Positions 1 through 64,000 of a DNA stretch of 64,000 nt are shown piece after piece (the stretch's first letter is position 1; each line of letters opens with the position of its first letter). The position numbers were made by a program, and so were the translations under genes. This DNA comes from Desulfocurvibacter africanus subsp. africanus DSM 2603 (lineage in GTDB: Bacteria > Desulfobacterota > Desulfovibrionia > Desulfovibrionales > Desulfovibrionaceae). Location: contig NZ_AULZ01000005.1 in NCBI RefSeq assembly GCF_000422545.1, positions 186,001 to 250,000 on the forward strand, in the 5' to 3' direction. The notes beneath the pieces were generated by a model that saw only the letters and a program-made list of their open reading frames with translations, searched no databases and was not told the origin of the DNA.

Positions 1-1
1 C

Positions 2-250
2 CCGCGCGAGGGCTGCACCGGCCAGCTCGTGGAGAAAAGCTCCAAGCGCGGCAAGGTCTTCTACTCCTGCTCGACCTACCCCAAATGCGACTACGCAACC
101 TGGGACTGGCCCATTGCCAAGCCCTGCCCGCAATGCGACTCCAAGATCCTGACCATCAAGACCACCAAGGCGCGCGGCGAGCACGTGGCCTGCCCGGAAA
201 AGTCCTGCCGCTTCACCCGCGAGTTGGAGCCCGACGAGTCGGTTGGTTAA
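2..250 (+). CDS. topA: DNA topoisomerase I, C-terminal fragment (partial)
   Basis: This is the 3' end of a gene that enters from the left edge in frame 2 and has no start in the window. The 82 visible residues carry the paired-cysteine zinc ribbons typical of the C-terminus of bacterial topoisomerase I: a GCTGQL start, then FYSCSTYPKC, then CPQC and CPEKSC. In the family these ribbons bind DNA (and RNA polymerase) and help relax negative supercoils. The GTG at 29 is internal and not a real start. A strong terminator lies 90 bp downstream, so transcription probably ends here. TopA is the most likely identity; another protein with the same Zn-ribbon repeats cannot be fully excluded because the catalytic part is outside the window. 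Confidence 0.85.
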   Translation, partial: PREGCTGQLVEKSSKRGKVFYSCSTYPKCDYATWDWPIAKPCPQCDSKILTIKTTKARGEHVACPEKSCRFTRELEPDESVG

Positions 251-257
251 GAGTAAG

Positions 258-330
258 AACTGGGAAAGGGCGCTGCCCTCTCCCAGACCCTCACCCGCCA
301 GGGCTTAACAACGCCCTGGACCCGCGATTT
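258..330 (+). repeat. Two-hairpin dispersed repeat, copy 1
   Basis: The copy has a first stem around 'CTGGGAAAGGGC..GCCCTCTCCCAG', a spacer with 'ACCCTCACCCGCCAGGG', a second stem CCAGGGC..GCCCTGG and the end 'GGACCCGCG'. The same two-stem plan recurs at 6921, 7842, 7930, 31217, 48376, 49776 and 55973, with a variant at 59734. Confidence 0.8.
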
Positions 331-339
331 ATTAATGGG

Positions 340-376
340 AAAACCCGCCAAGCTGATGTTTGGCGGGTTTTTTTTG
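340..376 (+). terminator. Rho-independent terminator downstream of topA
   Basis: A perfect 12-bp stem (AAAACCCGCCAA at 340-351 with TTGGCGGGTTTT at 360-371) has an 8-nt loop and is followed directly by a T run to 375. This is a textbook intrinsic terminator for the plus-strand topA transcript. Confidence 0.9.
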
Positions 377-548
377 CCTTACGGCACCCTTTGCCGATCA
401 ATCAGGGCCTGATGGCCTTGCCGTACGAAAAGCGCTATGGTCGGCAAAAGCGGAGGAACGCAGGTCCTCTGCCGATTCCGGGCGCGAGGCGCGTCCGGAA
501 CCACTGTCCGCAACCGCTCCACATGCGGAGCAAGCCGCGGAGTAGGCC

Positions 549-1349
549 ATGACGGAAAAGGATCGTGAAGAGCTGCGACAGGCCCGTGAGCTGCTGGAGA
601 GTCCCGGCCTGGCCGCGAGGCTGAGCAACCTGGCCGGCGCGCCAGTGGAAGCGGCCCTGCGCAAGCTGCCCGTAGGCGTGCGCGACGGAGTGGACAAGGC
701 CACGCGCAAGGCCCTGGAGGGCGCGCTGAACACCGCGCTCAAGACCCTGGACAGGGACGGCACGGCCGAAAGGACCTCGCGTAACAAGCTGCACAAAACC
801 TGGGCGGCGGCAGCCGGCGGCGTGGGCGGCCTGTTCGGATTCTCCGGCCTGCTGCTGGAGTTGCCCGTGACCACGACCATCATGCTGCGCTCCATCGCGG
901 ATATCGCCCACAGCAACGGCGAAGACCTGCGCCAGCCCGATGCCAGGCTGGCCTGTCTGGAGGTCTTCGCCCTGGGCGGCCCGTCCACGGGCGATGACGC
1001 CGCGGAAACGGGCTATTTCGCCGTACGCGCCTCCTTGGCCAAGGCCGTAGCCGAGGCGGCCAAATACGCAGCCGGCGCAAGCGCGGCCGAGAAAGGCGCG
1101 CCCGTGCTCGTGCGCCTCCTGTCCGCCATCACCAAACGCTTCGGGGTCACGGTCTCGCAGAAATTCGCAGCTCAGGCCGTGCCAGTCGTCGGGGCGTTGG
1201 GCGGGGCCGTGGTCAACTCCATTTTCATGAGCCACTTCCAGAACGTGGCCAGCGGCCACTTCACCGTGCGCCGCCTGGAACGCGCCTTCGGCAAGGACAC
1301 GGTACGCACGGCCTGGGAGGCGCTTGGCAGTCGGGAACAAGCCAGATAG
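549..1349 (+). CDS. EcsC family protein
   Basis: This 266-residue protein resembles the EcsC family (named after the third gene of the Bacillus ecs operon), whose biochemical role is unknown. It has an amphipathic helical N-terminus, then a glycine-rich hydrophobic segment (about 83-115, GGVGGLFGFSGLLLELPVTT) and a second one near 205-225 (VPVVGALGGAVVNSIF), the pattern of this family. The start is supported by GGAG six bases before the ATG. It stands alone: a terminator lies upstream and a TetR promoter downstream. No catalytic motif is visible. It may associate with the membrane through the two glycine-rich stretches, which is an inference. Confidence 0.75.
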   Translation: MTEKDREELRQARELLESPGLAARLSNLAGAPVEAALRKLPVGVRDGVDKATRKALEGALNTALKTLDRDGTAERTSRNKLHKTWAAAAGGVGGLFGFSGLLLELPVTTTIMLRSIADIAHSNGEDLRQPDARLACLEVFALGGPSTGDDAAETGYFAVRASLAKAVAEAAKYAAGASAAEKGAPVLVRLLSAITKRFGVTVSQKFAAQAVPVVGALGGAVVNSIFMSHFQNVASGHFTVRRLERAFGKDTVRTAWEALGSREQAR

Positions 1350-1417
1350 GTTAATGGCAGGTCATGCCGTCCTGCCAGGCTCGACAAATGGAGGACTGGA
1401 GGCGACCTGAAAACTGC

Positions 1418-1446
1418 TTGACGCCTATAGACGACCGGTCTAGTAG
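1418..1446 (+). promoter_or_regulatory. Promoter/operator of the TetR gene
   Basis: A TTGACG -35 (1418-1423) is followed 17 nt later by a weak TAGTAG -10 (1441-1446). The spacer holds the palindrome TAGAC-gaccg-GTCTA (1428-1442), built round GACCGGTC. Nearly the same sequence precedes the next gene at 2104-2121, which points to TetR binding at both promoters. The operator ends only about 10 nt before the ATG and there is no clear ribosome binding site, so the mRNA leader must be very short. Confidence 0.65.
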
Positions 1447-1452
1447 AAATCC

Positions 1453-2037
1453 ATGCCCAAGATCGACACCAAGGAACGCATTCTGAACGCCGGGGCCGAG
1501 CTGGTGCACAGCAAAGGCTTCAACAACACGGGCATCAAGGAGATCCTTGATCTCGCAGGTGTGCCCAAGGGATCGTTCTACTTCTACTTTCCCAGCAAGG
1601 AGGCTTTCGGAGCCGAGTTGGTCGAGCACTATGCGCGTTCCGTCGGCTCATCGGCCATGGCCGTGCTCAAGGACGGCTCCCTGTCTCCTCTGGAACGCTA
1701 TCGCCGTTTCCTGTTGGGCTTCGAGGAGATCTTCGCCGAACAGGGCTTTTCCAAGGGTTGTCCCATAGGCAACCTGTGCCAGGAAATGGGCGACCTGAGT
1801 GGGACCATGCGCGACAAGCTGGCCGAGGTGGTCGGCCGCATGGCCGGAGCTGTCGAATCCGTGCTGCGCGAGGCGATGAACGCGGGCGAGATTTCCCCGG
1901 ATCTGGATGCGGCCGAGATGGCCCGTTTCCTCCTGGCCGGCTGGCAGGGCTCCATTCTGCTGGCCAAGGTGGACAAAAGCCTGGAGCCCATGCGCAGATT
2001 CAGGCGCATGGCCCTGGATAAGCTGCTCAAACCCTAG
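1453..2037 (+). CDS. TetR/AcrR family transcriptional regulator
   Basis: The protein has 194 residues, the usual TetR length. The N-terminal helix-turn-helix is clear (ERILNAGAELVHSKGFNNTGIKEI then GVPKGSFYFYFPSKEAF, residues 8-53). The C-terminal part is a helical ligand-binding domain of the YxaF/YcnC-like type with a CPIGNLCQEMGD stretch near 102-113 whose two cysteines could be redox- or ligand-sensitive (inference). It probably represses itself and the downstream AhpD-like gene, because both have the same GACCGGTC operator. The inducer is not evident. Confidence 0.9.
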   Translation: MPKIDTKERILNAGAELVHSKGFNNTGIKEILDLAGVPKGSFYFYFPSKEAFGAELVEHYARSVGSSAMAVLKDGSLSPLERYRRFLLGFEEIFAEQGFSKGCPIGNLCQEMGDLSGTMRDKLAEVVGRMAGAVESVLREAMNAGEISPDLDAAEMARFLLAGWQGSILLAKVDKSLEPMRRFRRMALDKLLKP

Positions 2038-2103
2038 GATTATGGATTAGTGGTCAAGGCAGGCCGTCCCCTCATGGGTGCGGTCTCTTTTTGGGATAAT
2101 TCT

Positions 2104-2126
2104 ATATACGACCGGTCTACTACAAT
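2104..2126 (+). promoter_or_regulatory. TetR-type operator and -10 of the AhpD-like gene
   Basis: TATACGACCGGTCTACTA matches the operator upstream of the TetR gene at all but two positions. A good -10 hexamer, TACAAT (2121-2126), follows directly. A repressor on this site would cover the promoter. An AAGGAGGA ribosome binding site at 2129-2136 precedes the ATG at 2140. Confidence 0.6.
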
Positions 2127-2139
2127 TTAAGGAGGACAC

Positions 2140-2658
2140 ATGAGTCTGCTTTCCTGCGTGCGGCCCGAGGCAGCCACCGGCCTGGTGGCCCAAGTCTACG
2201 AGCGTTTTCCTGCCAAGGCCGGCATCCCGGCTCCGGCACTGCTCCTGAGCGTGAGCCCTGACCTGCTGGCTGGCCAGGGCCGCTTCCTGGCCTATTATGG
2301 CGCGCATGAGCGCCTGGACCACCATTTCCTGGCCATGCTGCGCTTTCTTGTGGCCACGGCCATGGGCTTTACGCCCTGCGAGCGCTTCAATCGACAACTG
2401 ATGATACTTATGGGCATGAACGAGGCCGAGGTGGATTGCCTGGCCAAGGAGCCGAGGACGGCTCCTTTCGACGAAAAGCACAAGGCCCTGCTGCTCCTGG
2501 CCCTCAAGTCGGTGACCAGGCCCGAAGCGGTAAACGCCGAAGAGACGCAGGCCCTTCGCGACATGGGCTGGACGGATCAGGACATCCTCGACGCCAGCTT
2601 CCATGGCGCGTTGCTCTTGGGTCCGGCTGTCCTCTGCCGCGCCTTTGGCGTGGAGTAG
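2140..2658 (+). CDS. AhpD/carboxymuconolactone-decarboxylase-like protein with degenerate active site
   Basis: The 172-residue all-helical protein has the AhpD/CMD architecture seen in 'peroxidase-related' proteins. Active AhpD proteins carry CxxC followed by xxxH. Here the corresponding stretch is F77-T-P-C80-E-R-F-N84, so the first cysteine and the histidine are missing and only one cysteine remains. Classical disulfide peroxidase chemistry is therefore unlikely, though a binding or single-thiol role is possible. The gene follows the TetR gene and has its own operator and a strong AAGGAGGA ribosome binding site, so it is probably the regulator's main target. Assignment to the fold rests on overall pattern and is moderately sure. 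Confidence 0.6.
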   Translation: MSLLSCVRPEAATGLVAQVYERFPAKAGIPAPALLLSVSPDLLAGQGRFLAYYGAHERLDHHFLAMLRFLVATAMGFTPCERFNRQLMILMGMNEAEVDCLAKEPRTAPFDEKHKALLLLALKSVTRPEAVNAEETQALRDMGWTDQDILDASFHGALLLGPAVLCRAFGVE

Positions 2659-2721
2659 CCCGGGAGGAGCTTGTGTAGGAAGATCCGCTCTCCCTCCTAG
2701 ATGAACCGTTGCTGTGGTGAA

Positions 2722-2771
2722 AGCAGTTTGCAAATGAAAGGATTTCACTGCTCTCTTATTTGCAAGCTGCT
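2722..2771. terminator. Inverted repeat between convergent genes
   Basis: AGCAGTTTGCAAAT (2722-2735) pairs with ATTTGCAAGCTGCT (2758-2771) over 14 positions with one mismatch and a 22-nt loop. It lies between the convergent AhpD-like gene and gspN and may terminate both, although no long T run follows. Confidence 0.4.
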
Positions 2772-2824
2772 CTACCCGCCAACCGTCGCAAGAATGAACG
2801 CGACTGGCTGGAGCGTATGAAGCG

Positions 2825-3748
2825 TTACAGCATGCCTGCCAGGCTCACCAATGGCGCCACAGGGCCGTTCCATTTGGGGTGCAGGGGTTCCTTTCGGCGC
2901 AACCTGTCCGCGATGCTCCTGTCCGGAATCTTGTCCAGGTGCAGCAACGAAGGCTCCACGAGCAGCGAGCCATCCACGGTTAGCTTGCCGCCGCTCAGGG
3001 GCTTGCCTTCTTGGCCGGGCTGGAACGAGCCCTTGAGCTCCCCTTGCAAATCCCCTTCAGCCATGGCCAGGCGCTCCACGCCGAGCCGGCCGTTCAGCCA
3101 GGTCAGATCGGCTTGGACGTTGCCCAGCCGAACGACGTCGCGGGTCAGAAAGTCGCTCTTGTAGCGCGCCGCGCCGCCCGTCACGACAAGATCCGCGTTG
3201 CCCTGAAGCGCTTGCGACCCGCTCAACGGCCCCGCAAGGCTGATGCGGCCCGACAGGAGACCCTGCGCGCCGGCCTGCTCGGCCAGTTGGGGATGGCGAC
3301 TTAGGTCCAGGTCATCCAAGCTTAAATCGACTTCGTAATTTTCGGGCGACGTGATGCCGTCGGCGGTGATAAGGCCCTGCAACTCGCCGCCGTAGGCCTC
3401 GGCCCGCAGCGTGAACCCGGCCTTGCCGACCAGGAATGACAGCCAAGCAGGCGTGAGCCTGACGCGGCTGGCGGTGAACAGCGGCGTATCCGGGTCCTGG
3501 GCAGAAGTCAAAGCCACGCCTTCGAGCACGAGGCCAGGAGGAAAGCGCGAGGGCGTGGCTTCCAGATAGGACAGGCGGACCACGCCCGAAGCGTTCACGG
3601 TCGAGGTCAGCCGGCCGGCCAGCACGGGCCAGGGGAATTTGATCATCGCCAGCAGGACGAGCACGGCCAAGCTAAAGCCCGTGTAGAGGAGAATGGTCGG
3701 TATTCTGCGTTTCATGTCACTTCGCCCGGCGTAGTTTTGGCTAGTCAT
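2825..3748 (-). CDS. gspN: Type II secretion system protein GspN
   Basis: This is the last gene of the gsp operon (307 residues). It has one N-terminal membrane segment (IPTILLYTGFSLAVLVLLAMI, about 16-36) followed by a periplasmic beta-rich region with AsmA/GspN-like repeats (GKLTVDGSLLVEPSL near the C-terminus). GspN is an accessory inner-membrane component of the T2SS found in only some systems. The start is fixed by a 4-base ATGA overlap with the gspM stop; a second methionine at residue 12 is possible but less likely. Identity is inferred from position, topology and the DUF-type repeats. Confidence 0.8.
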   Translation of the reverse strand: MTSQNYAGRSDMKRRIPTILLYTGFSLAVLVLLAMIKFPWPVLAGRLTSTVNASGVVRLSYLEATPSRFPPGLVLEGVALTSAQDPDTPLFTASRVRLTPAWLSFLVGKAGFTLRAEAYGGELQGLITADGITSPENYEVDLSLDDLDLSRHPQLAEQAGAQGLLSGRISLAGPLSGSQALQGNADLVVTGGAARYKSDFLTRDVVRLGNVQADLTWLNGRLGVERLAMAEGDLQGELKGSFQPGQEGKPLSGGKLTVDGSLLVEPSLLHLDKIPDRSIADRLRRKEPLHPKWNGPVAPLVSLAGML

Positions 3749-4278
3749 GGCGTCTTGGTTTCAGGCGTCTTGCGCAAAGCGCTGAAGACCAGGTCCACAT
3801 CCAGGGGTTTATTTTCGTGCGAGCGCATGTTCAGACGCTCCACGCCGATCCCCCGGCCTGTCGCCTGCACCGCCTGCAGGTAGGGCACCAACTGGTTCAA
3901 GCCCACGCCGTTCAGGCGCATCTCCACCACGTCATGGCGCGAGCCGTCCGCGCCCTGACGCACCGAGGGCCGGATGTACTCGATGTTCGCGCGCAGTTGC
4001 CTCTGGGTGGCCAGGTTTTCCAGCAGGGCGAACAGGGTCTGCTCGGGCTTGCCCTTGCCGGCATTGGCTGGTCGGCCGTTACGCGGGGCATTGGCCGCCA
4101 ATTCGGCGTACTCCTGGCCCTGTGCCGTGACAAGGGACAGGTCTTGCTGGGCCTGGACGACACTCCGCCCCAAACTTTCACGATAGTGGGCCACGGGCAG
4201 CACGATCCACTGGATCATGGCCGCTATCAGGGCCAAGGCCAAGGCCGCGCCGAGCAGGAGTTGCCGGTCCGGCTTCAT
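3745..4278 (-). CDS. gspM: Type II secretion system protein GspM
   Basis: The 177-residue bitopic protein has a short cytoplasmic end, one membrane helix (LLLGAALALALIAAMIQWIVL, about 7-27), a coiled-coil stretch (RESLGRSVVQAQQDL) and a small ferredoxin-like periplasmic domain ending the protein. This matches GspM, which partners GspL in the inner-membrane platform. The gene overlaps both neighbours by four bases (gspL before, gspN after), so the three are translationally coupled. Sequence identity in this family is generally low, and the call depends strongly on synteny. Confidence 0.85.
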   Translation of the reverse strand: MKPDRQLLLGAALALALIAAMIQWIVLPVAHYRESLGRSVVQAQQDLSLVTAQGQEYAELAANAPRNGRPANAGKGKPEQTLFALLENLATQRQLRANIEYIRPSVRQGADGSRHDVVEMRLNGVGLNQLVPYLQAVQATGRGIGVERLNMRSHENKPLDVDLVFSALRKTPETKTP

Positions 4279-5897
4279 GGCTTGCCTCCCGAGGCGAGCA
4301 GTATATCCAATTGGAATTGCACGCTATTCCCATCTGGGCTGGCGGTGGCGCCCTTGAGCTCCACTTCGCCCAACCCGGCCTGCTGCAGGCCGTCCTTGAT
4401 CCGTTCCACGCTGGCGAAGGCGTCCGAGCGCGCGCTGATGCGCACGGCCTGCTCGTCCAGCCCCAATTGGCTGATGGTCATGGGCAGGTCCGCGGGCACG
4501 GCCTGGGAAATCGCGGCCAGGATGTGCAGGGCAGTGGCGTGGCCAGCGCCGTCATTCTGGCTGCCCTGGCGCAAGCCGGCCAGGCGCTCGGCCAGGATGC
4601 TGGCCCGCTGGCTGCGCGTGAATCCGGGCTGCACGTCGGGCAGGGCTTGCTTGTAGGCCTCGTCCAGGCGAGCCTCCAGCGCGGCCAGACGTTGCCGCTT
4701 GAGCACTATATCCGTGGTGTTGGACAAGACGTAGCCGAGCACGAGCACGGCCAGCAGCGCCGAAACCAGGGCCAGATAGCGGCGCGGATCAAAGGCGTTG
4801 CGCCGCATGGCCGCGCCCTCGGCGTGGAAATTCATGCCCGCCTCGGACGGCAGGAACATGGGCGCGCCGCGCAGGGCCAATCCGTATGCCACGGCCAACT
4901 CGTCCCCTGGGACCTGCGAGCCGTCGGGCATGGCGCGCAAACCGAAGCCGCCGCATTGCGCAATGCGCTGCACCGGGGCCTGCAGGCGCGTTTCCAACAG
5001 CCTGCCCAATCCCTGCACGGCGGCGGCCCGGCCGCTGAGCACAACCAACTCGGGCGGCACGGACTCTCCATCGGCTGCGGCGCGCAGGGTCAACCGGATA
5101 TCGCGCGCCAAGTCGTCCACGGCCGCCTGCACGCGCCGGGCAGCCTCGCCGCCGGCGGCCAGCGCGGCCTGCAGCTCCATGCCAGCTTTTACGGGAACAG
5201 TCGCGCGGGTGGCTGCAAGGTTACTTGCGGACGTTTCCCGTTCGCCATCATTCGAGGATTGATTCGCGGCCAAGGCCTTGTCCAGGTCCAGCAGGCCGAA
5301 ACGCAGGCCGCGCATGGCCGTCGGTTTGCCGTCCACGCGCCAAAAGATGGCGCTGGCCTCCGCCCTGATATCGAGAAAGAGCACCTTGCCGGGCAGGCCG
5401 GTCAAGGGCGCGGCGGCGGCCAACAAGGCGTCGGCGGTCACGTCCACGACCTGCAGGGGCATGCCGGACGCGGCAAAGGCCTCCAGCCAGCTTTCCAGCG
5501 CCTTGCGCGGCATGGCCGCGGCCAGGACCTGCTGCTCGCCGCCAACTCCCCGGCCGGCCTTGACCATGTCCAGGGCCAGCGCATCCACGGACAAGGGCAT
5601 GTGCGCGTCCATCTCCAGGTCGAGCACCTGGCGGATCTTGCCGGCGGAGGTGAAGGGAAAGTCCAGGCGGCGGAACATGGCCTGGCTCGTGGGCAAGCCC
5701 AGGGCATACACGTCGCTCAGCAGTCCGCGAGTTTCGGCCAGCCGACGCACCGCTGCCGCCGTGGCCGGCAGGTCGGCTCCGGCGGGCAGGTCCGCCCTGG
5801 CCCAGCCCGTGACCGTCAGACGCACGAACTGCCTCGTGAGCTGCACCATGCACACGCCGCGCGGCGTGAGGTCTATGCCCAGAATTGTCTCGGCCAT
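4275..5897 (-). CDS. gspL: Type II secretion system protein GspL
   Basis: The 540-residue protein has an actin-like cytoplasmic domain starting with ILGIDLTPRG (residues 5-14) and containing GLPTSQAMFRRLDFPF. One membrane helix follows (YLALVSALLAVLVLGYVLSNTT, about 370-391), then a PilN/GspL-like periplasmic ferredoxin fold. GspL anchors the GspE ATPase at the membrane and binds GspM. It is longer than typical GspL because of an insert around 205-260 rich in Ala, Ser and Gln (NQSSNDGERETSASNL). The start gives MAETILGID, and 'AGGAGATTC' sits just before it in the mRNA. It ends in a 4-base overlap with gspM. Confidence 0.85.
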   Translation of the reverse strand: MAETILGIDLTPRGVCMVQLTRQFVRLTVTGWARADLPAGADLPATAAAVRRLAETRGLLSDVYALGLPTSQAMFRRLDFPFTSAGKIRQVLDLEMDAHMPLSVDALALDMVKAGRGVGGEQQVLAAAMPRKALESWLEAFAASGMPLQVVDVTADALLAAAAPLTGLPGKVLFLDIRAEASAIFWRVDGKPTAMRGLRFGLLDLDKALAANQSSNDGERETSASNLAATRATVPVKAGMELQAALAAGGEAARRVQAAVDDLARDIRLTLRAAADGESVPPELVVLSGRAAAVQGLGRLLETRLQAPVQRIAQCGGFGLRAMPDGSQVPGDELAVAYGLALRGAPMFLPSEAGMNFHAEGAAMRRNAFDPRRYLALVSALLAVLVLGYVLSNTTDIVLKRQRLAALEARLDEAYKQALPDVQPGFTRSQRASILAERLAGLRQGSQNDGAGHATALHILAAISQAVPADLPMTISQLGLDEQAVRISARSDAFASVERIKDGLQQAGLGEVELKGATASPDGNSVQFQLDILLASGGKP

Positions 5898-5916
5898 GAA
5901 TCTCCTTCAGCCGGGC

Positions 5917-7020
5917 TCAGCCCAGCACCTTGCGTTCCAGGCTTACCCGCGACACGGGCTTTTGCGGATCGGCTTGGCCCGCCGTGCGCCGCAACACGGC
6001 GCGCAGACTGCGTTGCACGGCCCCTGCCTTGGCCGTCACGACAACCTGGAACACGTCACTAGACACGCTCAACAGCTCTTGCTGCAAGGTGACCTGCTCA
6101 TAGCCCGACAAGGCCGTCTTGTACCAGTCCGTCTTGTTCAGCAAGCCTGCATTGTCCTGGCTCGCGCGGAAGGCGAGCATGTCCTGGGCCAGGTTGGCCG
6201 CCGTGGCCCGGCTCACGTCGTCCGGACACAGAGCCATGAGCACCAGGGCCGGGGCTGTATTGATGTTGACCTTGCTGCCGTGCACCGTGAGCAGGTCGCG
6301 CAGGCCCGGAACGCCCTGGCCGCCGTAAAAGAGTCCCCTCGGCATGCCGCGCACCAGCAGCAGCTCGTCCAGGGAAGCCATGGCTGCGTTGCGTGGGCGG
6401 TAGGCGACTTCCTCAGCCATGTAGAGCGGCTTTTCGAACTCGCCATCCTCGTCGGCATCGATCCAGTCGCGCATGGCCGTCACCAGCCGCGCGGCCGACT
6501 CCTGCTCCAGGTTGTACGGCGGCCCGACCAGCAGGCGCTGCATGACCTGCCGGCCCGTCTCTGTAGTCATGGCGCTCAACGGGAAACGGCCGTCCTCCGG
6601 GCTGATCTCCACCCGCAGCACGCCCGTCTGGAAGTTCAGAGTCTTCTTCGCATCCTCGTCCTCGAAGAAGGTGACCCAGAGATCCGTGGGCGCATCGTAG
6701 TCGTTCAGGTCCATGTCGCGCTCCAGGAGCAGTGCGGCCAGACGCAGGCCGGATTCGCACAGCTCGCGGCACTGCACGCCGCCCAAATAGGTCCCGGCGC
6801 TTTCAACCTCGATCTGGGCCCGGCGCAAGGACTCGATGGCCACCATGGACAGCACGCTCATGAGCACGAGCACGAGCATGAGCGCCCCGCCGCGTTGGCC
6901 GCCGGGGCGGTCCGGGGGAAGACTGGGAAGGGCTTTGCCCTCCCCAGACCCCACCCACCAGGGGGTGACGACCCCCTGGACCCGCGAGGTTCTTTTGTGA
7001 GGTCCTGTGGCCCAGTTCAT
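5917..7020 (-). CDS. gspK: Type II secretion system minor pseudopilin GspK with repeat-derived long leader
   Basis: GspK caps the pseudopilus tip with GspI and GspJ. The hydrophobic prepilin segment (ALMLVLVLMSVLSMVAIE) starts near residue 46 after QRGG, the likely prepilin-peptidase site. The rest matches GspK, including 'VNINTAPALVLMAL' (helix-hairpin-helix-like). The ATG at 7020 overlaps the end of gspJ (stop at 7017). That start makes a leader of about 45 residues against the usual 6-15. Residues about 11-33 are encoded by a two-hairpin dispersed repeat (6921-6988). The in-frame GTG at residue 23 is an alternative start but has no good ribosome binding site. The protein is 367 residues from the ATG. 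Confidence 0.85.
   Translation of the reverse strand: MNWATGPHKRTSRVQGVVTPWWVGSGEGKALPSLPPDRPGGQRGGALMLVLVLMSVLSMVAIESLRRAQIEVESAGTYLGGVQCRELCESGLRLAALLLERDMDLNDYDAPTDLWVTFFEDEDAKKTLNFQTGVLRVEISPEDGRFPLSAMTTETGRQVMQRLLVGPPYNLEQESAARLVTAMRDWIDADEDGEFEKPLYMAEEVAYRPRNAAMASLDELLLVRGMPRGLFYGGQGVPGLRDLLTVHGSKVNINTAPALVLMALCPDDVSRATAANLAQDMLAFRASQDNAGLLNKTDWYKTALSGYEQVTLQQELLSVSSDVFQVVVTAKAGAVQRSLRAVLRRTAGQADPQKPVSRVSLERKVLG
6921..6988 (+). repeat. Two-hairpin dispersed repeat inside gspK
   Basis: The copy has the same plan as the one at 258: ACTGGGAAGGGC..GCCCTCCCCAG, then CCAGGGGGTGACGACCCCCTGG, then ACCCGCG. It lies wholly inside the gspK leader sequence on the opposite strand and stays open in the gspK frame. 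Confidence 0.85.
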
Positions 7021-7895
7021 GGAGTTTCCTCGCCTTGCTGGGAATCCTCCTGCTCCAGCTGCGTATCCTCCTGTAGCAACTCTGGGTCGAGGCTCAACCA
7101 GTCCGTGAATTCCCGCCTGCCTTCCTCGTCCGCCAGCACGAGGCGCACGCCGGCGCTGGCAGGCAGCGCCTTGGCCGTTACGGGCTGGCCCAGGCCGCCC
7201 GTGCCCCAGGAATCCAGCTTCTGGCCGCCGCGCGCGCGAAAGCCGATGGTCAGCTCCTTGACCCGGTCGCACAGCTCCACCTCGGTCCAGCCGTCGCCCA
7301 CAGAGTCCTCGGGATAGATGTCCGGGTCCAGGCGCTCCTTGCGCACCAGGCGCATGGGCTTGCCCTTGTCGAACATGCCCGTGTCCTCCAGAGGCCGCAG
7401 CACGTACTGCACGCGCACGAGCTTGTCGCCCCGCGCGGCGTCCTCGAAATCCAGGCTAGAGCAGGTGGTCAGCTCCAGAACGATCCTGCCCCGGCGGAAA
7501 CTCCTGGCCAGGTCCGGGTTGCGGCTTACGTCCGGCAGCTCCTCCTCGCGGTCGCCGCCGGCCAGCAGCGGGACCACCTGGGACTGGTCGGCCTGGGTCG
7601 CCTGGCTCTGACTCTGGGTCTCCTCGGCGGGCGGATGCAGCCCTGCCAGGTCGTCGCCGATCTGGCGCAGCACGAGCCTGCCGGTCTGCAGCAGCTCGCC
7701 CTGGCCGCGCACCTGCTCGGCCACGTCCATGACCCCGGCATAGACGCCGTACAGGCCCGTAAAAGCGATGGCCATGACAAAGGCGGCGATCATGACCTCC
7801 AGCAAGGTGAAGCCGGCTTGAGCAATATGCCTCCGGCGGCCGGGGGAAATCATTCCCCCCGGACCCCCCGCATTTTTAGAAAAGCCGCAACGCAT
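7017..7895 (-). CDS. gspJ: Type II secretion system minor pseudopilin GspJ
   Basis: The 292-residue protein has a class III prepilin signal, QAG then FTLLEVMIAAFVMAIAFTGLYG; Glu at +5 of the mature protein is present. GspJ forms part of the pseudopilus tip complex. From the ATG at 7895 the leader is 28 residues and includes codons from a degenerate two-hairpin repeat (7842-7880). A second ATG at 7853 lies inside that repeat and would give a more normal 14-residue leader after a G-rich stretch. Which start is used is uncertain. The mature region has an acidic, Gln-rich insert (EETQSQSQATQADQSQ). It is followed directly by gspK. Confidence 0.85.
   Translation of the reverse strand: MRCGFSKNAGGPGGMISPGRRRHIAQAGFTLLEVMIAAFVMAIAFTGLYGVYAGVMDVAEQVRGQGELLQTGRLVLRQIGDDLAGLHPPAEETQSQSQATQADQSQVVPLLAGGDREEELPDVSRNPDLARSFRRGRIVLELTTCSSLDFEDAARGDKLVRVQYVLRPLEDTGMFDKGKPMRLVRKERLDPDIYPEDSVGDGWTEVELCDRVKELTIGFRARGGQKLDSWGTGGLGQPVTAKALPASAGVRLVLADEEGRREFTDWLSLDPELLQEDTQLEQEDSQQGEETP
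7842..7880 (-). repeat. Half-copy of the two-hairpin repeat in the gspJ leader
   Basis: The stem CGGGGGAAATCATTCCCCCCGG is followed by ACCCCCCGCATTTTT. This equals the first half of the copy at 7930 (GGGTCCAGGGGAATCATTC..) in the reversed reading. It overlaps the first codons of gspJ and contains one of the two candidate start codons. Confidence 0.65.
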
Positions 7896-7929
7896 CGAGT
7901 AGGCCGGTTCCTCCGGCCTACTCGAAATG

Positions 7930-8002
7930 TGGGGTCCAGGGGAATCATTCCCCTGGTGGGGAGAGGTTTGGAGAGGGGCAACGCCCCTCTCCACCTCTTC
8001 TC
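7930..8002 (-). repeat. Two-hairpin dispersed repeat between gspI and gspJ
   Basis: The copy has stems CCAGGGGAATCATTCCCCTGG and GAGAGGGGCAACGCCCCTCTC, separated by TGGGGAGAGGTTTG. It occupies the gap between gspI (stop at 8009) and gspJ, so it is transcribed within the operon. A separate short hairpin, TAGGCCGG-aggaa-CCGGCCTA (7901-7921), follows it. Confidence 0.85.
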
Positions 8003-8008
8003 TACTTC

Positions 8009-8368
8009 TTATCTCCGCCACAGCAGCTTCTCCACGCGAGCGGGTCGCGGGTCGTTCTTGCCCCGGCCCACTTCCACGCGCACGAGGAACAGTTCCGGCA
8101 GGCTCGTGGGGTTGATTTCCAGTTCCCAATGCCATTCCCTGGCATCCTCGAAATCGCCGTCAAGCAGGGACCAGATATTGGGCCCGGCGGCTTCGACCTC
8201 GTCGAGCTTGGACAGGGCCAGCCCCATGGCCTGCTGCGAGTCGCCCGAGCGGATGAGGCCGTCCTGGCTGAGCAGCCCGGCCTTGATCACCGCGACCAGG
8301 GAAATGGACAGCACGGCCACGGCTATGAGCACTTCCAGCAGGGTGAATCCGGCCTGTCGCCTCACCAT
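8009..8368 (-). CDS. gspI: Type II secretion system minor pseudopilin GspI
   Basis: The 119-residue protein has a short prepilin leader MVRRQAG then FTLLEVLIAVAVLSISLVAV, with Glu at +5. The length and the C-terminal core (WHWELEINPT..LFLVRVEV) fit GspI, the nucleator of the tip complex with GspJ and GspK. The start overlaps the end of gspH by seven bases. It sits between gspH and gspJ in the canonical order. Confidence 0.9.
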   Translation of the reverse strand: MVRRQAGFTLLEVLIAVAVLSISLVAVIKAGLLSQDGLIRSGDSQQAMGLALSKLDEVEAAGPNIWSLLDGDFEDAREWHWELEINPTSLPELFLVRVEVGRGKNDPRPARVEKLLWRR

Positions 8369-8907
8369 GGATTGGCCTCGGCCAGGGTTTCCCAGGTCAC
8401 TTCACCCTGGTATGTCGCCAGGCGCGCGTCGAAGGGCCGCACGGCCAGGGTCCAGGCCTCCTTGCCGCTGCGCAGCACGATGAGCGCAGGCCGAGCCAGC
8501 CCCTTGGCCTGTATGGCGATCCGGGCCACGCCGCTGGTCACGGGCTCTGCATCCTGAAAGGACACGGACGCGCAACGCAGGCCGCCCGGCAGGCTGCGCC
8601 GGCCCTTGCGCTCGCCGCCCCCGGCCAGCCAGCACGTGCCCTTGGCCAAGTCGATGCACAAGGCCCTGGACTGGCCGCTCATCATGGCCTGGTTGCGGCC
8701 CTCGGCCAGCAGTCCGGACAGGCCGCGCAGGGCGGCCTTGAGGTCACCCTCGCGCGAGACCAGGCCCAGGTTGGGCAGCAGCAGGCCGAGCATGATGCCG
8801 ATGATCGCCAGGACCACCACCAGTTCGGCCAGCGTGAAGCCGGCGCTGCCCTTTTGGCTTGGGAGCGGCTGCCTGCTGTGTTCGAAATGGGTGCGAACTG
8901 GCGTCAA
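8362..8907 (-). CDS. gspH: Type II secretion system minor pseudopilin GspH
   Basis: The 181-residue pseudopilin has a 23-residue leader ending in KGSAG, followed by FTLAELVVVLAIIGIMLGLLLP. A GspH-type globular domain follows (LLAEGRNQAMMSGQSRALCIDL). Two cysteines (near residues 113 and 121 region, LCIDLAKGTCW) could form a disulfide in the periplasm (inference). It is positioned between gspG and gspI and overlaps gspI. Confidence 0.9.
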   Translation of the reverse strand: MTPVRTHFEHSRQPLPSQKGSAGFTLAELVVVLAIIGIMLGLLLPNLGLVSREGDLKAALRGLSGLLAEGRNQAMMSGQSRALCIDLAKGTCWLAGGGERKGRRSLPGGLRCASVSFQDAEPVTSGVARIAIQAKGLARPALIVLRSGKEAWTLAVRPFDARLATYQGEVTWETLAEANPW

Positions 8908-8970
8908 ACCGGGAAAACCTCGTTCATGCGCCAGCCCGCGATGCAGTTGCGAGGCTGGCTATGCGCTACG

Positions 8971-9417
8971 CTACTGGATTTCCCAGTTCCTGACGTCGGC
9001 ATCGCCGCCCTCGCCGCCTTCCTTGCCGTCGCCGCCCAGGGAGATGATATCGAAATCGCCGTGCTGGCCGGGGCTGATGTACACATAGTCGAAGCCCCAG
9101 GGGTCCTTGGGCATCTTGGGCAGATAGCCGCCGCGCGGATAGTTGCGCGCATCGCGGCCCACGCTGGGCTTTTGCACCAGCGCCTGCATGCCCTGCTCGG
9201 TGCTCGGGTAGAAGCCGTTGTCCAGGCGGAACTGCTTGAGCGCGGTGGACAGGCTCTCCATCTGCATCTTGGCCTTTACCTGCCGGGCCTGATCGGGCTG
9301 GTCCATGATGCGCGGCACGATAAGCCCGGCCAGAATGCCCAGGATGACGATGACCACCATTAGCTCGATGAGCGTGAAGCCGAGTTCCTTGTTACGCTTG
9401 CTTTCTTTCCGACACAT
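8971..9417 (-). CDS. gspG: Type II secretion system major pseudopilin GspG
   Basis: The 148-residue protein is the main pseudopilus subunit. The leader MCRKESKRNKELG precedes FTLIELMVVIVILGILAGLIVPRIM, the standard N-methylated helix. The conserved core follows (LDNGFYPSTEQGMQAL, then YLPKMPKDPWGFDYVYISPG) and the C-terminal DGKEGGEGGDADVRNW calcium-binding loop of GspG. 'AAGGAGAAC' lies before the start. The gene lies between the GspA-GspB fusion and gspH. Confidence 0.95.
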   Translation of the reverse strand: MCRKESKRNKELGFTLIELMVVIVILGILAGLIVPRIMDQPDQARQVKAKMQMESLSTALKQFRLDNGFYPSTEQGMQALVQKPSVGRDARNYPRGGYLPKMPKDPWGFDYVYISPGQHGDFDIISLGGDGKEGGEGGDADVRNWEIQ

Positions 9418-9445
9418 GCTGTTCTCCTTGCGCGTTCGACAGCCC

Positions 9446-11191
9446 CTATCGCCGGGGCATGATTTGCAACAGGTATCTTTCGCCCTGCATGACCACTAAT
9501 ACGTATTCCTCGCCGATGGCCGCCACATTGCCGCCGGCCAGTGTTTCGCCAATGCGCACGATGGCCTCGCCCACCAGGGCCATGCGCTCTTCGGGCACGG
9601 CGCTCCAGGCGATGGCCTGTACGCGCGCCTTAGCCAGCTCCGGCGGCAGATCCTGGCCATGGCGGATGGGACCCCAGATCGGCTCCAGCTTCTCCACGAG
9701 CGCCCGCGTGACCTCCTCGGGCGGCGGAGGAGCCGGACGGGCCGGTGGAGCTTGCGAGTCGTCCGCCCGTGGCGGATCTTCCGCCTGAAGCTGTTCCATG
9801 GTCTCCAACTCGGATTCTTGCGGCGACCGTCCCTCCGGGAGTGCGGGCACTGCGGACGGGTCGTCCATACCAGGCCTGATCTCCGGCTCCGGAGTCGTTT
9901 CCAGGGCCCAACTTCCGTCCACGGGATCGGGCAGCGTCCGCCAGCCATCGCCAGTCGTGGTCCTGGGCTCCCTTGAATTCTGAGCCGCCTGGATTTCTTG
10001 GGGCGACGTTTGCGCCCCTTGCTGCACTGGAGCCGCCCCATTGGGCGCACCGAGTGAATGCGCGTTGCTGGCGACACCGGCCATCGGGACTGGTGGGACT
10101 GCCGGAACGGCTGGGACAAGCGGGGAAGGCTCGGCCGCCGGGGCGGCGGCTGACTGCGTTGACATCTTTTCCCGGCCCAGCATGGCTCGCCAGAGCTCGG
10201 GCACGTGCACTTCGCGCACAACCAGCAGCAAGGCCAAGCCGACGGCCAGGGCCAGAGGCGTGGCGGTCATCCAGGCTAGCCAGCGGCCTCGGCGCATGCC
10301 TGCCTCGCGAAACAGGCTATCGTAGGCAGGCCCAGCGGCCGCAAGGCGCACCATGGCCGGGCTGACCTGGGATTTGCCCGAGCGCGCGCAGACCTCCAGG
10401 CTCAGGCGGCAGAGCATGTTCACCAGCCGGGGCCTGCCGCCCGAGCGGCGCTGCACCGCCGACAAGGCGCGGGGGCTGAACAGCTCCTGGTCGCTGCCGG
10501 CATGGGCCAGCCTGTGACGCACATACTCGTTGAGTTCGGCCTTGCCGAGCGGCTGCAGCCAGTGGCGGCTGCCGATGCGCTGGTTGAGCGAACCGAACCT
10601 GGGGGTGGCCAGCAAGTCCAGCAGGCCGGGCACGCCGGCCAACACCACCTGCAGGAGCGGCACGCCCGAAATCTGAAGATTGGAGAGCACCAGCAGCCGA
10701 TCCAGCAGGGCCGGGTCCAGCAGATGCGCCTCGTCCACGAAGACGACGCAGACCTTGCGCTCCATGTGCTGGCGTCGCAGGAAACCTTCCAAGGCGTCCA
10801 GGCATTCCTTGGCCGAGGCCGTTTCCGGCGCCTCGACCCCCAGCGCCGCTGCGATCTGCCGGAAGAACTCGGTTTCGTCCACGAAGGGGTTGCCCAGGTA
10901 GCCCATGACGAACTCGTGGCCATAGGCCATGAGCACGAAGTTGCACAGGGTGGTCTTGCCCGTGCCGAAGTCGCCCAGCACGAGGTGCAGGCCCAGTCGG
11001 TCGCGCAGGGCGCGCACCAGGCCTTCCAACAGTTGTTTGTGCACCGCGCCGCTGTAGAAGAACGTCGAGCCCGGCGCGTTGGCGAAAGCGCGCATGGCCG
11101 CTGCCATGCCAGCGGCCCTGGCCGCCTGGTCCGGGGCCGGAGCGGCGGCCGGATTGGGGCGGGATCGCACCTTTGGGCTTCGCTTCAGCAT
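9446..11191 (-). CDS. gspA: GspA-GspB (ExeA-ExeB) fusion: AAA ATPase plus T2SS GspB domain
   Basis: The 581-residue protein has three parts. Residues about 30-290 are an ExeA-type AAA ATPase with Walker A GDFGTGKT (73-80), Walker B VCVVFVDEAHLL and a GRPRLVN sensor region. A membrane helix follows (about 305-326), then a Pro/Ala/Gln-rich periplasmic linker. The last about 60 residues resemble the T2SS GspB domain (VQAIAWSAVPEERMALV.., GETLAG, VLVVMQGERYLLQI). GspA and GspB together help insert the GspD secretin through peptidoglycan. GspA usually ends in a peptidoglycan-binding domain; none is seen here. The two genes appear fused into one chain, an inference from motifs. Confidence 0.75.
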   Translation of the reverse strand: MLKRSPKVRSRPNPAAAPAPDQAARAAGMAAAMRAFANAPGSTFFYSGAVHKQLLEGLVRALRDRLGLHLVLGDFGTGKTTLCNFVLMAYGHEFVMGYLGNPFVDETEFFRQIAAALGVEAPETASAKECLDALEGFLRRQHMERKVCVVFVDEAHLLDPALLDRLLVLSNLQISGVPLLQVVLAGVPGLLDLLATPRFGSLNQRIGSRHWLQPLGKAELNEYVRHRLAHAGSDQELFSPRALSAVQRRSGGRPRLVNMLCRLSLEVCARSGKSQVSPAMVRLAAAGPAYDSLFREAGMRRGRWLAWMTATPLALAVGLALLLVVREVHVPELWRAMLGREKMSTQSAAAPAAEPSPLVPAVPAVPPVPMAGVASNAHSLGAPNGAAPVQQGAQTSPQEIQAAQNSREPRTTTGDGWRTLPDPVDGSWALETTPEPEIRPGMDDPSAVPALPEGRSPQESELETMEQLQAEDPPRADDSQAPPARPAPPPPEEVTRALVEKLEPIWGPIRHGQDLPPELAKARVQAIAWSAVPEERMALVGEAIVRIGETLAGGNVAAIGEEYVLVVMQGERYLLQIMPRR

Positions 11192-11204
11192 GGCCGCGCC
11201 TTTG

Positions 11205-12035
11205 TCAGCGGATTACGTTCCACGTGCCGGAGGTCGTGTTGTCCGCGCTCGTGGTTGGCGAGGGCGGGGCTTTCCCGGCCTGCTGGCTTTCGGGCTTGGA
11301 AGGCTTCTCCGGCTCTTGCGCGGGCGTGTCCACGCGGGCTGCGGGGTCCGGAGTTCCGCGCCGGCCTTGAAACATCTCCTGCATGCGTTGCCAGCTCTCG
11401 GGCTGGCCTTCGGCCTGTCCCGGACCTTGCGCCTGGGCCTGCTGCGGCTCGCTCATGGACACGCTGAAGGTCTGCCCGGTCTGGTCCTTCATGGTCACGC
11501 GGCGCTGCTCCACGTCCACGAGGGTGTAGTTTGGACCGCTTTCGCCCTCGCTCGTAGCCTCGTCGCGCACCGTTTGGCCCTGTTCCACGATGTGCGCCTT
11601 TTTCTTGTCGGAGAAGAGCAGGAAGCGCAGCATGGCCGACTTGCGCTCACCCAGGATGCTGGTGCCCAGGAGCTGCACCTCTTCCTTGCGTTCGGGCGCA
11701 TCCTTCTGCCCTGCCCGTTGCGCGGCTTGGTCCGCCACCGCCCGGCGATTCTCGGAGAACAGGTTCTGTTCCGCGATGACCTGATACCGGCTCGGGTCGC
11801 TGGGCGGCTCCTGGAAGAGCGCCTCCATTTGGCCGATGTCCACTTCCGCCTTGGGTTCGGGCGCCTTGCTCGGCGCTTGCAGGTCGATTTCGGCGCTTTC
11901 CTGGTAGATATCCCAGGCCAGGGCCAAACCCGCCGCGCTGACGATGATGAGCAAGGCGGATATGTAGTACCTGATGCTCAGGCCTTTGGGTCTTGGTCGC
12001 ATATGTTTTTTCCTCGGCTTCTCCGGACTCGCCAT
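11205..12035 (-). CDS. GspC/PilP-like inner-membrane protein without PDZ domain
   Basis: The 276-residue bitopic protein has a short basic N-terminus and one membrane helix (YYISALLIIVSAAGLALAWDIY, about 23-44). Its periplasmic part opens with YQVIAEQNLFSENRR, the conserved GspC homology-region entry, and continues LLGTSILGERKSAMLRF..GQTV..LVDVEQRRVTM, the HR-type beta sandwich. A long Pro/Gln-rich tail replaces the PDZ domain. It sits between gspF and the GspA-GspB fusion. It is a second GspC-like component beside the true gspC at 17173 and may contact the secretin or the GspB domain. The exact role is unknown. Confidence 0.65.
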   Translation of the reverse strand: MASPEKPRKKHMRPRPKGLSIRYYISALLIIVSAAGLALAWDIYQESAEIDLQAPSKAPEPKAEVDIGQMEALFQEPPSDPSRYQVIAEQNLFSENRRAVADQAAQRAGQKDAPERKEEVQLLGTSILGERKSAMLRFLLFSDKKKAHIVEQGQTVRDEATSEGESGPNYTLVDVEQRRVTMKDQTGQTFSVSMSEPQQAQAQGPGQAEGQPESWQRMQEMFQGRRGTPDPAARVDTPAQEPEKPSKPESQQAGKAPPSPTTSADNTTSGTWNVIR

Positions 12036-12051
12036 GGAACGTCGGCGGATG

Positions 12052-13362
12052 TCAGCGCACCAGGCTGCTCATCTCGAAGATCGGCAAAAGCACGGCCAGC
12101 ACCACGAAGCCCACGATGCCTCCGAGCGCCAGGATCATAACAGGTTCCAGCAGCGAGGTCATGATTGCCAGTCGCGTGGATATCTCGTTCTCGTACAGCT
12201 CGGCCACCTTGAAGAGCATGGAGTGCAGCTCGCCGCTCTGCTCGCCCGCGGAGAGCATTTGGATCATGGTGGGCGGAAACACGTCGTGCCGGGACATGGC
12301 CTCGGCCAGCCCGGCGCCTTCGCTGACTTCCTTGCTCACATCGTCCACGGCGTCCTGCAGAATCACGTTGGAAACCACGCTGCGCACGATGTCCAGAGAG
12401 ATAAGCAGCGTCACGCCGTTGGCCAGCAGCGTGCCGAAGGTGCGCGAGAAACGCGCGATGGCGATGGCGTGCGTCAGCCGGCCCACCACGGGCATGCGCA
12501 GCCGCCAGGAGTGCAGCTTTCTGCGGCCCTGCGGCTTGCGTGCGTACCTGGACAGGCCGAACCAGGCTCCCAGGCCGGCCAAGGGAGCGAGAAACCACCA
12601 GTCGCGAAAGGCAGTGCTCACGGCGATGAGTATGGTCGTGGGCAGGGGCAGGGCCCGTTGCAGATCCACGAATATCTCGGTGATGCGTGGCACCACGTAG
12701 ACCATGAGGAAGAAGACGATGCCCAGGCCCACGAAGAGCATGAGCAGCGGGTAGGTTATCGCGGACCAGATCTTGCGCCGCAGCTCCATCTCCTGTTCGG
12801 CGAAGTCGGCCAGCCGGGCCATGACCAGTTCCAGCGCGCCGCTCTGCTCGCCGGCCTGAACCATGGTCGCGTAGGTCGTGCCGAATACGCCGGGATGCTG
12901 AGCCAGGGCCGATGAGAGGCTCGCGCCCTCCTTGACCCGTTCGCGCACCTGGGCCAGCACCGTGTACAGGGCCGTTCCCTTGATCTGCGCCAGAATCGCC
13001 GTGAGCACCTGCTCCAGGGGCAGGCCGGCGCTGAGCAGGGTGGACATCTGGCGCGTGGTCGCGGCCAGCTCCGAGCGCTTGACCCGCTTGAGCCCCAGGG
13101 ACATCGAGAACAGGCGGGAGCGCCGCCCGGGCGCGTCCTTGCGGGCGATGCGCCCGGCCCGTCCGGCCCGTCCGGCCCGTCCGGCCAGGCCTGGCCGCCC
13201 GGCTTGCACGGCCGGTTGTTCGGACCTGGCCTCGTTGATGCGGCTGGGGAAGAGGCCTCCGGCGCGCAGCTTCTGGCGCGCCACGCGGGCGTCGTCGGCG
13301 TCGATGACGCCCTTCCTTGATTTGCCCGCGGCATCTATGGCGACATATTCGTAGACCGGCAT
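12052..13362 (-). CDS. gspF: Type II secretion system inner-membrane protein GspF
   Basis: The 436-residue polytopic platform protein has an N-terminal MPVYEYVAIDAAGKSRKGVIDADD, two T2SSF domains (about 110-230 and 315-430) and three membrane helices (for example YPLLMLFVGLGIVFFLMVYVVPRI and the last, VMILALGGIVGFVVLAVLLPI). GspF sits under the pseudopilus and couples to GspE. A 9-bp tandem repeat encodes Gly-Arg-Ala three times in the basic linker before the first T2SSF domain. The start follows the gspE stop by three bases. Confidence 0.93.
   Translation of the reverse strand: MPVYEYVAIDAAGKSRKGVIDADDARVARQKLRAGGLFPSRINEARSEQPAVQAGRPGLAGRAGRAGRAGRIARKDAPGRRSRLFSMSLGLKRVKRSELAATTRQMSTLLSAGLPLEQVLTAILAQIKGTALYTVLAQVRERVKEGASLSSALAQHPGVFGTTYATMVQAGEQSGALELVMARLADFAEQEMELRRKIWSAITYPLLMLFVGLGIVFFLMVYVVPRITEIFVDLQRALPLPTTILIAVSTAFRDWWFLAPLAGLGAWFGLSRYARKPQGRRKLHSWRLRMPVVGRLTHAIAIARFSRTFGTLLANGVTLLISLDIVRSVVSNVILQDAVDDVSKEVSEGAGLAEAMSRHDVFPPTMIQMLSAGEQSGELHSMLFKVAELYENEISTRLAIMTSLLEPVMILALGGIVGFVVLAVLLPIFEMSSLVR
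13155..13186 (-). repeat. 9-bp tandem repeat in gspF
   Basis: The unit CGGCCCGTC occurs three times plus a partial fourth copy. It encodes a Gly-Arg-Ala repeat in the GspF linker. Because the unit is a multiple of three, slippage would change length without breaking the frame. Confidence 0.7.
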
Positions 13363-13365
13363 GGC

Positions 13366-15126
13366 TTACAGCAGGGTCACGCGCATGACTTCGTCGAGGG
13401 TGGTCACGCCGTTCAGGACCCGGCGGATGCCGTCCTGACGTAGTGTGACCATGCCCTCGCTCAGGGCCAGCTTGCGGATCTGGTTGGCGTCCGAGTTGCG
13501 CACGACGAGATCCTGCAAGGACTCGGTCAGGCGCATGAACTCATAGATGGATGTCCGGCCGCGATAGCCGGTCTGCATGCACTCGGAACAGCCCACGGCG
13601 CGGTGCACCACGGGCGCGGCGTCCTCGCATAGTCCCATCTCGCGCAATTCCTTGGCCGAGGGCGTGTCTTCGCGCTTGCACGCGGGGCAGAGCACGCGCA
13701 CGAGGCGCTGGGCGATGATGGTGCGCACGGCCGAGGAGACCAGGAAAGGCTCGATGCCGATGTCGATGAGCCGGGTCACGGCGCTGGGCGCGTCGTTGGT
13801 GTGCAGGGTGGAGAAGACGAGGTGGCCCGTGAGAGAGGCCTGGATGGCGATCTCGGCCGTCTCGCGGTCGCGTATCTCGCCCACCAGGATCACGTCCGGG
13901 TCCTGGCGCACCATGGAGCGCAAGCCCTTGGCGAAGGTCAGGTCGATCTTGGCATTGACCTGCATCTGGCCGATGCCGTCGAGCTGATACTCGATGGGGT
14001 CCTCGATGGTCAGGATGTTCTTGTCCGGCGAGTTGATGGACGACAGGGCCGCGTAGAGCGTGGTGGTCTTGCCGCTGCCCGTGGGGCCGGTGACCAGGAT
14101 GATGCCGTGCGAAAGCTGGGTCAGGCGGCGCATCTCGGCGTGGTGGTCCGGGCCCATGCCCAGCTCCTCCAGGGACAGCAGGCGCGCGTTCTTCTCCAGC
14201 AGGCGCATGACCACGCGCTCGCCGAAGGCCGTGGGCAGGCTGGACACGCGCAGGTCCACCTGACGGTTGCCGATGCGCACCTCAATGCGGCCGTCCTGGG
14301 GCAAACGCTTCTCGGCGATGTTCAGCTTGGCCATGATCTTGATGCGCGAGGCCACGGGGGCCTGCAGCCGTTTGGGCAGATGCAGGATGTTGTGCAGCAC
14401 GCCGTCCAGGCGGAAGCGCACCAGCAGCTCGTTCTTGAAGGGCTCGACGTGGATGTCGCTGGCCCGGCTCTTCACGGCCTGGGCCAGGATGTGGTTCACG
14501 AGCTTGATGACCGGCGCGTTGGACGTCTCGTCCAACAGGTCCTCGCTGCCGCCGCGCTCCAGCTCCGAGAGCAGCCGGTCGTCGTCCTCTTCCACGCCCA
14601 GGTCCTGGATGATCTGGTCGGCCCGGCTGTCGGCCTGGGCAAAGGTCTGGTTGATGGCTTCCAGGATGACCTCGGCCGGAGCCATGGCGAAATTCACTTC
14701 GGCCTTCGCCCTGCCGTCCGCCCCTCCATCAGTAAGAATCAGGCGAAGCTCGTCCATGACCTCCACGCGCAGCGGGTCGCCCACGAGCACGAGCAGACAG
14801 CCGGCCTCTCCCTTTACCGGCAGCACGAGGTTCTGCTTTAGGTAGGCGATGGGCAGTCCGCGCACCAGGGACAGATCCAGCCAGCCCTCCTCCACGTGCG
14901 GCACGAAGTGCAGGCCCAGCTCCAGGGCCAGTTCCTCGGGGCTCGGCTCCCGGCCGCCGGAGTCCGGCTTGCCGAGCGAAGGAGGCGGGTAGGTCTGGAA
15001 CGGCGCATCATTGTCGAGTCTCACCTGACCTGATCTGGCCTCACCGGAGAGCTTCGCGTCGCTTGAGTCGGCGGGGTTCAGCATGGCCCGCACACGACCC
15101 ATTTGTTCGCGCAGCGTGACACTCAT
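13366..15126 (-). CDS. gspE: Type II secretion ATPase GspE
   Basis: The 586-residue hexameric ATPase powers pseudopilus assembly. Features in order: an N1 region of about 160 residues, a T2SSE core beginning NAPVIKLVNHILAQAV, Walker A GPTGSGKT (about 347-354), the Asp box (EDPIEYQLDGIGQMQVN), Walker B (DPDVILVGEIRDRETAEIA) and His box (GHLVFSTLHTNDA). The tetracysteine zinc site is C480/C483 and C513/C516. All catalytic motifs are intact. The start overlaps the gspD stop as ATGA. An extended, low-complexity segment at 20-60 is unlike short GspE proteins. Confidence 0.97.
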   Translation of the reverse strand: MSVTLREQMGRVRAMLNPADSSDAKLSGEARSGQVRLDNDAPFQTYPPPSLGKPDSGGREPSPEELALELGLHFVPHVEEGWLDLSLVRGLPIAYLKQNLVLPVKGEAGCLLVLVGDPLRVEVMDELRLILTDGGADGRAKAEVNFAMAPAEVILEAINQTFAQADSRADQIIQDLGVEEDDDRLLSELERGGSEDLLDETSNAPVIKLVNHILAQAVKSRASDIHVEPFKNELLVRFRLDGVLHNILHLPKRLQAPVASRIKIMAKLNIAEKRLPQDGRIEVRIGNRQVDLRVSSLPTAFGERVVMRLLEKNARLLSLEELGMGPDHHAEMRRLTQLSHGIILVTGPTGSGKTTTLYAALSSINSPDKNILTIEDPIEYQLDGIGQMQVNAKIDLTFAKGLRSMVRQDPDVILVGEIRDRETAEIAIQASLTGHLVFSTLHTNDAPSAVTRLIDIGIEPFLVSSAVRTIIAQRLVRVLCPACKREDTPSAKELREMGLCEDAAPVVHRAVGCSECMQTGYRGRTSIYEFMRLTESLQDLVVRNSDANQIRKLALSEGMVTLRQDGIRRVLNGVTTLDEVMRVTLL

Positions 15127-17198
15127 CTCACCTCCGCCGGCACCCGCGTCTCGGCACGATCCTCGACACGGTCCAGGCGCGGGCCGGGCGAAACCAGGGG
15201 CATGAGCACGGGCAGCACCCGGTCGTCGCCGTCAAACTGGAGGCGCTCAAACTCCTTGAGCTTGGCGATGTACAGGTCCTGGGCCTTCTCGGGGCTGTCC
15301 ACCACGCGCGGGGTGATGAACACGAGCAGGTTGGTTTTGCGCTCCTCACGGGTGTCGTAGCGGAACAGCCAGCCGAGCAGGGGGATGTCGCCCAGCAGCG
15401 GAACCCTGCTTGAGCTGTTCGTCGCGCTCTTGCCGATAAGGCCCGAGAGCACCACGGTCTGGCCCTCGCGGATGACCACCGCGGTCTCGGTGGTGCGCTT
15501 GCGCGTCACGGGCAAGGTGCTCACGCCCGTGGCGGCTTGGTCGACCTCCGAGAACTCCTGGAAGATCTTCAGCTTGATCATGCCGCCCTCGTTGATCTGG
15601 GGCGTCAGTTTCAGGATGGTGCCAACGTCGCGGTAGGTAAACTGAGTGACTATATTGTTCAAATCATTGAGGGTTGACGTTTGACTCGTCTGGTAGGGCC
15701 TGTTCTCGGCTACGGTGATGGAGGCTTCCTGGTTGTCCAGGGTCATGATCTGGGGCGTGGAGATGATGTTGAAGTCACTGTTGATCTTGCCCGCGGCGAT
15801 GAGGGCGTTCAGGTTGGTGTAAGTCACGCCGTTGATGGTCACGGGGATGGCCGCCGCGCCGATGCCGAACACGGTTCCGGGGTTGAGCACGCTTTCGCTC
15901 AGGCCCGCCGGGTTGGAGAAGCCGCCCGCCACGCCCTCGCGGCCGCCGATGCCCACGTCCACGACGCCCTGGAGCTTGCTCCCGAACTCGACGTTCTCAG
16001 TGGAGGAGACCTCCATGATGAGCGCCTCCACGAGCACCTGCTTGCGTGGGGTGTCCAGGGACCGCAGGAGCTCCTCGATCAGGGTGAAGTCGTCGGCCCC
16101 GGCGGTGATGACCAAGCTGTTGGTGGCCTTGTCCGCCAGGATGGTCACGCCCGAGGAGATGACCGGCGTGACCACGCCGGATTCCTTGGGCGCCTGGCCC
16201 CCGGCCGCGGCCGAGCCGGTGGTTTTGCCCACCAGCCCGTTGAGCACGTCGGCCAGCTCCGTGGCGTCGGCATGCTCCAGCTTGTATACGCGCACGTTGC
16301 CCTGGCCCCTGGGCGAGGGGCGGTCGATCTGGACCACTATGGAGCGCAGCCGCTCGATGTCGCGGGCCTCGCCATAGGCTATGAGCGCGTTCATGCGCTC
16401 GTCCGGCACGATGCTCAGGCTCGTCTGAGCCGTCTTGCCCTGCTCGCGGACTCCGCTCTCCCAGAACTTGGCCAGGCTGGACGCGGTCTTCTCGGCCGAG
16501 GCGTATTCCAGGGGAATCACCGCAACCGTGCCTTCGGTCCCGCGCACGTCGATGGCCCGCACGATGGTCAGCAGGCGGCGCAGGTTGGATTCGGAATCCG
16601 TGACGATGAGCATGGACGAAGGCGCGTAAGCCGTGATGAGCCCGCTTCTGGAGACCATGGGCGCGAGCATCTTGAGCACGTCCTCGACCCGCACGTGATT
16701 GAGCTGGACGAGCTGGGTTACGAAAGAGTCGCCGTAGCGGTCCAGGCGCGGAATGGTGAAGGTTTCCAGGCCCGTGGTCGGGCTTTCGCGGATGGGCAGG
16801 ATCTTGGTCACCTGGCCTGCCGGCACGGCCATGAAGCCATAGACCGCCAGCACGGACTCGAAGACCTTGTAGGCCTCGTCCACGGAAATGCGCCGAGGCG
16901 AAACTACGGTTACCCGGCCGCGGACCTTGTCGTCCATGACGAAGTTGCGGCCCGTGAGCTCGCTTATGAATTTGACGAAGATCTGGATGTCCACGCCGTT
17001 GAAGTCCATGCTGATGTTCTGTTGACCCTGGGCGGCCTGTGGCCGCGCCTGAGCCTGGAGGGAGTCGGGCAAGACGGCCAGGATCAGTCCCGCCAGCAGC
17101 GCGGCCAGGACTAGGCGTTGAGCGACCTCTCCCAGCCTGAGCGTGCTGGTGTGCATGGCGGCTTGCCCGGCGTTACTGGAGCGTAAAGGTAAGGTCAT
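15123..17198 (-). CDS. gspD: Type II secretion secretin GspD
   Basis: The 691-residue outer-membrane channel protein has a signal peptide (VLAALLAGLILAVLPDSLQA, ending near residue 50), then N0 (ISMDFNGVDIQIFVKFISELTGRNFV), the N1-N3 KH-like domains and the C-terminal secretin domain (VGTILKLTPQI, then VVLSGLIGKS, VPLLGDIPLLGWLF). The N3 loop is Gly/Ala-rich (GKTTGSAAAGGQAPKE). The ATG at 17198 has GGAAG before it and overlaps gspC by 26 bases. An ATG at 17156 would give a shorter signal peptide and is also possible. No pilotin (GspS) gene is visible nearby. Confidence 0.95.
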   Translation of the reverse strand: MTLPLRSSNAGQAAMHTSTLRLGEVAQRLVLAALLAGLILAVLPDSLQAQARPQAAQGQQNISMDFNGVDIQIFVKFISELTGRNFVMDDKVRGRVTVVSPRRISVDEAYKVFESVLAVYGFMAVPAGQVTKILPIRESPTTGLETFTIPRLDRYGDSFVTQLVQLNHVRVEDVLKMLAPMVSRSGLITAYAPSSMLIVTDSESNLRRLLTIVRAIDVRGTEGTVAVIPLEYASAEKTASSLAKFWESGVREQGKTAQTSLSIVPDERMNALIAYGEARDIERLRSIVVQIDRPSPRGQGNVRVYKLEHADATELADVLNGLVGKTTGSAAAGGQAPKESGVVTPVISSGVTILADKATNSLVITAGADDFTLIEELLRSLDTPRKQVLVEALIMEVSSTENVEFGSKLQGVVDVGIGGREGVAGGFSNPAGLSESVLNPGTVFGIGAAAIPVTINGVTYTNLNALIAAGKINSDFNIISTPQIMTLDNQEASITVAENRPYQTSQTSTLNDLNNIVTQFTYRDVGTILKLTPQINEGGMIKLKIFQEFSEVDQAATGVSTLPVTRKRTTETAVVIREGQTVVLSGLIGKSATNSSSRVPLLGDIPLLGWLFRYDTREERKTNLLVFITPRVVDSPEKAQDLYIAKLKEFERLQFDGDDRVLPVLMPLVSPGPRLDRVEDRAETRVPAEVR

Positions 17199-17997
17199 GC
17201 TTTCTTCCGCGTCGATATAGGTTCACGGTGACAGTATCATGTTGCGGCAGGGAATTGTAGAGTTCCGTGAACTGATTTGGGTCCGTGATCTCCTGACCGT
17301 TGATCCCGGTGACGATATCTCCGTTTTGCAGGTTCAAGCGCTCGAAGACGCTGCCGCTCTGGATGCTGCTGAGCCTGTAGCCTTTCGTGTCCCCGCGCGA
17401 AACCTTTTCGATCTGCGCCTGCTGCATGACCTGACCAAGATTCTGCATCGATTCCTCGATGGTCTGGCGATTCAAGGCAAAGTCCGAAGATGAGCCGGAC
17501 TCTGGCGGCTGTTCGGAAGCTGACGCAGCCCCCAGGTCGTCGCCCATGGTCAGCAGCACGTCGCCCTGGGCCGTGCCCAGCACCGCCGACTTGCGCTGCA
17601 CGGACTTGAGCGTCACGCCCGGCCGCACGGGCTGGCCCACGCGGAAGAAGTCCTGGGCCTTGCCGGCGCGATCGAAGATGATGGCCGCCACACCCTGGTC
17701 GGCGTCGGCCACCACGGTGCCCACAAGGTCGAGGCCGATCTCTCGTTTGACCGGCTCCGCCTGGACGGACTTGCTTGGGCCGACCAGAGCCGCCTTGCCG
17801 AAGAGATTGCGCTCCACGATGCGGCTGATGGGCAGCTTGGCCTGAGCCTGCTCGGACTTTTTCGCGTTGGCGCGACGCGGGGCGACAATGGCCGTTTCAG
17901 GGGTCAGCACGTGCGCCACGACGGTCATGCCCGCGTCCACGGCGAAATAGAGTCCCAGGGCGATGAGCGCCAGGTGTGCGACCATGCGCAAGCTCAT
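17173..17997 (-). CDS. gspC: Type II secretion system protein GspC
   Basis: This is the first gene of the gsp cluster (274 residues). It has an N-terminal membrane helix (VAHLALIALGLYFAVDAGMTVV), the homology region (PISRIVERNLFGKAAL.., LDLVGTVVADADQGVAAIIF) that contacts GspD N0, and a C-terminal PDZ domain (GYRLSSIQSGSVFERLNLQNGDIVTGINGQEI). GspC links the inner-membrane platform to the secretin and takes part in substrate recruitment. The order C-D-E-F then A/B and G-N is consistent with a single long transcript. Confidence 0.93.
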   Translation of the reverse strand: MSLRMVAHLALIALGLYFAVDAGMTVVAHVLTPETAIVAPRRANAKKSEQAQAKLPISRIVERNLFGKAALVGPSKSVQAEPVKREIGLDLVGTVVADADQGVAAIIFDRAGKAQDFFRVGQPVRPGVTLKSVQRKSAVLGTAQGDVLLTMGDDLGAASASEQPPESGSSSDFALNRQTIEESMQNLGQVMQQAQIEKVSRGDTKGYRLSSIQSGSVFERLNLQNGDIVTGINGQEITDPNQFTELYNSLPQHDTVTVNLYRRGRKHDLTFTLQ

Positions 17998-18027
17998 GTC
18001 CCGCTCCTTGCCGCCTCGAGGCCGGCG

Positions 18028-19056
18028 TTACCAGCACAAGCCAAGTTTCTTGGTTGCTTCATGCCTGTGGCAAAGTCCCAGTTGGCAGGCCGCCTCGAAG
18101 TCCTCGCAGGCTCGTGTTCGGGCCGAGAGGCGCATGAACAGAACCCCTCGGTTGTGCAGGGCCTGGGCATAGTCCGGCTTGAGGGCCAGGGCGCGAGTGT
18201 AGTCCTGAATGGCTTTGTCGTAACGATTCTGGTTCTCGTGGGCGATACCCCGGTTGAGATACAGGTTCGGATTCTTTGGAGTCAGGGCGATGGCCGCGTC
18301 GAAATCCAGCACCGCCGCCTCGTAGGCGCCCGTGCGGTTGCGCAGGATGCCAAGGTTGTTGAATGCCGGAGCCAATTCGGGGTCCAGCTCGACTGCCCGG
18401 CTCAGGTCTTCCTGGGCTGCGACCAGCAGCTCGTCCCGCAGACGCAGGGTTCCGCGGTTGTAGAAAGCCTGGGCCAGACGGCCGTCCGAGACACGGATGG
18501 CCGCGTCAAAAGCCTGCAAGGCTTCCTCGGGTCGGTCCAGGGCCGCCAGGGCCAGGCCCATGTCGTTGTGCGCCACGGCCAGGCCCGGGTCCAGATTCAA
18601 CGCCTTGCGCTGGTCGTCCAGAGCCTCCTGGGGCCGCTCCAGGGCAAGATAGGCCGTTGCCCGGTCATAATAGGCCACGGCCCATTCGGGACGCAGGCTT
18701 ACAGCGCGGTTGAAGTCGAACAGCGCCTGTTCGGGGTTGCCCAGGGCGTGCAGGGCCTTGCCGCGCGCCAGGTAAGCTTCGGCCAGGCGGGGGTCCATTT
18801 CCAGGGCGCGGTTCAGGTAATTCGTGGCCAGCTCGTATTGGCCCTGGGCCAGGCTCTCCTCGCCCTTGGCCAGGGCTTCGGCCGCCGGCAGCTTAGCGGC
18901 GGAGGCGGGAGCCTCCAGCGGCTTGGCCTTGGCCGTGCAGCCGGACAGAACCATCGCGGCCGCCAGGGACGCCAGGGCCAGCAGGAGGCAGGCCAGCCGC
19001 GCCATGGCTATCCAAGGCCCAAGGGGCCGGATTCCGGCCTTGCTCACATTCGTCAT
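18028..19056 (-). CDS. TPR-repeat lipoprotein
   Basis: The 342-residue protein has a lipobox LSGC (Cys40) after a hydrophobic signal segment, followed by about eight tetratricopeptide repeats (AEAYLARGKALHALGNPEQA, AVAYYDRATAYLALERPQEA and others). The ATG at 19056 is preferred because GGAG lies nine bases upstream; the longer reading from 19116 has no such site. It probably sits in the periplasm or outer membrane as an assembly scaffold. It lies 30 bp upstream of gspC, so it may be cotranscribed with the T2SS and act as a pilotin-like or secretin-assembly helper, as TPR lipoproteins do in type IV pilus systems (inference). Confidence 0.8.
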   Translation of the reverse strand: MTNVSKAGIRPLGPWIAMARLACLLLALASLAAAMVLSGCTAKAKPLEAPASAAKLPAAEALAKGEESLAQGQYELATNYLNRALEMDPRLAEAYLARGKALHALGNPEQALFDFNRAVSLRPEWAVAYYDRATAYLALERPQEALDDQRKALNLDPGLAVAHNDMGLALAALDRPEEALQAFDAAIRVSDGRLAQAFYNRGTLRLRDELLVAAQEDLSRAVELDPELAPAFNNLGILRNRTGAYEAAVLDFDAAIALTPKNPNLYLNRGIAHENQNRYDKAIQDYTRALALKPDYAQALHNRGVLFMRLSARTRACEDFEAACQLGLCHRHEATKKLGLCW

Positions 19057-19099
19057 CGTTCTCCGCTCCCTCTCCCAAAGCCATCCAACAAGTATGCGC

Positions 19100-20212
19100 C
19101 TAACGGCCAGCGACATCCGTCATGCGCTCCAGAAAGCGCGTTATATCAAAAAGTTGCGCCCTTGTCCGGCAGGGCTCGCGCATGGCTCGCGCCCGGCCGG
19201 GCGTCATGTCGCGCACGGCTTGAATCAGGTCCTGGACGCCGAAGGCAGGCGGCAGGAGCGTGCCCGTCTCGCCGTGCAGGACTGTTTCCAGCAGTCCCCC
19301 CTCGGCCACGCCAATGACCGGCTTGCCCGCGGCCATGGATTCCACCGGCGTCAGGCCGAAGTCCTCGTCCACCGGCACATAGACCGTGGCCACGCAACGA
19401 CCGAGAAGTTCGCGCAGGCGAGTTTCTCCTACTGGTCCTATTATACTGATAGTATTCAACCCTCGCGCCCGCAACTGAATTTTTGCCAGCTCCGGGCCGG
19501 TCGAGGCTACAACCAGGCGTTTGTCCGGCATGCGGGCGAAGGCCTCCACCACCATTTCCACGCGTTTGAGCGCGTCCAGCCTGGCCAGAGACAGATAGTA
19601 TCCATCCTGGCCAAGCCAAGCATAGCGTCCAGTGTGACATGGAGGATAGACAATTTCGGCGTTAAGCACCTGGGGAGCCGAATCGACCAGGTGCCCCAGG
19701 AATGACCGAATGCGTCGCTGTACATTTCCGGAATTGGCCAAAACGGTGTTCATGGCCGTTACCGCAGCTTCGTAGCGGGACTTGAGCCAACCGGTCAAGG
19801 CCAAAAACAACGGGCGCTGCCAGGGTGCGACCAGAGACAGGAAGTGCTCGCGTTGATCATACAGGAAACGCGGTGGTGTATGGCAATAGAGAATATTGTG
19901 CAGTGCTGGATTGCGTACAGCCAGGGGTGCATAAGAGCCGCTATAAATGGCTGTTTCGTAATTGCTGACGAAGCTGGATCGCCTCAAGAAAGCCAAGGCC
20001 AGGCGCAACTGGCGCAAACCTGGGGTGTCACAACGCACGCCGAGGTCGATGCGGCTCGCCTCGGGCACTGCCTCCGGTCCCTTGAAAAAAGGATGGCCGG
20101 GTGACAGGAACCCATAGGCCAAGTCCGCACCAAGCCCGGCCGCCAAGTCGCAGCTAAGGCGGCCGCCGCCGTCGGGAGTCTCGAAATAGTCGTGCAGAAC
20201 CAAGGACTTCAC
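19100..20212 (-). CDS. Glycosyltransferase, GT4-like
   Basis: The 370-residue protein has a Rossmann-type N-terminal half (VVKSLVLHDYFETPDGGGRL) and a GT4 donor-binding half: YYLSLARLDALKRVEMVVEAFA, then EDFGLTPVESMAAGKPVIG, with the EX7E-type pair. The start is the GTG at 20212, which overlaps the stop of the upstream glycosyltransferase as GTGA and has GGAG six bases before it. The longer reading to 20296 runs back through the neighbour. It probably transfers a sugar in cell-surface polysaccharide or glycoprotein synthesis. The substrate is unknown. Confidence 0.85.
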   Translation of the reverse strand: MKSLVLHDYFETPDGGGRLSCDLAAGLGADLAYGFLSPGHPFFKGPEAVPEASRIDLGVRCDTPGLRQLRLALAFLRRSSFVSNYETAIYSGSYAPLAVRNPALHNILYCHTPPRFLYDQREHFLSLVAPWQRPLFLALTGWLKSRYEAAVTAMNTVLANSGNVQRRIRSFLGHLVDSAPQVLNAEIVYPPCHTGRYAWLGQDGYYLSLARLDALKRVEMVVEAFARMPDKRLVVASTGPELAKIQLRARGLNTISIIGPVGETRLRELLGRCVATVYVPVDEDFGLTPVESMAAGKPVIGVAEGGLLETVLHGETGTLLPPAFGVQDLIQAVRDMTPGRARAMREPCRTRAQLFDITRFLERMTDVAGR

Positions 20213-21204
20213 GACAGACTCCGGCGGCCCCGCCTGCCCCACCTGCCGATGAAGAAATCGACGTAGGCCTGGACCAGTGGGCCGAGCAGACGCCACTCGC
20301 CCCGCGAGGCCAGGGCCGCGGCCTTGCCTGCCAGGCGGATGGCCGCGGCCAGGGGCAAAAGGCCGGTGTGGTGGGCGCGCGTGTAGACGAGCGTGCTAAA
20401 GTTTTCGTGGTAGCAGGCCAGGGCCTGGCCCTCCCTGCGCACGCTGGAGCCGCCAGCATGGCGCACCACGCTGCCTCTGCACCAGCGCAGGGAAAAACCC
20501 GCGCGTTTGGCTCGACGGCACAGGTCCAGCTCCTCGTAGTACAGAAAGTACTCCTCGCACAGCAGGCCCACTCGCTCCAGCAGCGTGCGGGGCAGGAACA
20601 TGCTCGCGCCGTACACATAGTCCAGTGCGGGCTCGCCTTCCGAGTCAAGGGCCTGATCCAGGCTCTTTTCACCAAGGTGCGGGGTCAAGACCGTGGTCAG
20701 GGGGTTGTAAAAACAGCCTCCGGCCGCCTGCACGCGCTGCGGGTCATGCGCGTGCACAACGCTGGAGCCCAGCATGGCGCTGTCGTCGGCGCACTCCAGC
20801 AGGGTTGCCAAGGCTTCCGCTTCGGGCAACGCGTCGTTGTTGAGCAGCCACAGGAAGTCAGCGCCCATGGCCAGGCCCAGGCGCAGGCCGGGATTGCAGC
20901 CCGCGGCGAAGCCCAGGTTGCCTTCGTTGCGCACCAGCGCCAGGCCGCGAAAGCCCGACGGCGGCGGCTCGGGATGCGGGCCATGGCGGTGCAGTATGTC
21001 CAGGCCGCGATCCGTGGCCCAGGCCGCGAAGGTCTCGACCGAGCCGTCAGTCGACCCGTTGTCGCAGACCGTGACGGCGCCGATGTCCCATGGCTTTGGG
21101 CGCATGACTGCCAAGGCGTTCAGGCAGGCCAGGGTATCCTCCCGTCCATTGTAGTTCAGGACCACGACGCACACGCGCGGGCCGTCGAATGCATTCAAGC
21201 TCAT
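20209..21204 (-). CDS. Glycosyltransferase family 2
   Basis: The 331-residue protein has a GT-A fold beginning VCVVVLNYNGREDTLACLNAL, with the UDP-sugar-binding CDNGSTDGS, LVRNEGNLGFAAGCNPGL and the DxD-like region at FLWLLNNDALPEA. It resembles the rhamnosyl/dTDP-sugar GT2 subgroup. The ATG at 21204 is chosen because the family's first beta strand begins about ten residues later and AGGAG lies upstream; the longer reading to 21342 has no supporting signal. It is coupled to the GT4 gene by a four-base overlap. The two likely act on the same surface glycan. Confidence 0.87.
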   Translation of the reverse strand: MSLNAFDGPRVCVVVLNYNGREDTLACLNALAVMRPKPWDIGAVTVCDNGSTDGSVETFAAWATDRGLDILHRHGPHPEPPPSGFRGLALVRNEGNLGFAAGCNPGLRLGLAMGADFLWLLNNDALPEAEALATLLECADDSAMLGSSVVHAHDPQRVQAAGGCFYNPLTTVLTPHLGEKSLDQALDSEGEPALDYVYGASMFLPRTLLERVGLLCEEYFLYYEELDLCRRAKRAGFSLRWCRGSVVRHAGGSSVRREGQALACYHENFSTLVYTRAHHTGLLPLAAAIRLAGKAAALASRGEWRLLGPLVQAYVDFFIGRWGRRGRRSLS

Positions 21205-21616
21205 ACCGAGTCCACACTCCTGCCCAAGAATACTCTTCCCTGAGAGTTTTGGCAAAGCATACGCGGCTTTCAGCTCATTCCTCACATACGTTGTGCGAGC
21301 TGGTGGTTGTGGATGCCGTCTGGTGTCTGATCCAGGGAGCATTCGCCATGATAGTATCCCATGCTCCTGCTTTGATTACTGATCGATGCAGGCACCCTTG
21401 ACGGATGCTTCCAGCTCACATCGATGCATTCTCCATACGCTGGGCGGACGCTTGGCGGATGATGCAATGAGCCGAGGATGGATTATCGCGCATGGCTCAA
21501 GGGATTCCATCCGCAACGGATAAAGATTCCGCGCCTGGCGTTCTTGACGGCCTTACGCTATGGAGATAGCAATTGGTAAAAGATATCATATCTGGCCAAG
21601 TCACTTGGGACAGGAC
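21205..21616. promoter_or_regulatory. Divergent intergenic region
   Basis: These 412 bp separate the minus-strand glycosyltransferase/gsp block from the plus-strand signalling operon, so both promoters should be here. A TTGACG at 21544-21549 is a candidate -35 for the plus strand but has no convincing -10. The palindrome AGATAT-C-ATATCT (21581-21593), 24 bp before the lipoprotein start, could be a regulator site. No gene is seen. Confidence 0.45.
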
Positions 21617-22867
21617 ATGCAAATATTCAAGAAGCTGTTGCTGCTCGGCCTGCTCACAGTCGCAGGCTTTCTGGTCGGCTGCGGTCAAGAGGCCGTACTC
21701 GACGAGCAGGGCGGCCGGCCTCTGGGTGTGAGCGACGACGAGATCCGCATCGGCGCGTCCCTGCCCCTGTCGGGTCATGCGCAATATCTGGGCATCCAGA
21801 CACTGCGTGGCGCGATGGCCTATCTGGATCACGTCAACGAGCAGGGCGGCGTGCACGGCCGCAAGATCAGCCTCGTGGCCTACGACGACGCATACGACCC
21901 ACCCCGCTGCCTGGCCAATACCCAGAAGCTCATCATCGAGGACCAAGTTTTCGCCCTGTCCTGCTACGTAGGCACGCCGACCACGGTCAAGATCATTCCT
22001 TTGGTTGATCAGGCGGCCATCCCGCTGGTGGGAATGTTCACCGGCGCCAACGACCTGCGCGTGCCCTTCAACCGTTATCTCATCAACGTCCGGCCCTCAT
22101 ATTACAAGGAAACGGAAGAGGCCGTGCGGCACATGGTCGAGGACCTGGGCCTGTCCAAGATCGCGGTCTTCTATCAATACGACGCTTACGGCTTCGACGG
22201 CCTGACCGGCACCGAACTGGCTCTCAAGAAGTACGGCCTGGCGCCCATCGCCAAGGGCAACTACATCCGCGGCACGGACCAAGTGGACGAAGGCCTGGAT
22301 AAAATCGCTTCCTCGGGAGCCGAGGTCGTGTTCATGATCGGCACCTACGAGGTCTGCGCCACATTCGTGCACAAGGCCCGGGCCCAGGGCTTCGATCCGC
22401 TGTTCTATCATGTGTCCTTCGTCGGAGCCGAGGAGTTGGCGCGGAGGCTGGAGGGTGAGGAAGACGCCCTGGTGCTGATGTCCCAGGTCGTTCCGCCGCC
22501 CATGCAGGATCTGCACGGCGAAGGCCATGATGTGGCCGATTACGCCAATCTGCTCAGCCACTATTATCCGCAGGATAAGCCCAACTACGTGGGCCTGGAA
22601 GCTTTCCTCAACGCAAGAGTGCTCGTGGAGGGCCTGCGCCGCGCCGGCCCTGATCTGACCCGCGAGAAATTCATCGACGCCATCGAGTCCATGCAGGACT
22701 ACGCCCTGGTGCATGGCATCTCCGTGATCTTCGGCCCCGATGACCACCAGGGGCTGGACCAGGTCTACTTCACGAAGCTCACGAACGGCTCATTCGCGCC
22801 CATCAAGGACTGGTCAGATCTGCGCAGGGCTCTCATCAAGAAGCGCGGGCCCGCGGAATCATCATGA
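21617..22867 (+). CDS. Periplasmic ligand-binding lipoprotein (Leu/Ile/Val-type, Peripla_BP_6)
   Basis: The 416-residue protein has signal peptide MQIFKKLLLLGLLTVAGFLVGC with Cys22 as the lipidation site. The mature protein begins a type I periplasmic-binding fold: IRIGASLPLSGHAQYLGIQTLRGAMAYLDHVNEQGGVHGRKI, typical of amino-acid or amide receptors. The start at 21617 gives the proper lipobox; the upstream ATG at 21560 does not. No ABC permease or ATPase genes follow. Instead a histidine kinase starts within its stop codon (ATGA overlap). It is therefore best read as the ligand sensor of a three-component system rather than a transporter subunit (inference). Confidence 0.85.
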   Translation: MQIFKKLLLLGLLTVAGFLVGCGQEAVLDEQGGRPLGVSDDEIRIGASLPLSGHAQYLGIQTLRGAMAYLDHVNEQGGVHGRKISLVAYDDAYDPPRCLANTQKLIIEDQVFALSCYVGTPTTVKIIPLVDQAAIPLVGMFTGANDLRVPFNRYLINVRPSYYKETEEAVRHMVEDLGLSKIAVFYQYDAYGFDGLTGTELALKKYGLAPIAKGNYIRGTDQVDEGLDKIASSGAEVVFMIGTYEVCATFVHKARAQGFDPLFYHVSFVGAEELARRLEGEEDALVLMSQVVPPPMQDLHGEGHDVADYANLLSHYYPQDKPNYVGLEAFLNARVLVEGLRRAGPDLTREKFIDAIESMQDYALVHGISVIFGPDDHQGLDQVYFTKLTNGSFAPIKDWSDLRRALIKKRGPAESS

Positions 22868-24843
22868 AGAGATTGCGCGCGCTAGGCCTCAAAAGCAAAA
22901 TCTTCTTCTCCATCCTGGCGGTCATTCTGTTCATCAGCGTGGCAATAGCCTTCCTCGCGCGCTGGATTCTCGTCTCCAGCCTGACCAGCGAGCTGCAGCA
23001 CCGCGGCTTGGCCATCGCCCAATCCATCGCTGACCGGGCCAGCGGCTACATTCTGGACAAGAACACTCCGCAGATGGTCAGCCTGGTCTTCGACACGGCT
23101 CATCTCGGCGAACGGCGACAGCTCATCGCCTATATCTTCATCACCGACACGGACTCCGAGATTCTGGCCCACACGTTCACCCGGCCTTTCCCCCCGGATC
23201 TCAAGCGGGCCAACATCCTGGACCAGGAAGTACCCCAGGCCTTCGAAAGCGTGGAGGTCTTCGGTCAGCAGGCCCTGGACATCGCCGTGCCGGTCAAAGA
23301 GGGCATCTATCAGATCGGCACCGTGCACGTGGGCCTGAACAAGGAGCACATCGACAATCTAGTGGGCAAGCTGCGCATCACCTTTTTGGGATTCATACTG
23401 CTCATCATTATCATCGTCTTCGCGGTCAGCTTGCGTCTGACGAGCAGCATCACCCGGCCCATTCAGAAGCTCATAAGCATTTCCGACGAGCTTTCGCGCG
23501 GCAATTTCGACATAAAGCTCGACTTCGCCGATTCCGGCTGGAACGTCCTGGACTGCCCGGCCTACCGCAACACGGACCTGCCCTGCTGGCACTTCGACCA
23601 GACCGCCCAGGCCCCTGACGACGGCGAGCGGTTGCACACCTGCGCAAAATGCAATTTCTACCGTAAGCGCCCCGGCGACGAAGTCTCCCAATTGGCCGAT
23701 TCCTTCCGCAACATGGTCTGGTCCATCAAGCTCTACCGCCGCCGACTGCGCGAGTCCGAGGAGAAGTATCGCTCACTGTTCGTCTCGGGACCGGACCCGG
23801 TTTTCGTGGTGGATCATGAGGACGTGTCCATCCTGGACGCCAACCCCCGCGCCGAGGAACTGTACGGCTACAGCAGGGGCGAGCTTCAGGGCATGAACTT
23901 CATGGACCTGGACCCGGACTTCAACAGTCAATGCCGGCCGTATTTCGATACTCTTGGCGAGGAGAAATCCTGCGTCTACCTGACCAAGATCATGCATTTC
24001 AAGAGGGGCAGGCAGCCCTTTTACGTGAATCTGCACGCCTGCCCCATCAGCTACAAGGGCCGCCACGCCGTGATCATCGCCGTGACGGACATCACCGAGA
24101 TGATCGAGAAGGACGCCCAGCTCATTCAGGCCAGCAAGATGAAGACCCTGGGCGAAATGAGCGCCGGCATCGCCCACGAGTTGAACCAGCCCCTCAACGC
24201 CATCAAGATGGGCAGCGACTTCCTGAGCATGATGAGCGAGCAGGGCCGTGAAATACCCACTGAAAACATGCATCAGGTCACGGTCGAGATAAGCGCGCAG
24301 GTGGACCGAGCCACGGAAATCATCAATACCTTGCGCGCCTTCGGCCGCAAGGCCCATTTCGTCAAGGAACTGCTCGACGTGAACCGCTCCATCCGCGGGG
24401 TCATGAACATCGTGGGCCAGCAGTTCAAGCTTTCCAACGTGGACGTGGAACTGGACCTGGCCGAGAATCTGCCGACCATCCTGGCCCACGACAACCGGCT
24501 GCAGCAGGTGCTTTTCAACCTGGTTTCCAACGCGCGCGACGCCATCCTCGACCGCGGCGACCGCGTGCCCGGAGACGGCAAGATCGTCATCCGCACCTCG
24601 GCCGACAACGGATCCGTCACCGTGTCCGTGTCCGATACAGGCGTAGGCATCGCCGAAGATGACCTGCACAAGGTCTTCGAGCCGTTCTTCACCACCAAGG
24701 AGCTTGGCCAGGGCATGGGCCTGGGCCTGTCCATTTCGTATGGCATTGTAAAGGATTACAATGGCGACATCCGTATCCGGAGCAGGAAGGGCGAGGGCAG
24801 CACCTTCACCCTGACCTTCCCGGCGGCCAAGCCGCAAGCATAA
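22864..24843 (+). CDS. Membrane histidine kinase with HAMP, cysteine-rich two-CW-like insert and PAS
   Basis: The 659-residue protein has TM1 (about 13-37), a periplasmic sensor loop of about 135 residues, and TM2 (about 173-194). A HAMP domain follows and is interrupted at about 222-270 by a cysteine-rich segment (DCPAYRN, LPCWHF, TCAKCNFYRK) like the two-CW motif of Desulfobacterota and Geobacter sensors. Then come a PAS domain (about 300-420), HisKA with phospho-His438 in GIAHELNQPLNAI and an HATPase_c domain (NLVSNARDAI, DTGVGI, GMGLGLSI). The start overlaps the lipoprotein stop. It probably senses the ligand-bound lipoprotein and phosphorylates the next gene product. The cysteines could bind metal or sense redox state (inference). 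Confidence 0.9.
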   Translation: MKRLRALGLKSKIFFSILAVILFISVAIAFLARWILVSSLTSELQHRGLAIAQSIADRASGYILDKNTPQMVSLVFDTAHLGERRQLIAYIFITDTDSEILAHTFTRPFPPDLKRANILDQEVPQAFESVEVFGQQALDIAVPVKEGIYQIGTVHVGLNKEHIDNLVGKLRITFLGFILLIIIIVFAVSLRLTSSITRPIQKLISISDELSRGNFDIKLDFADSGWNVLDCPAYRNTDLPCWHFDQTAQAPDDGERLHTCAKCNFYRKRPGDEVSQLADSFRNMVWSIKLYRRRLRESEEKYRSLFVSGPDPVFVVDHEDVSILDANPRAEELYGYSRGELQGMNFMDLDPDFNSQCRPYFDTLGEEKSCVYLTKIMHFKRGRQPFYVNLHACPISYKGRHAVIIAVTDITEMIEKDAQLIQASKMKTLGEMSAGIAHELNQPLNAIKMGSDFLSMMSEQGREIPTENMHQVTVEISAQVDRATEIINTLRAFGRKAHFVKELLDVNRSIRGVMNIVGQQFKLSNVDVELDLAENLPTILAHDNRLQQVLFNLVSNARDAILDRGDRVPGDGKIVIRTSADNGSVTVSVSDTGVGIAEDDLHKVFEPFFTTKELGQGMGLGLSISYGIVKDYNGDIRIRSRKGEGSTFTLTFPAAKPQA

Positions 24844-24853
24844 GGCGGGAGCC

Positions 24854-25573
24854 ATGCACAAGATCCTCATCATCGATGACGAAAAGCCCACTCTAGCCAT
24901 GTTCCGGCTCTTTTTGGGAGCCTATGGCTTCGAGGTCCTGACTGCTGAGAACGGCGAGGAGGGCTTGGACGTCTTCCAGCGCGAAAAGCCGCCCATCGTG
25001 CTCACGGACATCAAGATGCCGGGCATGGACGGTATCGAGGTGCTGGGACGCATCAAGGAGATTGACCCGCACACCGAGGTCATCGTCATCACCGGCCATG
25101 GCGACATGGATCTGGCCATCAAGGCCCTGAACCTGGACGCCACGGACTTCATCAACAAGCCCATCCGCAAGCAGGATCTGGACAACGCCCTGAATCGGGC
25201 CGGCGAGCGCATTCGCCTGGCCCGCAACAAGGTCGAGGAGGTCGCGGTCACCAGCCAGGACGACAAGGGCATCATCGACATCCAGGGCAACGTCACCTCG
25301 CGCTCCGAGCCCTACCTGCAAAAAGCCTTCGAGCAGGCCAGCAGCCACAAGGGCGGGCTGCTGCTGCGCTTCTCGGACAATGCCTCCATAAACGGCGCCG
25401 GCATCGCCATTCTTACCCAGCTCCTGCTCGATACCCGCAAGCGCGAAATCCCCTTGGCCATATCCGGGCTGTCGGACAACTTCCGCAAGGTCTTCGATAT
25501 CGTAGGCATCACCAAGCTGGCCCCGGTCTTCGCCAGCCAGGAAGAGGCGCTGAGTTCGCTCAGTCGGCCTTAA
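24854..25573 (+). CDS. REC-STAS response regulator
   Basis: The 239-residue protein has an N-terminal receiver with the acidic pair D8/D9, phospho-acceptor D52 (VLTDIKMPGMDG), T80 (VITGHGD) and K103 (INKPIR). The C-terminal about 100 residues resemble a STAS/anti-sigma-factor-antagonist domain (GIIDIQGNVTSRSEPYL, then INGAGIAILTQLLL, then GLSDNFRKVFDIVGITKL). There is no DNA-binding domain, so output is likely through protein partner switching with a kinase or phosphatase located elsewhere (inference from the domain class). The gene lies ten bases after the histidine kinase. Confidence 0.85.
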   Translation: MHKILIIDDEKPTLAMFRLFLGAYGFEVLTAENGEEGLDVFQREKPPIVLTDIKMPGMDGIEVLGRIKEIDPHTEVIVITGHGDMDLAIKALNLDATDFINKPIRKQDLDNALNRAGERIRLARNKVEEVAVTSQDDKGIIDIQGNVTSRSEPYLQKAFEQASSHKGGLLLRFSDNASINGAGIAILTQLLLDTRKREIPLAISGLSDNFRKVFDIVGITKLAPVFASQEEALSSLSRP

Positions 25574-25597
25574 CCCAGACAACGTGCGAGGCCAGCC

Positions 25598-26179
25598 ATG
25601 ACAAACCGCTATATGCGTGCCGCATCCTGCCTGCGCGCTATTTTTGCCTGTCTTGCCTGTGCGGCCTGTTTTGCCAGCCTGGCCTGGAAGGCTTCCGCGG
25701 CAGGGCTACCGGCCGAGGGAGACAGGCTGCCCGACTTTAGCATGGATTCGCCTGGCGATCCCGCAAGCGCGGCGGATTTGGGCATAGCCGTCGATGCCCC
25801 TTTCGGTTTGGCCCAGCTTCAGTCCGAGATGGTGCTCCTCGAGGTCATCGGAGTTTACTGTCCGCAGTGCCATCGCCAGCTCCCTGGCTTCAACTCGCTC
25901 GCAGCGAAGCTCAAGAGAGCCGGCTTGAAGGGGCGGGTCGCGATGCTCGGCCTGGCCGCCGGCGGCACGCCGCAGGAAACCGCCTACCTGCGCGCCAAAG
26001 GCGGCTACGCATACCCTGTGGCGCCCGACCCCGATTACCGCGTGCACAAGATCCTGGGCGAGCCCCTGACCCCCTTCACCCTGCTGGTGGACAAGACGGG
26101 CACCGTGCGTTTCGCCCATCTGGGTGTCATCGAGGATGTGGACGCGCTCTTCGCCCGCATCCGGGACCTGCTGCGTTAG
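25598..26179 (+). CDS. Periplasmic thioredoxin-like (TlpA family) protein
   Basis: The 193-residue protein has a cleavable signal peptide (ACLACAACFASLAWKASA) and a TlpA/ResA-type fold with active-site C88-P-Q-C91 (VIGVYCPQCHRQL). The cis-proline is in LTPFTLLVDKTGTV. It likely reduces or oxidises periplasmic thiols. It lies 24 bases after the response regulator and just before the GAF-rhodanese and MauE/DoxX genes, an arrangement reminiscent of MauD-MauE pairs where a thioredoxin works with a membrane quinone-linked partner. GAGG precedes the start; a second methionine at residue 6 is possible. Confidence 0.85.
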   Translation: MTNRYMRAASCLRAIFACLACAACFASLAWKASAAGLPAEGDRLPDFSMDSPGDPASAADLGIAVDAPFGLAQLQSEMVLLEVIGVYCPQCHRQLPGFNSLAAKLKRAGLKGRVAMLGLAAGGTPQETAYLRAKGGYAYPVAPDPDYRVHKILGEPLTPFTLLVDKTGTVRFAHLGVIEDVDALFARIRDLLR

Positions 26180-26233
26180 CGCCATGCAGGCAGCCCTTCC
26201 GCGGACAGTTCACTTTTGCGCTCGGGTAGTCTC

Positions 26234-27997
26234 ATGAGCATGGATGTCCACATAGCCCGATCTGACTCCGCTACGGGAGACTGGGTTCTAGACCGCAAGG
26301 TCTTTCTGCTGGAGTCCCTGGCCGAGATCACCCGCGAGTTGGCCGGCCAGGCCACCCCCGCCGGCATCATTCGCGCTTTCCTGCCCATGGCCATGGGCCC
26401 TCTGGGCCTTACCTGGGGCTTCATCGCGTTGTGTACGCCCGACGGCCAGACTCTGGCCCAGGCCAGCCGAGGCCTGGAAACGCCCGAGCTTTCCAGGCTG
26501 GCGGTCGCGGCTCCCAGCCTGTCGGCACGCTTCTTCACCACGCCCGAGGCGGCCGGAGCCGCTCCCCCGGACCCAGGCCAGCCTCCCGTGTTGCTCACGG
26601 GTCAGCATCTGGGGCGCAACGGACTCCTACCCGAAAGCGCCGAAGCCTTGGCCGTATGGTCCGTGGACCAGGACCTGCGCGGCCTGGCAATACTGGGCGG
26701 AAGACTCACCGATGCGCTGCTGGACGCGGAAGAGGTCGTCTACCTGGAAAAGCTCATCGGCAACATAAGCATGGCCGTCCGCTGCGCGGGCAACGCCGAA
26801 GCCGTTGCGCGCATGAGCCGCGTCCTGGCGGAGCGCACGGAGCGCCTGGAGAAAGCCATGGCCGCCATGGCCACGACCCAGGACGAACTGGACCGCCGCA
26901 ACTTCCATCTGTCCGTGCTTTTCGAGACCACTCGCGAGCTGTCCGGCGAACTGGACCCGGCCAGGGCCATGGATACCTTTCTCAAGACCGTGGCCGGCAG
27001 CTTCGGCCTGGAGCGGGCCTTCCTGGCCGTGCTGGATGACGCGGACGATGTTCCCGCCTTGGCTGCCCTGGGGCTTTCGGAGCAGGAACGCGCGCTTCTT
27101 GTCACGCCGTCGGCCCGCCAGACCTTGCTTGGCTTGTTCGTGGCTTCCAAGGACCGCATGCCCCATCCGCTCGAGTCGCGGATATTGGCTCAACCGCCGA
27201 CGGGATTGCCGGGCGAACCCCGGATTGTGCTGCTTTTCGCGGTGGACGAACAATGCCGTGGCGTACTCGCCCTCGGCCCGCGCATCTCGGGCCGGGAAAT
27301 GGCCCGCGCGGAGCAGGAGCTCCTGCAGGCGCAGCTCGACAGCTTCATGCTGAGCCTGGATGGCGCCCGTCAGCACGAGACAGCGAAGCGCCTGAACCTG
27401 AATCTCTCGCAACGCAACAGCGAACTGATCGAAACCATCGCCCAGCTGACCAACGCCAAAAAAGAAATCGACCTGCTCCAGGCCGCCAAGATGCGCATCG
27501 CCGCCGCCCTGCGCGGCGAGATGGAGCGCCTGAAGCGCTTTTCCTGGCGCGATCTGATATTGATTCTGCTGGCCAGCCTGTGCCTGGGCCTGCTCTATAA
27601 CCTGGTCAGCCCCGGCAGGGTGGAGATAGTTCCCAAGGCCCTGTTCAATCCCGGTCCGCCGGCCGTGACCGCCTTTGTGGTCAAGGCGGAGCTGGACGCA
27701 GGCCGCGCCGTGCTCATCGATGCCCGGCCGGCCGAGTTCTTCCAGCAGGAGAGCATACCCGGCGCCGTGAACCTGACGCCGGCCCTGTTCGATTTCGTCT
27801 ACGCCATGCGCTTCGCCGACTTGCCTCTGGATGCGCCCATCATCGTCTATGGCCGTAGTGTGAGCTTGCTCTACGATCGTCAGGTAGCCGAAAAGCTGTC
27901 CCTGCGAGGTCACGAGTCGGTGGTGCTTCTGGATGGTGGTCTGGACGCCTGGCGCAAGGCCGGCTTCTCGCTGGAATCCAAGGAAGCCAAGCCATGA
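26234..27997 (+). CDS. GAF / coiled-coil / membrane / rhodanese-like protein
   Basis: The 587-residue protein has two GAF-like regions (about 15-200 and 235-370), a coiled coil between and after them (ERTERLEKAMAAMATTQDELDRRN; LTNAKKEIDLLQ), one membrane helix (about 438-458) and a C-terminal rhodanese-like domain (VLIDARPAEFFQQESIPGAVNL.., DGGLDAWRKAGF). The rhodanese active-site cysteine is replaced by Gly540 (IVYGRSVSLL), so sulfur transfer is not expected. With GAF parts inside and rhodanese outside, it could pass a periplasmic thiol or persulfide signal inward (inference). The ATG at 26234 is the first credible start. Its stop overlaps the next gene as ATGA. Confidence 0.8.
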   Translation: MSMDVHIARSDSATGDWVLDRKVFLLESLAEITRELAGQATPAGIIRAFLPMAMGPLGLTWGFIALCTPDGQTLAQASRGLETPELSRLAVAAPSLSARFFTTPEAAGAAPPDPGQPPVLLTGQHLGRNGLLPESAEALAVWSVDQDLRGLAILGGRLTDALLDAEEVVYLEKLIGNISMAVRCAGNAEAVARMSRVLAERTERLEKAMAAMATTQDELDRRNFHLSVLFETTRELSGELDPARAMDTFLKTVAGSFGLERAFLAVLDDADDVPALAALGLSEQERALLVTPSARQTLLGLFVASKDRMPHPLESRILAQPPTGLPGEPRIVLLFAVDEQCRGVLALGPRISGREMARAEQELLQAQLDSFMLSLDGARQHETAKRLNLNLSQRNSELIETIAQLTNAKKEIDLLQAAKMRIAAALRGEMERLKRFSWRDLILILLASLCLGLLYNLVSPGRVEIVPKALFNPGPPAVTAFVVKAELDAGRAVLIDARPAEFFQQESIPGAVNLTPALFDFVYAMRFADLPLDAPIIVYGRSVSLLYDRQVAEKLSLRGHESVVLLDGGLDAWRKAGFSLESKEAKP

Positions 27998-28470
27998 GTG
28001 GTATTCCGCGCCTACTGAGCCATCCACTGCTCGCGCTGATCTTCCGCCTCTATCTGGGCGGGCTGTTCGTCTACGCGAGCATGTACAAGATCAACTACGC
28101 GGCCGAGTTCGCCGAAACTATCGCCAGCTATCAGCTTGTGCCCTGGTGGTCCGTGAATTTCCTGGCCGTGGCCATGCCCTGGTTCGAGCTGGTCTGCGGC
28201 CTGCTGTTCCTGGCCGGGGTGCGCGTGCGCACCGTGGGCCTGGCCATGGCGGGATTGCTGGCGATGTTCACCCTGGCCATCTTCGTCAATCTGCTGCGCG
28301 ATGCGCCCATAAGCTGCGGCTGCTTCCACTCCCTGGAGGACGCCATAAGCTGGCGCACGGTGGTCCGCGACCTGACCTGGATGGTCATGGCCCTGCACGC
28401 GACCCGTTTCGATTCCTGGCTTCAGCTCGACAAGATCTTCCTGCAGGGCTTCAAGGAGATCGAGGCATGA
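27994..28470 (+). CDS. MauE/DoxX family redox-associated membrane protein
   Basis: The 158-residue protein has four membrane helices (for example ALIFRLYLGGLFVYASMYKI; FELVCGLLFLAGV; VGLAMAGLLAMFTLAIFVNLL) and the motif ISCGCFHS between helices 3 and 4, the cysteine pair typical of MauE-like proteins. The family is thought to pass electrons between a periplasmic thioredoxin and the quinone pool. It overlaps both neighbours by four bases, so translation is coupled to the GAF-rhodanese protein and the lipoprotein. The presumed partner is the CPQC thioredoxin upstream. Confidence 0.82.
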   Translation: MSGIPRLLSHPLLALIFRLYLGGLFVYASMYKINYAAEFAETIASYQLVPWWSVNFLAVAMPWFELVCGLLFLAGVRVRTVGLAMAGLLAMFTLAIFVNLLRDAPISCGCFHSLEDAISWRTVVRDLTWMVMALHATRFDSWLQLDKIFLQGFKEIEA

Positions 28471-28784
28471 TTCCGCGACTGCTGACCGCCCTGGCCCTGA
28501 CGGCCGCACTGGCCCTCGCGCCCGCCTGCCGACGCGGGGAAGCCGTGGGCGCTTATGACGCGCAGCCGCCCTCCGGACCCGTGAGCATGGTCCTGCAGGA
28601 AGATGGGCGGGGCGTGTGGAAAACGGACATGGACGAGATTTCCTTCAGCTGGTCTCTGCGCCAAGGAAAGCTGGTCCTACACACGCGCGACGGCGGAGTC
28701 ATCACCGGCCGCCCGGCAACCGAGGGCTGGCTAGTGAGTGTGCCCGGCGCGGATGAATACCTCTTTCGGCGCACGACGCCCTGA
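28467..28784 (+). CDS. Small lipoprotein, function unknown
   Basis: The 105-residue protein has signal peptide MIPRLLTALALTAALALAPAC and a lipidation cysteine at 21. The mature part is a short beta-rich domain (VSMVLQEDGRGVWKTDMDEISFSWSLRQGKLVLHT), possibly a small barrel. No further cysteines follow. It starts inside the MauE gene's stop codon (ATGA) and ends the signalling operon, 20 bp before the convergent peroxiredoxin gene. No function can be assigned; its position suggests it belongs to the same redox complex. Confidence 0.75.
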   Translation: MIPRLLTALALTAALALAPACRRGEAVGAYDAQPPSGPVSMVLQEDGRGVWKTDMDEISFSWSLRQGKLVLHTRDGGVITGRPATEGWLVSVPGADEYLFRRTTP

Positions 28785-28804
28785 GACGACAGGACGACCT
28801 CCTT

Positions 28805-29311
28805 TCACTTGCACTTGCCCGCCTCCGCCAGCCCAACAACTATCTCCCTGAACTTTTCGAGCACCTCGGCGGCGTGGCCCGAGGCCCTGCGTACGCTGGG
28901 CCAGGCCGCGCGCACCACGCCCTGCGGGTCCACGAGGTAGGTCGAGCGCACCACGCCCATGGTCTCCTTGCCGTAGACCTTCTTGGCCCGCCAAGCCCCG
29001 TATGCCTCGATGGCCGACAGCCCCTCGTCCGAGAGCAGCGGCACCATGAGCTTGCACTTGTCGATGAAGCGCTCGTGCGAGGCCAAGGAGTCGCGGCTGA
29101 TGCCCAGCACCACGCAATCCAGGCCATGAAACTCCCGCAGCCGTTCGTTGAACTCCATGGCTTCGGCCGTGCAGCCCGTGGAGGCGTCGCGGGGATAAAA
29201 GTAGACCACCACCCACTGGCCTCGCAGGTTCGACAGGCAGACCTTCGTGCCCGCCGGTGAGGGAAGGCAGAAGTCCGGGGCCAGGGAACCGATCGCGGGC
29301 GGGTTGGGCAT
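28805..29311 (-). CDS. bcp: Peroxiredoxin (BCP/PrxQ type), single-cysteine variant
   Basis: The 168-residue thiol peroxidase has the PrxQ fold (IGSLAPDFCLPSPAG, VVVYFYPRDASTGCTAEAMEF). The peroxidatic cysteine is C47. The usual PrxQ resolving cysteine five residues later is methionine (M52), so it either uses another cysteine or an outside thiol. The ATG at 29311 has AAGGAG eight bases upstream; the longer reading to 29359 is not supported. The gene converges on the redox signalling operon with only 20 bp between stops. Confidence 0.88.
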   Translation of the reverse strand: MPNPPAIGSLAPDFCLPSPAGTKVCLSNLRGQWVVVYFYPRDASTGCTAEAMEFNERLREFHGLDCVVLGISRDSLASHERFIDKCKLMVPLLSDEGLSAIEAYGAWRAKKVYGKETMGVVRSTYLVDPQGVVRAAWPSVRRASGHAAEVLEKFREIVVGLAEAGKCK

Positions 29312-29479
29312 GTCATCGCTCCTTGGATTGCGTGTGCGTCCGTCCGATTGCCTTAACACGATCCGCCCGCAGGCACAGCCGGGAAGTCCACATTCCCGTC
29401 GTTAATCCTTCCCCTTCTTTTCGCCAAATCGTATATTCGCCACTGATCACCCCAAGCATTCGCTGCAAGGAGGCGCGGC

Positions 29480-29683
29480 ATGGAAGAAAGAAAAGTTGAA
29501 AAAGTGCAGTGCCCGACCTGCGACGGCACAGGCGAGTGGAAAGGCGAGGAATGCCCCGAGTGCGGCGGCGAGAAGGTCGTCAACCGCGTGTATTGTTGGA
29601 CGTGCGGCAAGGCCAGCAGGACCATTGATCTTGAGAAGTGCGATTTCTGCGACGACACCGGACATGTGGCGGGCATCGACTGA
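29480..29683 (+). CDS. Zinc-ribbon miniprotein with DnaJ-like CxxC knuckles
   Basis: The 67-residue protein has four CxxC pairs: CPTCDGTGEW, CPECGGEKVV, CWTCGKA and CDFCDDTGHV. The first and last match the CxxCxGxG repeats of the DnaJ cysteine-rich domain. It should bind two zinc ions. AAGGAGG seven bases before the ATG supports the start. The next gene is convergent. Such free-standing zinc repeats may be chaperone or RNA-binding adaptors, but no function is known. Confidence 0.8.
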   Translation: MEERKVEKVQCPTCDGTGEWKGEECPECGGEKVVNRVYCWTCGKASRTIDLEKCDFCDDTGHVAGID

Positions 29684-29743
29684 ACGCTTCGCTCCTGGCG
29701 TCCAGGCTCCGTCATGAATCCGGATGCTTGACCCTAAACGCCG

Positions 29744-31018
29744 TCAGTTCGTGGAATCCAGGAGCCGGAGAATGACTCCGTCCACGGCCCCAAAGCCAAG
29801 GGACGAGAGTTCGCCCACCACCCTGGCGTTATCGGAAAAATCGAGCCCGATGACGCCTTGCCTGTCCGAGATGCCGGCTCCGTGCAGCGCCAGCCTGGCG
29901 GCCGTGAAGGCTTCTCCGGCGGCCGTGGAGACCTTCAGGGCGCATGAAGCCTTGGCTCCGTCGCAGATCATGCCCAGGACCGCGGAAAGCACGTTGCCGA
30001 TGGCGGCCTCGGCTTGACGAGGAGTGCCGCCGTTCAGGCGGGTCAACGCCGCCGCCGCGCCCGAGCCGGCGGCGACCGCGCAGCCGCAGACGGGAGTGAG
30101 CTTGCCGGTGCGGGCCTTGATGTAGCCCGTCACCAGATGGCTCAAGGCGAGGGCTTCGGACAATGCGCGGTCGTCGCAGCCGCTGGCCCTGGCGTACAGA
30201 GCCGGAGGAATGATGGCCGTGAGGCCGTGGTTTCCGGAACCCGCGCTGCTCATGACGGCCTGGGAACCTCCGGCCATGCGCACATCGGCGGCGGCGGCCG
30301 ACCAGGCCTTGATGTCCCAGAGCAGGTCGTTCGCTGGCCCGCACTGACGCAATCCATGACCGACTCCGAGACCCCAGGGAGAGGCCAAGCCCTCCTCGGC
30401 CACCTTCAGGTTCATGGCCGCGCCATGCAGCAGGAAGGCCTGGAGGCCTTCGTCTATGCTTTCCGCCAGGCTCCAGATCTGGCTGAAGCTCAGGCGCGAA
30501 AGGTCCTTGATGTATGAAGGAAGATCGGAGCGACCGCTTTGCGCTTCGCCGGCCCGGCTGACAACGAGCCCTTCGCGGCGGACTTCGTGCAGGAAATCGT
30601 GGGCGAAAGCCACGACGGCGGAAGCCGAGCGCCCGTCACGGCCGGTCAGCTCGGCCTCGGCGTAGACGGCGGGCACATCGTGGACGATCTCCAGGCTGAC
30701 GGCCCCGGCCTCGAGCAAGGCCTTGGCGGCTGCCACATCCTGGGGAGCGACTCGCTCCAGGACGAGCAGGCCTTTGTCCGGCTCTCCTGCGAGGGCGCCC
30801 AGGGCGGCCGCCAGCAGGTTCCCGCGCAGGCCCGGAGCGCCGGGGATGCCTACGTGCATGCCGTTCTTGGCGATGTTGGCCGACAGGCGCAGGTGAATCC
30901 GCTCGAGGCTTGAGCCGAGCTGGCGCGCGGCGGCGGCCGCGGCGAGCGCCACGCACGCCGGCTCGGTGCAGCCCAGGGCCGGCTTTACTTCGTTGCGGAA
31001 GAATGCCTGCAGGTCCAT
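29744..31018 (-). CDS. L-cysteine desulfidase / serine-dehydratase-alpha family protein
   Basis: The 424-residue protein belongs to the YhaM/CyuA family, which uses a [4Fe-4S] cluster to split cysteine into pyruvate, ammonia and sulfide. The start FFRNEVKPALGCTEPACVALAAA is diagnostic. The other cluster cysteines are visible in TPVCGCAVAAGSG and in MICDGAKASCALKVST. The ATG at 31018 begins the family's own N-terminus; the reading to 31231 runs into the upstream repeat. A sulfide-releasing enzyme suits an anaerobe, but the substrate is not proven by sequence. It appears monocistronic. Confidence 0.88.
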   Translation of the reverse strand: MDLQAFFRNEVKPALGCTEPACVALAAAAAARQLGSSLERIHLRLSANIAKNGMHVGIPGAPGLRGNLLAAALGALAGEPDKGLLVLERVAPQDVAAAKALLEAGAVSLEIVHDVPAVYAEAELTGRDGRSASAVVAFAHDFLHEVRREGLVVSRAGEAQSGRSDLPSYIKDLSRLSFSQIWSLAESIDEGLQAFLLHGAAMNLKVAEEGLASPWGLGVGHGLRQCGPANDLLWDIKAWSAAAADVRMAGGSQAVMSSAGSGNHGLTAIIPPALYARASGCDDRALSEALALSHLVTGYIKARTGKLTPVCGCAVAAGSGAAAALTRLNGGTPRQAEAAIGNVLSAVLGMICDGAKASCALKVSTAAGEAFTAARLALHGAGISDRQGVIGLDFSDNARVVGELSSLGFGAVDGVILRLLDSTN

Positions 31019-31216
31019 TGCAGCCTCGTGGAAAAGGTTCGATGGGACAGGCCGTGGTGTAGGCCCGGGCCTGAGGAGCGTCAAGCCCGGACCCGCATGC
31101 CCGGAAGCCAAAACCGCATGGCGGCTGCTCACCGGATTCCGCCGGATGCGAAACCGCCATCGTTGGAAGCATCGCGCGAAGCTCACTCCGCACGCGACAG
31201 CACGTTGCAAATAATG

Positions 31217-31281
31217 GAGGGTCCAGGGCAATCATTTCCCTGGCGGGAGAGAGTCTGAGAGAGGGCAGCGCCCTCTCTCAG
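31217..31281 (-). repeat. Two-hairpin dispersed repeat upstream of the cysteine desulfidase gene
   Basis: Stems CCAGGGCAATCATTTCCCTGG and GAGAGAGGGCAGCGCCCTCTCTC are joined by CGGGAGAGAGTCT. The copy lies between two minus-strand genes and its second stem could act as a weak terminator for the long gene that ends at 31299. The rest of 31019-31216 holds nothing recognisable. Confidence 0.85.
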
Positions 31282-31298
31282 TTCAAACACAAATTGCT

Positions 31299-34200
31299 TT
31301 AGGCCTGCACCTGCCGCCCGCCCCGCTCGCCGCGTTGCCGGGCCCGCGCCTGCTCCATGAACGTCTCTAGTGTAAGGCCCAGGCTGGGTGAGCGGGAGCC
31401 GTCGAAGGGCATGGAGATTGTCGGCACGCCGAAGCGTTCGGACACGGGGTGCAGCAGCGCAGTGGTCACGGTGCCGGGCATGCAGCCGAAGGGCATGGCG
31501 TTGATGATGCCCGCCGCGCCCTGGCGGCACATGTCCACGGCCTTGCCCACGGACAGAATGGCCTCGCCCTCGAAGGATATGTGCACATACGGCGCGGCCA
31601 GGCGCATGACCTCTCCCACGTGCGGCTCGGGCGCGGTCTCCAGGAATCCGTCGAAGATGTGCTCGTAGCGGTGGCTGATGCGCTTCTGCACGAAATCCTT
31701 GATGGCCAATTGCAGCAGGTGGCGCACGTCGCGCTTGCGCACGGCGCGGCGCTTGGCCATGGCCGCCACGTAATAGATCCACTCGTCCACGGGCGCGAGC
31801 CAGGCCCGGCCGCCCAGATTCTCCACGGCCTGCACGAGCTGCTCGTTGGAGAAGGGGTTGGAGCGCACGAAGATCTCGCCCACGATGCCGATGAGCGGCT
31901 TGCTCTCGCCCGTGCGCTCCACGTCCTCGAAGTCCAGGCGCATGTCCGCCAGCACGGACTCCAGCTCCGCGCCCCGCCGCTCCACCGCCATGCACACGCG
32001 CGGAAGGTAGTCCGCGTACAGGGCGTCGCACTGGCCGGCCTGGACTTCCAGGGGCCGTGTCTCATGCAGGCATTTCTGCAGCAGGCTGATGGCCACGATG
32101 GCCTGCCAGGACTTGCGGGCGAAATCCGAGCCCTCCACGCCAAGCTCTTCGTAGAAGGTCTCGCTCTGCTCGGGCGAGTAGACCTTGGCTTGGCCGAAGC
32201 CTGCTCGCTCCAGGACCATGCGCTGGAACACGTTGTACTGGCCGAAGCGACACGGCCCGGTGCCCGAGGGCATGAAGAAGGCTTGCCGGTTGGGGTCGAA
32301 ACCCGGCGTGAAGCATATCTTTAGCATGTCGCCCGTGGTCACGGCGCAGGGATAGCACTCCTTGCCCGTGACGAACTTGCGGGCCAGGGCCACGGCCTCG
32401 TCGTCGGTCTCCTCCATGATCCGCGCATCCACGCCGCAGTAGCGGAAGGCCGCGACCAGGCCCAAGGCGTGATCGCTCATGCGCGGCACGTGCATGACGA
32501 TATCGCGCGAGCGCGTCGGCCTGGGCACTCCGCGCGACTTGCGCTCGACCGGGCCGGGCTTGGCGTGGCCCATGGCCGTGAGGCTGTCCAGGAAGGCCTC
32601 CAGGCGGGTGATGACGCCCGCGTCGGCCGAATGCTCGTCGATCTCAAGGTGCAAGGCCGGATGGCCTCGCAGCTCCTCCTCAAAGTACTTGAGGATGAAG
32701 GAGTCCGGACCGCAGGAAAAGTTGCCGATGAACAGCGGGAAAAGATGCGGGTGGTTGCGGATGTAGCGTGCGGCGGTCAGGATGCGCTGGCCCGAGCGCC
32801 AGTACATGTGCGGCCAGTCGGCCGCGACCTCGCCGGCCAGCTCCTCGCTGGGCAGAAAGTCCATGGGGATGCACGGCTCGTCCAGGCTGGCCAGCTTGCG
32901 CGGAATCTCCAGGTTCATGCCCATGTCGAAGGCATTGTAGGGCCGGCCCATGATCACCAGGGCCCGGCTGTTCAACGTGGACAGGAACTCGCGGCCCTTG
33001 GCCTGGATGGCCGCGTGGAAGCGCTCCTGGGCCTCCTTGGCGCGGGCCATGGCCTTGCGCAGCTCGTTGCCGCGCACGCCGAAGGGAGCCAAGGCCTTGC
33101 GCAGCCGATCAAAGTGGTGCCGCTCGCCCCAGCTCAGGCTCACGTCCGGCGCGATGACGGTCAGCTCCGGGAAGGCCGCGCGCACCTGGTACGGAAAGGA
33201 TTGAGTCAGCGGGCAGCCCTGGGAGTTGGTCCAGGCGTCGCCGGGTTTCCCGAGGTTGACGAAGCTGGGCAGGAAAATCCTGTCCAGGCCCCGCTCCTTG
33301 AGCCAGCGAATGTGGCCCTGTGCGGCCTTGATGGGAAAGCAGGTATCGGCCAGGACCATCTCCACGCCCAGGCCCACGATGCGCGGCGTGGCCTCCGGCG
33401 AGACCACGGGCTCGAAGCCCAGCTCCCACAGCAGGGTCGCATAATAGGGCAGCGAGTCGTGCTGAAAAAACACCAGCGGCAGGCCCAGGCGGCCGCGCGG
33501 AGCAGGTTTGCCCTCGGCCTCGAACAGCTCGCGCCGGGCCTCGTGCGCGCCGGTCAGGGCCTGGTGGCGGAAGGCGAACAGGTCCGGGACCGTGGCCTCC
33601 TTCTGGCGCCGGATATCCCATTTCTCGCAGCGGCCGCCGTAGAAGAGCTTGTCCTCGCGGCCCTTGATGCTCACCCGGTTGATTTCGCACAGGTTGTCGC
33701 AGCCCTTGCAGGGGAAGGACTTGAGGCTGTAGGGCCGGCGGGCCATGTCGAAGCCGCCGAAACGCGATGGGCCCTTGCCCTGGGCGTGCTCGCGGGCGAT
33801 GAGGGCCATGCCGATGGCCCCGGTCACATCGTGGTCCGGCGGCACGGTTACCTGCCGGCCCAGGTACTTCTCGAAGGCGGCAACCACGGCCTTGTTGAAG
33901 GCCGTGCCGCCCTGGAAGAATATGCGCTCGCCGATCCTGCGTCCCGCCACCACGCGGCCGATGTAGTTCTCCACGATGGAGTAGGCCAGCCCGGCCAGCA
34001 GGTCGTCGCGGCCAGCGCCGCGAGACAGGCTGGCCTGGAGGGAATTCTCCATGAACACGGTGCAGCGTTCGCCCAGGCGGCAGGGCGAGTCGGAGCCCAG
34101 GGCCAGGCGCGCGAACTCGTCCTTGATGGCGATGGACAGCTTCTCGGCCTGCTCTTCCAGGAACGAGCCCGTGCCGGCGGCGCAGGCCTTGTTCATCTCG

Positions 34201-35501
34201 AAATCGACGATGATGCCGTCCTTGAGCGAGATGTACTTGGAGTCCTGGCCGCCGATCTCGAAGATGGTGTCCACGGACGGGTCGATGTGCGCCGCGGCCT
34301 TGGCCTGGGCCGTGATCTCGTTCTTGACCACGTCCGCGCAAAAGAAGTCGGCGATCATGTAGCGGCCCGAGCCCGTGGTGCCCACGCCGGCGATCTCGGG
34401 CAGTTTTCCGTACTTTTCAATCAGCTCGGCCTCGATCTCGGCCAGCCCTTGGCGCACGGCCTCTATGGGCCGGGACGCCGTGCGCAGGTAGCGCTTGGCC
34501 ACCAGGTTGTCCGCCTCGTCCATGAGCGCCAGGTTGGTGGAGATGGACCCCACGTCGATGCCCATGTACAGCCTGGAGACGGAGGCGGGCGCGGGCGTGT
34601 CCTGAACCGGAGCGAAGTGCCGGGCCGCGAATTCGTCGCCGTCCAGCAGCAGCGGCGGTTGGCCCGGATCGGCATAACTGTTGTCGGCCAGGGCCAAGCG
34701 CAGGACTTCCAGGTCCATGGGCTTGGCCGCGCCCTCGGCTTGGGCCTTGAATCCCGCGCCGATGGCGCCCATGAGCGTCGGGTGCTCGGGGACGACCAGC
34801 TCGTCTTCGGCCAGATCGAAAACCTCGCGGAATGCGCGCACCACGCCGCGATTCAGGGCCACGCCGCCCATGAAGGCCACGGGCCGCTCCACGGGCCTGC
34901 CGCGCACGATGGCGCCCTTGAAGTTGCGCGCCACCGAGAAGCACAGGCCGGCCACGATGTCCTCGAGCGGCGAGCCGATCTGCTGCAGATGGATCATGTC
35001 CGATTTGGCGAACACGCTGCAGCGGCCGGCTATGCGCGGCGGGTTCTCGCTCTGCAGGGCCAGGGCAGCGAACTCCTCGATGGACAGGCGCATGCGTTCG
35101 GCCTGCTGATCCAGGAACGAGCCCGTGCCCGCGGCGCAGACCGAGTTAAGGGCGAAATCCTTGAGGCTGCCGTGCCCGTCCAGGAGCATGAGTTTGGAGT
35201 CCTCGCCGCCCATCTCGAATACGCTGCGCACGCCGGGCAGCAGGCGGGCCGATGACAAGGCAAAGGCCGCCAGCTCGTTGTAGTGCGGGCAGCCGATCAG
35301 CGTCGCCAGCCGCCTGCCGGCCGAGCCGGTACAGGCCGCGAGCAGGCCGGGGTACTCGGCCGATAGCCGGTCCAGGATGTCCAGGGCTCGCTCCAGGGGA
35401 TGTCCGCCATGGCGCTCGTAGACGCCCGCGACAATTGCGCCCTGCGAATCCAGCAGCGCGACTTTGATGCTTACCGAGCCCGCGTCTATTCCGGCTAGCA
35501 C
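31299..35501 (-). CDS. Acyl-CoA dehydratase activase-like fusion (two ASKHA ATPase domains plus HgdB-like part)
   Basis: The 1400-residue protein has two activase (BadF/BcrA) domains, one at about 1-255 (GIDAGSVSIK, VCAAGTGSFLDQQ) and one at about 310-570 (GIDVGSISTN, ACAAGTGSFLEEQ). A cysteine-rich link follows (FPCKGCDNLCEI), then a DUF2229-type region and an HgdB-like C-terminal part (MGRPYNAFDMGMNLEI; NFSCGPDSFI; GKECYPCAVTTGDM; GTGPCRFG). Activases use ATP to push an electron into a dehydratase [4Fe-4S] cluster. The start is the GTG at 35501, with GGAGGAGG ten bases upstream. The fused large family is common in anaerobes but its substrate is unknown. Confidence 0.85.
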   Translation of the reverse strand: MLAGIDAGSVSIKVALLDSQGAIVAGVYERHGGHPLERALDILDRLSAEYPGLLAACTGSAGRRLATLIGCPHYNELAAFALSSARLLPGVRSVFEMGGEDSKLMLLDGHGSLKDFALNSVCAAGTGSFLDQQAERMRLSIEEFAALALQSENPPRIAGRCSVFAKSDMIHLQQIGSPLEDIVAGLCFSVARNFKGAIVRGRPVERPVAFMGGVALNRGVVRAFREVFDLAEDELVVPEHPTLMGAIGAGFKAQAEGAAKPMDLEVLRLALADNSYADPGQPPLLLDGDEFAARHFAPVQDTPAPASVSRLYMGIDVGSISTNLALMDEADNLVAKRYLRTASRPIEAVRQGLAEIEAELIEKYGKLPEIAGVGTTGSGRYMIADFFCADVVKNEITAQAKAAAHIDPSVDTIFEIGGQDSKYISLKDGIIVDFEMNKACAAGTGSFLEEQAEKLSIAIKDEFARLALGSDSPCRLGERCTVFMENSLQASLSRGAGRDDLLAGLAYSIVENYIGRVVAGRRIGERIFFQGGTAFNKAVVAAFEKYLGRQVTVPPDHDVTGAIGMALIAREHAQGKGPSRFGGFDMARRPYSLKSFPCKGCDNLCEINRVSIKGREDKLFYGGRCEKWDIRRQKEATVPDLFAFRHQALTGAHEARRELFEAEGKPAPRGRLGLPLVFFQHDSLPYYATLLWELGFEPVVSPEATPRIVGLGVEMVLADTCFPIKAAQGHIRWLKERGLDRIFLPSFVNLGKPGDAWTNSQGCPLTQSFPYQVRAAFPELTVIAPDVSLSWGERHHFDRLRKALAPFGVRGNELRKAMARAKEAQERFHAAIQAKGREFLSTLNSRALVIMGRPYNAFDMGMNLEIPRKLASLDEPCIPMDFLPSEELAGEVAADWPHMYWRSGQRILTAARYIRNHPHLFPLFIGNFSCGPDSFILKYFEEELRGHPALHLEIDEHSADAGVITRLEAFLDSLTAMGHAKPGPVERKSRGVPRPTRSRDIVMHVPRMSDHALGLVAAFRYCGVDARIMEETDDEAVALARKFVTGKECYPCAVTTGDMLKICFTPGFDPNRQAFFMPSGTGPCRFGQYNVFQRMVLERAGFGQAKVYSPEQSETFYEELGVEGSDFARKSWQAIVAISLLQKCLHETRPLEVQAGQCDALYADYLPRVCMAVERRGAELESVLADMRLDFEDVERTGESKPLIGIVGEIFVRSNPFSNEQLVQAVENLGGRAWLAPVDEWIYYVAAMAKRRAVRKRDVRHLLQLAIKDFVQKRISHRYEHIFDGFLETAPEPHVGEVMRLAAPYVHISFEGEAILSVGKAVDMCRQGAAGIINAMPFGCMPGTVTTALLHPVSERFGVPTISMPFDGSRSPSLGLTLETFMEQARARQRGERGGRQVQA

Positions 35502-36027
35502 GATTCCAGGCCTCCTCCGGACGAGATTGGAAATTGAACCTGTCTTAAGTAGTAGCATGGGCAGGAAGAAATCAAGAGCAAAAGGTGCTCAATGTTGGCG
35601 CGGCACGGCGGGCGGAAACAATCACCCGGTAAGACTCCGAAGTCCTCTGATTCCACTGATGGTTTCAAAAGCGGATAAGATCCGTTGTCGGATAGTGCAT
35701 CTTGCGTACGAATTGCGCGGTCAAGGACATTGTTCATCAAGGACAACCCTGGTGGATGGGACCGGGGAGGGTAATGCCGATCCTGGTTTTTTATGCTTAG
35801 TTGAATGCCGCAAGTAAGCTCGCCCAGCCTTGTCGTAATCTTGCAAGCGACTTTCCAGGTCTTAAAAGGTTAGCTCGACAACCATATTTTTTGAAGGCAG
35901 CGCCGCTCATCTTTCTCAAGTCACGAGTGACTTCTGCGTCGCTTGTTTTTATTGTCTGCGGCTTATTCTCCCCGACCACTTGACGTAGCAACAATTTTGG
36001 ATAATATGACCGGCTGGTCAGTTAATT
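35502..36027. other. Intergenic region, low GC, with the TetR promoter at its right end
   Basis: This 526-bp stretch has clearly lower GC than its flanks. It contains the divergent promoters of the activase-like gene and the TetR gene. Short reading frames on both strands (for example 35801-35983 plus and 35797-35994 minus) have no ribosome binding site or recognisable motif and are not called. Confidence 0.5.
35980..36020 (+). promoter_or_regulatory. Promoter and TetR operator of the efflux operon
   Basis: TTGACG (35980-35985), a 16-nt spacer and TAATAT (36002-36007) form a fair sigma70 promoter. TGACC-GGCT-GGTCA (36007-36020) is a perfect palindrome overlapping the -10 end and start site, just before the TetR ATG at 36028. 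This is typical for autorepression by an AcrR-type regulator. Confidence 0.65.
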
Positions 36028-36678
36028 ATGGAAGAAAACACTACTCAAGCTATGGCAGGACGCACGGGGCCGGGCAGGCCGCGCGACCCGGATCTGGCTC
36101 GCCAGCGCCGGGAGGCGATCCTGCGCCAGGCAATCACGCACTTCGCGCGCGAGGGCTTTCCCAAGGCCGACATGGGCGCCATCGCCGAGGCCGCCGGCTG
36201 CGCCAAAGGCACGATATACAATTACTTCAAAAGCAAGCGCGAGCTGTTCCGGGCCGCCGTGGACTACGTCATGCTAGGGCTGCTGGCCGCCACGCATTCC
36301 TCCAGCGCCACGGACCCCATCGAGCGCTTCGGTCACGCCATCCAATCCTTCCTGGCCTACTTCGACGCCCACCCCGAGTACATAGAGCTGCTCATACAGG
36401 AACGGGCCGAGTTCAAGGACCGGGAAACGCCGACCTATTTGGAATACCGCAAGACCCACTGCGAACAGGCGCGCATCGCGTTCAGGTCGCTCATCGATGC
36501 GGGCCGGTTCCGCGAAGTGCCCCTGGACCGGACTTTCGATATCCTCAGCAACCTGCTCTACGGCACGATCTTCAACAACTATTTCGCGGGACGCTCCACT
36601 AGCTTGGAGCAGCAGGCCGCGGACATCAAGGACATCCTGTTGCGCGGGCTGCTCTCGCCGAAAGCGGCCGCCAAATGA
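36028..36678 (+). CDS. TetR/AcrR family regulator of the RND pump
   Basis: The 216-residue protein has an N-terminal HTH (REAILRQAITHFAREGFPKADMGAIAEAAGCAKGTIYNYFKSK, about 28-70) and a TetR_C-type ligand domain. It lies directly upstream of, and in the same direction as, an RND membrane-fusion protein and pump, a classic local repressor arrangement. The TGACC-GGCT-GGTCA palindrome at its promoter is the likely binding site. No second copy of this operator is seen in the 218 bp before the fusion-protein gene, so the three genes may be one transcript. Confidence 0.92.
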   Translation: MEENTTQAMAGRTGPGRPRDPDLARQRREAILRQAITHFAREGFPKADMGAIAEAAGCAKGTIYNYFKSKRELFRAAVDYVMLGLLAATHSSSATDPIERFGHAIQSFLAYFDAHPEYIELLIQERAEFKDRETPTYLEYRKTHCEQARIAFRSLIDAGRFREVPLDRTFDILSNLLYGTIFNNYFAGRSTSLEQQAADIKDILLRGLLSPKAAAK

Positions 36679-36896
36679 CGGCGTGACCGCATTTTTCAGC
36701 GTTTATTATCCCAGACGGCTCCGGATGATCCCTTGGAGTTTTCAAACAATAGATCCTTAGGCATGGCATAGCGCCGCGCTGCTCTGCTTCGCTCGGCAAA
36801 TCGACCCGACATTGGCGGAACGGAAGACGCATGACGGCTGGCCGACCGCGTTGGCCGAATACAGGAATCGCAAGCAGGAATCCCAGGAGATAGGCA

Positions 36897-38144
36897 ATGG
36901 AATTAAGAAACGACACTTTGAACTCCCGGCGGGGCGGGGCCATCAGCCTCATGCGCCGCGCCTTCGTGCTCATCATCCTCGCCGGCGCCGTGGTCGGCGG
37001 CATCCTGTACTGGCAAAAGGCGGACCATGCCCCGCAGGTCGTGCAGACCCAGGCCCCGCAAAAGGCCATGCCCGTGCATGTGGTCACGCTCCAGTCCAGG
37101 ACGGTGCCCCTGCAGCCAGTATTCCTCGGCCAGACCGAGGCCTCGCAGACCGTGGAGATCCGCGCGCGCGTGAACGGCTTCCTGGAGAGCAAACATTTCG
37201 AGGAAGGCGGCAAGGTCATGGAGGGGCAAACGCTCTTCCGTATCGATCCCCGGTCATTCCAGGCCGAGATGGATGTAGCCCAGGCCCGGCTGACCAGCGC
37301 CGAGGCGCAGCTCATGCGCGCCCGCCAGAAGGTCAAGCGTTACACCGAGCTGCTGCGCAGCGATGCGGCCACCGAGGATGAATTGGAAGAGTGGCAGACC
37401 GAGGAACGCGTGGCCGTATCCAACATCGAGCTGGAAAAGGCTCGCATCACCCAGGCCAAACTCGACCTGAGCTATACGACCATCACCTCGCCCATCGACG
37501 GCCGCATCGGCATGGCAAAGCGGGACGTGGGCAGCTACGTGGACGGCTCCAGCGACGGACTGCTGGCCGTGGTGGAGAAAACCGATCCCATCTACGTACG
37601 CTATAACATAAGCGAGCAGGATCTCCTGCAGACCCGCCGACTGGTCGAAAGCGGCAAGACCACCGAGCCGTCCATGAACAACATGCGCCTGCGCATCACT
37701 CTGGCCGACGGCACGCCTTATGCCCAAGAAGGCGAGATTACCTACACGGACCCGCAAATCGACCCGGCCACGGGCTCCTTGGTCGTGCGCGGCACCTTCC
37801 CCAATCCCGACGGTCGGCTCCAGCCGGGCCAATTCGTGCACGTACGCGTGACGGGCATCGACCGTCTGAACGCGCTGCTCATCCCCAAGGAAGCCGTGAT
37901 CCAGAATCCCACCGGCTCCATGGTCTATGTGGTCAATGCTCAGAAGCAGGCCGAGATCCGGCGCGTGGTCCTGGGCCCCTGGCAAAACGAGCAGTGGATC
38001 ATCGAGTCCGGGCTTGAGCCCGGTGAAACAGTCATCGTCGACCGGCTCATGCAGCTTAGGCCCGGCGCGCTGGTCGAACCCATGCCGGCAGTCACGGCCG
38101 AAACTCCCGCCAGTGGGCAGCCCCAGGCCGCCACGGAGATGTAG
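36897..38144 (+). CDS. RND efflux periplasmic adaptor (membrane fusion protein, AcrA-like)
   Basis: The 415-residue protein has an N-terminal signal anchor (FVLIILAGAVVGGILYW, about 22-38) without a lipobox. Then come the lipoyl/barrel-sandwich halves (QTVEIRARVNGFLESKHFEEGGKVMEGQTLFRIDP and SYTTITSPIDGRIGMAKRDVGSYV) flanking an alpha-hairpin, and a beta-barrel and membrane-proximal domain. It links the pump to an outer-membrane channel; no TolC-type gene is in the window. AGGAG before the ATG supports the start. It is followed two bases later by the pump gene. Confidence 0.93.
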   Translation: MELRNDTLNSRRGGAISLMRRAFVLIILAGAVVGGILYWQKADHAPQVVQTQAPQKAMPVHVVTLQSRTVPLQPVFLGQTEASQTVEIRARVNGFLESKHFEEGGKVMEGQTLFRIDPRSFQAEMDVAQARLTSAEAQLMRARQKVKRYTELLRSDAATEDELEEWQTEERVAVSNIELEKARITQAKLDLSYTTITSPIDGRIGMAKRDVGSYVDGSSDGLLAVVEKTDPIYVRYNISEQDLLQTRRLVESGKTTEPSMNNMRLRITLADGTPYAQEGEITYTDPQIDPATGSLVVRGTFPNPDGRLQPGQFVHVRVTGIDRLNALLIPKEAVIQNPTGSMVYVVNAQKQAEIRRVVLGPWQNEQWIIESGLEPGETVIVDRLMQLRPGALVEPMPAVTAETPASGQPQAATEM

Positions 38145-38146
38145 CC

Positions 38147-41100
38147 ATGTTTTCGCGCTTCTTCATCGACCGCCCCGTTTTCGCCTGCGTGCTGTCCATC
38201 CTGATCCTGCTGGCGGGCTCGGTGGCCATCTTCGTGCTGCCCATCGACCGCTACCCGCAGATCACGCCGCCGACCATCCAGATCAGTGCGACGTATCCTG
38301 GCGCGGATGCCCAGACAGCGGCCGAGTCCGTGGCCGCGCCCATCGAGCAGCAGTTGAGCGGCGTCAAGCACCTGCTCTACTTCAGCTCCCTGTGCTCCAA
38401 CAACGGCTCGGTCAAGATCGTGGCCACCTTCGAGATCGGCACGGACCAGGACATGGCCGCCGTGGAGGTTCAGAACCGGCTGTCCATCGCCGAGCCGCGC
38501 CTGCCGTCGGAGGTCGTGCGCCAGGGCATCACGGTCACCAAGTCCTCGACCAGCATGCTCGGCGTGGTCTCCCTGGAGTCCGACGGGCGCTATGACGACA
38601 TATTCCTGAGCAACTACGCCACCATCAACCTGCTGGACTCGCTCAAGCGCGTGCCCGGCGTGGGCGACGTGGCCGTCTTCGGCACCAAGGACTACTCCAT
38701 GCGGGTCTGGGTCAACCCGGACCAGTTGGCCATGCGCGGCCTGACAGTGTCCGAGGTGGCCGAGGCCATCCGCGAGCAGAACGCCGTGTTCCCGGCCGGC
38801 ACCATCGGCCAGCGCCCCACGGCCGGCGAGATCGAGCTGACCGTGCCGGTGCTGACCCGCGGACGCCTGCAGGAGATTTCGGAATACGAGAACATCATCC
38901 TGCGCGCCAACCCCGACGGCTCCACACTGCGGCTCAAGGACGTGGCCCGCGTGGAGATGGGCGCACAGAGCTACGACCTGTTCGGGCGCGTGCAGGGCAA
39001 GCCCACCACGCTCATGCCCGTCTACCTGCAGGTCGGAGCCAACGCCCTGGACACCGTCGTGGGCGTGGAGAAGGCCCTCAAGCAGGCCTCGGCAAGCTTC
39101 CCGCCGGGAGTCTCCTACCGGATGCCCTACGACACGACCACCTTCATCCAGGACTCCATGTCCGAGGTCGTGAGCACGCTGTTGGAGGCCGTGGGCCTCG
39201 TGCTCGTGGTGGTCTTCCTCTTTCTGCAATCCTGGCGCGCCACGCTCATCCCGCTTTTGGCCGTGCCCGTGGCCATCATCGGCACTTTCGCCGGCATGCT
39301 CGCGCTCGGCTTCTCCATCAACACCCTGACCATGTTCGGCCTGGTGTTGGCCATCGGCATCGTGGTGGACGACGCCATCATCGTGGTGGAGAACGTGGAG
39401 CGCCTCATGGAGCATGAGGGGCTGTCGCCCCGCGACGCGACCATCAAGGCCATGGAGCAGGTCACGGGACCGGTCATCGCCGTGGTGCTCGTGCTCTCCG
39501 CGGTCTTCGTGCCCGTGACCTTCCTGGGCGGCCTCACGGGCCAGCTCTACAAGCAGTTCGCCGTGACCATCGCCGTGTCCGTGGCCATCTCGGGCTTGGT
39601 GGCGCTGACCCTCAGCCCGGCCCTGTGCCGCCTGATCCTTCGGCCCACCCACGGCAAGAAATTCGTCCTCTTCCGCTGGTTCAACAGCGCCTTCGACGCC
39701 ATGACCTCCGGCTACACGGCAGGCGTGCGCCAAGCCATCCGCTTCGTGCCCGTGTCCCTGGCCATCTTCGGCCTGCTCTGCTACGCGGCCTACTCCCTGC
39801 AGCAGCGCGTGCCCACGGGCTTCCTGCCCGACGAGGACCAGGGCTTCGTCATGGCCTTCGTGGTGCTGCCCGACGGCGCGTCCCTGGATCGCACGGACGC
39901 CCTGACGCGGGCCGCCGAGGAATTCTTCCTCAACCATCCGGCAGTGGAAAACACCGTCGTGCTGGGCGGCCTCGACTTCCTGAGTGGCGGCATCACCAGC
40001 ACCAGCGCCAGCAGCATGTTCGTCAAACTCAAGCCCTTCGAGCAGCGCCAAGGGCCGGGCATGAGCGCGCAGGCCGTGGCCGGCGCAGCCTACATGAACT
40101 TCGCCGGGCGGGGCGACGGCATGGTCCTGGCCTTCAACCCGCCGTCCATCCAGGGCCTGGGCACCCGCGCAGGTTTCCAGATGGAATTGCAGGCCAGGGG
40201 CGGCGGCAGCATCGAAGAGCTGGCCAACACCGGCAACCAGTTCATCGGCGCGGCCAACGCGAGCGGCCAGCTGGCCGGCGTGCGCGGCACGCTGCGTGTC
40301 ACGCAGCCGCAACTGTTCGTGGACCTGAACCGCGACAAGACCAAGATGATGGGCGTGCAGGTGGCCAGCGTGTTCGACGCCATGCAGGCCTATCTGAGTT
40401 CGCTGTACGTCAACGACTTCAACAAGTACGGGCGCATCTGGCGCGTGCAGTTGCAGGCGGAGCCGGAATTCCGCGACAATCCTACGGATATCGGGCGCAT
40501 CTTCGTGCGCAACGACCAGGGCCAGATGGTTCCGCTGTCCGGCGTAACGGACGTGAGCTACCGCGCGGGCGCAAACGCCGTGTCGCGCTTCAACGGCTTC
40601 CCATCCATCCAGATATCCGGCGCGCCCGCGCCCGGCGTGAGCAGCGGCGAGAGCTTGGATTTGATCAAGAAGCTCGCGGCCGAGACTCTGCCGCAGGGCT
40701 ACGGCTTCGAGTGGAGCGGCGCATCCTACCAGGAAGTCAAAGCCGGCAACCAGGCGCCCATGGTGCTGGCCTTCGGCATCGTGGTGGTCTTCCTGGTGCT
40801 GGCGGCCCAGTACGAGAAGTGGAGCCTGCCCATCGCCGTGCTCGGAGCACTGCCTATCGCCGTGCTCGGCGCGCTTGTGGCAGTGTGGATGCGCGGCCTG
40901 GCCCAGGACATCTACTTCCAGATCGGCCTGCTGACCCTTGTGGGCCTGTCGGCCAAGAACGCCATCCTCATCGTGGAGTTCTGCGTGTCCGCGCACCGCG
41001 AGGGCATGGGCGTGGTGGAAGCCGCCCTGGAGGCTGCGCGCCTGCGCTTCAGGCCCATCATCATGACCTCGCTGGCCTTCATCCTGGGCGTCGTGCCGCT

Positions 41101-41296
41101 GGCCATATCCACTGGCGCGGGTTCGGCCGCGCGCCACTCCATCGGCACGGGCGTCATCGGCGGCATGATCGCCGCCACCTTCCTGGCTATCTTCTTCGTC
41201 CCGCTGTTCTTTGTGCTCATCCAGAAGGCCAGCGAGTTCGTTGTCCGGCGCGAGGAAACGATGCTCGAAAACCTGGACAAGCCGAAGAAGAAGTAG
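38147..41296 (+). CDS. RND efflux pump, HAE1 family (AcrB-like)
   Basis: The 1049-residue protein matches full-length AcrB. The N-terminus MFSRFFIDRPVFACVLSILILLAGS is diagnostic, with porter signature motifs (ATYPGADAQTAAESVAAPIEQQL). The proton-relay aspartates are in TM4 (GIVVDDAIIVVENVERLM) and the TM10 lysine is in GLSAKNAILIVEF. Twelve membrane helices and two large periplasmic loops are seen. It exports hydrophobic compounds with the adaptor encoded upstream and an unlinked outer-membrane factor. The specific substrates cannot be read from the sequence. Confidence 0.95.
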   Translation: MFSRFFIDRPVFACVLSILILLAGSVAIFVLPIDRYPQITPPTIQISATYPGADAQTAAESVAAPIEQQLSGVKHLLYFSSLCSNNGSVKIVATFEIGTDQDMAAVEVQNRLSIAEPRLPSEVVRQGITVTKSSTSMLGVVSLESDGRYDDIFLSNYATINLLDSLKRVPGVGDVAVFGTKDYSMRVWVNPDQLAMRGLTVSEVAEAIREQNAVFPAGTIGQRPTAGEIELTVPVLTRGRLQEISEYENIILRANPDGSTLRLKDVARVEMGAQSYDLFGRVQGKPTTLMPVYLQVGANALDTVVGVEKALKQASASFPPGVSYRMPYDTTTFIQDSMSEVVSTLLEAVGLVLVVVFLFLQSWRATLIPLLAVPVAIIGTFAGMLALGFSINTLTMFGLVLAIGIVVDDAIIVVENVERLMEHEGLSPRDATIKAMEQVTGPVIAVVLVLSAVFVPVTFLGGLTGQLYKQFAVTIAVSVAISGLVALTLSPALCRLILRPTHGKKFVLFRWFNSAFDAMTSGYTAGVRQAIRFVPVSLAIFGLLCYAAYSLQQRVPTGFLPDEDQGFVMAFVVLPDGASLDRTDALTRAAEEFFLNHPAVENTVVLGGLDFLSGGITSTSASSMFVKLKPFEQRQGPGMSAQAVAGAAYMNFAGRGDGMVLAFNPPSIQGLGTRAGFQMELQARGGGSIEELANTGNQFIGAANASGQLAGVRGTLRVTQPQLFVDLNRDKTKMMGVQVASVFDAMQAYLSSLYVNDFNKYGRIWRVQLQAEPEFRDNPTDIGRIFVRNDQGQMVPLSGVTDVSYRAGANAVSRFNGFPSIQISGAPAPGVSSGESLDLIKKLAAETLPQGYGFEWSGASYQEVKAGNQAPMVLAFGIVVVFLVLAAQYEKWSLPIAVLGALPIAVLGALVAVWMRGLAQDIYFQIGLLTLVGLSAKNAILIVEFCVSAHREGMGVVEAALEAARLRFRPIIMTSLAFILGVVPLAISTGAGSAARHSIGTGVIGGMIAATFLAIFFVPLFFVLIQKASEFVVRREETMLENLDKPKKK

Positions 41297-41355
41297 AGTT
41301 AGGATTCGTCGTTGAAAAAGCAGACATGAGGGCGGTATGCCCTTGTGGATAAAAG

Positions 41356-41390
41356 GAAAGGCCGGTCAGCGGAATGCTGGCCGGCCTTTC
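41356..41390. terminator. Terminator after the RND operon
   Basis: GAAAGGCCGG (41356-41365) pairs with CCGGCCTTTC (41381-41390), with a further AGC/GCT pair inside. The right side runs into 'GATAG', but the left side, read on the minus strand, is followed by CTTTTAT, so it could also stop transcription from the AT-rich island. Confidence 0.65.
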
Positions 41391-41439
41391 GATAGATATT
41401 AATAAAGCACGAGGCAAAAATGAAGAAGTGGATAAGGAT

Positions 41440-42330
41440 TTAAAAAAGCGCCCGACAACTACTAAGCTTCTCATCAAGCTCTTTTACTAGCTTTTCAGAT
41501 TCCAGAACAAGATTGATAACATCCGTTTTTAATATATAAATTTTTTCCCCTTCTTTGTTTTTACCATTCCTATGAATTATATCATGCCTAGTAAGTATCC
41601 GCTTGCTTAGCTCCTGAATAGATGGAAATTCAATTTTAAATGTAGTGGTGTATATGTCTTTTGCCTTTCCAAGGTTATGCCAACTCATATCAAGAACAAA
41701 CTCTTCAATTCGGGTGTTTATCGATTCAAATGTCGTATATATTTCCGAGAGTTTAAATTTTTAGCCTTGAAAATCTTTAACACTTTGCACAAAATTACGC
41801 TTATATTCTTCGTTAAACCTAACCAAGCTGTAAAATGTATCAGAAAGATATGCTTTTAGAGCTGTAATATCATTTGCATATAACAGCTTATAAGCAGTGT
41901 ACTCATAGCCTGTTGGATAAGTTGTCTCTAAAAGCTTATTGATATCAATTGTTGCATCCTGAAAGGCATCCAGATGCTTAGCCGAGGAGAAAATCGCCTC
42001 TGAGAGGTAGTCATCAAAAAAATCTTCTGTAGGCTTCTTTGTCCAAGCGTCCGATATCTCCTCTAAATCTGATACGAGCTCTTTAATTGTCTCCTCTTCA
42101 ACAACATCTCCAAACTCATTGCTCAATTCTTCAGCTGCGTCGTAGGGACCGCCATATATGTACTGATATCCACCCTCCCTTGACTCATATGGGGTGCGCT
42201 ATGCCGGATTCTCATAATGGTCTAAGAACCAATTCCGCATTACATCAATCTTCTCTTCAGCATTCAAACCACTCAGCTCTTTCTTGGACACTGAACGACC
42301 AAAAAAATATGGATTCAAATTATTGGACAT
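41440..42330 (-). pseudogene. HEPN-type protein gene broken by two in-frame stops
   Basis: One minus-strand frame from an ATG at 42330 reads 296 codons, interrupted only by TAG at 42199-42201 and TAA at 41761-41763. The pieces join without frameshift: a start MSNNLNPYFFGRS, then a middle part with EGGYQYIYGGPYDAAEEL (across the first stop), then DFQG-stop-KFKLSEIYTTFES, and finally SKRILTRHDIIHRNGKNKEG. R-x4-H (RHDIIH, 41572-41589) and the HRNG context fit the HEPN RNase/nucleotide-binding fold. The island is strongly AT-rich against about 63% GC around it, so it was probably acquired and is decaying. Residual pieces might be expressed, but no good ribosome binding site is seen inside. Confidence 0.75.
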
Positions 42331-42531
42331 ACAAAATAGCCCCTAATTAGAGATATTCCCAAATTAATGCATGGTTTTACTTCACAAATATGCTTTGTAA
42401 ATGCCAGTAAAACTCTTAGTGCACAGGAAGACCAAGCAGTATGCCACAAGGAAACGCCTTGACCGACCTAGGGTAACAATTCGTTATGAGAGTAAAAGGC
42501 ATTTCAAAACCTGAGCACAGCCCCCCTCTCC
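42331..42531. other. Gene-free remainder of the AT-rich island
   Basis: AT-rich sequence upstream of the broken HEPN-type gene and downstream of the cupin gene. No integrase, tRNA, direct-repeat ends or mobile-element signature is visible. Confidence 0.4.
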
Positions 42532-42873
42532 TCAATCGACTATGAACAACTTGGCTCCCGTCGCGGTGTAGGACTGGTGGGCTTCCGCGTTGTCCGCGAC
42601 CTGATAGCTCACACCGGGAGTCAGCGTGAATGTCCTGCCGTCCTCCAGGGTGGTCTCCAGCTTGCCCTCCAGACACAGCAGGATGTGCCCCTTGCTGCAC
42701 CAGTGATCGGCCCGGTAGCCTGGCGAGTATTCGACCATGCGCACCCGGATCGGGTTCTTGGGATCGCCGAAGGAGCGGGTGCGCCAGTAGGCGACGCCCG
42801 TGTCTCCCTTGTGCTCCGTCCTCTCCACATTGTCCCAGTCTGTCGTGCCGAACGGGATTTCATCCATTCTCAT
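42532..42873 (-). CDS. DHCW-motif cupin protein
   Basis: The 113-residue single-domain cupin matches the DHCW cupin family: IPFGTTDWDNVERTEHKGDTGVAYWRT, RVRMVEYSPGYRADHWCSKGH and the C-terminal VADNAEAHQSYTATGAKLFIVD. The metal site probably uses His and other residues of ADHWCSKGH and the later AHQS. The family's enzymatic role is unknown. GGAG lies eight bases before the ATG at 42873. It sits next to the AT-rich island but has normal GC itself. Confidence 0.85.
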   Translation of the reverse strand: MRMDEIPFGTTDWDNVERTEHKGDTGVAYWRTRSFGDPKNPIRVRMVEYSPGYRADHWCSKGHILLCLEGKLETTLEDGRTFTLTPGVSYQVADNAEAHQSYTATGAKLFIVD

Positions 42874-43276
42874 GGCGCTCTCCAGAAGTATCGGTGATTA
42901 GGCTTCAGGTTATCCTTAGCGGGTGGGACAAAAAAAGCAACTTTTGAGCGGTCTAATCGTTTGTAATCTTTAGGAGAGCTGAAGAAAATGAACAAGAGGG
43001 AGGGGGTTGTCACGGCTCGCGCAGCGCGGCATCTGCTTGCGCGTGCCGCTAACACGATTCACGCCAGCCCCATGAAGAATGGCTCTTTGACGGGCCACAT
43101 AAGAAAAGGCCGAAAGGAGCAGGTTTGGCGGATCCTGGGCTGGGTGCCCGGAGGAGGGTGCTCCCTTCGGCCGGTATGAAAGTCGTGTGGAAGGAATCTC
43201 ATTTATCCTTCCACCGATGGAAAAGCAAGTTATGTATACGCCTTGCACCACAAGGCCTGTGCAGGCTTCGATACGT
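42874..43276. other. Intergenic region with MCP terminator
   Basis: No gene is supported in these 403 bp. A 63-codon frame from 42988 lacks any known motif. The main feature is the long stem-loop listed separately at 43108-43172; the rest probably holds the cupin promoter. Confidence 0.4.
43108..43172 (-). terminator. Terminator of the cytochrome-MCP operon
   Basis: GGCCGAAAGGAGCA (43108-43121) pairs with TGCTCCCTTCGGCC (43159-43172) with one mismatch. On the minus strand the stem is followed by TTTTCTTAT. The 37-nt loop contains a smaller hairpin. It lies about 105 bp past the MCP stop. Confidence 0.6.
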
Positions 43277-45301
43277 TTAACTGGTCTGCATCTCACCGAT
43301 GATGTGCTTGAGGTCGTGCGCCAGGCGCGCAAGATCCTGGATTGCAGAGGCCGACTGATTCATGGCCGAGGCCGTTTCACTGGCTATACGGTTGATGGAT
43401 TCCGTAGAGCGGTTGATCTGTTCGCTGGCCGCGGATTGCTCTTCGCTGGCCGTGGCGATGGAACGCACCTGGTCGGCGGTCTCCTCTATCATGCGCACGA
43501 TCTCGTGCAGGGCTTGTCCCGAGAGGTTGGCCTTCTCGGCGCTCAGGGCGATGGCCGCCACGGCTTCCTCGGTATTGTGCACGCTCTTGCGCGTGCTTTC
43601 CTGGATGGAAGCGATGTAGTCGCCGACTTCCCTGGTGGCGGCCATGGTCTTTTCGGCCAGCTTGCGCACTTCGTCGGCCACCACGGCGAAACCGCGGCCC
43701 GCGTCGCCGGCCCTGGCCGCCTCGATGGCCGCGTTGAGCGCCAGCAGGTTGGTCTGGTCCGCGATATCCTCGATGACCGTGATGATCTTGCCGATGCCCT
43801 CGGCCTGCTGACCCAGGTCGGTCATGTCCTTCTTCAGTCCGTCCGTCTGACCGGCCACTCGGTTTATGAGCGCCATGGCCTGCTCGACCACATCCTCGCC
43901 CTGCTGGGCCTTGTCCTTGGTTCGTTCGGCCAGTTCGGAAGCCCTGGACGCGGTCTTGGCCACTTCGAGCACCGAGGCGTTCATCTGCTCCATGGCGGTG
44001 GCCGCCTCGCCGGTCATGTTTTGCTGGGAATCCGCGCCGTGGCTTGACTGCTCTATCTGGGCCGCCAGTTCTTCGCTGGCCGAGGACACTTGGTCGGCCA
44101 CGCTGTCCGCCTGCTGCGCCGCCGTGGCGATGCGCTCGTTCTGCTTTTCGATGAGCAACTGCTGGCTGCGGATATCCGTTAGGTCGGAGTACAGGGTGAA
44201 GGCGCCGATGAGCTTGCCGTCCAGGTCCAGGAGCGGTGCCACGTCGGCTCTGGCGTATTTCTGCTCGCCGGCCAGGTTCAAGAACTCGAGGTTGTGGTTC
44301 TGGATCGCCTTCTTCTCGCGCAGGGCTCGTCCCGTGGAGGTTTGGCGCTTGGGGTCGTTGTGGAAGAATTCGCCGACGATCATGCCGTGGTAGTCCTCGG
44401 GTTTGCCCTTGCGGCCGACGAGCGCCAGCGCCGCGGGCGTGACGAAGGTCAGGCGCTCGTTGGTGTCCGTGACCACGCAGGGCAGGGTCATGCCGCTCAG
44501 AATGCCCTTGGAGAATCCGAGCTGCTCTTTGAGCTTGGAGACCATGCTGGCGAGGTTGTTGGAAAGCTGGCCCAGCTCGTCGCTGTTGCTGATGTTGAAA
44601 GAGGCGGCGAAATCGCCGTCGGCCACGCGGTGGGCGGCGGAGTTGATGGACAGCAGAGGCCGTATGACCACGCGCTGTATGAAATAAAGGACCGCACCCA
44701 TGAGCACGATCAGGCCGGTCAGGGAGATGGCCGCGGTCTCGAGGGCATTCGCTTGGATGGTGGACATGGTCGAGCTTACGTCCTGCATGACCACAAGCTC
44801 GCCCAATATGGGTTCGCTGGCGCCGTGACAGTGGTGACAGGCCGGCTCGTTGGGGATCGACATGGTCCGCGCGAACCAGTCGCGGCCCTCCAGGGTCAGC
44901 AGGCGACCCTGCTCCAAAGGCTCCTTGAGGGATGCTTGGATCATTTCCGCCAGCTCAGGAGCGGCGGCGGACAGGAGGTCCTTGCGCAGGATGGACTTGT
45001 CGGTGGAGTAGGTGACGTTGCCCTTGTAGTTGGTCAGATGAACGCGCACATCCGGGTATTTTTCAGCCAGGAAAGCGAACTCCGCGTTGGTGCCCTCGTC
45101 GTCGCCCACGACCATGGGTTTCTCCACGGCCATGCGGATCAGCTCGGAAGCCCTGGTCACGGAGGCGTCGAGCTGGTCGACCATGCCGTCCCGCTGTAGA
45201 AAGGTGGTCATGCCGATGAGACAGATGAACACGACAATGGAAATGCTGCTGATGAGCAACGAAATGCGTACGTTTAGATGGTGTCGGATGTAATCCAGCA
45301 T
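43277..45301 (-). CDS. Haem-c-binding methyl-accepting chemotaxis protein (DcrA-like)
   Basis: The 674-residue chemoreceptor has TM1 (about 12-34), a periplasmic sensor domain and TM2 (about 188-210). HAMP, a PAS-like domain (about 270-395) and a full MCP signalling domain follow, with the hairpin-tip [33 protein letters not shown]. The sensor domain contains C155-H-H-C158-H159, a c-type haem attachment site facing the periplasm. DcrA of Desulfovibrio vulgaris is a haem-c chemoreceptor linked to redox/oxygen sensing, so this is probably its relative. It lies nine bases downstream of a tetrahaem cytochrome gene, its likely electron partner (inference). Confidence 0.9.
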
Positions 45302-45310
45302 TTCGGTCTC

Positions 45311-45781
45311 CTAATGCGCGCCGCTGTGCACAAGCGGCTTGAAGTTGAACGACCCTACACGCTCGGAGTTATGACAGGCCTCGCAGGCCTTTATGGTGAT
45401 TTGACGACTGATGTGCGTCGGGTCGCCCGTTTCGGAGTGCTCCTTGCCGGGGCCGTGGCACGTCTCGCAGCCCACGTCCGCCAGGTGGGGCGTCTGCTCG
45501 ATGCTCACGAAACCGCCCTGGCCGTAGCCTGTGGTGTGGCATGCATAGCACTCTTGCAATTCGTTGGGCTTGAGGTCGGAGGCCATCTTGGTCACGGCCT
45601 TCCAGGAGTAGGCCTTCTTGGAATGCTGGCTGTAGGCCGCATATTCGGATTCGTGGCATTGCGCACAGGCCTTGCTGCCCACGTAGGCGCTTCCGAATGC
45701 GATATCCGGGGATATGGCTAAAGAAAAAGTAAACAGAAGCAGACTGATCTGCTTGTAAATCCGCAAAGCATTCACTTCCAT
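45311..45781 (-). CDS. Periplasmic tetrahaem cytochrome c
   Basis: The 156-residue protein has a cleavable signal peptide (ISLLLFTFSLAISPDIAFGSA) and four CxxCH sites: CAQCH, CYACH, CETCH and CEACH. Additional histidines (SQHSKK, HGPGKEHSE) could be distal ligands. The pattern resembles cytochrome c554/NrfB-like multihaem proteins. The ATG at 45781 gives a proper signal peptide; the reading to 45832 does not. It precedes and is probably cotranscribed with the haem-MCP gene. It may pass electrons to the MCP haem and report periplasmic redox state to chemotaxis (inference). Confidence 0.88.
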   Translation of the reverse strand: MEVNALRIYKQISLLLFTFSLAISPDIAFGSAYVGSKACAQCHESEYAAYSQHSKKAYSWKAVTKMASDLKPNELQECYACHTTGYGQGGFVSIEQTPHLADVGCETCHGPGKEHSETGDPTHISRQITIKACEACHNSERVGSFNFKPLVHSGAH

Positions 45782-45964
45782 GCACCATGCCTCTTTTTCA
45801 AATGCCATGAGCAAGCTGTAGCAATTAGCCAATTAACCGCACGGACTCCTGGATGCGCCCGTCATCTGCTGAAAATCATGAAGCGAAAAAGACTATCCCA
45901 GCTCACATGCAATCCGCCGTGATTAAGAACAGCCTACAAAATTGAAATGTAGCTACTAGTAATC

Positions 45965-45978
45965 TTGATAAATGTCAA
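45965..45978. promoter_or_regulatory. FNR/CRP-like site upstream of the cytochrome gene
   Basis: TTGAT-AAAT-GTCAA differs from the FNR consensus TTGAT-N4-ATCAA at one base. It is about 185 bp upstream of the cytochrome start in an otherwise gene-free, AT-rich 296-bp gap (45782-46077). Such sites occur by chance, so the link to redox control is tentative. Confidence 0.35.
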
Positions 45979-46077
45979 AATTACGGCACAAAAAATGGAT
46001 AGATCTATTTATGCTGAAATAGACATGAGGTTGAATAACGACGTTGAATGCACGTTCAATATAGTGTGTTGCTGGTG

Positions 46078-47049
46078 CTATGCGCCCAGGATCATGTATT
46101 CCGCGTCGTCTTCCACTTTCAATGGCCTATCGGGAATTCTGGCTGGATTGAAGGGCTCCAAAAGTTCGTGGATCTTTATCGAGCGTAGCTCCGGCATCAA
46201 TTCGGCTTTCCAGGCCAAATATCCCAGCACTGCCTCGGGGCGTGCGCCGTTCGCACGAAGACGCCGGATCTCAAGGCTGCCGTGACGTTTGGACAGGCGC
46301 ACACCCGTGCTGTCCACCAGGAGCGGAACGTGCAGGAAGTCAGGCGGATCATAGCCGAGCAGCTTGAACAGGGCGACCTGCGCGGGAGTGGAAGACAGAA
46401 GGTCGGCTCCACGCACCACCAGATTTATGTCCATTTCGCCGTCGTCCACCACCACGGCCAACTGGTAGGCATGCACGCCGTCGGAACGGCGCAGGGCGAA
46501 ATCCCCCGCCGTAAGGGCTGGGTCCACTGTTATTCGCCCATGCAAAAGGTCCGTGAAGCTCACTGATTCGGCAGGGCAGCGCAGGCGCATGGCCGGGCTG
46601 CGGCCGGCGCGTTCCTTCTTCCGGCGCTCCTCTACATTGAGCAGTCGGCACGCGCCGCCGTAAATCGGAGCCTCTTCTCCCGCATGCGGGGCCGAGGCAG
46701 CCGTGCGCAGTTCCTTGCGCGTGCAGTAGCAGGGATAGACCAGGCCGCGCTCGGCCAACCGGCTCAACGCCTCGTCGTAAAGGGCAAGGCGCTGGGACTG
46801 CACATACGGCTCGTACGGGCCGCCCTTGTCCGGTCCTTCGTCCCAATCCAGGCCGAGCCAGGCCAAGTCTTCCAGCAAACCCGCCATATACTCGGGCCGG
46901 GAGCGTTCCGGGTCCAGATCCTCGATGCGCAGGACCATGCGCCCGCCTTGGGAACGCACGGCCAGCCAGCCAAGCAGCGCGGCCCAGGCGTTGCCGAGGT
47001 GCATGCTGCCCGTGGGGCTGGGGGCGAAACGTCCGCGAATGGCACGCAT
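46078..47049 (-). CDS. gluQRS: Glutamyl-Q tRNA(Asp) synthetase
   Basis: The 323-residue protein is a truncated glutamyl-tRNA synthetase lacking the anticodon-binding domain. FAPSPTGSMHLGNAWAAL carries the HIGH-like motif, VRLSKRHG the KMSKS-like motif, and YPCYCTRKE with YGGAC the family zinc site. It attaches glutamate to queuosine 34 of tRNA-Asp. The start gives MRAIRGRFAPSPTG directly. The gene reads away from dapF, with the palindrome region between them. Confidence 0.93.
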   Translation of the reverse strand: MRAIRGRFAPSPTGSMHLGNAWAALLGWLAVRSQGGRMVLRIEDLDPERSRPEYMAGLLEDLAWLGLDWDEGPDKGGPYEPYVQSQRLALYDEALSRLAERGLVYPCYCTRKELRTAASAPHAGEEAPIYGGACRLLNVEERRKKERAGRSPAMRLRCPAESVSFTDLLHGRITVDPALTAGDFALRRSDGVHAYQLAVVVDDGEMDINLVVRGADLLSSTPAQVALFKLLGYDPPDFLHVPLLVDSTGVRLSKRHGSLEIRRLRANGARPEAVLGYLAWKAELMPELRSIKIHELLEPFNPARIPDRPLKVEDDAEYMILGA

Positions 47050-47164
47050 ATATGTCTCTGGATATTAATATGTTGAAGCGCCGTTGGGCGCAGGTTTGGG
47101 TCGGCATTGAATCGCCAGCCGCGAGTGATGTCAACGGTTCCAGCCTACGGATGATGCCCGACAA

Positions 47165-47212
47165 AAGCAGCGGCGGCCGCGACCCGCAATAGTCGAGTCA
47201 CGGCCGCCGCCA
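47165..47212 (-). terminator. Terminator-like hairpin between gluQRS and dapF
   Basis: GGCGGCCGCGAC and GTCACGGCCGCC form a long GC-rich stem with a 14-nt loop around AATAGTC. On the minus strand the stem is followed by GCTGCTTTTG. No protein gene lies directly upstream on that strand, so it may end a small RNA starting near 47382. Confidence 0.5.
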
Positions 47213-47384
47213 TGGGGAGGTGTCGAACGAGTGCGCGGCGGCCCTGGCCCGGTGGGTCGTAGTTCCGCGTTTCAGGTTCGCTTAATACCACTATTTCGGC
47301 ATTCCCGGCATGCCGAAAAATGCAATTCGCGACCGGCCGGCGACGAAATTGCCGGCAAAGATTGATTCGCGAATCAATCTTTGC
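47165..47384 (-). ncRNA. Possible small RNA upstream of gluQRS
   Basis: On the minus strand TTGACA (47415-47410), a 16-nt spacer and TATTGA (47393-47388) form a possible promoter. Its transcript would begin inside a 32-bp perfect palindrome and end about 215 nt later at the hairpin listed at 47165-47212. Other short palindromes (CGGCATGCCG and CCGGCCGG) fall inside. It has no match I can name and could instead be a gluQRS leader. Confidence 0.3.
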
Positions 47385-47385
47385 C
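47354..47385. repeat. 32-bp perfect palindrome
   Basis: GGCAAAGATTGATTCG (47354-47369) is followed directly by its exact reverse complement (47370-47385), with no loop. It lies 126 bp before dapF and 305 bp before gluQRS. It could be an operator for a dimeric regulator or the 5' hairpin of a minus-strand RNA. Confidence 0.8.
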
Positions 47386-47510
47386 AATCAATACCTTTCA
47401 CCCGCGCTTTGTCAATGCTTTCCGGACCACCGCGACTTGCCTGCCCTCGACAGAGGCTTGCACTCTCTGTTATTTTGCGAGTCACTTTTGAAGCAGAGAG
47501 GCGCAAGCGC

Positions 47511-48359
47511 ATGTTGGATACCCTCGGGCAGCAGATGCCCTTCGTTAAGATGCAGGGCAGTGGCAACGACTTCGTGGTCATCGACAACCGCGACAGGCGC
47601 GTGCCGGTGGAAGCCATGGCCGACTGGGCAAAGGCCGTGTGCCGCAGAGCCTTCGGCATCGGCGCCGATGGCATATTTTTTCTTGAGAATCCGCCGGCCG
47701 ACCGTCTCGGCGTGGATTTCGTCTGGCATTTCTACAACGCGGACGGCTCGCGGGCCGAGATGTGCGGCAACGGCTCGCGTTGCGCCGCACGCCTGGCCTA
47801 CCTGCTGGGCATGGCCCCGGCGCGCCATGTCATCGGCACCGACGCCGGACCCGTGCGCGCCGAGGTGCTCGACTCCGGCCTGGTCAAAGTGCAGCTAACC
47901 CCGGCCAAGGACGCCCGCCTGGACATCGCCCTGCCCGCCGAGGACCAGACCTTGCGCGCCCATTTCGTGAACACCGGCGTGCCGCACACGGTCATCTTCG
48001 TGGACAACGTGGCCAAGGTGGACCTGCCCGACCTGGGCCGCACCGTGCGCTACCACGAAACCTTCCGGCCCAAGGGCACCAACGCGAACTTCGCCCAGGT
48101 GGTGGACAAGCAGACCATGCTGCTGCGCACCTACGAGCGCGGCGTGGAGGCCGAGACCTACGCCTGCGGCACCGGCGCGTCCGCCGCCGTGTACCTGTCG
48201 CACAAGCTTGGGCTGACCGGACCGGAGGTCAACGTGACCACCAGCGGCGGCGAGCAGCTGACCATCAGCGTGGATGGGGACAACGTCTTCCTGGCCGGAG
48301 CCGCCACGGTCACGTTCACTGGGGATCTTTTGTTGGAGAGCGTCGGATTGAAGCTGTAG
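47511..48359 (+). CDS. dapF: Diaminopimelate epimerase
   Basis: The 282-residue enzyme interconverts LL- and meso-diaminopimelate for lysine and peptidoglycan synthesis. Both catalytic cysteines are present: C85 in EMCGNGSRCAA and C219 in YACGTGASAAV. KMQGSGNDFVVIDN opens the fold. The ATG at 47511 is preferred, because GAGAGG lies nine bases upstream and the family N-terminus begins here; the longer reading from 47310 would translate the palindrome. A two-hairpin repeat follows the stop. Confidence 0.95.
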   Translation: MLDTLGQQMPFVKMQGSGNDFVVIDNRDRRVPVEAMADWAKAVCRRAFGIGADGIFFLENPPADRLGVDFVWHFYNADGSRAEMCGNGSRCAARLAYLLGMAPARHVIGTDAGPVRAEVLDSGLVKVQLTPAKDARLDIALPAEDQTLRAHFVNTGVPHTVIFVDNVAKVDLPDLGRTVRYHETFRPKGTNANFAQVVDKQTMLLRTYERGVEAETYACGTGASAAVYLSHKLGLTGPEVNVTTSGGEQLTISVDGDNVFLAGAATVTFTGDLLLESVGLKL

Positions 48360-48375
48360 TAGTTTTAGGCTGTAG

Positions 48376-48444
48376 CCGGAGAGGGGCGTTGCCCCTCTCC
48401 GGACCTCTCCCCACCAGGACGTAACGACGCCCTGGACCCCGTGT
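48376..48444 (+). repeat. Two-hairpin dispersed repeat after dapF
   Basis: The stem CCGGAGAGGGGCGTTGCCCCTCTCCGG is followed by ACCTCTCCCCACCAGG, the second stem CCAGGACGTAACGACGCCCTGG and GACCCCGTG. The first stem could terminate dapF transcription. Confidence 0.85.
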
Positions 48445-48529
48445 TTGGGACGTGAAGCCCATTTGTTCGGGTGCCGTCCATCCGCGCCGCCATTTCCTCC
48501 CCCACGACTTTCCTGTAAGGCTTCAGCCC

Positions 48530-49720
48530 ATGCGCAAGCTCTATCTTGATCCACGACTGCAGATGGTCTTTGGTGTCACGCTCATGGTCGTACTGGGCGT
48601 GTCCTCCATATTTCCCGTCATTCCGGATATCATGGCCGAGTTCGGGCTTTCTCCGGCGGAGGTCGGGCTAATCATCACCGCTTTCACGCTGCCGGGCATC
48701 GTCATGGCCCCAGTCGGCGGCATGCTCGCCGACCGCCTGGGACGCAAAGCCGTGCTCGTGCCCGCGCTGGTTCTGTTCGGCGTGGCCGGTACCCTCTGCG
48801 CCTTCGCGCCAAGCCTGTCCTGGCTGCTCGGGCTGCGCTTTCTCCAGGGCATGGGTGCGGGCGCGCTGGGCGTTCTGGCCAACACGCTCATCGGCGACTT
48901 GTGCCATGGCCCACAACTCACGCAAGCAATGGGCTACAACGCGGGTGTGCTCAGCTTCGGCACGGCGATCTACCCGGCCATCGGCGGCCTGCTCGGGCTT
49001 ATCGGCTGGCATGTGCCGTTCATTCTGCCCATCGTGGCCCTGCCCTTGGCCTGGGTCATCATGCGCAAGCTGGACGTCTCGCCGCCCGAGCGCAGCGAAA
49101 ATTTCGGGGCCTACCTGCGCTCGGCCCTGAAAAGCATGCGTAACGGCCCGGTCCGTTATATTTTCCTGGCCACCACGGTTTCCTTCATCCTGCTCTACGG
49201 TCCGGTGGTCACCTTTCTGCCCATTCTTTTGAGCAGGCGCTTCGAGGCCTCGCCCGCAACCATCGGCCTGATAGTATCCTCGGCATCGCTGTTCTCGGCC
49301 CTGGCCTCCTCGCAACTCGGGCGGCTGTCCATGCGCTTCGGCGAAACCAAGCTGCTCGGCGCGAGCTACGTGTTCTACGCCTTGTCCTTCGGCTTGGTGC
49401 CCTTCCTGAACGGCAAGTGGCTTTTCTTCCTTCCCCTGGGACTCTTCGGCATGGCCCAAGGCTTGGCCATGCCCAGCATCACCACGCTCCTCACCAGGCT
49501 CGCACCGCGCGAGTACCGTGGCGGCTACATGGCCGTGTACGGCATGCTTCTACGCTTGAGCCAGACCGTGGCCCCGCCGCTCATGGCCGGCGTGCACGCC
49601 CTGTTCGGCATCGCCGCCGTATACTGGACCGGCAGCGCACTGGCCCTGGCCATGCTAGTCACGGTGCTCTTGCTCCTGCAGCCATCCGCCTGCCGGGCCG
49701 AGGCCGAAGGCAAGCTGTAA
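48530..49720 (+). CDS. Major facilitator superfamily transporter
   Basis: The 396-residue protein has twelve predicted helices. The MFS loop 2-3 motif GGMLADRLGRKAVLV and the motif C-like glycine run FGTAIYPAIGGLLG place it near the drug:H+ antiporter (DHA) group. The ATG at 48530 is supported by TAAGG upstream and by the usual position of helix 1; the reading from 48452 begins inside the repeat. It stands alone between dapF and a cluster of repeats. The substrate is unknown. Confidence 0.88.
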   Translation: MRKLYLDPRLQMVFGVTLMVVLGVSSIFPVIPDIMAEFGLSPAEVGLIITAFTLPGIVMAPVGGMLADRLGRKAVLVPALVLFGVAGTLCAFAPSLSWLLGLRFLQGMGAGALGVLANTLIGDLCHGPQLTQAMGYNAGVLSFGTAIYPAIGGLLGLIGWHVPFILPIVALPLAWVIMRKLDVSPPERSENFGAYLRSALKSMRNGPVRYIFLATTVSFILLYGPVVTFLPILLSRRFEASPATIGLIVSSASLFSALASSQLGRLSMRFGETKLLGASYVFYALSFGLVPFLNGKWLFFLPLGLFGMAQGLAMPSITTLLTRLAPREYRGGYMAVYGMLLRLSQTVAPPLMAGVHALFGIAAVYWTGSALALAMLVTVLLLLQPSACRAEAEGKL

Positions 49721-49775
49721 CGCTTGGCACCCATAATGAAAGAATAAAGGTCGGCTGAAACCGCTACGAAATACG

Positions 49776-49838
49776 CGGGTCCAGGGCCGCGTCGGCCCTG
49801 GTGGGAGGGGTCCGGGGAGGGCAAAGCCCTTCCTGGTC
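49776..49838 (-). repeat. Two-hairpin dispersed repeat after the MFS gene
   Basis: GCGGGTCCAGGGCCGCGTCGGCCCTGG and GGGGAGGGCAAAGCCCTTCC form the stems. It abuts the 130-bp element that begins at 49838, as the copy at 55973 nearly abuts the one at 56057. Confidence 0.8.
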
Positions 49839-49969
49839 TTAGAGCAGATTGCTTTTAAGACGACCGCTCCGGCGTTGACGGCGCAAGTGAATTGCGCCTA
49901 CGCCTACGCGGCGGCAAGCCATGCTGACGCATGGCTTGCAAAGCATTTTCAAAAGCAAAATGCTCTAAG
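49838..49969 (+). mobile_element. MITE-like 130-bp element, copy 1
   Basis: The ends are inverted (CTTAGAGCAGATTGCTTTTA against GCAAAATGCTCTAAG). Inside lie three hairpins: GGCGCAAGTGAATTGCGCC, GCAAGCCATGCTGACGCATGGCTTGC and a terminal AGCATTTTCAAAAGCAAAATGCT. No protein is encoded. Copies with the same layout are at 54532-54658 (opposite orientation) and 56057-56184. Confidence 0.85.
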
Positions 49970-49993
49970 CAGTCGGCCTTGGATTGTAGGCGA

Positions 49994-50875
49994 TCAGCGC
50001 GAGACGGCCACCCAACTGCTCAGCACGCACACGCCCGTGAGCACGGCGGCCAGGGACAGCACCGTGGTCTGCGGCAGGAACTGGACCTGGATAAGCAGCG
50101 GCGGGACATTCAGCATGGAATCGGCCGTGAGTTGCAGGAGCTTGAGCAGCCCCAGGGCCAGAAAGCTGCCCACTGCGCCGAGCACGGCGCCCTCGACCAG
50201 GAGCGGCATGCGGATGTAGCTCTCGGTGGCGCCCACCAGGTGCAGTATTTCGAGCTCGCTTCTGCGCGAGTAGAGGGACAGCTTGATGGTGTTGCCCACG
50301 GACAGGCCGGCCACCACGGCCAGGAAGCTCACCAGCAGCCAGACCATCCTGTTGCTCAGCCTGCTCCAGGTGCGCGCCATGTCGTACTGCAACGGATTGT
50401 AGTGCACTGAATCCAGGCCGGGCAGCTTCCTGAGCTTGTCCAGCATCGCCTTGGCCCAATCCGTTTTCTCCGTGGGCACGCTGAAGTTCAGCAGGGCCGT
50501 GGCGGGCAGGAGCTTGTCCGCATCCTTCATCCAACCGAAACGGCCGCCCGTGCCGCCGGCGTTCAGGGACGTCGCCAAGTGATCCAAGGCCTGCTTGGGC
50601 GTATAGGTCTGCATGGATTCCAGCCCCTCCAACTGGCGCAGCTCCCGCCATTGCGCCTCCACCTGATTCTGGTTGCCGTCGGAGCGCCAGTAAAGATGGA
50701 ATTCCACATGGCCCTGGGTCGCGGCGATGCGCTGCTCCAGGTTGTGCAGGAAAAGCAGGAACAGTCCGGCCAGGAAGGCCACCAGCGTCACTGCGGCCAA
50801 GGTTAGCAGCTGAGCCCAGGGGTGCAGGGCCATTTCTTTCACGCCGCGCCAGACCAAGCGCAAGAAGGTGCGCAT
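49994..50875 (-). CDS. ftsX: Cell-division ABC transporter permease FtsX
   Basis: The 293-residue membrane protein begins with a cytoplasmic end and TM1 (WAQLLTLAAVTLVAFLAGLFLLFLHNLEQRI). A large periplasmic domain follows, then three further helices (VWLLVSFLAVVAGLSVGNTIKLSLYSRRSELEILHLVGATESYI). FtsEX activates septal peptidoglycan hydrolases during division. The start overlaps the ftsE stop as TAATG. The longer reading upstream shadows ftsE. Confidence 0.92.
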   Translation of the reverse strand: MRTFLRLVWRGVKEMALHPWAQLLTLAAVTLVAFLAGLFLLFLHNLEQRIAATQGHVEFHLYWRSDGNQNQVEAQWRELRQLEGLESMQTYTPKQALDHLATSLNAGGTGGRFGWMKDADKLLPATALLNFSVPTEKTDWAKAMLDKLRKLPGLDSVHYNPLQYDMARTWSRLSNRMVWLLVSFLAVVAGLSVGNTIKLSLYSRRSELEILHLVGATESYIRMPLLVEGAVLGAVGSFLALGLLKLLQLTADSMLNVPPLLIQVQFLPQTTVLSLAAVLTGVCVLSSWVAVSR

Positions 50876-51576
50876 TACAGCCACTCCTCGGGCACGCCCT
50901 CGACCTCGTCCAGGGGGAAGCTCGCGGCGGCAATGCCGCCGTGCTCCAGATGCAGAACCTTGGCCTCGGGTTGGGAATGCACGATATCCGGGCTGTGCGT
51001 GGCCATGATGATGGTCGTGCCGAAGGTATGGAACTGCTTGAACACGTCCATGAGCCGTGTGGATAGCTCCGGGTCCAGGTTGCCCGTGGGCTCGTCGGCC
51101 AGGATGAGTTGCGGATTGATGACCACCGAGCGGGCGATGGCCACGCGTTGCTGCTCTCCGCCCGAAAGCTTCTCGCACTGCACGTGGGCCTTGTCCTCCA
51201 GCTCCAGGGCGCGCAGCACGGCCCGCACGCGGCGCTCGACGAGCTGCTGCGGCGTGCCGCGCACCTCCAGGGCCAGGGCCACGTTGTCGAAAGCCGTACG
51301 CAGGGGCAGAATCTTGAAGTCTTGGAAGACCACGCCGATCTGCCGACGCAACTGCGGCAACTGCCTGCGGTGGAGCCCCTTGAGTTGAAAGCCGGCCACC
51401 TGCGCCAGGCCGCGCGTGAGCGGCAACGCGCCGTACAAAAGACGCAGTAGCGTGGTTTTGCCTGCTCCGGACGGCCCGGTGAGAAAGAGGAAATCGCCCT
51501 TGTGCAGGGAGAAGGAGATGTTCTTCAAGGCCCAATTGGACCCGAAATTGTAGGATACCTTTGTCAGCCGGAGCAT
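50875..51576 (-). CDS. ftsE: Cell-division ATP-binding protein FtsE
   Basis: The 233-residue ABC ATPase has Walker [10 protein letters not shown] (34-42), the signature [14 protein letters not shown], Walker [15 protein letters not shown] and the H-loop ATHS. It pairs with FtsX, which follows with a TAATG overlap. The ATG at 51576 gives the family start [12 protein letters not shown]; the reading to 51639 adds an unsupported extension. Confidence 0.95.
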
Positions 51577-51747
51577 GAGAAAGAGCCTAAATCGGATCGG
51601 CCCAGGAGTCCAGGCGCTATGCAGGAGCGGGCCAGTCAACGCTGAGAGGGCGATCCGCCAAGGCTTTACGCATAGCCAGGGGCATCATCCCGGCAGGAAT
51701 AAGTCCAAGTCTCCTGCCTTATCGGCACAGCCGCCTTGCAAGTTCCA

Positions 51748-52266
51748 TCAATACCCGGTCAGCGCCTCCAACCGACGGCGGAAGCGGCGCGCCTCGGGCG
51801 AATCGATGAGCGGGCAGGCCAACCAGAGATGCTGCAGGAAATCCTGGCGGCCCTTGGGCGAGATATGCACGTGGGCCCTGCGGCCGTCCTTGCTTCGATA
51901 ATCGATGCGCAGGCGGCGCAGGGACCAGGCCGGCGCGCTCGCGGAGCTGCTGGTAAGCTCTGCTCCATCGATACGCGCCAGCGGGATGACCTGGCGCAGG
52001 AAGCCGTGTTTGACGATCAGGCTCGTGTCCGTCAGCTCGTAGCGGATGGGCACGCCGATGGCCAGCAAACCTAGCCCGGCCAGGAGTGGCGGCAACAGGA
52101 TAATGAGCGCCGAGGATTTCTCTTCGGCCGGAGCGTCGTACAGGTGCCAGATTCCGCCAAGCAGCGGGAGCATGAGAGCCGTGCCGATGGTGACGGCTAT
52201 CCACAAATCCACTCTGCTGGGGTACGTCTTTGACTCGTGTGTGCGGGCTTCCTGCGTGCGGGCCAT
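51748..52266 (-). CDS. PH-like domain membrane protein
   Basis: The 172-residue protein has two membrane helices (LWIAVTIGTALMLPLLGGIWHLY and ALIILLPPLLAGLGLLAIGV), then a small bacterial PH-type beta domain (IRYELTDTSLIVKHGFLRQVIPLARIDGAELT, SLRRLRIDYRSK). The ATG at 52266 has GGAG four to five bases upstream and is better than the one at 52281. Related proteins (YdbS/YnzG type) have unclear roles. It lies immediately downstream of the pseudouridine synthase gene. Confidence 0.7.
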   Translation of the reverse strand: MARTQEARTHESKTYPSRVDLWIAVTIGTALMLPLLGGIWHLYDAPAEEKSSALIILLPPLLAGLGLLAIGVPIRYELTDTSLIVKHGFLRQVIPLARIDGAELTSSSASAPAWSLRRLRIDYRSKDGRRAHVHISPKGRQDFLQHLWLACPLIDSPEARRFRRRLEALTGY

Positions 52267-52277
52267 ATGTCTCCTGA

Positions 52278-53171
52278 TCAAGCCAGACCTTCCGGCGGCA
52301 TGTAGTCCTGCGGCCAGTCGGGCAACAAGGTAAACTCCCGGTCCGGGAGCCGGAGTTTCCAGGCATGCAAGAGCAGGTGAGTCGCATGCGGGCGGCGTCC
52401 GTACTTGCGGTCGCCCAGCACGGGATGGCCGCGGCTGGCCAGCTGGATGCGGATCTGATGCGTGCGGCCGGTGAGCAGTTCCACCGCCAGCAAGGTGGCG
52501 TCGGGCCGGCGCGCCATAGGGCGTACGCGAGCCAGGGCCAGCTTGCCCTGCTCGCCATCCGGCGCGTTGTCAGCGCCGATGCGCACGTGGGCCCGGCCGT
52601 CCTTGATGATATGGTCCCGCAGCAGGATTTGACCCTGCTCGGGCCATTGGCCCTGAACCCAGGCCAGATATGTCTTGTCCACGCCGCCCGAGGCGAACAG
52701 GTCGCCCAGGCGGCGCACGCTTTGGTAGGTCTTGCCGGCCACCAGCAGGCCCGAGGTGTCCATGTCCAGGCGGTGGGCGCAGGAGGGCATGAAATCGGCG
52801 CCGGCGTACAGGGCCTTCAGTCGAGTCTGCACCGAGTCTGTCAGGCCGGAGCCGGGCTGGCTGGCCAGGCCAGCGGGCTTGGCGATGACGAGCAGTTCGT
52901 CGTCCTCGTGGATGATGGTCAGGGGCCGCGCGCGCAGGGGCTGGCCTTCGGGCTCTACGACCGCCTCATACGGCGGCACACGCACGGTCTGGCCCGCTTC
53001 CAGGCGGTCAAAGGGCTTGGCGCGGCGGCCATCCACGCGCAACTGCCCCGTGCGCAGCCACTTCATGACCAGGGCTCGCGGCACGCCCTTGCCGAGCCTG
53101 CGCTCAAGGAACTGGAGCAGCTTGTGGCCCGCTTCGGCCGGAGTGACTTCTATGTGGCTGACGGACGGCAT
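52278..53171 (-). CDS. RluA-family pseudouridine synthase
   Basis: The 297-residue protein has an S4-like N-terminal region (LLQFLERRLGKGVPRALVMKWLRTGQLRVDGRR) and the catalytic core with the essential aspartate in SCAHRLDMDTSGLLV. The motif LLTGRTHQIRIQLASRGHPVLGD is also complete. It isomerises uridines in 23S rRNA (RluC/RluD type); which sites are modified cannot be told. The ATG at 53171 is taken as start. A strong terminator for the upstream SBP gene lies between, so it needs its own promoter. Confidence 0.9.
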   Translation of the reverse strand: MPSVSHIEVTPAEAGHKLLQFLERRLGKGVPRALVMKWLRTGQLRVDGRRAKPFDRLEAGQTVRVPPYEAVVEPEGQPLRARPLTIIHEDDELLVIAKPAGLASQPGSGLTDSVQTRLKALYAGADFMPSCAHRLDMDTSGLLVAGKTYQSVRRLGDLFASGGVDKTYLAWVQGQWPEQGQILLRDHIIKDGRAHVRIGADNAPDGEQGKLALARVRPMARRPDATLLAVELLTGRTHQIRIQLASRGHPVLGDRKYGRRPHATHLLLHAWKLRLPDREFTLLPDWPQDYMPPEGLA

Positions 53172-53184
53172 GATTGAAACCAAA

Positions 53185-53212
53185 GACGCCGGAAGGTTCG
53201 CCTTCCGGCGTC
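53185..53212 (-). terminator. Terminator of the binding-protein gene
   Basis: GACGCCGGAAGG (53185-53196) and CCTTCCGGCGTC (53201-53212) form a perfect 12-bp stem closed by TTCG (UUCG in plus-sense RNA, CGAA on the minus strand). On the minus strand it is followed by TTTGGTTTC. It sits five bases past the SBP stop. Confidence 0.88.
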
Positions 53213-53217
53213 CCAGC

Positions 53218-54381
53218 TTACTTGGCCAGGGTGAACTTTCCGTTCCTTACCATCAGCATGGCCAGGGAATCGGTGTCCAGGCCGTTGTGATCCTCGGGGC
53301 CGGTGGTGAACACGCCGGAGATGCCTACAACGCCCTTGGCGCTCTCCAGGGCCTGGCGCAGGGCCTCGGGGTCGGCCTTGCCAGCCCTGGTCAGGGCGTC
53401 CTTGAGCAGGAGCACGGCATCATAGGCATAGCCCGAGTGCGTGTTGATGGGGAACTGCCTGTCCAGGCCGCGGCGGGCATACTCGGCCAGAAACTTGGTG
53501 ATGAGCGCCCTCTGAGGGTCGCTGCCGGACAGCTCGGCCGGAATCATGATCTTGGTGCCGGGCATGAGCACGCCCTCGGCCGCCGGGCCTGCAAGCTCAA
53601 CGAACTTGGGATCGGGCTGGCCGTGGGACTGGATGATGAGCGGCTTCTGGCCCGGCAGGGTGTGAAAGTTCTTGCTGGCGATGGCCCCGGCCGGGCCGAT
53701 GGTCCAGACAATGACCGCCTCGGGCTTGGCAATGGCGAGCTTGAAGGCCTGGGCCGAGAAATCGTTGCCCTTGGCGTCCATCACCTCGGAAGCCACCACG
53801 TTCAGGCCGAACTCCGGGGCAAGTTTTTGGAGCTGCTCGGCGCCGTCCTTGCCGAAGCCGTCGGTAGCCGTAAGCAAGGCGATGCGCGTAACGCCCTTGG
53901 CCTTGAGATGGGTGTAGATCTTGCGCACGGCCGTGGAGGTGCGCTGAGGCACCTTGAAGGTCCACTTGTACGGCCCGAAGCGGCCGCCGGCGATGACGGG
54001 ATCGCCGCCCACGGTCATGAGCACGGGTACGCCGCGCCCCTCGATATACTGCTTCATGGCCATGCCCGAGCCCGTGCTGGTGGGTCCGATGATGGCCAGC
54101 ACCTTGTCCTGCTCCACGAGCTTGCGGGCATTGCGCAGAGCCAGGTTGGCGTCGGACTCGGTATCATAGATGATCAGCTTGAGCTTCTTGCCCAGCACGC
54201 CGCCGGCGGCGTTGATCTCCTCCACGGCCATCTCGGCCACCAAACGGCTGGGCGTGCCCACGAAGGCAGCCGGGCCGGACTCGGCGAACAGCCCGCCCAC
54301 GAGGATAACGTCTTCGGCCATGGCGGAAGCAGGCGCGGCAATCAGGAACATGATCAGGACAAGCAGCGCTCTATGCAACAT
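53218..54381 (-). CDS. ABC transporter substrate-binding protein (branched-chain amino acid type)
   Basis: The 387-residue protein has a signal peptide MLHRALLVLIMFLIAAPASAMA and no lipobox cysteine. The type I fold begins VILVGGLFAESGPAAFVGTPSRLVAEMAVEEINAAGGVLGKKL and includes AIIGPTSTGSGMAMKQYIEGRGVPV. It probably binds Leu/Ile/Val or a related organic acid. No permease or ATPase gene is adjacent. A terminator follows and repeats lie upstream. Confidence 0.9.
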   Translation of the reverse strand: MLHRALLVLIMFLIAAPASAMAEDVILVGGLFAESGPAAFVGTPSRLVAEMAVEEINAAGGVLGKKLKLIIYDTESDANLALRNARKLVEQDKVLAIIGPTSTGSGMAMKQYIEGRGVPVLMTVGGDPVIAGGRFGPYKWTFKVPQRTSTAVRKIYTHLKAKGVTRIALLTATDGFGKDGAEQLQKLAPEFGLNVVASEVMDAKGNDFSAQAFKLAIAKPEAVIVWTIGPAGAIASKNFHTLPGQKPLIIQSHGQPDPKFVELAGPAAEGVLMPGTKIMIPAELSGSDPQRALITKFLAEYARRGLDRQFPINTHSGYAYDAVLLLKDALTRAGKADPEALRQALESAKGVVGISGVFTTGPEDHNGLDTDSLAMLMVRNGKFTLAK

Positions 54382-54758
54382 GTGAATTATCTCCCGTTTC
54401 GGTCACCAAATACGATTGAGGCGTGAAGCGTCAAGGAAAATGTCTCGCGGGGCATTGGCATCAAACCGCGCGGGTGGATGCTGGAGTGAAGAGGCAGGAT
54501 CATTTCGGATAAGCCCCCTGACCCGTGCGCTTAGAGCATTTTGCTTTTGAAAATGCTCTCTAGCCATGTGTCGGCATGGCTTGCCGCCGCGTAGGCGTAG
54601 GCGCAATTCACTTGCGCCGCCAACGCCGGAGCGGGCGTCTTAAAAGCCATCTGCTCTAGTTGGCAGGCACTACAGACGAAGCCAGCAAATTTCCCCTGTC
54701 CCTCTTTCCATCGATAGCAAGCCTGCTATGCTGGCCGGAAAACCAGGAGGCGGCAGAC
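54382..54758. other. Intergenic region containing MITE-like copy 2
   Basis: Apart from the 127-bp element at 54532-54658, no gene or clear promoter is visible. The divergent promoters for the binding-protein gene and the small-gene pair should lie at the two ends. Confidence 0.4.
54532..54658 (-). mobile_element. MITE-like 130-bp element, copy 2
   Basis: This is the same element as at 49838 in the opposite orientation: it starts TTAGAGCATTTTGCTTTTGA and ends ATCTGCTCTA. The hairpin near the left end is partly degraded (GAAAATGCTCTCTAGCCATG). The middle GGCGCAATTCACTTGCGCC stem is intact. Confidence 0.8.
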
Positions 54759-55007
54759 ATGCCCGACAAAAGGCAAGTCGAGCGCGAGGCCGAGCAGGCC
54801 AACAAGGAATTGCGCGACAAGCGCGGTTCCTCGGAGGGCTACGAAGAGGCTCCGGGCATGGAGTTCGAGCGCATGCGCGTGCCTCAGGGCGCGGGCGTGG
54901 GAACATGGAGCAGGCAGAAGGCCAAGGAACGCAAGTCGGCTGATGGCAAGGTGGAGCAGGAGATGGAGGAGTTGAAGCGTCAGCGCGAAGAGGAGCAGGA
55001 GCCATGA
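54759..55007 (+). CDS. Small charged protein, unknown function
   Basis: The 82-residue, highly charged and probably largely helical or disordered protein (MPDKRQVEREAEQANKEL, then QEMEELKRQREEEQEP) has no recognisable domain. AGGAGG eight bases before the ATG at 54759 supports the start; the reading from 54660 is unsupported. Its stop overlaps the next small gene as ATGA. Similar hydrophilic proteins are often stress related, but nothing here shows that. Confidence 0.6.
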   Translation: MPDKRQVEREAEQANKELRDKRGSSEGYEEAPGMEFERMRVPQGAGVGTWSRQKAKERKSADGKVEQEMEELKRQREEEQEP

Positions 55008-55198
55008 CCAAGAAAAAATCGGCAGTCGAAGCCGCTGACGAGATACGCCGCGAGCAGGGCCGCGAACCCGGCGAGGAAATCGAAGCCCAGGCCGAGCATC
55101 AGGACCCCGAGGAACGACTAGGTCATCAGGGGCCACTGGAGGATCGGGAAAGCTACGAGCGGAGAACGCGCCGCAAAGGTTGCGGAGAACGGCGCTGA
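55004..55198 (+). CDS. Small charged protein, unknown function
   Basis: The 64-residue, Glu/Arg-rich protein (MTKKKSAVEAADEIRREQG) starts inside the stop codon of the previous gene and has GGAG-type sequence upstream. No motif is recognised. Translational coupling suggests the pair works together. Confidence 0.55.
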   Translation: MTKKKSAVEAADEIRREQGREPGEEIEAQAEHQDPEERLGHQGPLEDRESYERRTRRKGCGERR

Positions 55199-55413
55199 AG
55201 ACCTGGGCTCGCCAAGGCTGCTTGTCCGGAGCCGTGGATACCTTCGCGTTTTCCTGCCCTCATCGGTTCAGTGCTGGCCAACCCTGGACCTGCGCAACTT
55301 ATGGCGGATTGCCGTAGCGGCAGTGAAGCCTTCTCTCAAGACCCGCCTGACACCGGATCGCAACGAAGAACGAGCCGCGCCTGGTTTAATTTGTCATTTC
55401 ACAGGAGGCCGTC

Positions 55414-55578
55414 ATGTCCAAGCTTGCGCTGTTTCTGCTCGTGCTTCTGGCTCTGGCCCTGATCTTCTGGGTCCTGGAGGCTATTCACATAGGACCGCAA
55501 AGTCTGCGCATCGGGGCTTACTCGGTGCTGGCCCTGGTGGCCGTGGGTTTGCTGGCCCGTTTGGCCATCCGCAAGTAA
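55414..55578 (+). CDS. Small membrane protein, 54 residues
   Basis: An ATG preceded by AGGAGG (seven bases) opens a 54-codon frame with two hydrophobic helices: LALFLLVLLALALIFWVLEAI and SVLALVAVGLLARLAI, joined by HIGPQSLRIGAY. It ends in RK. It was found by reading the strand directly, because it is short. The topology and ribosome binding site make it a likely real inner-membrane miniprotein of unknown role. Confidence 0.7.
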   Translation: MSKLALFLLVLLALALIFWVLEAIHIGPQSLRIGAYSVLALVAVGLLARLAIRK

Positions 55579-55745
55579 AAGCGGAGCAACGCACCATACC
55601 ACCCATGCGCATTCAGCCTCGACCCATGCATGCGCATTTAAGCTCTGTAAGCTTTCATCAAAAGGCATCCAGGTGATGTCTTGGGTTTTTCCGATGAACA
55701 AATAATTCCATGGCGAGGCCCTTGAACGTAACCTGCTTTCAACGA

Positions 55746-55820
55746 GGTGGCATAGCCAAGAGGAAGGCGGGGGGTCTGCAACACTCCCTTGGTTTGGTTC
55801 AACTCCAAATGCCACCTCCA
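55746..55820 (+). tRNA. tRNA-Cys (GCA)
   Basis: The 75-nt cloverleaf has acceptor GGTGGCA/TGCCACC, T8-A9, D arm GCC..GGC with GG in the loop, anticodon stem GGGGT/ACTCC with loop CTGCAAC (anticodon GCA, 55778-55780), T arm TTTGG-TTCAACT-CCAAA, discriminator T73 and encoded CCA. The D loop is one base short and one extra G precedes the anticodon stem compared with typical bacterial tRNA-Cys. U73 and the overall match to tRNA-Cys make the identity clear. Confidence 0.93.
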
Positions 55821-55833
55821 CTTCCGATTCCAA

Positions 55834-55866
55834 CAGCGGCCGGCAAAACGCCGGCCGCTGCTTTTG
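55834..55866 (+). terminator. Terminator after tRNA-Cys
   Basis: CAGCGGCCGGC (55834-55844) pairs perfectly with GCCGGCCGCTG (55850-55860) across an AAAAC loop and is followed by CTTTTG. It ends the tRNA transcript. Confidence 0.9.
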
Positions 55867-55898
55867 TGCAATACGCTAAAGCTTGGTCGCTAAAAGTT

Positions 55899-55943
55899 AA
55901 AATGATGGGATAGCCTGGCAAAAAGAGGCTATCCCATCATTTT
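55899..55943. terminator. Second strong hairpin downstream of tRNA-Cys
   Basis: An 18-bp perfect stem, AAAATGATGGGATAGCCT (55899-55916) with its complement at 55926-55943, has a 9-nt A-rich loop. Each side ends in a T/A run, so it could terminate in either direction. Confidence 0.75.
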
Positions 55944-55972
55944 ATAGCAGTTTGCAAAAAGAAACGAGAAAA

Positions 55973-56039
55973 TGCGGGTCCAGGGAAATCATTTCCCTGG
56001 CGGGTGAGAGTCCGAGAGAGGGCAGCGCCCTCTCTCGGG
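55973..56039 (-). repeat. Two-hairpin dispersed repeat near tRNA-Cys
   Basis: GCGGGTCCAGGGAAATCATT then CCCTGG forms the first stem, and GAGAGGGCAGCGCCCTCTC the second, joined by CGGGTGAGAGTCC. It is almost identical to the copy at 31217. Confidence 0.85.
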
Positions 56040-56056
56040 TCAAATGCTAGTTGCTC

Positions 56057-56184
56057 TAGAGCAGATTGCTTTTAAGACGCCCGCTCCGGCGTTGACGGCG
56101 CAAGTGAATTGCGCCTACGCCTACGCGGCGGCAAGCCATGCCGACGCATGGCTTGCAGAGCATTTTCAAAAGCAAAATGCTCTA
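56057..56184 (+). mobile_element. MITE-like 130-bp element, copy 3
   Basis: It runs from TAGAGCAGATTGCTTTTAAG to CAAAAGCAAAATGCTCTA and is nearly identical to copy 1 along its length. It starts 17 bp after a two-hairpin repeat in the same relative orientation as at 49776/49838. Confidence 0.85.
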
Positions 56185-56292
56185 ATCCGCAGATGAACCG
56201 CACGGGGCAAAAGACACGCCTTGCCTGGAAATGGCCCAGACAAGTTGGACCTGCGCAGGCCCAAGCCCTTCCCGGCTCTTGCTCGTGCTGAT

Positions 56293-57189
56293 CTACAGCT
56301 TCCTATAGAATCTTCCTTCCTCATCCGGTCGGGCCACCAGATCCTCGGGATTCATTTCCTCGATGACGGGCTTGGGCCGCGTTTTATGGGAAAGGATTTC
56401 CTTGTCCAGGTAATCCAGCTTGACCTCCACGGCCAGCGGATTGGGATGGGAGCTGCTCACGGATTCCAGGAGATCCCTGGCCTTATCCAACTCACCGAAG
56501 TGGATGAGCACGTCGGCAAGCAGGCACGTGGCCACGGCATGATCCTCGCTCGGCAGATCGCCCGAGGCCAGGACCTCTTCCAGCATCTTGCGCGACTTGT
56601 CCCAATTCTCCAGGAAGGTGTAGGTCATGGCCAGATCATACTTGCAGGCGGCCACGGACTTGGAGTCCTTCAAACCCTTCATGCCGTACGCCAGCGTCTC
56701 GCGGGCCATGTCGTAGTTGTGCATGGCCCTGTAGGCCCGGGCCATGCGCAGCAGGAAAGGCCATTGGCTGTCCACTTGCTGGCCCGAGAGCCGACGGCCC
56801 TTGGCCCACTTCTCGATGGCCTTGTCCCATTGTTTCTGTTCCGCATAGAAATCGCCGATGCGCTGGAGCACGTAGGCGGCCTTTTCCTGGTCCTCGCCGT
56901 ATTCCAGCAGCATGGCCTCCAGCAGGATAACTCCCTTTTCCTGATCGTTCTTTATGGAAAAGGTTATATCCAAGAGTCGGCCCCAGGCCTCCCAGCGGGC
57001 CGGGTGCTGCGAATGCTCCTGCAGGAAGCGCTCGTAGTCGGCCTCGGCCTCCAGGTACAGGCCCTGGTTGTAGGCGTTTCTGGCCTTTTCCAGCCTCACG
57101 GACGCGGCATCCTTTCCGTCGCCGCAGCCGGCGGCGAGCGTAAGGCTCAATCCCACGGCCAATATGATGCGTTTCAGAGCTTTGGGCAT
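56293..57189 (-). CDS. TPR-like lipoprotein
   Basis: The 298-residue protein has signal peptide MPKALKRIILAVGLSLTLAAGC with lipidation at Cys22, followed by several tetratricopeptide-type helical pairs (YNQGLYLEAEADYERFLQEH; AAYVLQRIGDFYAEQKQWDKAIEKWAKG; LLADVLIHFGELDKARDLL). It is probably a periplasmic scaffold. It follows gyrA by 37 bp and may be cotranscribed. The ATG at 57189 gives a proper lipobox, and GGAG lies upstream; the reading to 57258 overlaps gyrA and is not used. Confidence 0.82.
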   Translation of the reverse strand: MPKALKRIILAVGLSLTLAAGCGDGKDAASVRLEKARNAYNQGLYLEAEADYERFLQEHSQHPARWEAWGRLLDITFSIKNDQEKGVILLEAMLLEYGEDQEKAAYVLQRIGDFYAEQKQWDKAIEKWAKGRRLSGQQVDSQWPFLLRMARAYRAMHNYDMARETLAYGMKGLKDSKSVAACKYDLAMTYTFLENWDKSRKMLEEVLASGDLPSEDHAVATCLLADVLIHFGELDKARDLLESVSSSHPNPLAVEVKLDYLDKEILSHKTRPKPVIEEMNPEDLVARPDEEGRFYRKL

Positions 57190-57226
57190 TGCTCCATTCT
57201 CCGGAGAGGTTCCGTCCTCGCCGCGG

Positions 57227-59710
<2,484 letters not shown>

Positions 59711-59733
59711 TTACTCTCCCTAGTCTGGAACCG

Positions 59734-59785
59734 AGGGGAAACCTTTCTGAAGAAAGGTTCTCCCCCCGGACCCCCTTTCCAAAGA
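59734..59785. repeat. Variant two-hairpin repeat between gyrB and gyrA
   Basis: AACCTTTCTGAAGAAAGGTT is a perfect short hairpin, followed by CTCCCCCCGGACCCCCTTT, the 'GGGTCCGGGGGG' end of the repeat family in reverse. A second GC hairpin follows at about 59815-59845. It lies in the 153-bp gap between gyrB and gyrA. Confidence 0.65.
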
Positions 59786-59863
59786 CTTTTAGTATCTTTG
59801 AAAGCCCTCAAGGGCCGGGGAAGCTTGCTCCCTTGGCCGCCGGAGGCTGATGAACTACAAGCC

Positions 59864-62290
<2,427 letters not shown>

Positions 62291-63454
62291 TTAGTCGTTT
62301 TCCTCTTTAAAGTAAGTCTCTTCGACGATCTTCATGGGCATGATGATGACCAGGTAGTCCTTGTCCTGTTCGCTCCTGATGCCGCAGGGGCCTTCGGAGC
62401 CGGTCAGGGTGAAGCTCACCTGGTCGGAGCTGTAATGCCCAAGAATCTCGATTAGGTTGCGGGTCGGGAAGGCGATTTTCTCCAACTCCCCGGCAAATAC
62501 CACTTGAATGGACTCCGAGGCCTGTCCCACGTCCTGGCCTTGGGAAAAGAGCGTCAACTCCTGGCCGTTGAACACGAAGTTCACGCAGCGGTTGGTCTCG
62601 GAATTGAAAATCATGATGCGGTCCAGTGACTCGATCATTTCCGTGCGCGCGAAACTGAGGGATGACGCGCCATTGCCCTGCACCTTGGCCAGGAAGCCCT
62701 GATAGTCCGGATATTGATAATAGGACAGCGGCAGACTGAAGGTCTCGCGCCGGTCACCGGTGCGGCAGAACAACCGCTTGTCGCTTATGGCCAGCTCAAT
62801 CTCGTCGGCGGTCAGCCATTTCTTGAGTTCAGAGACGTATTTCTTCTGCACCAGGATGCCGTTTTCCGGGAGCAAGCCGGCGATGTCGTCATTCACGAAG
62901 CGTACCATGGCGAATTGATGGCCATTCAGGCCGCAAACTTCCACCACCTTCTCGCCTTCCACGTCCTTGGCCACCATGTTCATGCAGGCGATGGCCTCCA
63001 TGGTGTCCTCGTCGCTGATGCAGAAGGCCACGCGATCGATGAGCTCCTGGAGGAAATCGCCCGACCAGAAAACGCCGCCGCTTTCCGGGTAGTCGGAAAA
63101 CTTCTGGAACCAGGAAGGATCGTTGACCGGCAGCTTGTATTTGCGGCTGCCCTGCTCGATTATAGCATTCTTGGTGGCCTCATCGGTGCGGATGGTTATC
63201 TGGCCAGAAGGCAGTTTGCGCATCAGATCGTAGAAAGCCCTGCCCTGTACGCCGGCCAGACCCTCTTGCACGATCTCCGCCTTATAGCTGCCGCAGAACT
63301 CCAGGTTCGAGTCCGTGGCCATGATCTTGAGCGCCCCGTCCTCTGCCTTGAGCCAGATGGTTCTCAGGAATGCCGCCCCCGTCTTGGCCGGGATGATGCT
63401 CGCCGACTTCTGCAGGCCTTCGATGATATCATCTCGGAATACTCTTACAAACAT
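62291..63454 (-). CDS. dnaN: DNA polymerase III sliding clamp (beta subunit)
   Basis: The 387-residue protein has three clamp domains and the terminal MPMKIVEETYFKEEND. Dimeric rings tether polymerase III to DNA. It is downstream of dnaA by 135 bp and is followed directly by gyrB, with no recF between. 'AAGGAGATATC' precedes the start, a strong ribosome binding site. Confidence 0.96.
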   Translation of the reverse strand: MFVRVFRDDIIEGLQKSASIIPAKTGAAFLRTIWLKAEDGALKIMATDSNLEFCGSYKAEIVQEGLAGVQGRAFYDLMRKLPSGQITIRTDEATKNAIIEQGSRKYKLPVNDPSWFQKFSDYPESGGVFWSGDFLQELIDRVAFCISDEDTMEAIACMNMVAKDVEGEKVVEVCGLNGHQFAMVRFVNDDIAGLLPENGILVQKKYVSELKKWLTADEIELAISDKRLFCRTGDRRETFSLPLSYYQYPDYQGFLAKVQGNGASSLSFARTEMIESLDRIMIFNSETNRCVNFVFNGQELTLFSQGQDVGQASESIQVVFAGELEKIAFPTRNLIEILGHYSSDQVSFTLTGSEGPCGIRSEQDKDYLVIIMPMKIVEETYFKEEND

Positions 63455-63589
63455 GATATCTCCTTGTTGTTAGCTGTAGAGGGCGGTCACTTCGTGCATA
63501 AGTGGATCAACTGTCTATTTAAACAGGAGAAACAAGGAACACGGTAAGGCACCCTAAAGGAACTTTCGAGCATCGCGGAAGGCGACATT
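63455..63589. other. dnaA-dnaN gap
   Basis: The 135 bp hold the dnaN leader. No cluster of DnaA boxes or AT-rich unwinding element is visible, so the origin is probably upstream of dnaA, outside the window. Confidence 0.5.
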
Positions 63590-64000
63590 TCAGATTTCCT
63601 CCTGAGAGAGGCACTTCTCGCGTAAACTTATCAACAGGCGTTTCATATCCGGGTCATCCTGCTGCAATTCCTTTATCTTTTTCACGGCGTAAAGAACAGT
63701 GGAGTGGTCCTTGCCGCCGAAGAGCCGGCCCAGGGCCGGATATGAGCTGCCCAGGAGCTTGCGGCACAGATACATGGCCATCTGTCTGGCCATGACCACT
63801 TCCTGGTGCCGGCGGCTGCCCGTGACGTCCTTGACCGGCAGCTTGAAGTGGTCGGCCACGGCCTTGAGCACGGCCTCGGGCGTGAGGGCCGGCTTGGTCA
63901 CGTCCTCGGTGTGGCTGAGGATTTGCTCGAACTCGCGCTCGCGGATGTCGCGGTTCATCAGCTCCTTGAAGGCGAACAGCTTGAGCAGGATGCCTTGCAA
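63590..64000 (-). CDS. dnaA: Chromosomal replication initiator DnaA, C-terminal part (partial)
   Basis: The 136 visible residues form the end of AAA+ domain III and domain IV, the DNA-binding helix-turn-helix (DVTGSRRHQEVVMARQMAMYLCRKLLG; ALGRLFGGKDHSTVLYAVKKI). The gene runs off the right edge, so its start is not here; the TTG at the edge is an internal leucine. It heads the dnaA-dnaN-gyrB-gyrA cluster. Confidence 0.96.
   Translation of the reverse strand: MQGILLKLFAFKELMNRDIREREFEQILSHTEDVTKPALTPEAVLKAVADHFKLPVKDVTGSRRHQEVVMARQMAMYLCRKLLGSSYPALGRLFGGKDHSTVLYAVKKIKELQQDDPDMKRLLISLREKCLSQEEI

Follow-up and report, generated by a model that had tools for sequence, protein, structure and literature searches.

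Seven genes of Desulfocurvibacter africanus form a unit of ligand sensing, REC-STAS signalling and periplasmic thiol chemistry that may switch formate metabolism

Seven adjoining open reading frames on the + strand of Desulfocurvibacter africanus subsp. africanus DSM 2603 (positions 21617-28784 of the window, by which we mean the whole 64,000-nucleotide stretch analyzed) almost certainly make up one functional unit. In several relatives formate dehydrogenase genes adjoin it, so that formate metabolism may be what the unit switches. The initial annotation had described seven tightly packed genes forming a single system that reads an organic ligand and the periplasmic thiol/sulfur state. The same coordinates and spacing were recovered here, with three 4-base overlaps and remaining gaps of 10, 24 and 54 bases, and the interpretation held in part: the single system was borne out, since the last five genes stay together across loci, whereas the reading of periplasmic sulfur state was weakened by a rhodanese domain that has no cysteine. 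Promoter- and terminator-like sites occurred at the locus at chance frequency, so that a single transcript across the seven genes is proposed from their spacing and conservation. The arrangement itself is not a chance one, because loci labelled Desulfovibrionales, Desulfobacterales and Syntrophobacteraceae share the gene order, with proteins 27-70% identical to those of the window. When window positions 11-39 kb were compared all against all, no gene outside the seven was found conserved in at least 3 other loci among the matches listed. Searches of open-licence PMC papers by title and abstract start, none of which joined GAF, rhodanese and MauE in one query, gave no description of the seven genes as one system among the results listed; the accessible part of PMC12419801 contains nothing on the gene set.

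Gene 1 (21617-22867, +) encodes a Leu/Ile/Val-type substrate-binding lipoprotein (Pfam Peripla_BP_6) whose closest solved structure by sequence is 4kv7 and which is conserved together with the following genes in relatives. An extra in-frame ATG lies upstream at 21560, and the start at 21617 fits the predicted signal peptide. Neither permease nor ATPase genes of an ABC importer were found among the seven genes and the five flanking window genes scanned, in line with the earlier remark that the lipoprotein comes without transporter genes. A binding protein that adjoins a kinase, with no permease genes, is the arrangement of a binding-protein-dependent sensor kinase. The kinase, gene 2 (22864-24843, +), consists of an sCache_3_2 ectodomain, HAMP, a cytoplasmic cysteine cluster, PAS, HisKA and HATPase in this order, the domains being assigned by Pfam; its phosphoacceptor His438 is invariant in all 8 aligned sequences. 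At one locus (L010) there is no binding-protein gene in the 5 kb upstream, and the kinase ectodomain is missing in frame.

Gene 3 (24854-25573, +) encodes a response regulator with REC and STAS domains (Pfam), in which no DNA-binding domain was found by Pfam and Asp52 is invariant (13/13 aligned). With the phosphoacceptor His and Asp present, and HisKA, HATPase and REC all above their Pfam cut-offs, genes 2 and 3 have the features of a two-component system, in which this kinase would pass its phosphoryl group to this receiver. The site that we take to be that of the phosphorylatable serine in the RsbV/SpoIIAA STAS motif is glycine (NGAGIA) in 12 of 13 aligned proteins, including the window protein, and serine (NSAGIA) in one. 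Among ten further REC-STAS copies, two have glycine (L016, L050) and one has serine (L035), while seven did not match the pattern. The window protein, with its glycine, lacks this feature of an anti-sigma antagonist of the RsbV/SpoIIAA type, and Pfam detected neither an RsbW-type kinase nor a PP2C phosphatase among the seven genes. Partner switching through a phosphorylatable STAS domain was lowered as a candidate on account of the glycine in the aligned set.

The remaining genes supply the redox part of the unit. Gene 4 (25598-26179, +) encodes an exported thioredoxin-fold protein (Pfam AhpC-TSA/redoxin) with a CPQC motif, both cysteines of which are invariant (14/14 aligned). These are the features of a TlpA/ResA thiol oxidoreductase, an assignment that lies above the subfamily level, all NCBIfam matches being under their cut-offs. 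The membrane protein encoded by gene 6 (27994-28470, +) belongs to the MauE/DoxX group, with Pfam scores of 92.4 for MauE (cut-off 27) and 38.3 for DoxX (cut-off 23.6), and has an invariant Cys-Gly-Cys (14/14 aligned). Gene 7 (28467-28784, +) encodes a small lipoprotein predicted to fold as an eight-stranded beta-barrel; Cys21 is invariant in all 13 aligned proteins, and no family was found in Pfam at E 0.1 or in NCBIfam at E 0.01. An NlpE-like function was considered for gene 7 and dropped, because the likeness is at the level of fold, with a best Foldseek E of 0.014 in searches run on whole models, and other small barrels score equally or higher.

Gene 5 (26234-27997, +) encodes a protein with two GAF-like domains, a coiled coil, one transmembrane segment and a periplasmic rhodanese-fold domain. 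Pfam Rhodanese scored 52.0 bits (cut-off 22.2), and in fold searches run on the whole model GlpE was matched with Z 15.9 and rmsd 2.3 over 106 aligned residues. Pfam GAF_3, at 23.0 bits, stayed under its cut-off of 27; the predicted structure nevertheless contains two GAF-like domains, and 3cit was matched (Z 14.6, rmsd 3.1, 154 aligned), as were phosphodiesterase and phytochrome GAF domains. Charges place the rhodanese domain outside the membrane in 14/14 cases, and the domain is free of cysteine in 33 of 34 proteins. Because the catalytic cysteine is missing, it is no sulfurtransferase.

To compare loci, we used those found by one MauE-peptide scan, which is biased to MauE-bearing loci, and score thresholds that left out weak kinase, REC and binding-protein matches. 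In each of the 18 loci with a GAF-type rhodanese protein, a REC-STAS gene lies upstream in the same orientation, partial at the contig end in L002 and separated by another gene in L013; the binding protein and kinase are also present in 12 of them. The constant part runs from REC-STAS through gene 7; the case that the initial annotation had named as refuting it, co-occurrence ending after the first three genes, is not what we found. Four loci with only the five genes (L003, L004, L006, L007) form one clade (support 100/99) that keeps REC-STAS with the cassette. Loss of the binding protein and kinase in this clade was rejected as an explanation, because in the 4 five-gene genomes tested both are found elsewhere in the genome, beside a second REC-STAS gene (in G278, broken into fragments across two contigs). 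The correlation between gene 7 and REC-STAS was weak (Mantel r 0.20, a value that also carries shared species history). At the scale of the phylum, REC-STAS orthologues (at least 310 bits; next best 191) occur in 7 of 277 genomes, with the full set in five; G113 is cut off by a contig end within the thioredoxin gene, and G184 has the binding protein, kinase and REC-STAS triad without the cassette.

The comparison also revealed a new variant of the redox cassette, in which a cyclic-nucleotide-binding domain (cNMP_binding) replaces the GAF pair and no REC-STAS gene adjoins. REC-STAS was found beside none of 14 such loci, which come from 12 genomes (4-19 kb flanks, 90 bits); G113 accounts for two of them (L023, L026) and also carries a REC-STAS unit at another place. 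The domain was identified by profile scan in 5 of the 14 loci and by eye in the others, and it is shortened in L027. The Cys-Gly-Cys of MauE is kept in 13 of 14 of these cassettes, a contig end cutting the 14th, and ten neighbouring genes scanned at four loci had no common theme. The cytoplasmic part of the rhodanese protein is therefore an exchangeable domain of the small-molecule type, either two GAF domains or one cNMP_binding domain, so that the signal may run from the inside to the outside. Conversely, triads lack the cassette at L035 and, in the stretches examined, at the second loci L046, L047 and L050 (the L050 kinase is cut by a contig end, and L048 stops after REC-STAS); [NiFe] hydrogenases adjoin two of these triads. 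Genomes of the Pseudodesulfovibrio type have such a second triad without a cassette in the examined stretch, and FdhAB or a hydrogenase adjoins in 3 of 4.

Genes for periplasmic FdhAB are no more than 3 kb from the unit end in 5 of the 9 loci with at least 3 kb of flank on both sides, and are absent from that range in the other 4. The adjoining cases are L005, L011, L014, L016 and L017, and in L010 the contig ends at FdhB; L046 and L050 have FdhAB beside their second triad, and two FdhA copies were named by NCBIfam. Measured like for like from MauE rather than from the unit end, and among the matches listed, FdhA was within 20 kb at 3 of 5 seven-gene places and 2 of 120 other MauE places (p 0.0003), within 10 kb at 2 of 5 and 2 of 120 (p 0.007), and within 3 kb at none of the 5; this control is uncorrected for contig ends. 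Since the loci are related by descent, statistical tests overstate their independence. In a further family (f18, L056), FdhA, a transmembrane rhodanese protein, MauE and thioredoxin lie within 7 kb on one strand.

In Desulfovibrio vulgaris, FdhAB has an allosteric disulfide switch, C845-C872 (PMC11323313, PMC11134731, PMC13397495), and is turned on by reduction of this disulfide (PMC13397495); the accessible parts of the three papers name no cellular reductant. Both switch cysteines, at the D. vulgaris spacing of 27, are present in all five available FdhA proteins that adjoin the unit (L005, L011, L014, L016 and L074, the last being the FdhA of L017), and the pair is also present in both FdhA proteins beside second triads (L046, L050). 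G213 and G040 have additional FdhA copies, 3/3 of which lack the pair, and it is also missing from an FdhA encoded 13 kb away from the unit in G089; the switch-bearing FdhA of the window's own genome lies on another contig. We surveyed 91 of the 136 FdhA-bearing genomes (the matches listed being 150 in 124 genomes) and found the pair in 63, including 36 of 50 without a MauE match. Across genomes, its association with the seven-gene set (5/5 vs 58/86, p=0.32) or with any transmembrane rhodanese cassette (14/16 vs 49/75, p=0.13) was not significant, and the chance of five switch-bearing FdhA proteins in five at the genome-wide base rate is about 0.16. Because the pair is common, also where no MauE was matched, we rejected a role of the cassette as general reductant of the switch.

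Our preferred explanation, which we put forward tentatively, is that a ligand-driven kinase and REC-STAS protein tune disulfide exchange by the GAF-transmembrane-pseudorhodanese protein, MauE and thioredoxin, with FdhAB as the leading client. The binding lipoprotein would capture a small organic ligand and signal its state to the kinase through the sCache ectodomain; the kinase, from what is known of the family, would phosphorylate the REC-STAS protein. Having no DNA-binding domain, the latter would act by protein contact, and the chances are about even that its target is the GAF protein, at the cytoplasmic GAF-GAF-coiled-coil part. The dead rhodanese domain may then act as an arm for docking to, or allosteric control of, the MauE-thioredoxin pair. 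Judged from conserved cysteines and topology, this pair probably exchanges disulfides in the periplasm through Cys-Gly-Cys and CxxC, and the small barrel lipoprotein may be an accessory. In the weakest step, the main client would be a periplasmic metalloenzyme; FdhAB, which needs its allosteric disulfide reduced to be active, is the first candidate, although we hold this assignment to be doubtful. As a net effect, an external ligand and a cytoplasmic signal would switch periplasmic formate, perhaps H2, metabolism. The most specific version, a thiol switch gated by ligand and second messenger in which the triad and the GAF or cNMP domain steer the cysteine-free transmembrane rhodanese, and MauE-thioredoxin reductively activates periplasmic formate dehydrogenase, is rather improbable as a whole.

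Co-expression alone could also explain the arrangement. The triad might drive another target, such as a hydrogenase or formate regulator or a partner switch, and share only a promoter with the cassette; the triad without a cassette in G184, the second triads of the Pseudodesulfovibrio type beside FdhAB or hydrogenase, and the cNMP-type cassettes without REC-STAS all agree with such a division. REC-STAS, however, stays with the cassette even where the binding protein and kinase are elsewhere (the five-gene clade), and the rhodanese protein differs in its N-terminal domain between loci with and without REC-STAS (18/18 vs 0/14). We consider two such modules a possible, though not a probable, account.

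The direction of the signal separates our explanation from that of the initial annotation, in which thioredoxin, MauE and the pseudorhodanese would read periplasmic thiol or sulfur state and report to the GAF domains and REC-STAS. Gene linkage and the single-pass protein that connects a periplasmic domain to cytoplasmic GAF domains are consistent with such a sensor, but its rhodanese domain has no cysteine and its cytoplasmic part is of a ligand-binding type (GAF pair or cNMP_binding) rather than an output domain, which makes it unlikely. Equally unlikely is that a MauD/MauE-like pair makes or proofreads disulfides in a periplasmic protein, with the signalling genes as regulators: the MauE match above cut-off, the adjoining CxxC thioredoxin and the part of MauD/MauE in methylamine dehydrogenase biogenesis speak for it, but among the matches listed no dedicated substrate gene lies beside the unit, save FdhAB in some loci. 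Sulfur transfer or persulfide handling would suit the GlpE-like fold and is very improbable for a cysteine-free domain; a sulfur relay by the rhodanese was ruled out on the same ground.

FdhAB is among the leading enzymes that reduce CO2; if even part of our explanation is true, a defined gene set becomes a candidate reductant of its disulfide in some lineages. Were the full thiol switch true, periplasmic formate/CO2 chemistry would be turned on and off post-translationally, by a class of membrane-spanning regulators whose exchangeable sensors in the cytoplasm govern disulfide exchange in the periplasm. In the cassette itself the cytoplasmic sensors are interchangeable and the dead rhodanese is the constant core, a pattern from which annotation and experiments on "MauE/DoxX + rhodanese" pairs without an assigned function can start.

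Parts of the unit resemble known systems. The MauD-MauE pair of methylamine utilization clusters (MauE, PF07291), which acts in methylamine dehydrogenase biogenesis, likewise combines a membrane protein of the MauE family with an adjoining exported thioredoxin of the CxxC type; the unit has in addition a two-component system, the small lipoprotein and the sensor-transmembrane-pseudorhodanese protein. LuxP-LuxQ and TorT-TorS are binding-protein-dependent kinases in which a periplasmic binding protein likewise adjoins its kinase without permease genes, whereas the unit has a Leu-type lipoprotein, an sCache kinase and a REC-STAS output. CcdA belongs to a different family from MauE. Periplasmic thioredoxins reduced through this membrane protein have been proposed in Pelobacter carbinolicus (PMC3543383), in a proposal that, in its accessible part, includes no signalling genes. 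Two-component systems with non-DNA-binding outputs from the STAS/anti-sigma world are RsfS-RsfR of Mycobacterium smegmatis, a system that responds to respiratory state and in which RsfR is a REC-PP2C protein (PMC10950880), and TciK-TciR of Vogesella, in which TciR is REC-RsbW-like (PMC12826045); as far as the available portions of these papers describe them, the unit differs in having no RsbW or PP2C gene among the seven and in fusing STAS to REC. Finally, the unit-adjoining FdhA proteins share the cysteine pair of the D. vulgaris FdhAB switch, as given in the accessible parts of its descriptions, and that switch occurs much more widely than the cassette does.

Using Pfam, NCBIfam and PDB sequence searches to name the parts, we confirmed the seven genes (21617-28784, plus strand) as the initial annotation had described them: a binding lipoprotein, a histidine kinase, a REC-STAS protein, a CPQC thioredoxin, a GAF-TM-rhodanese protein, MauE/DoxX and a small lipoprotein. 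In the model of gene 5, long helices carry two GAF-like domains, a single helix crosses the membrane and a rhodanese domain is predicted to be periplasmic (mean pLDDT 83.9, pTM 0.43); a fold search gave PDB matches to both the GAF and the rhodanese folds. Gene 7 was modeled as an eight-stranded barrel following a lipoprotein signal (mean pLDDT 88.8). An AhpC-TSA peroxiredoxin gene (28805-29359, minus strand) is convergent with the operon, and a second Peripla_BP_6 binding protein gene lies at 53218-54381 (minus strand).

We scanned named genomes in one run with the MauE protein as query and obtained 13 loci labeled as Desulfovibrionales, Desulfobacterales or Syntrophobacteraceae, and L004 merely as Proteobacteria. 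Because L004 and L006 clustered with Pseudodesulfovibrio in the REC-STAS tree, the taxon labels of these two loci may be wrong. REC-STAS (partial in L002), thioredoxin, GAF-TM-rhodanese and MauE were present in all 13 loci, and gene 7 in 12, L008 stopping before it. The binding protein and kinase were adjacent in 7 of the 13; L002 and L003 stop at contig borders, L010 had the kinase but no binding protein in place, and L004, L006 and L007 had neither. A sample of 277 genomes of the phylum yielded seven REC-STAS orthologues and four further complete sets (L015-L018; a contig end truncates the binding-protein gene of L018). Together with the window this made 18 loci, 12 of them with both sensor genes. 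The sequences show the seven genes to be one conserved unit.

The REC-STAS proteins of L003, L004, L006 and L007 formed a single clade (support 100/99). In these genomes a kinase and a binding protein were found elsewhere, adjoining a second REC-STAS gene (full-length in three genomes, fragments in G278); the sensor genes had therefore moved or been duplicated, and their loss was ruled out. The L010 kinase has an in-frame gap at window residues of about 44-157, which is most of the sCache ectodomain; no binding-protein gene was found in the 5 kb upstream, and binding-protein genes elsewhere in that genome adjoin a different kinase gene, with one stop in its frame. This single case fits a binding protein that works through the kinase ectodomain. 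Catalytic residues of kinase and receiver are present in the sequences. The kinase linker after HAMP (23550-23660) carries a cytoplasmic four-cysteine cluster, CPAY..CW..CxxC, a possible metal or redox site that is retained in many relatives; L009, L018 and L036 lack it, and the copy in L012 is incomplete. Tandem or fused binding-protein duplicates occur at L038:8651-10999 (one 783-aa frame), L049:3228-5591 and L013:3-1841.

In 14 further loci (L019-L032), a cyclic-nucleotide-binding domain replaced the GAF pair of the TM-rhodanese protein, as called from the sequences of all 14 and a Pfam scan of five. MauE directly followed the TM-rhodanese gene in nine of these loci, was fused to it in four (L029-L032) and lay past other genes in L025; gene 7 was found in 12, thioredoxin in eight (split over two frames in L022) and REC-STAS in none of the 14. 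From this gene content we concluded that TM-pseudorhodanese and MauE form the fixed core, joined in most cases by the small lipoprotein, and that the cytoplasmic sensor is exchangeable, REC-STAS accompanying the GAF version. The rhodanese domain had no cysteine in 33 of 34 proteins, the sole exception being L034, a short protein that lacks any sensor domain; judged by its residues, the rhodanese is dead. Redox cysteines are present in the thioredoxin and MauE sequences. A conserved protein, alignable over about 400 aa, follows the cNMP-type cassette in five loci (L019:10482-11714, L029:9750-11093, L030:5068-6744, L031:10366-11679 and L032:9748-11115), with no Pfam match in the two copies scanned (L031, L032).

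The neighborhood pointed to periplasmic formate dehydrogenase, FdhAB, and TIGR01553 scored above cut-off on both FdhA copies scanned. FdhA-FdhB was immediately downstream and convergent in L005, L011 and L014, upstream in L016, and upstream and divergent in L017; in L010, FdhB alone was downstream at the contig end. FdhAB was thus at most 3 kb from the unit in five of the nine cassette loci having at least 3 kb of flank on each side (the window, L005, L007, L009, L011, L014, L015, L016 and L017). L015 had an FdhA without the switch cysteines described below at 13 kb, and none was found across the window's 64 kb. FdhA-FdhB also adjoined a second triad of binding protein, kinase and REC-STAS in L046 and L050, and [NiFe] hydrogenase genes adjoined a triad in L035 and L047. 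Among the FdhA matches listed for the phylum sample, with distances measured alike in both groups, MauE was less than 20 kb from FdhA in 3/5 seven-gene places versus 2/120 others (p 0.0003), less than 10 kb in 2/5 versus 2/120 (p 0.007) and less than 3 kb in 0/5 versus 2/120. Both of these other places belong to one family, f18, in which FdhA, TM-rhodanese, MauE and thioredoxin are all encoded on the same strand. One example, L056:5937-12304, encodes on one strand an FdhA with the switch cysteine pair, a short TM-rhodanese, MauE and thioredoxin, and is a separate tie of cassette parts to formate dehydrogenase. MMPL/RND (Patched-like) transporter-histidine kinase fusions of about 1000 aa (L013:4597-7587, L035:7813-10881, L047:10741-13815) lie close to REC-STAS in L013 and L035 and to [NiFe] hydrogenase genes in L035 and L047. 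At L047:13819-18785, a multi-PAS kinase and a single REC protein come after a second hydrogenase pair, an arrangement that looks like a hydrogen-sensing cluster.

According to published accounts, D. vulgaris FdhAB is kept off by a C845-C872 disulfide (PMC11134731, PMC11323313, PMC13397495). We found cysteines at both equivalent columns, 27 apart, in 5/5 FdhA copies adjoining the unit and in 2/2 adjoining a second triad; at the base rate of the switch, chance would give 5/5 with a probability of about 0.16 and 7/7 of about 0.08. The window genome has the pair in the FdhA on contig C12 and not in the copy on C1, and G184, which has a triad without cassette, has neither cysteine in its FdhA (the sole copy among the matches listed). 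The pair occurred in 63 of 91 FdhA-bearing genomes examined, including 36 of the 50 without any MauE match, and its association with the cassette across the 91 was not significant. The proposal of FdhAB as client stands on gene neighborhood and chemistry, not on co-occurrence.

Our best explanation is that a ligand-driven kinase and REC-STAS tune a disulfide-exchange complex, with FdhAB as the leading client. It unites the parts seen in the sequences with four elements that we infer: the membrane topology (from the charge rule), an effect of REC-STAS on the GAF protein, the direction of electron flow and the choice of FdhAB as client. Nearly as likely, the operon joins two co-transcribed modules instead of encoding one mechanism. 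The open-licence PMC literature that we searched held no description of this combination, or of a pseudorhodanese core with exchangeable sensors, and a subscription-only account is possible; all parts but gene 7 belong to known families.
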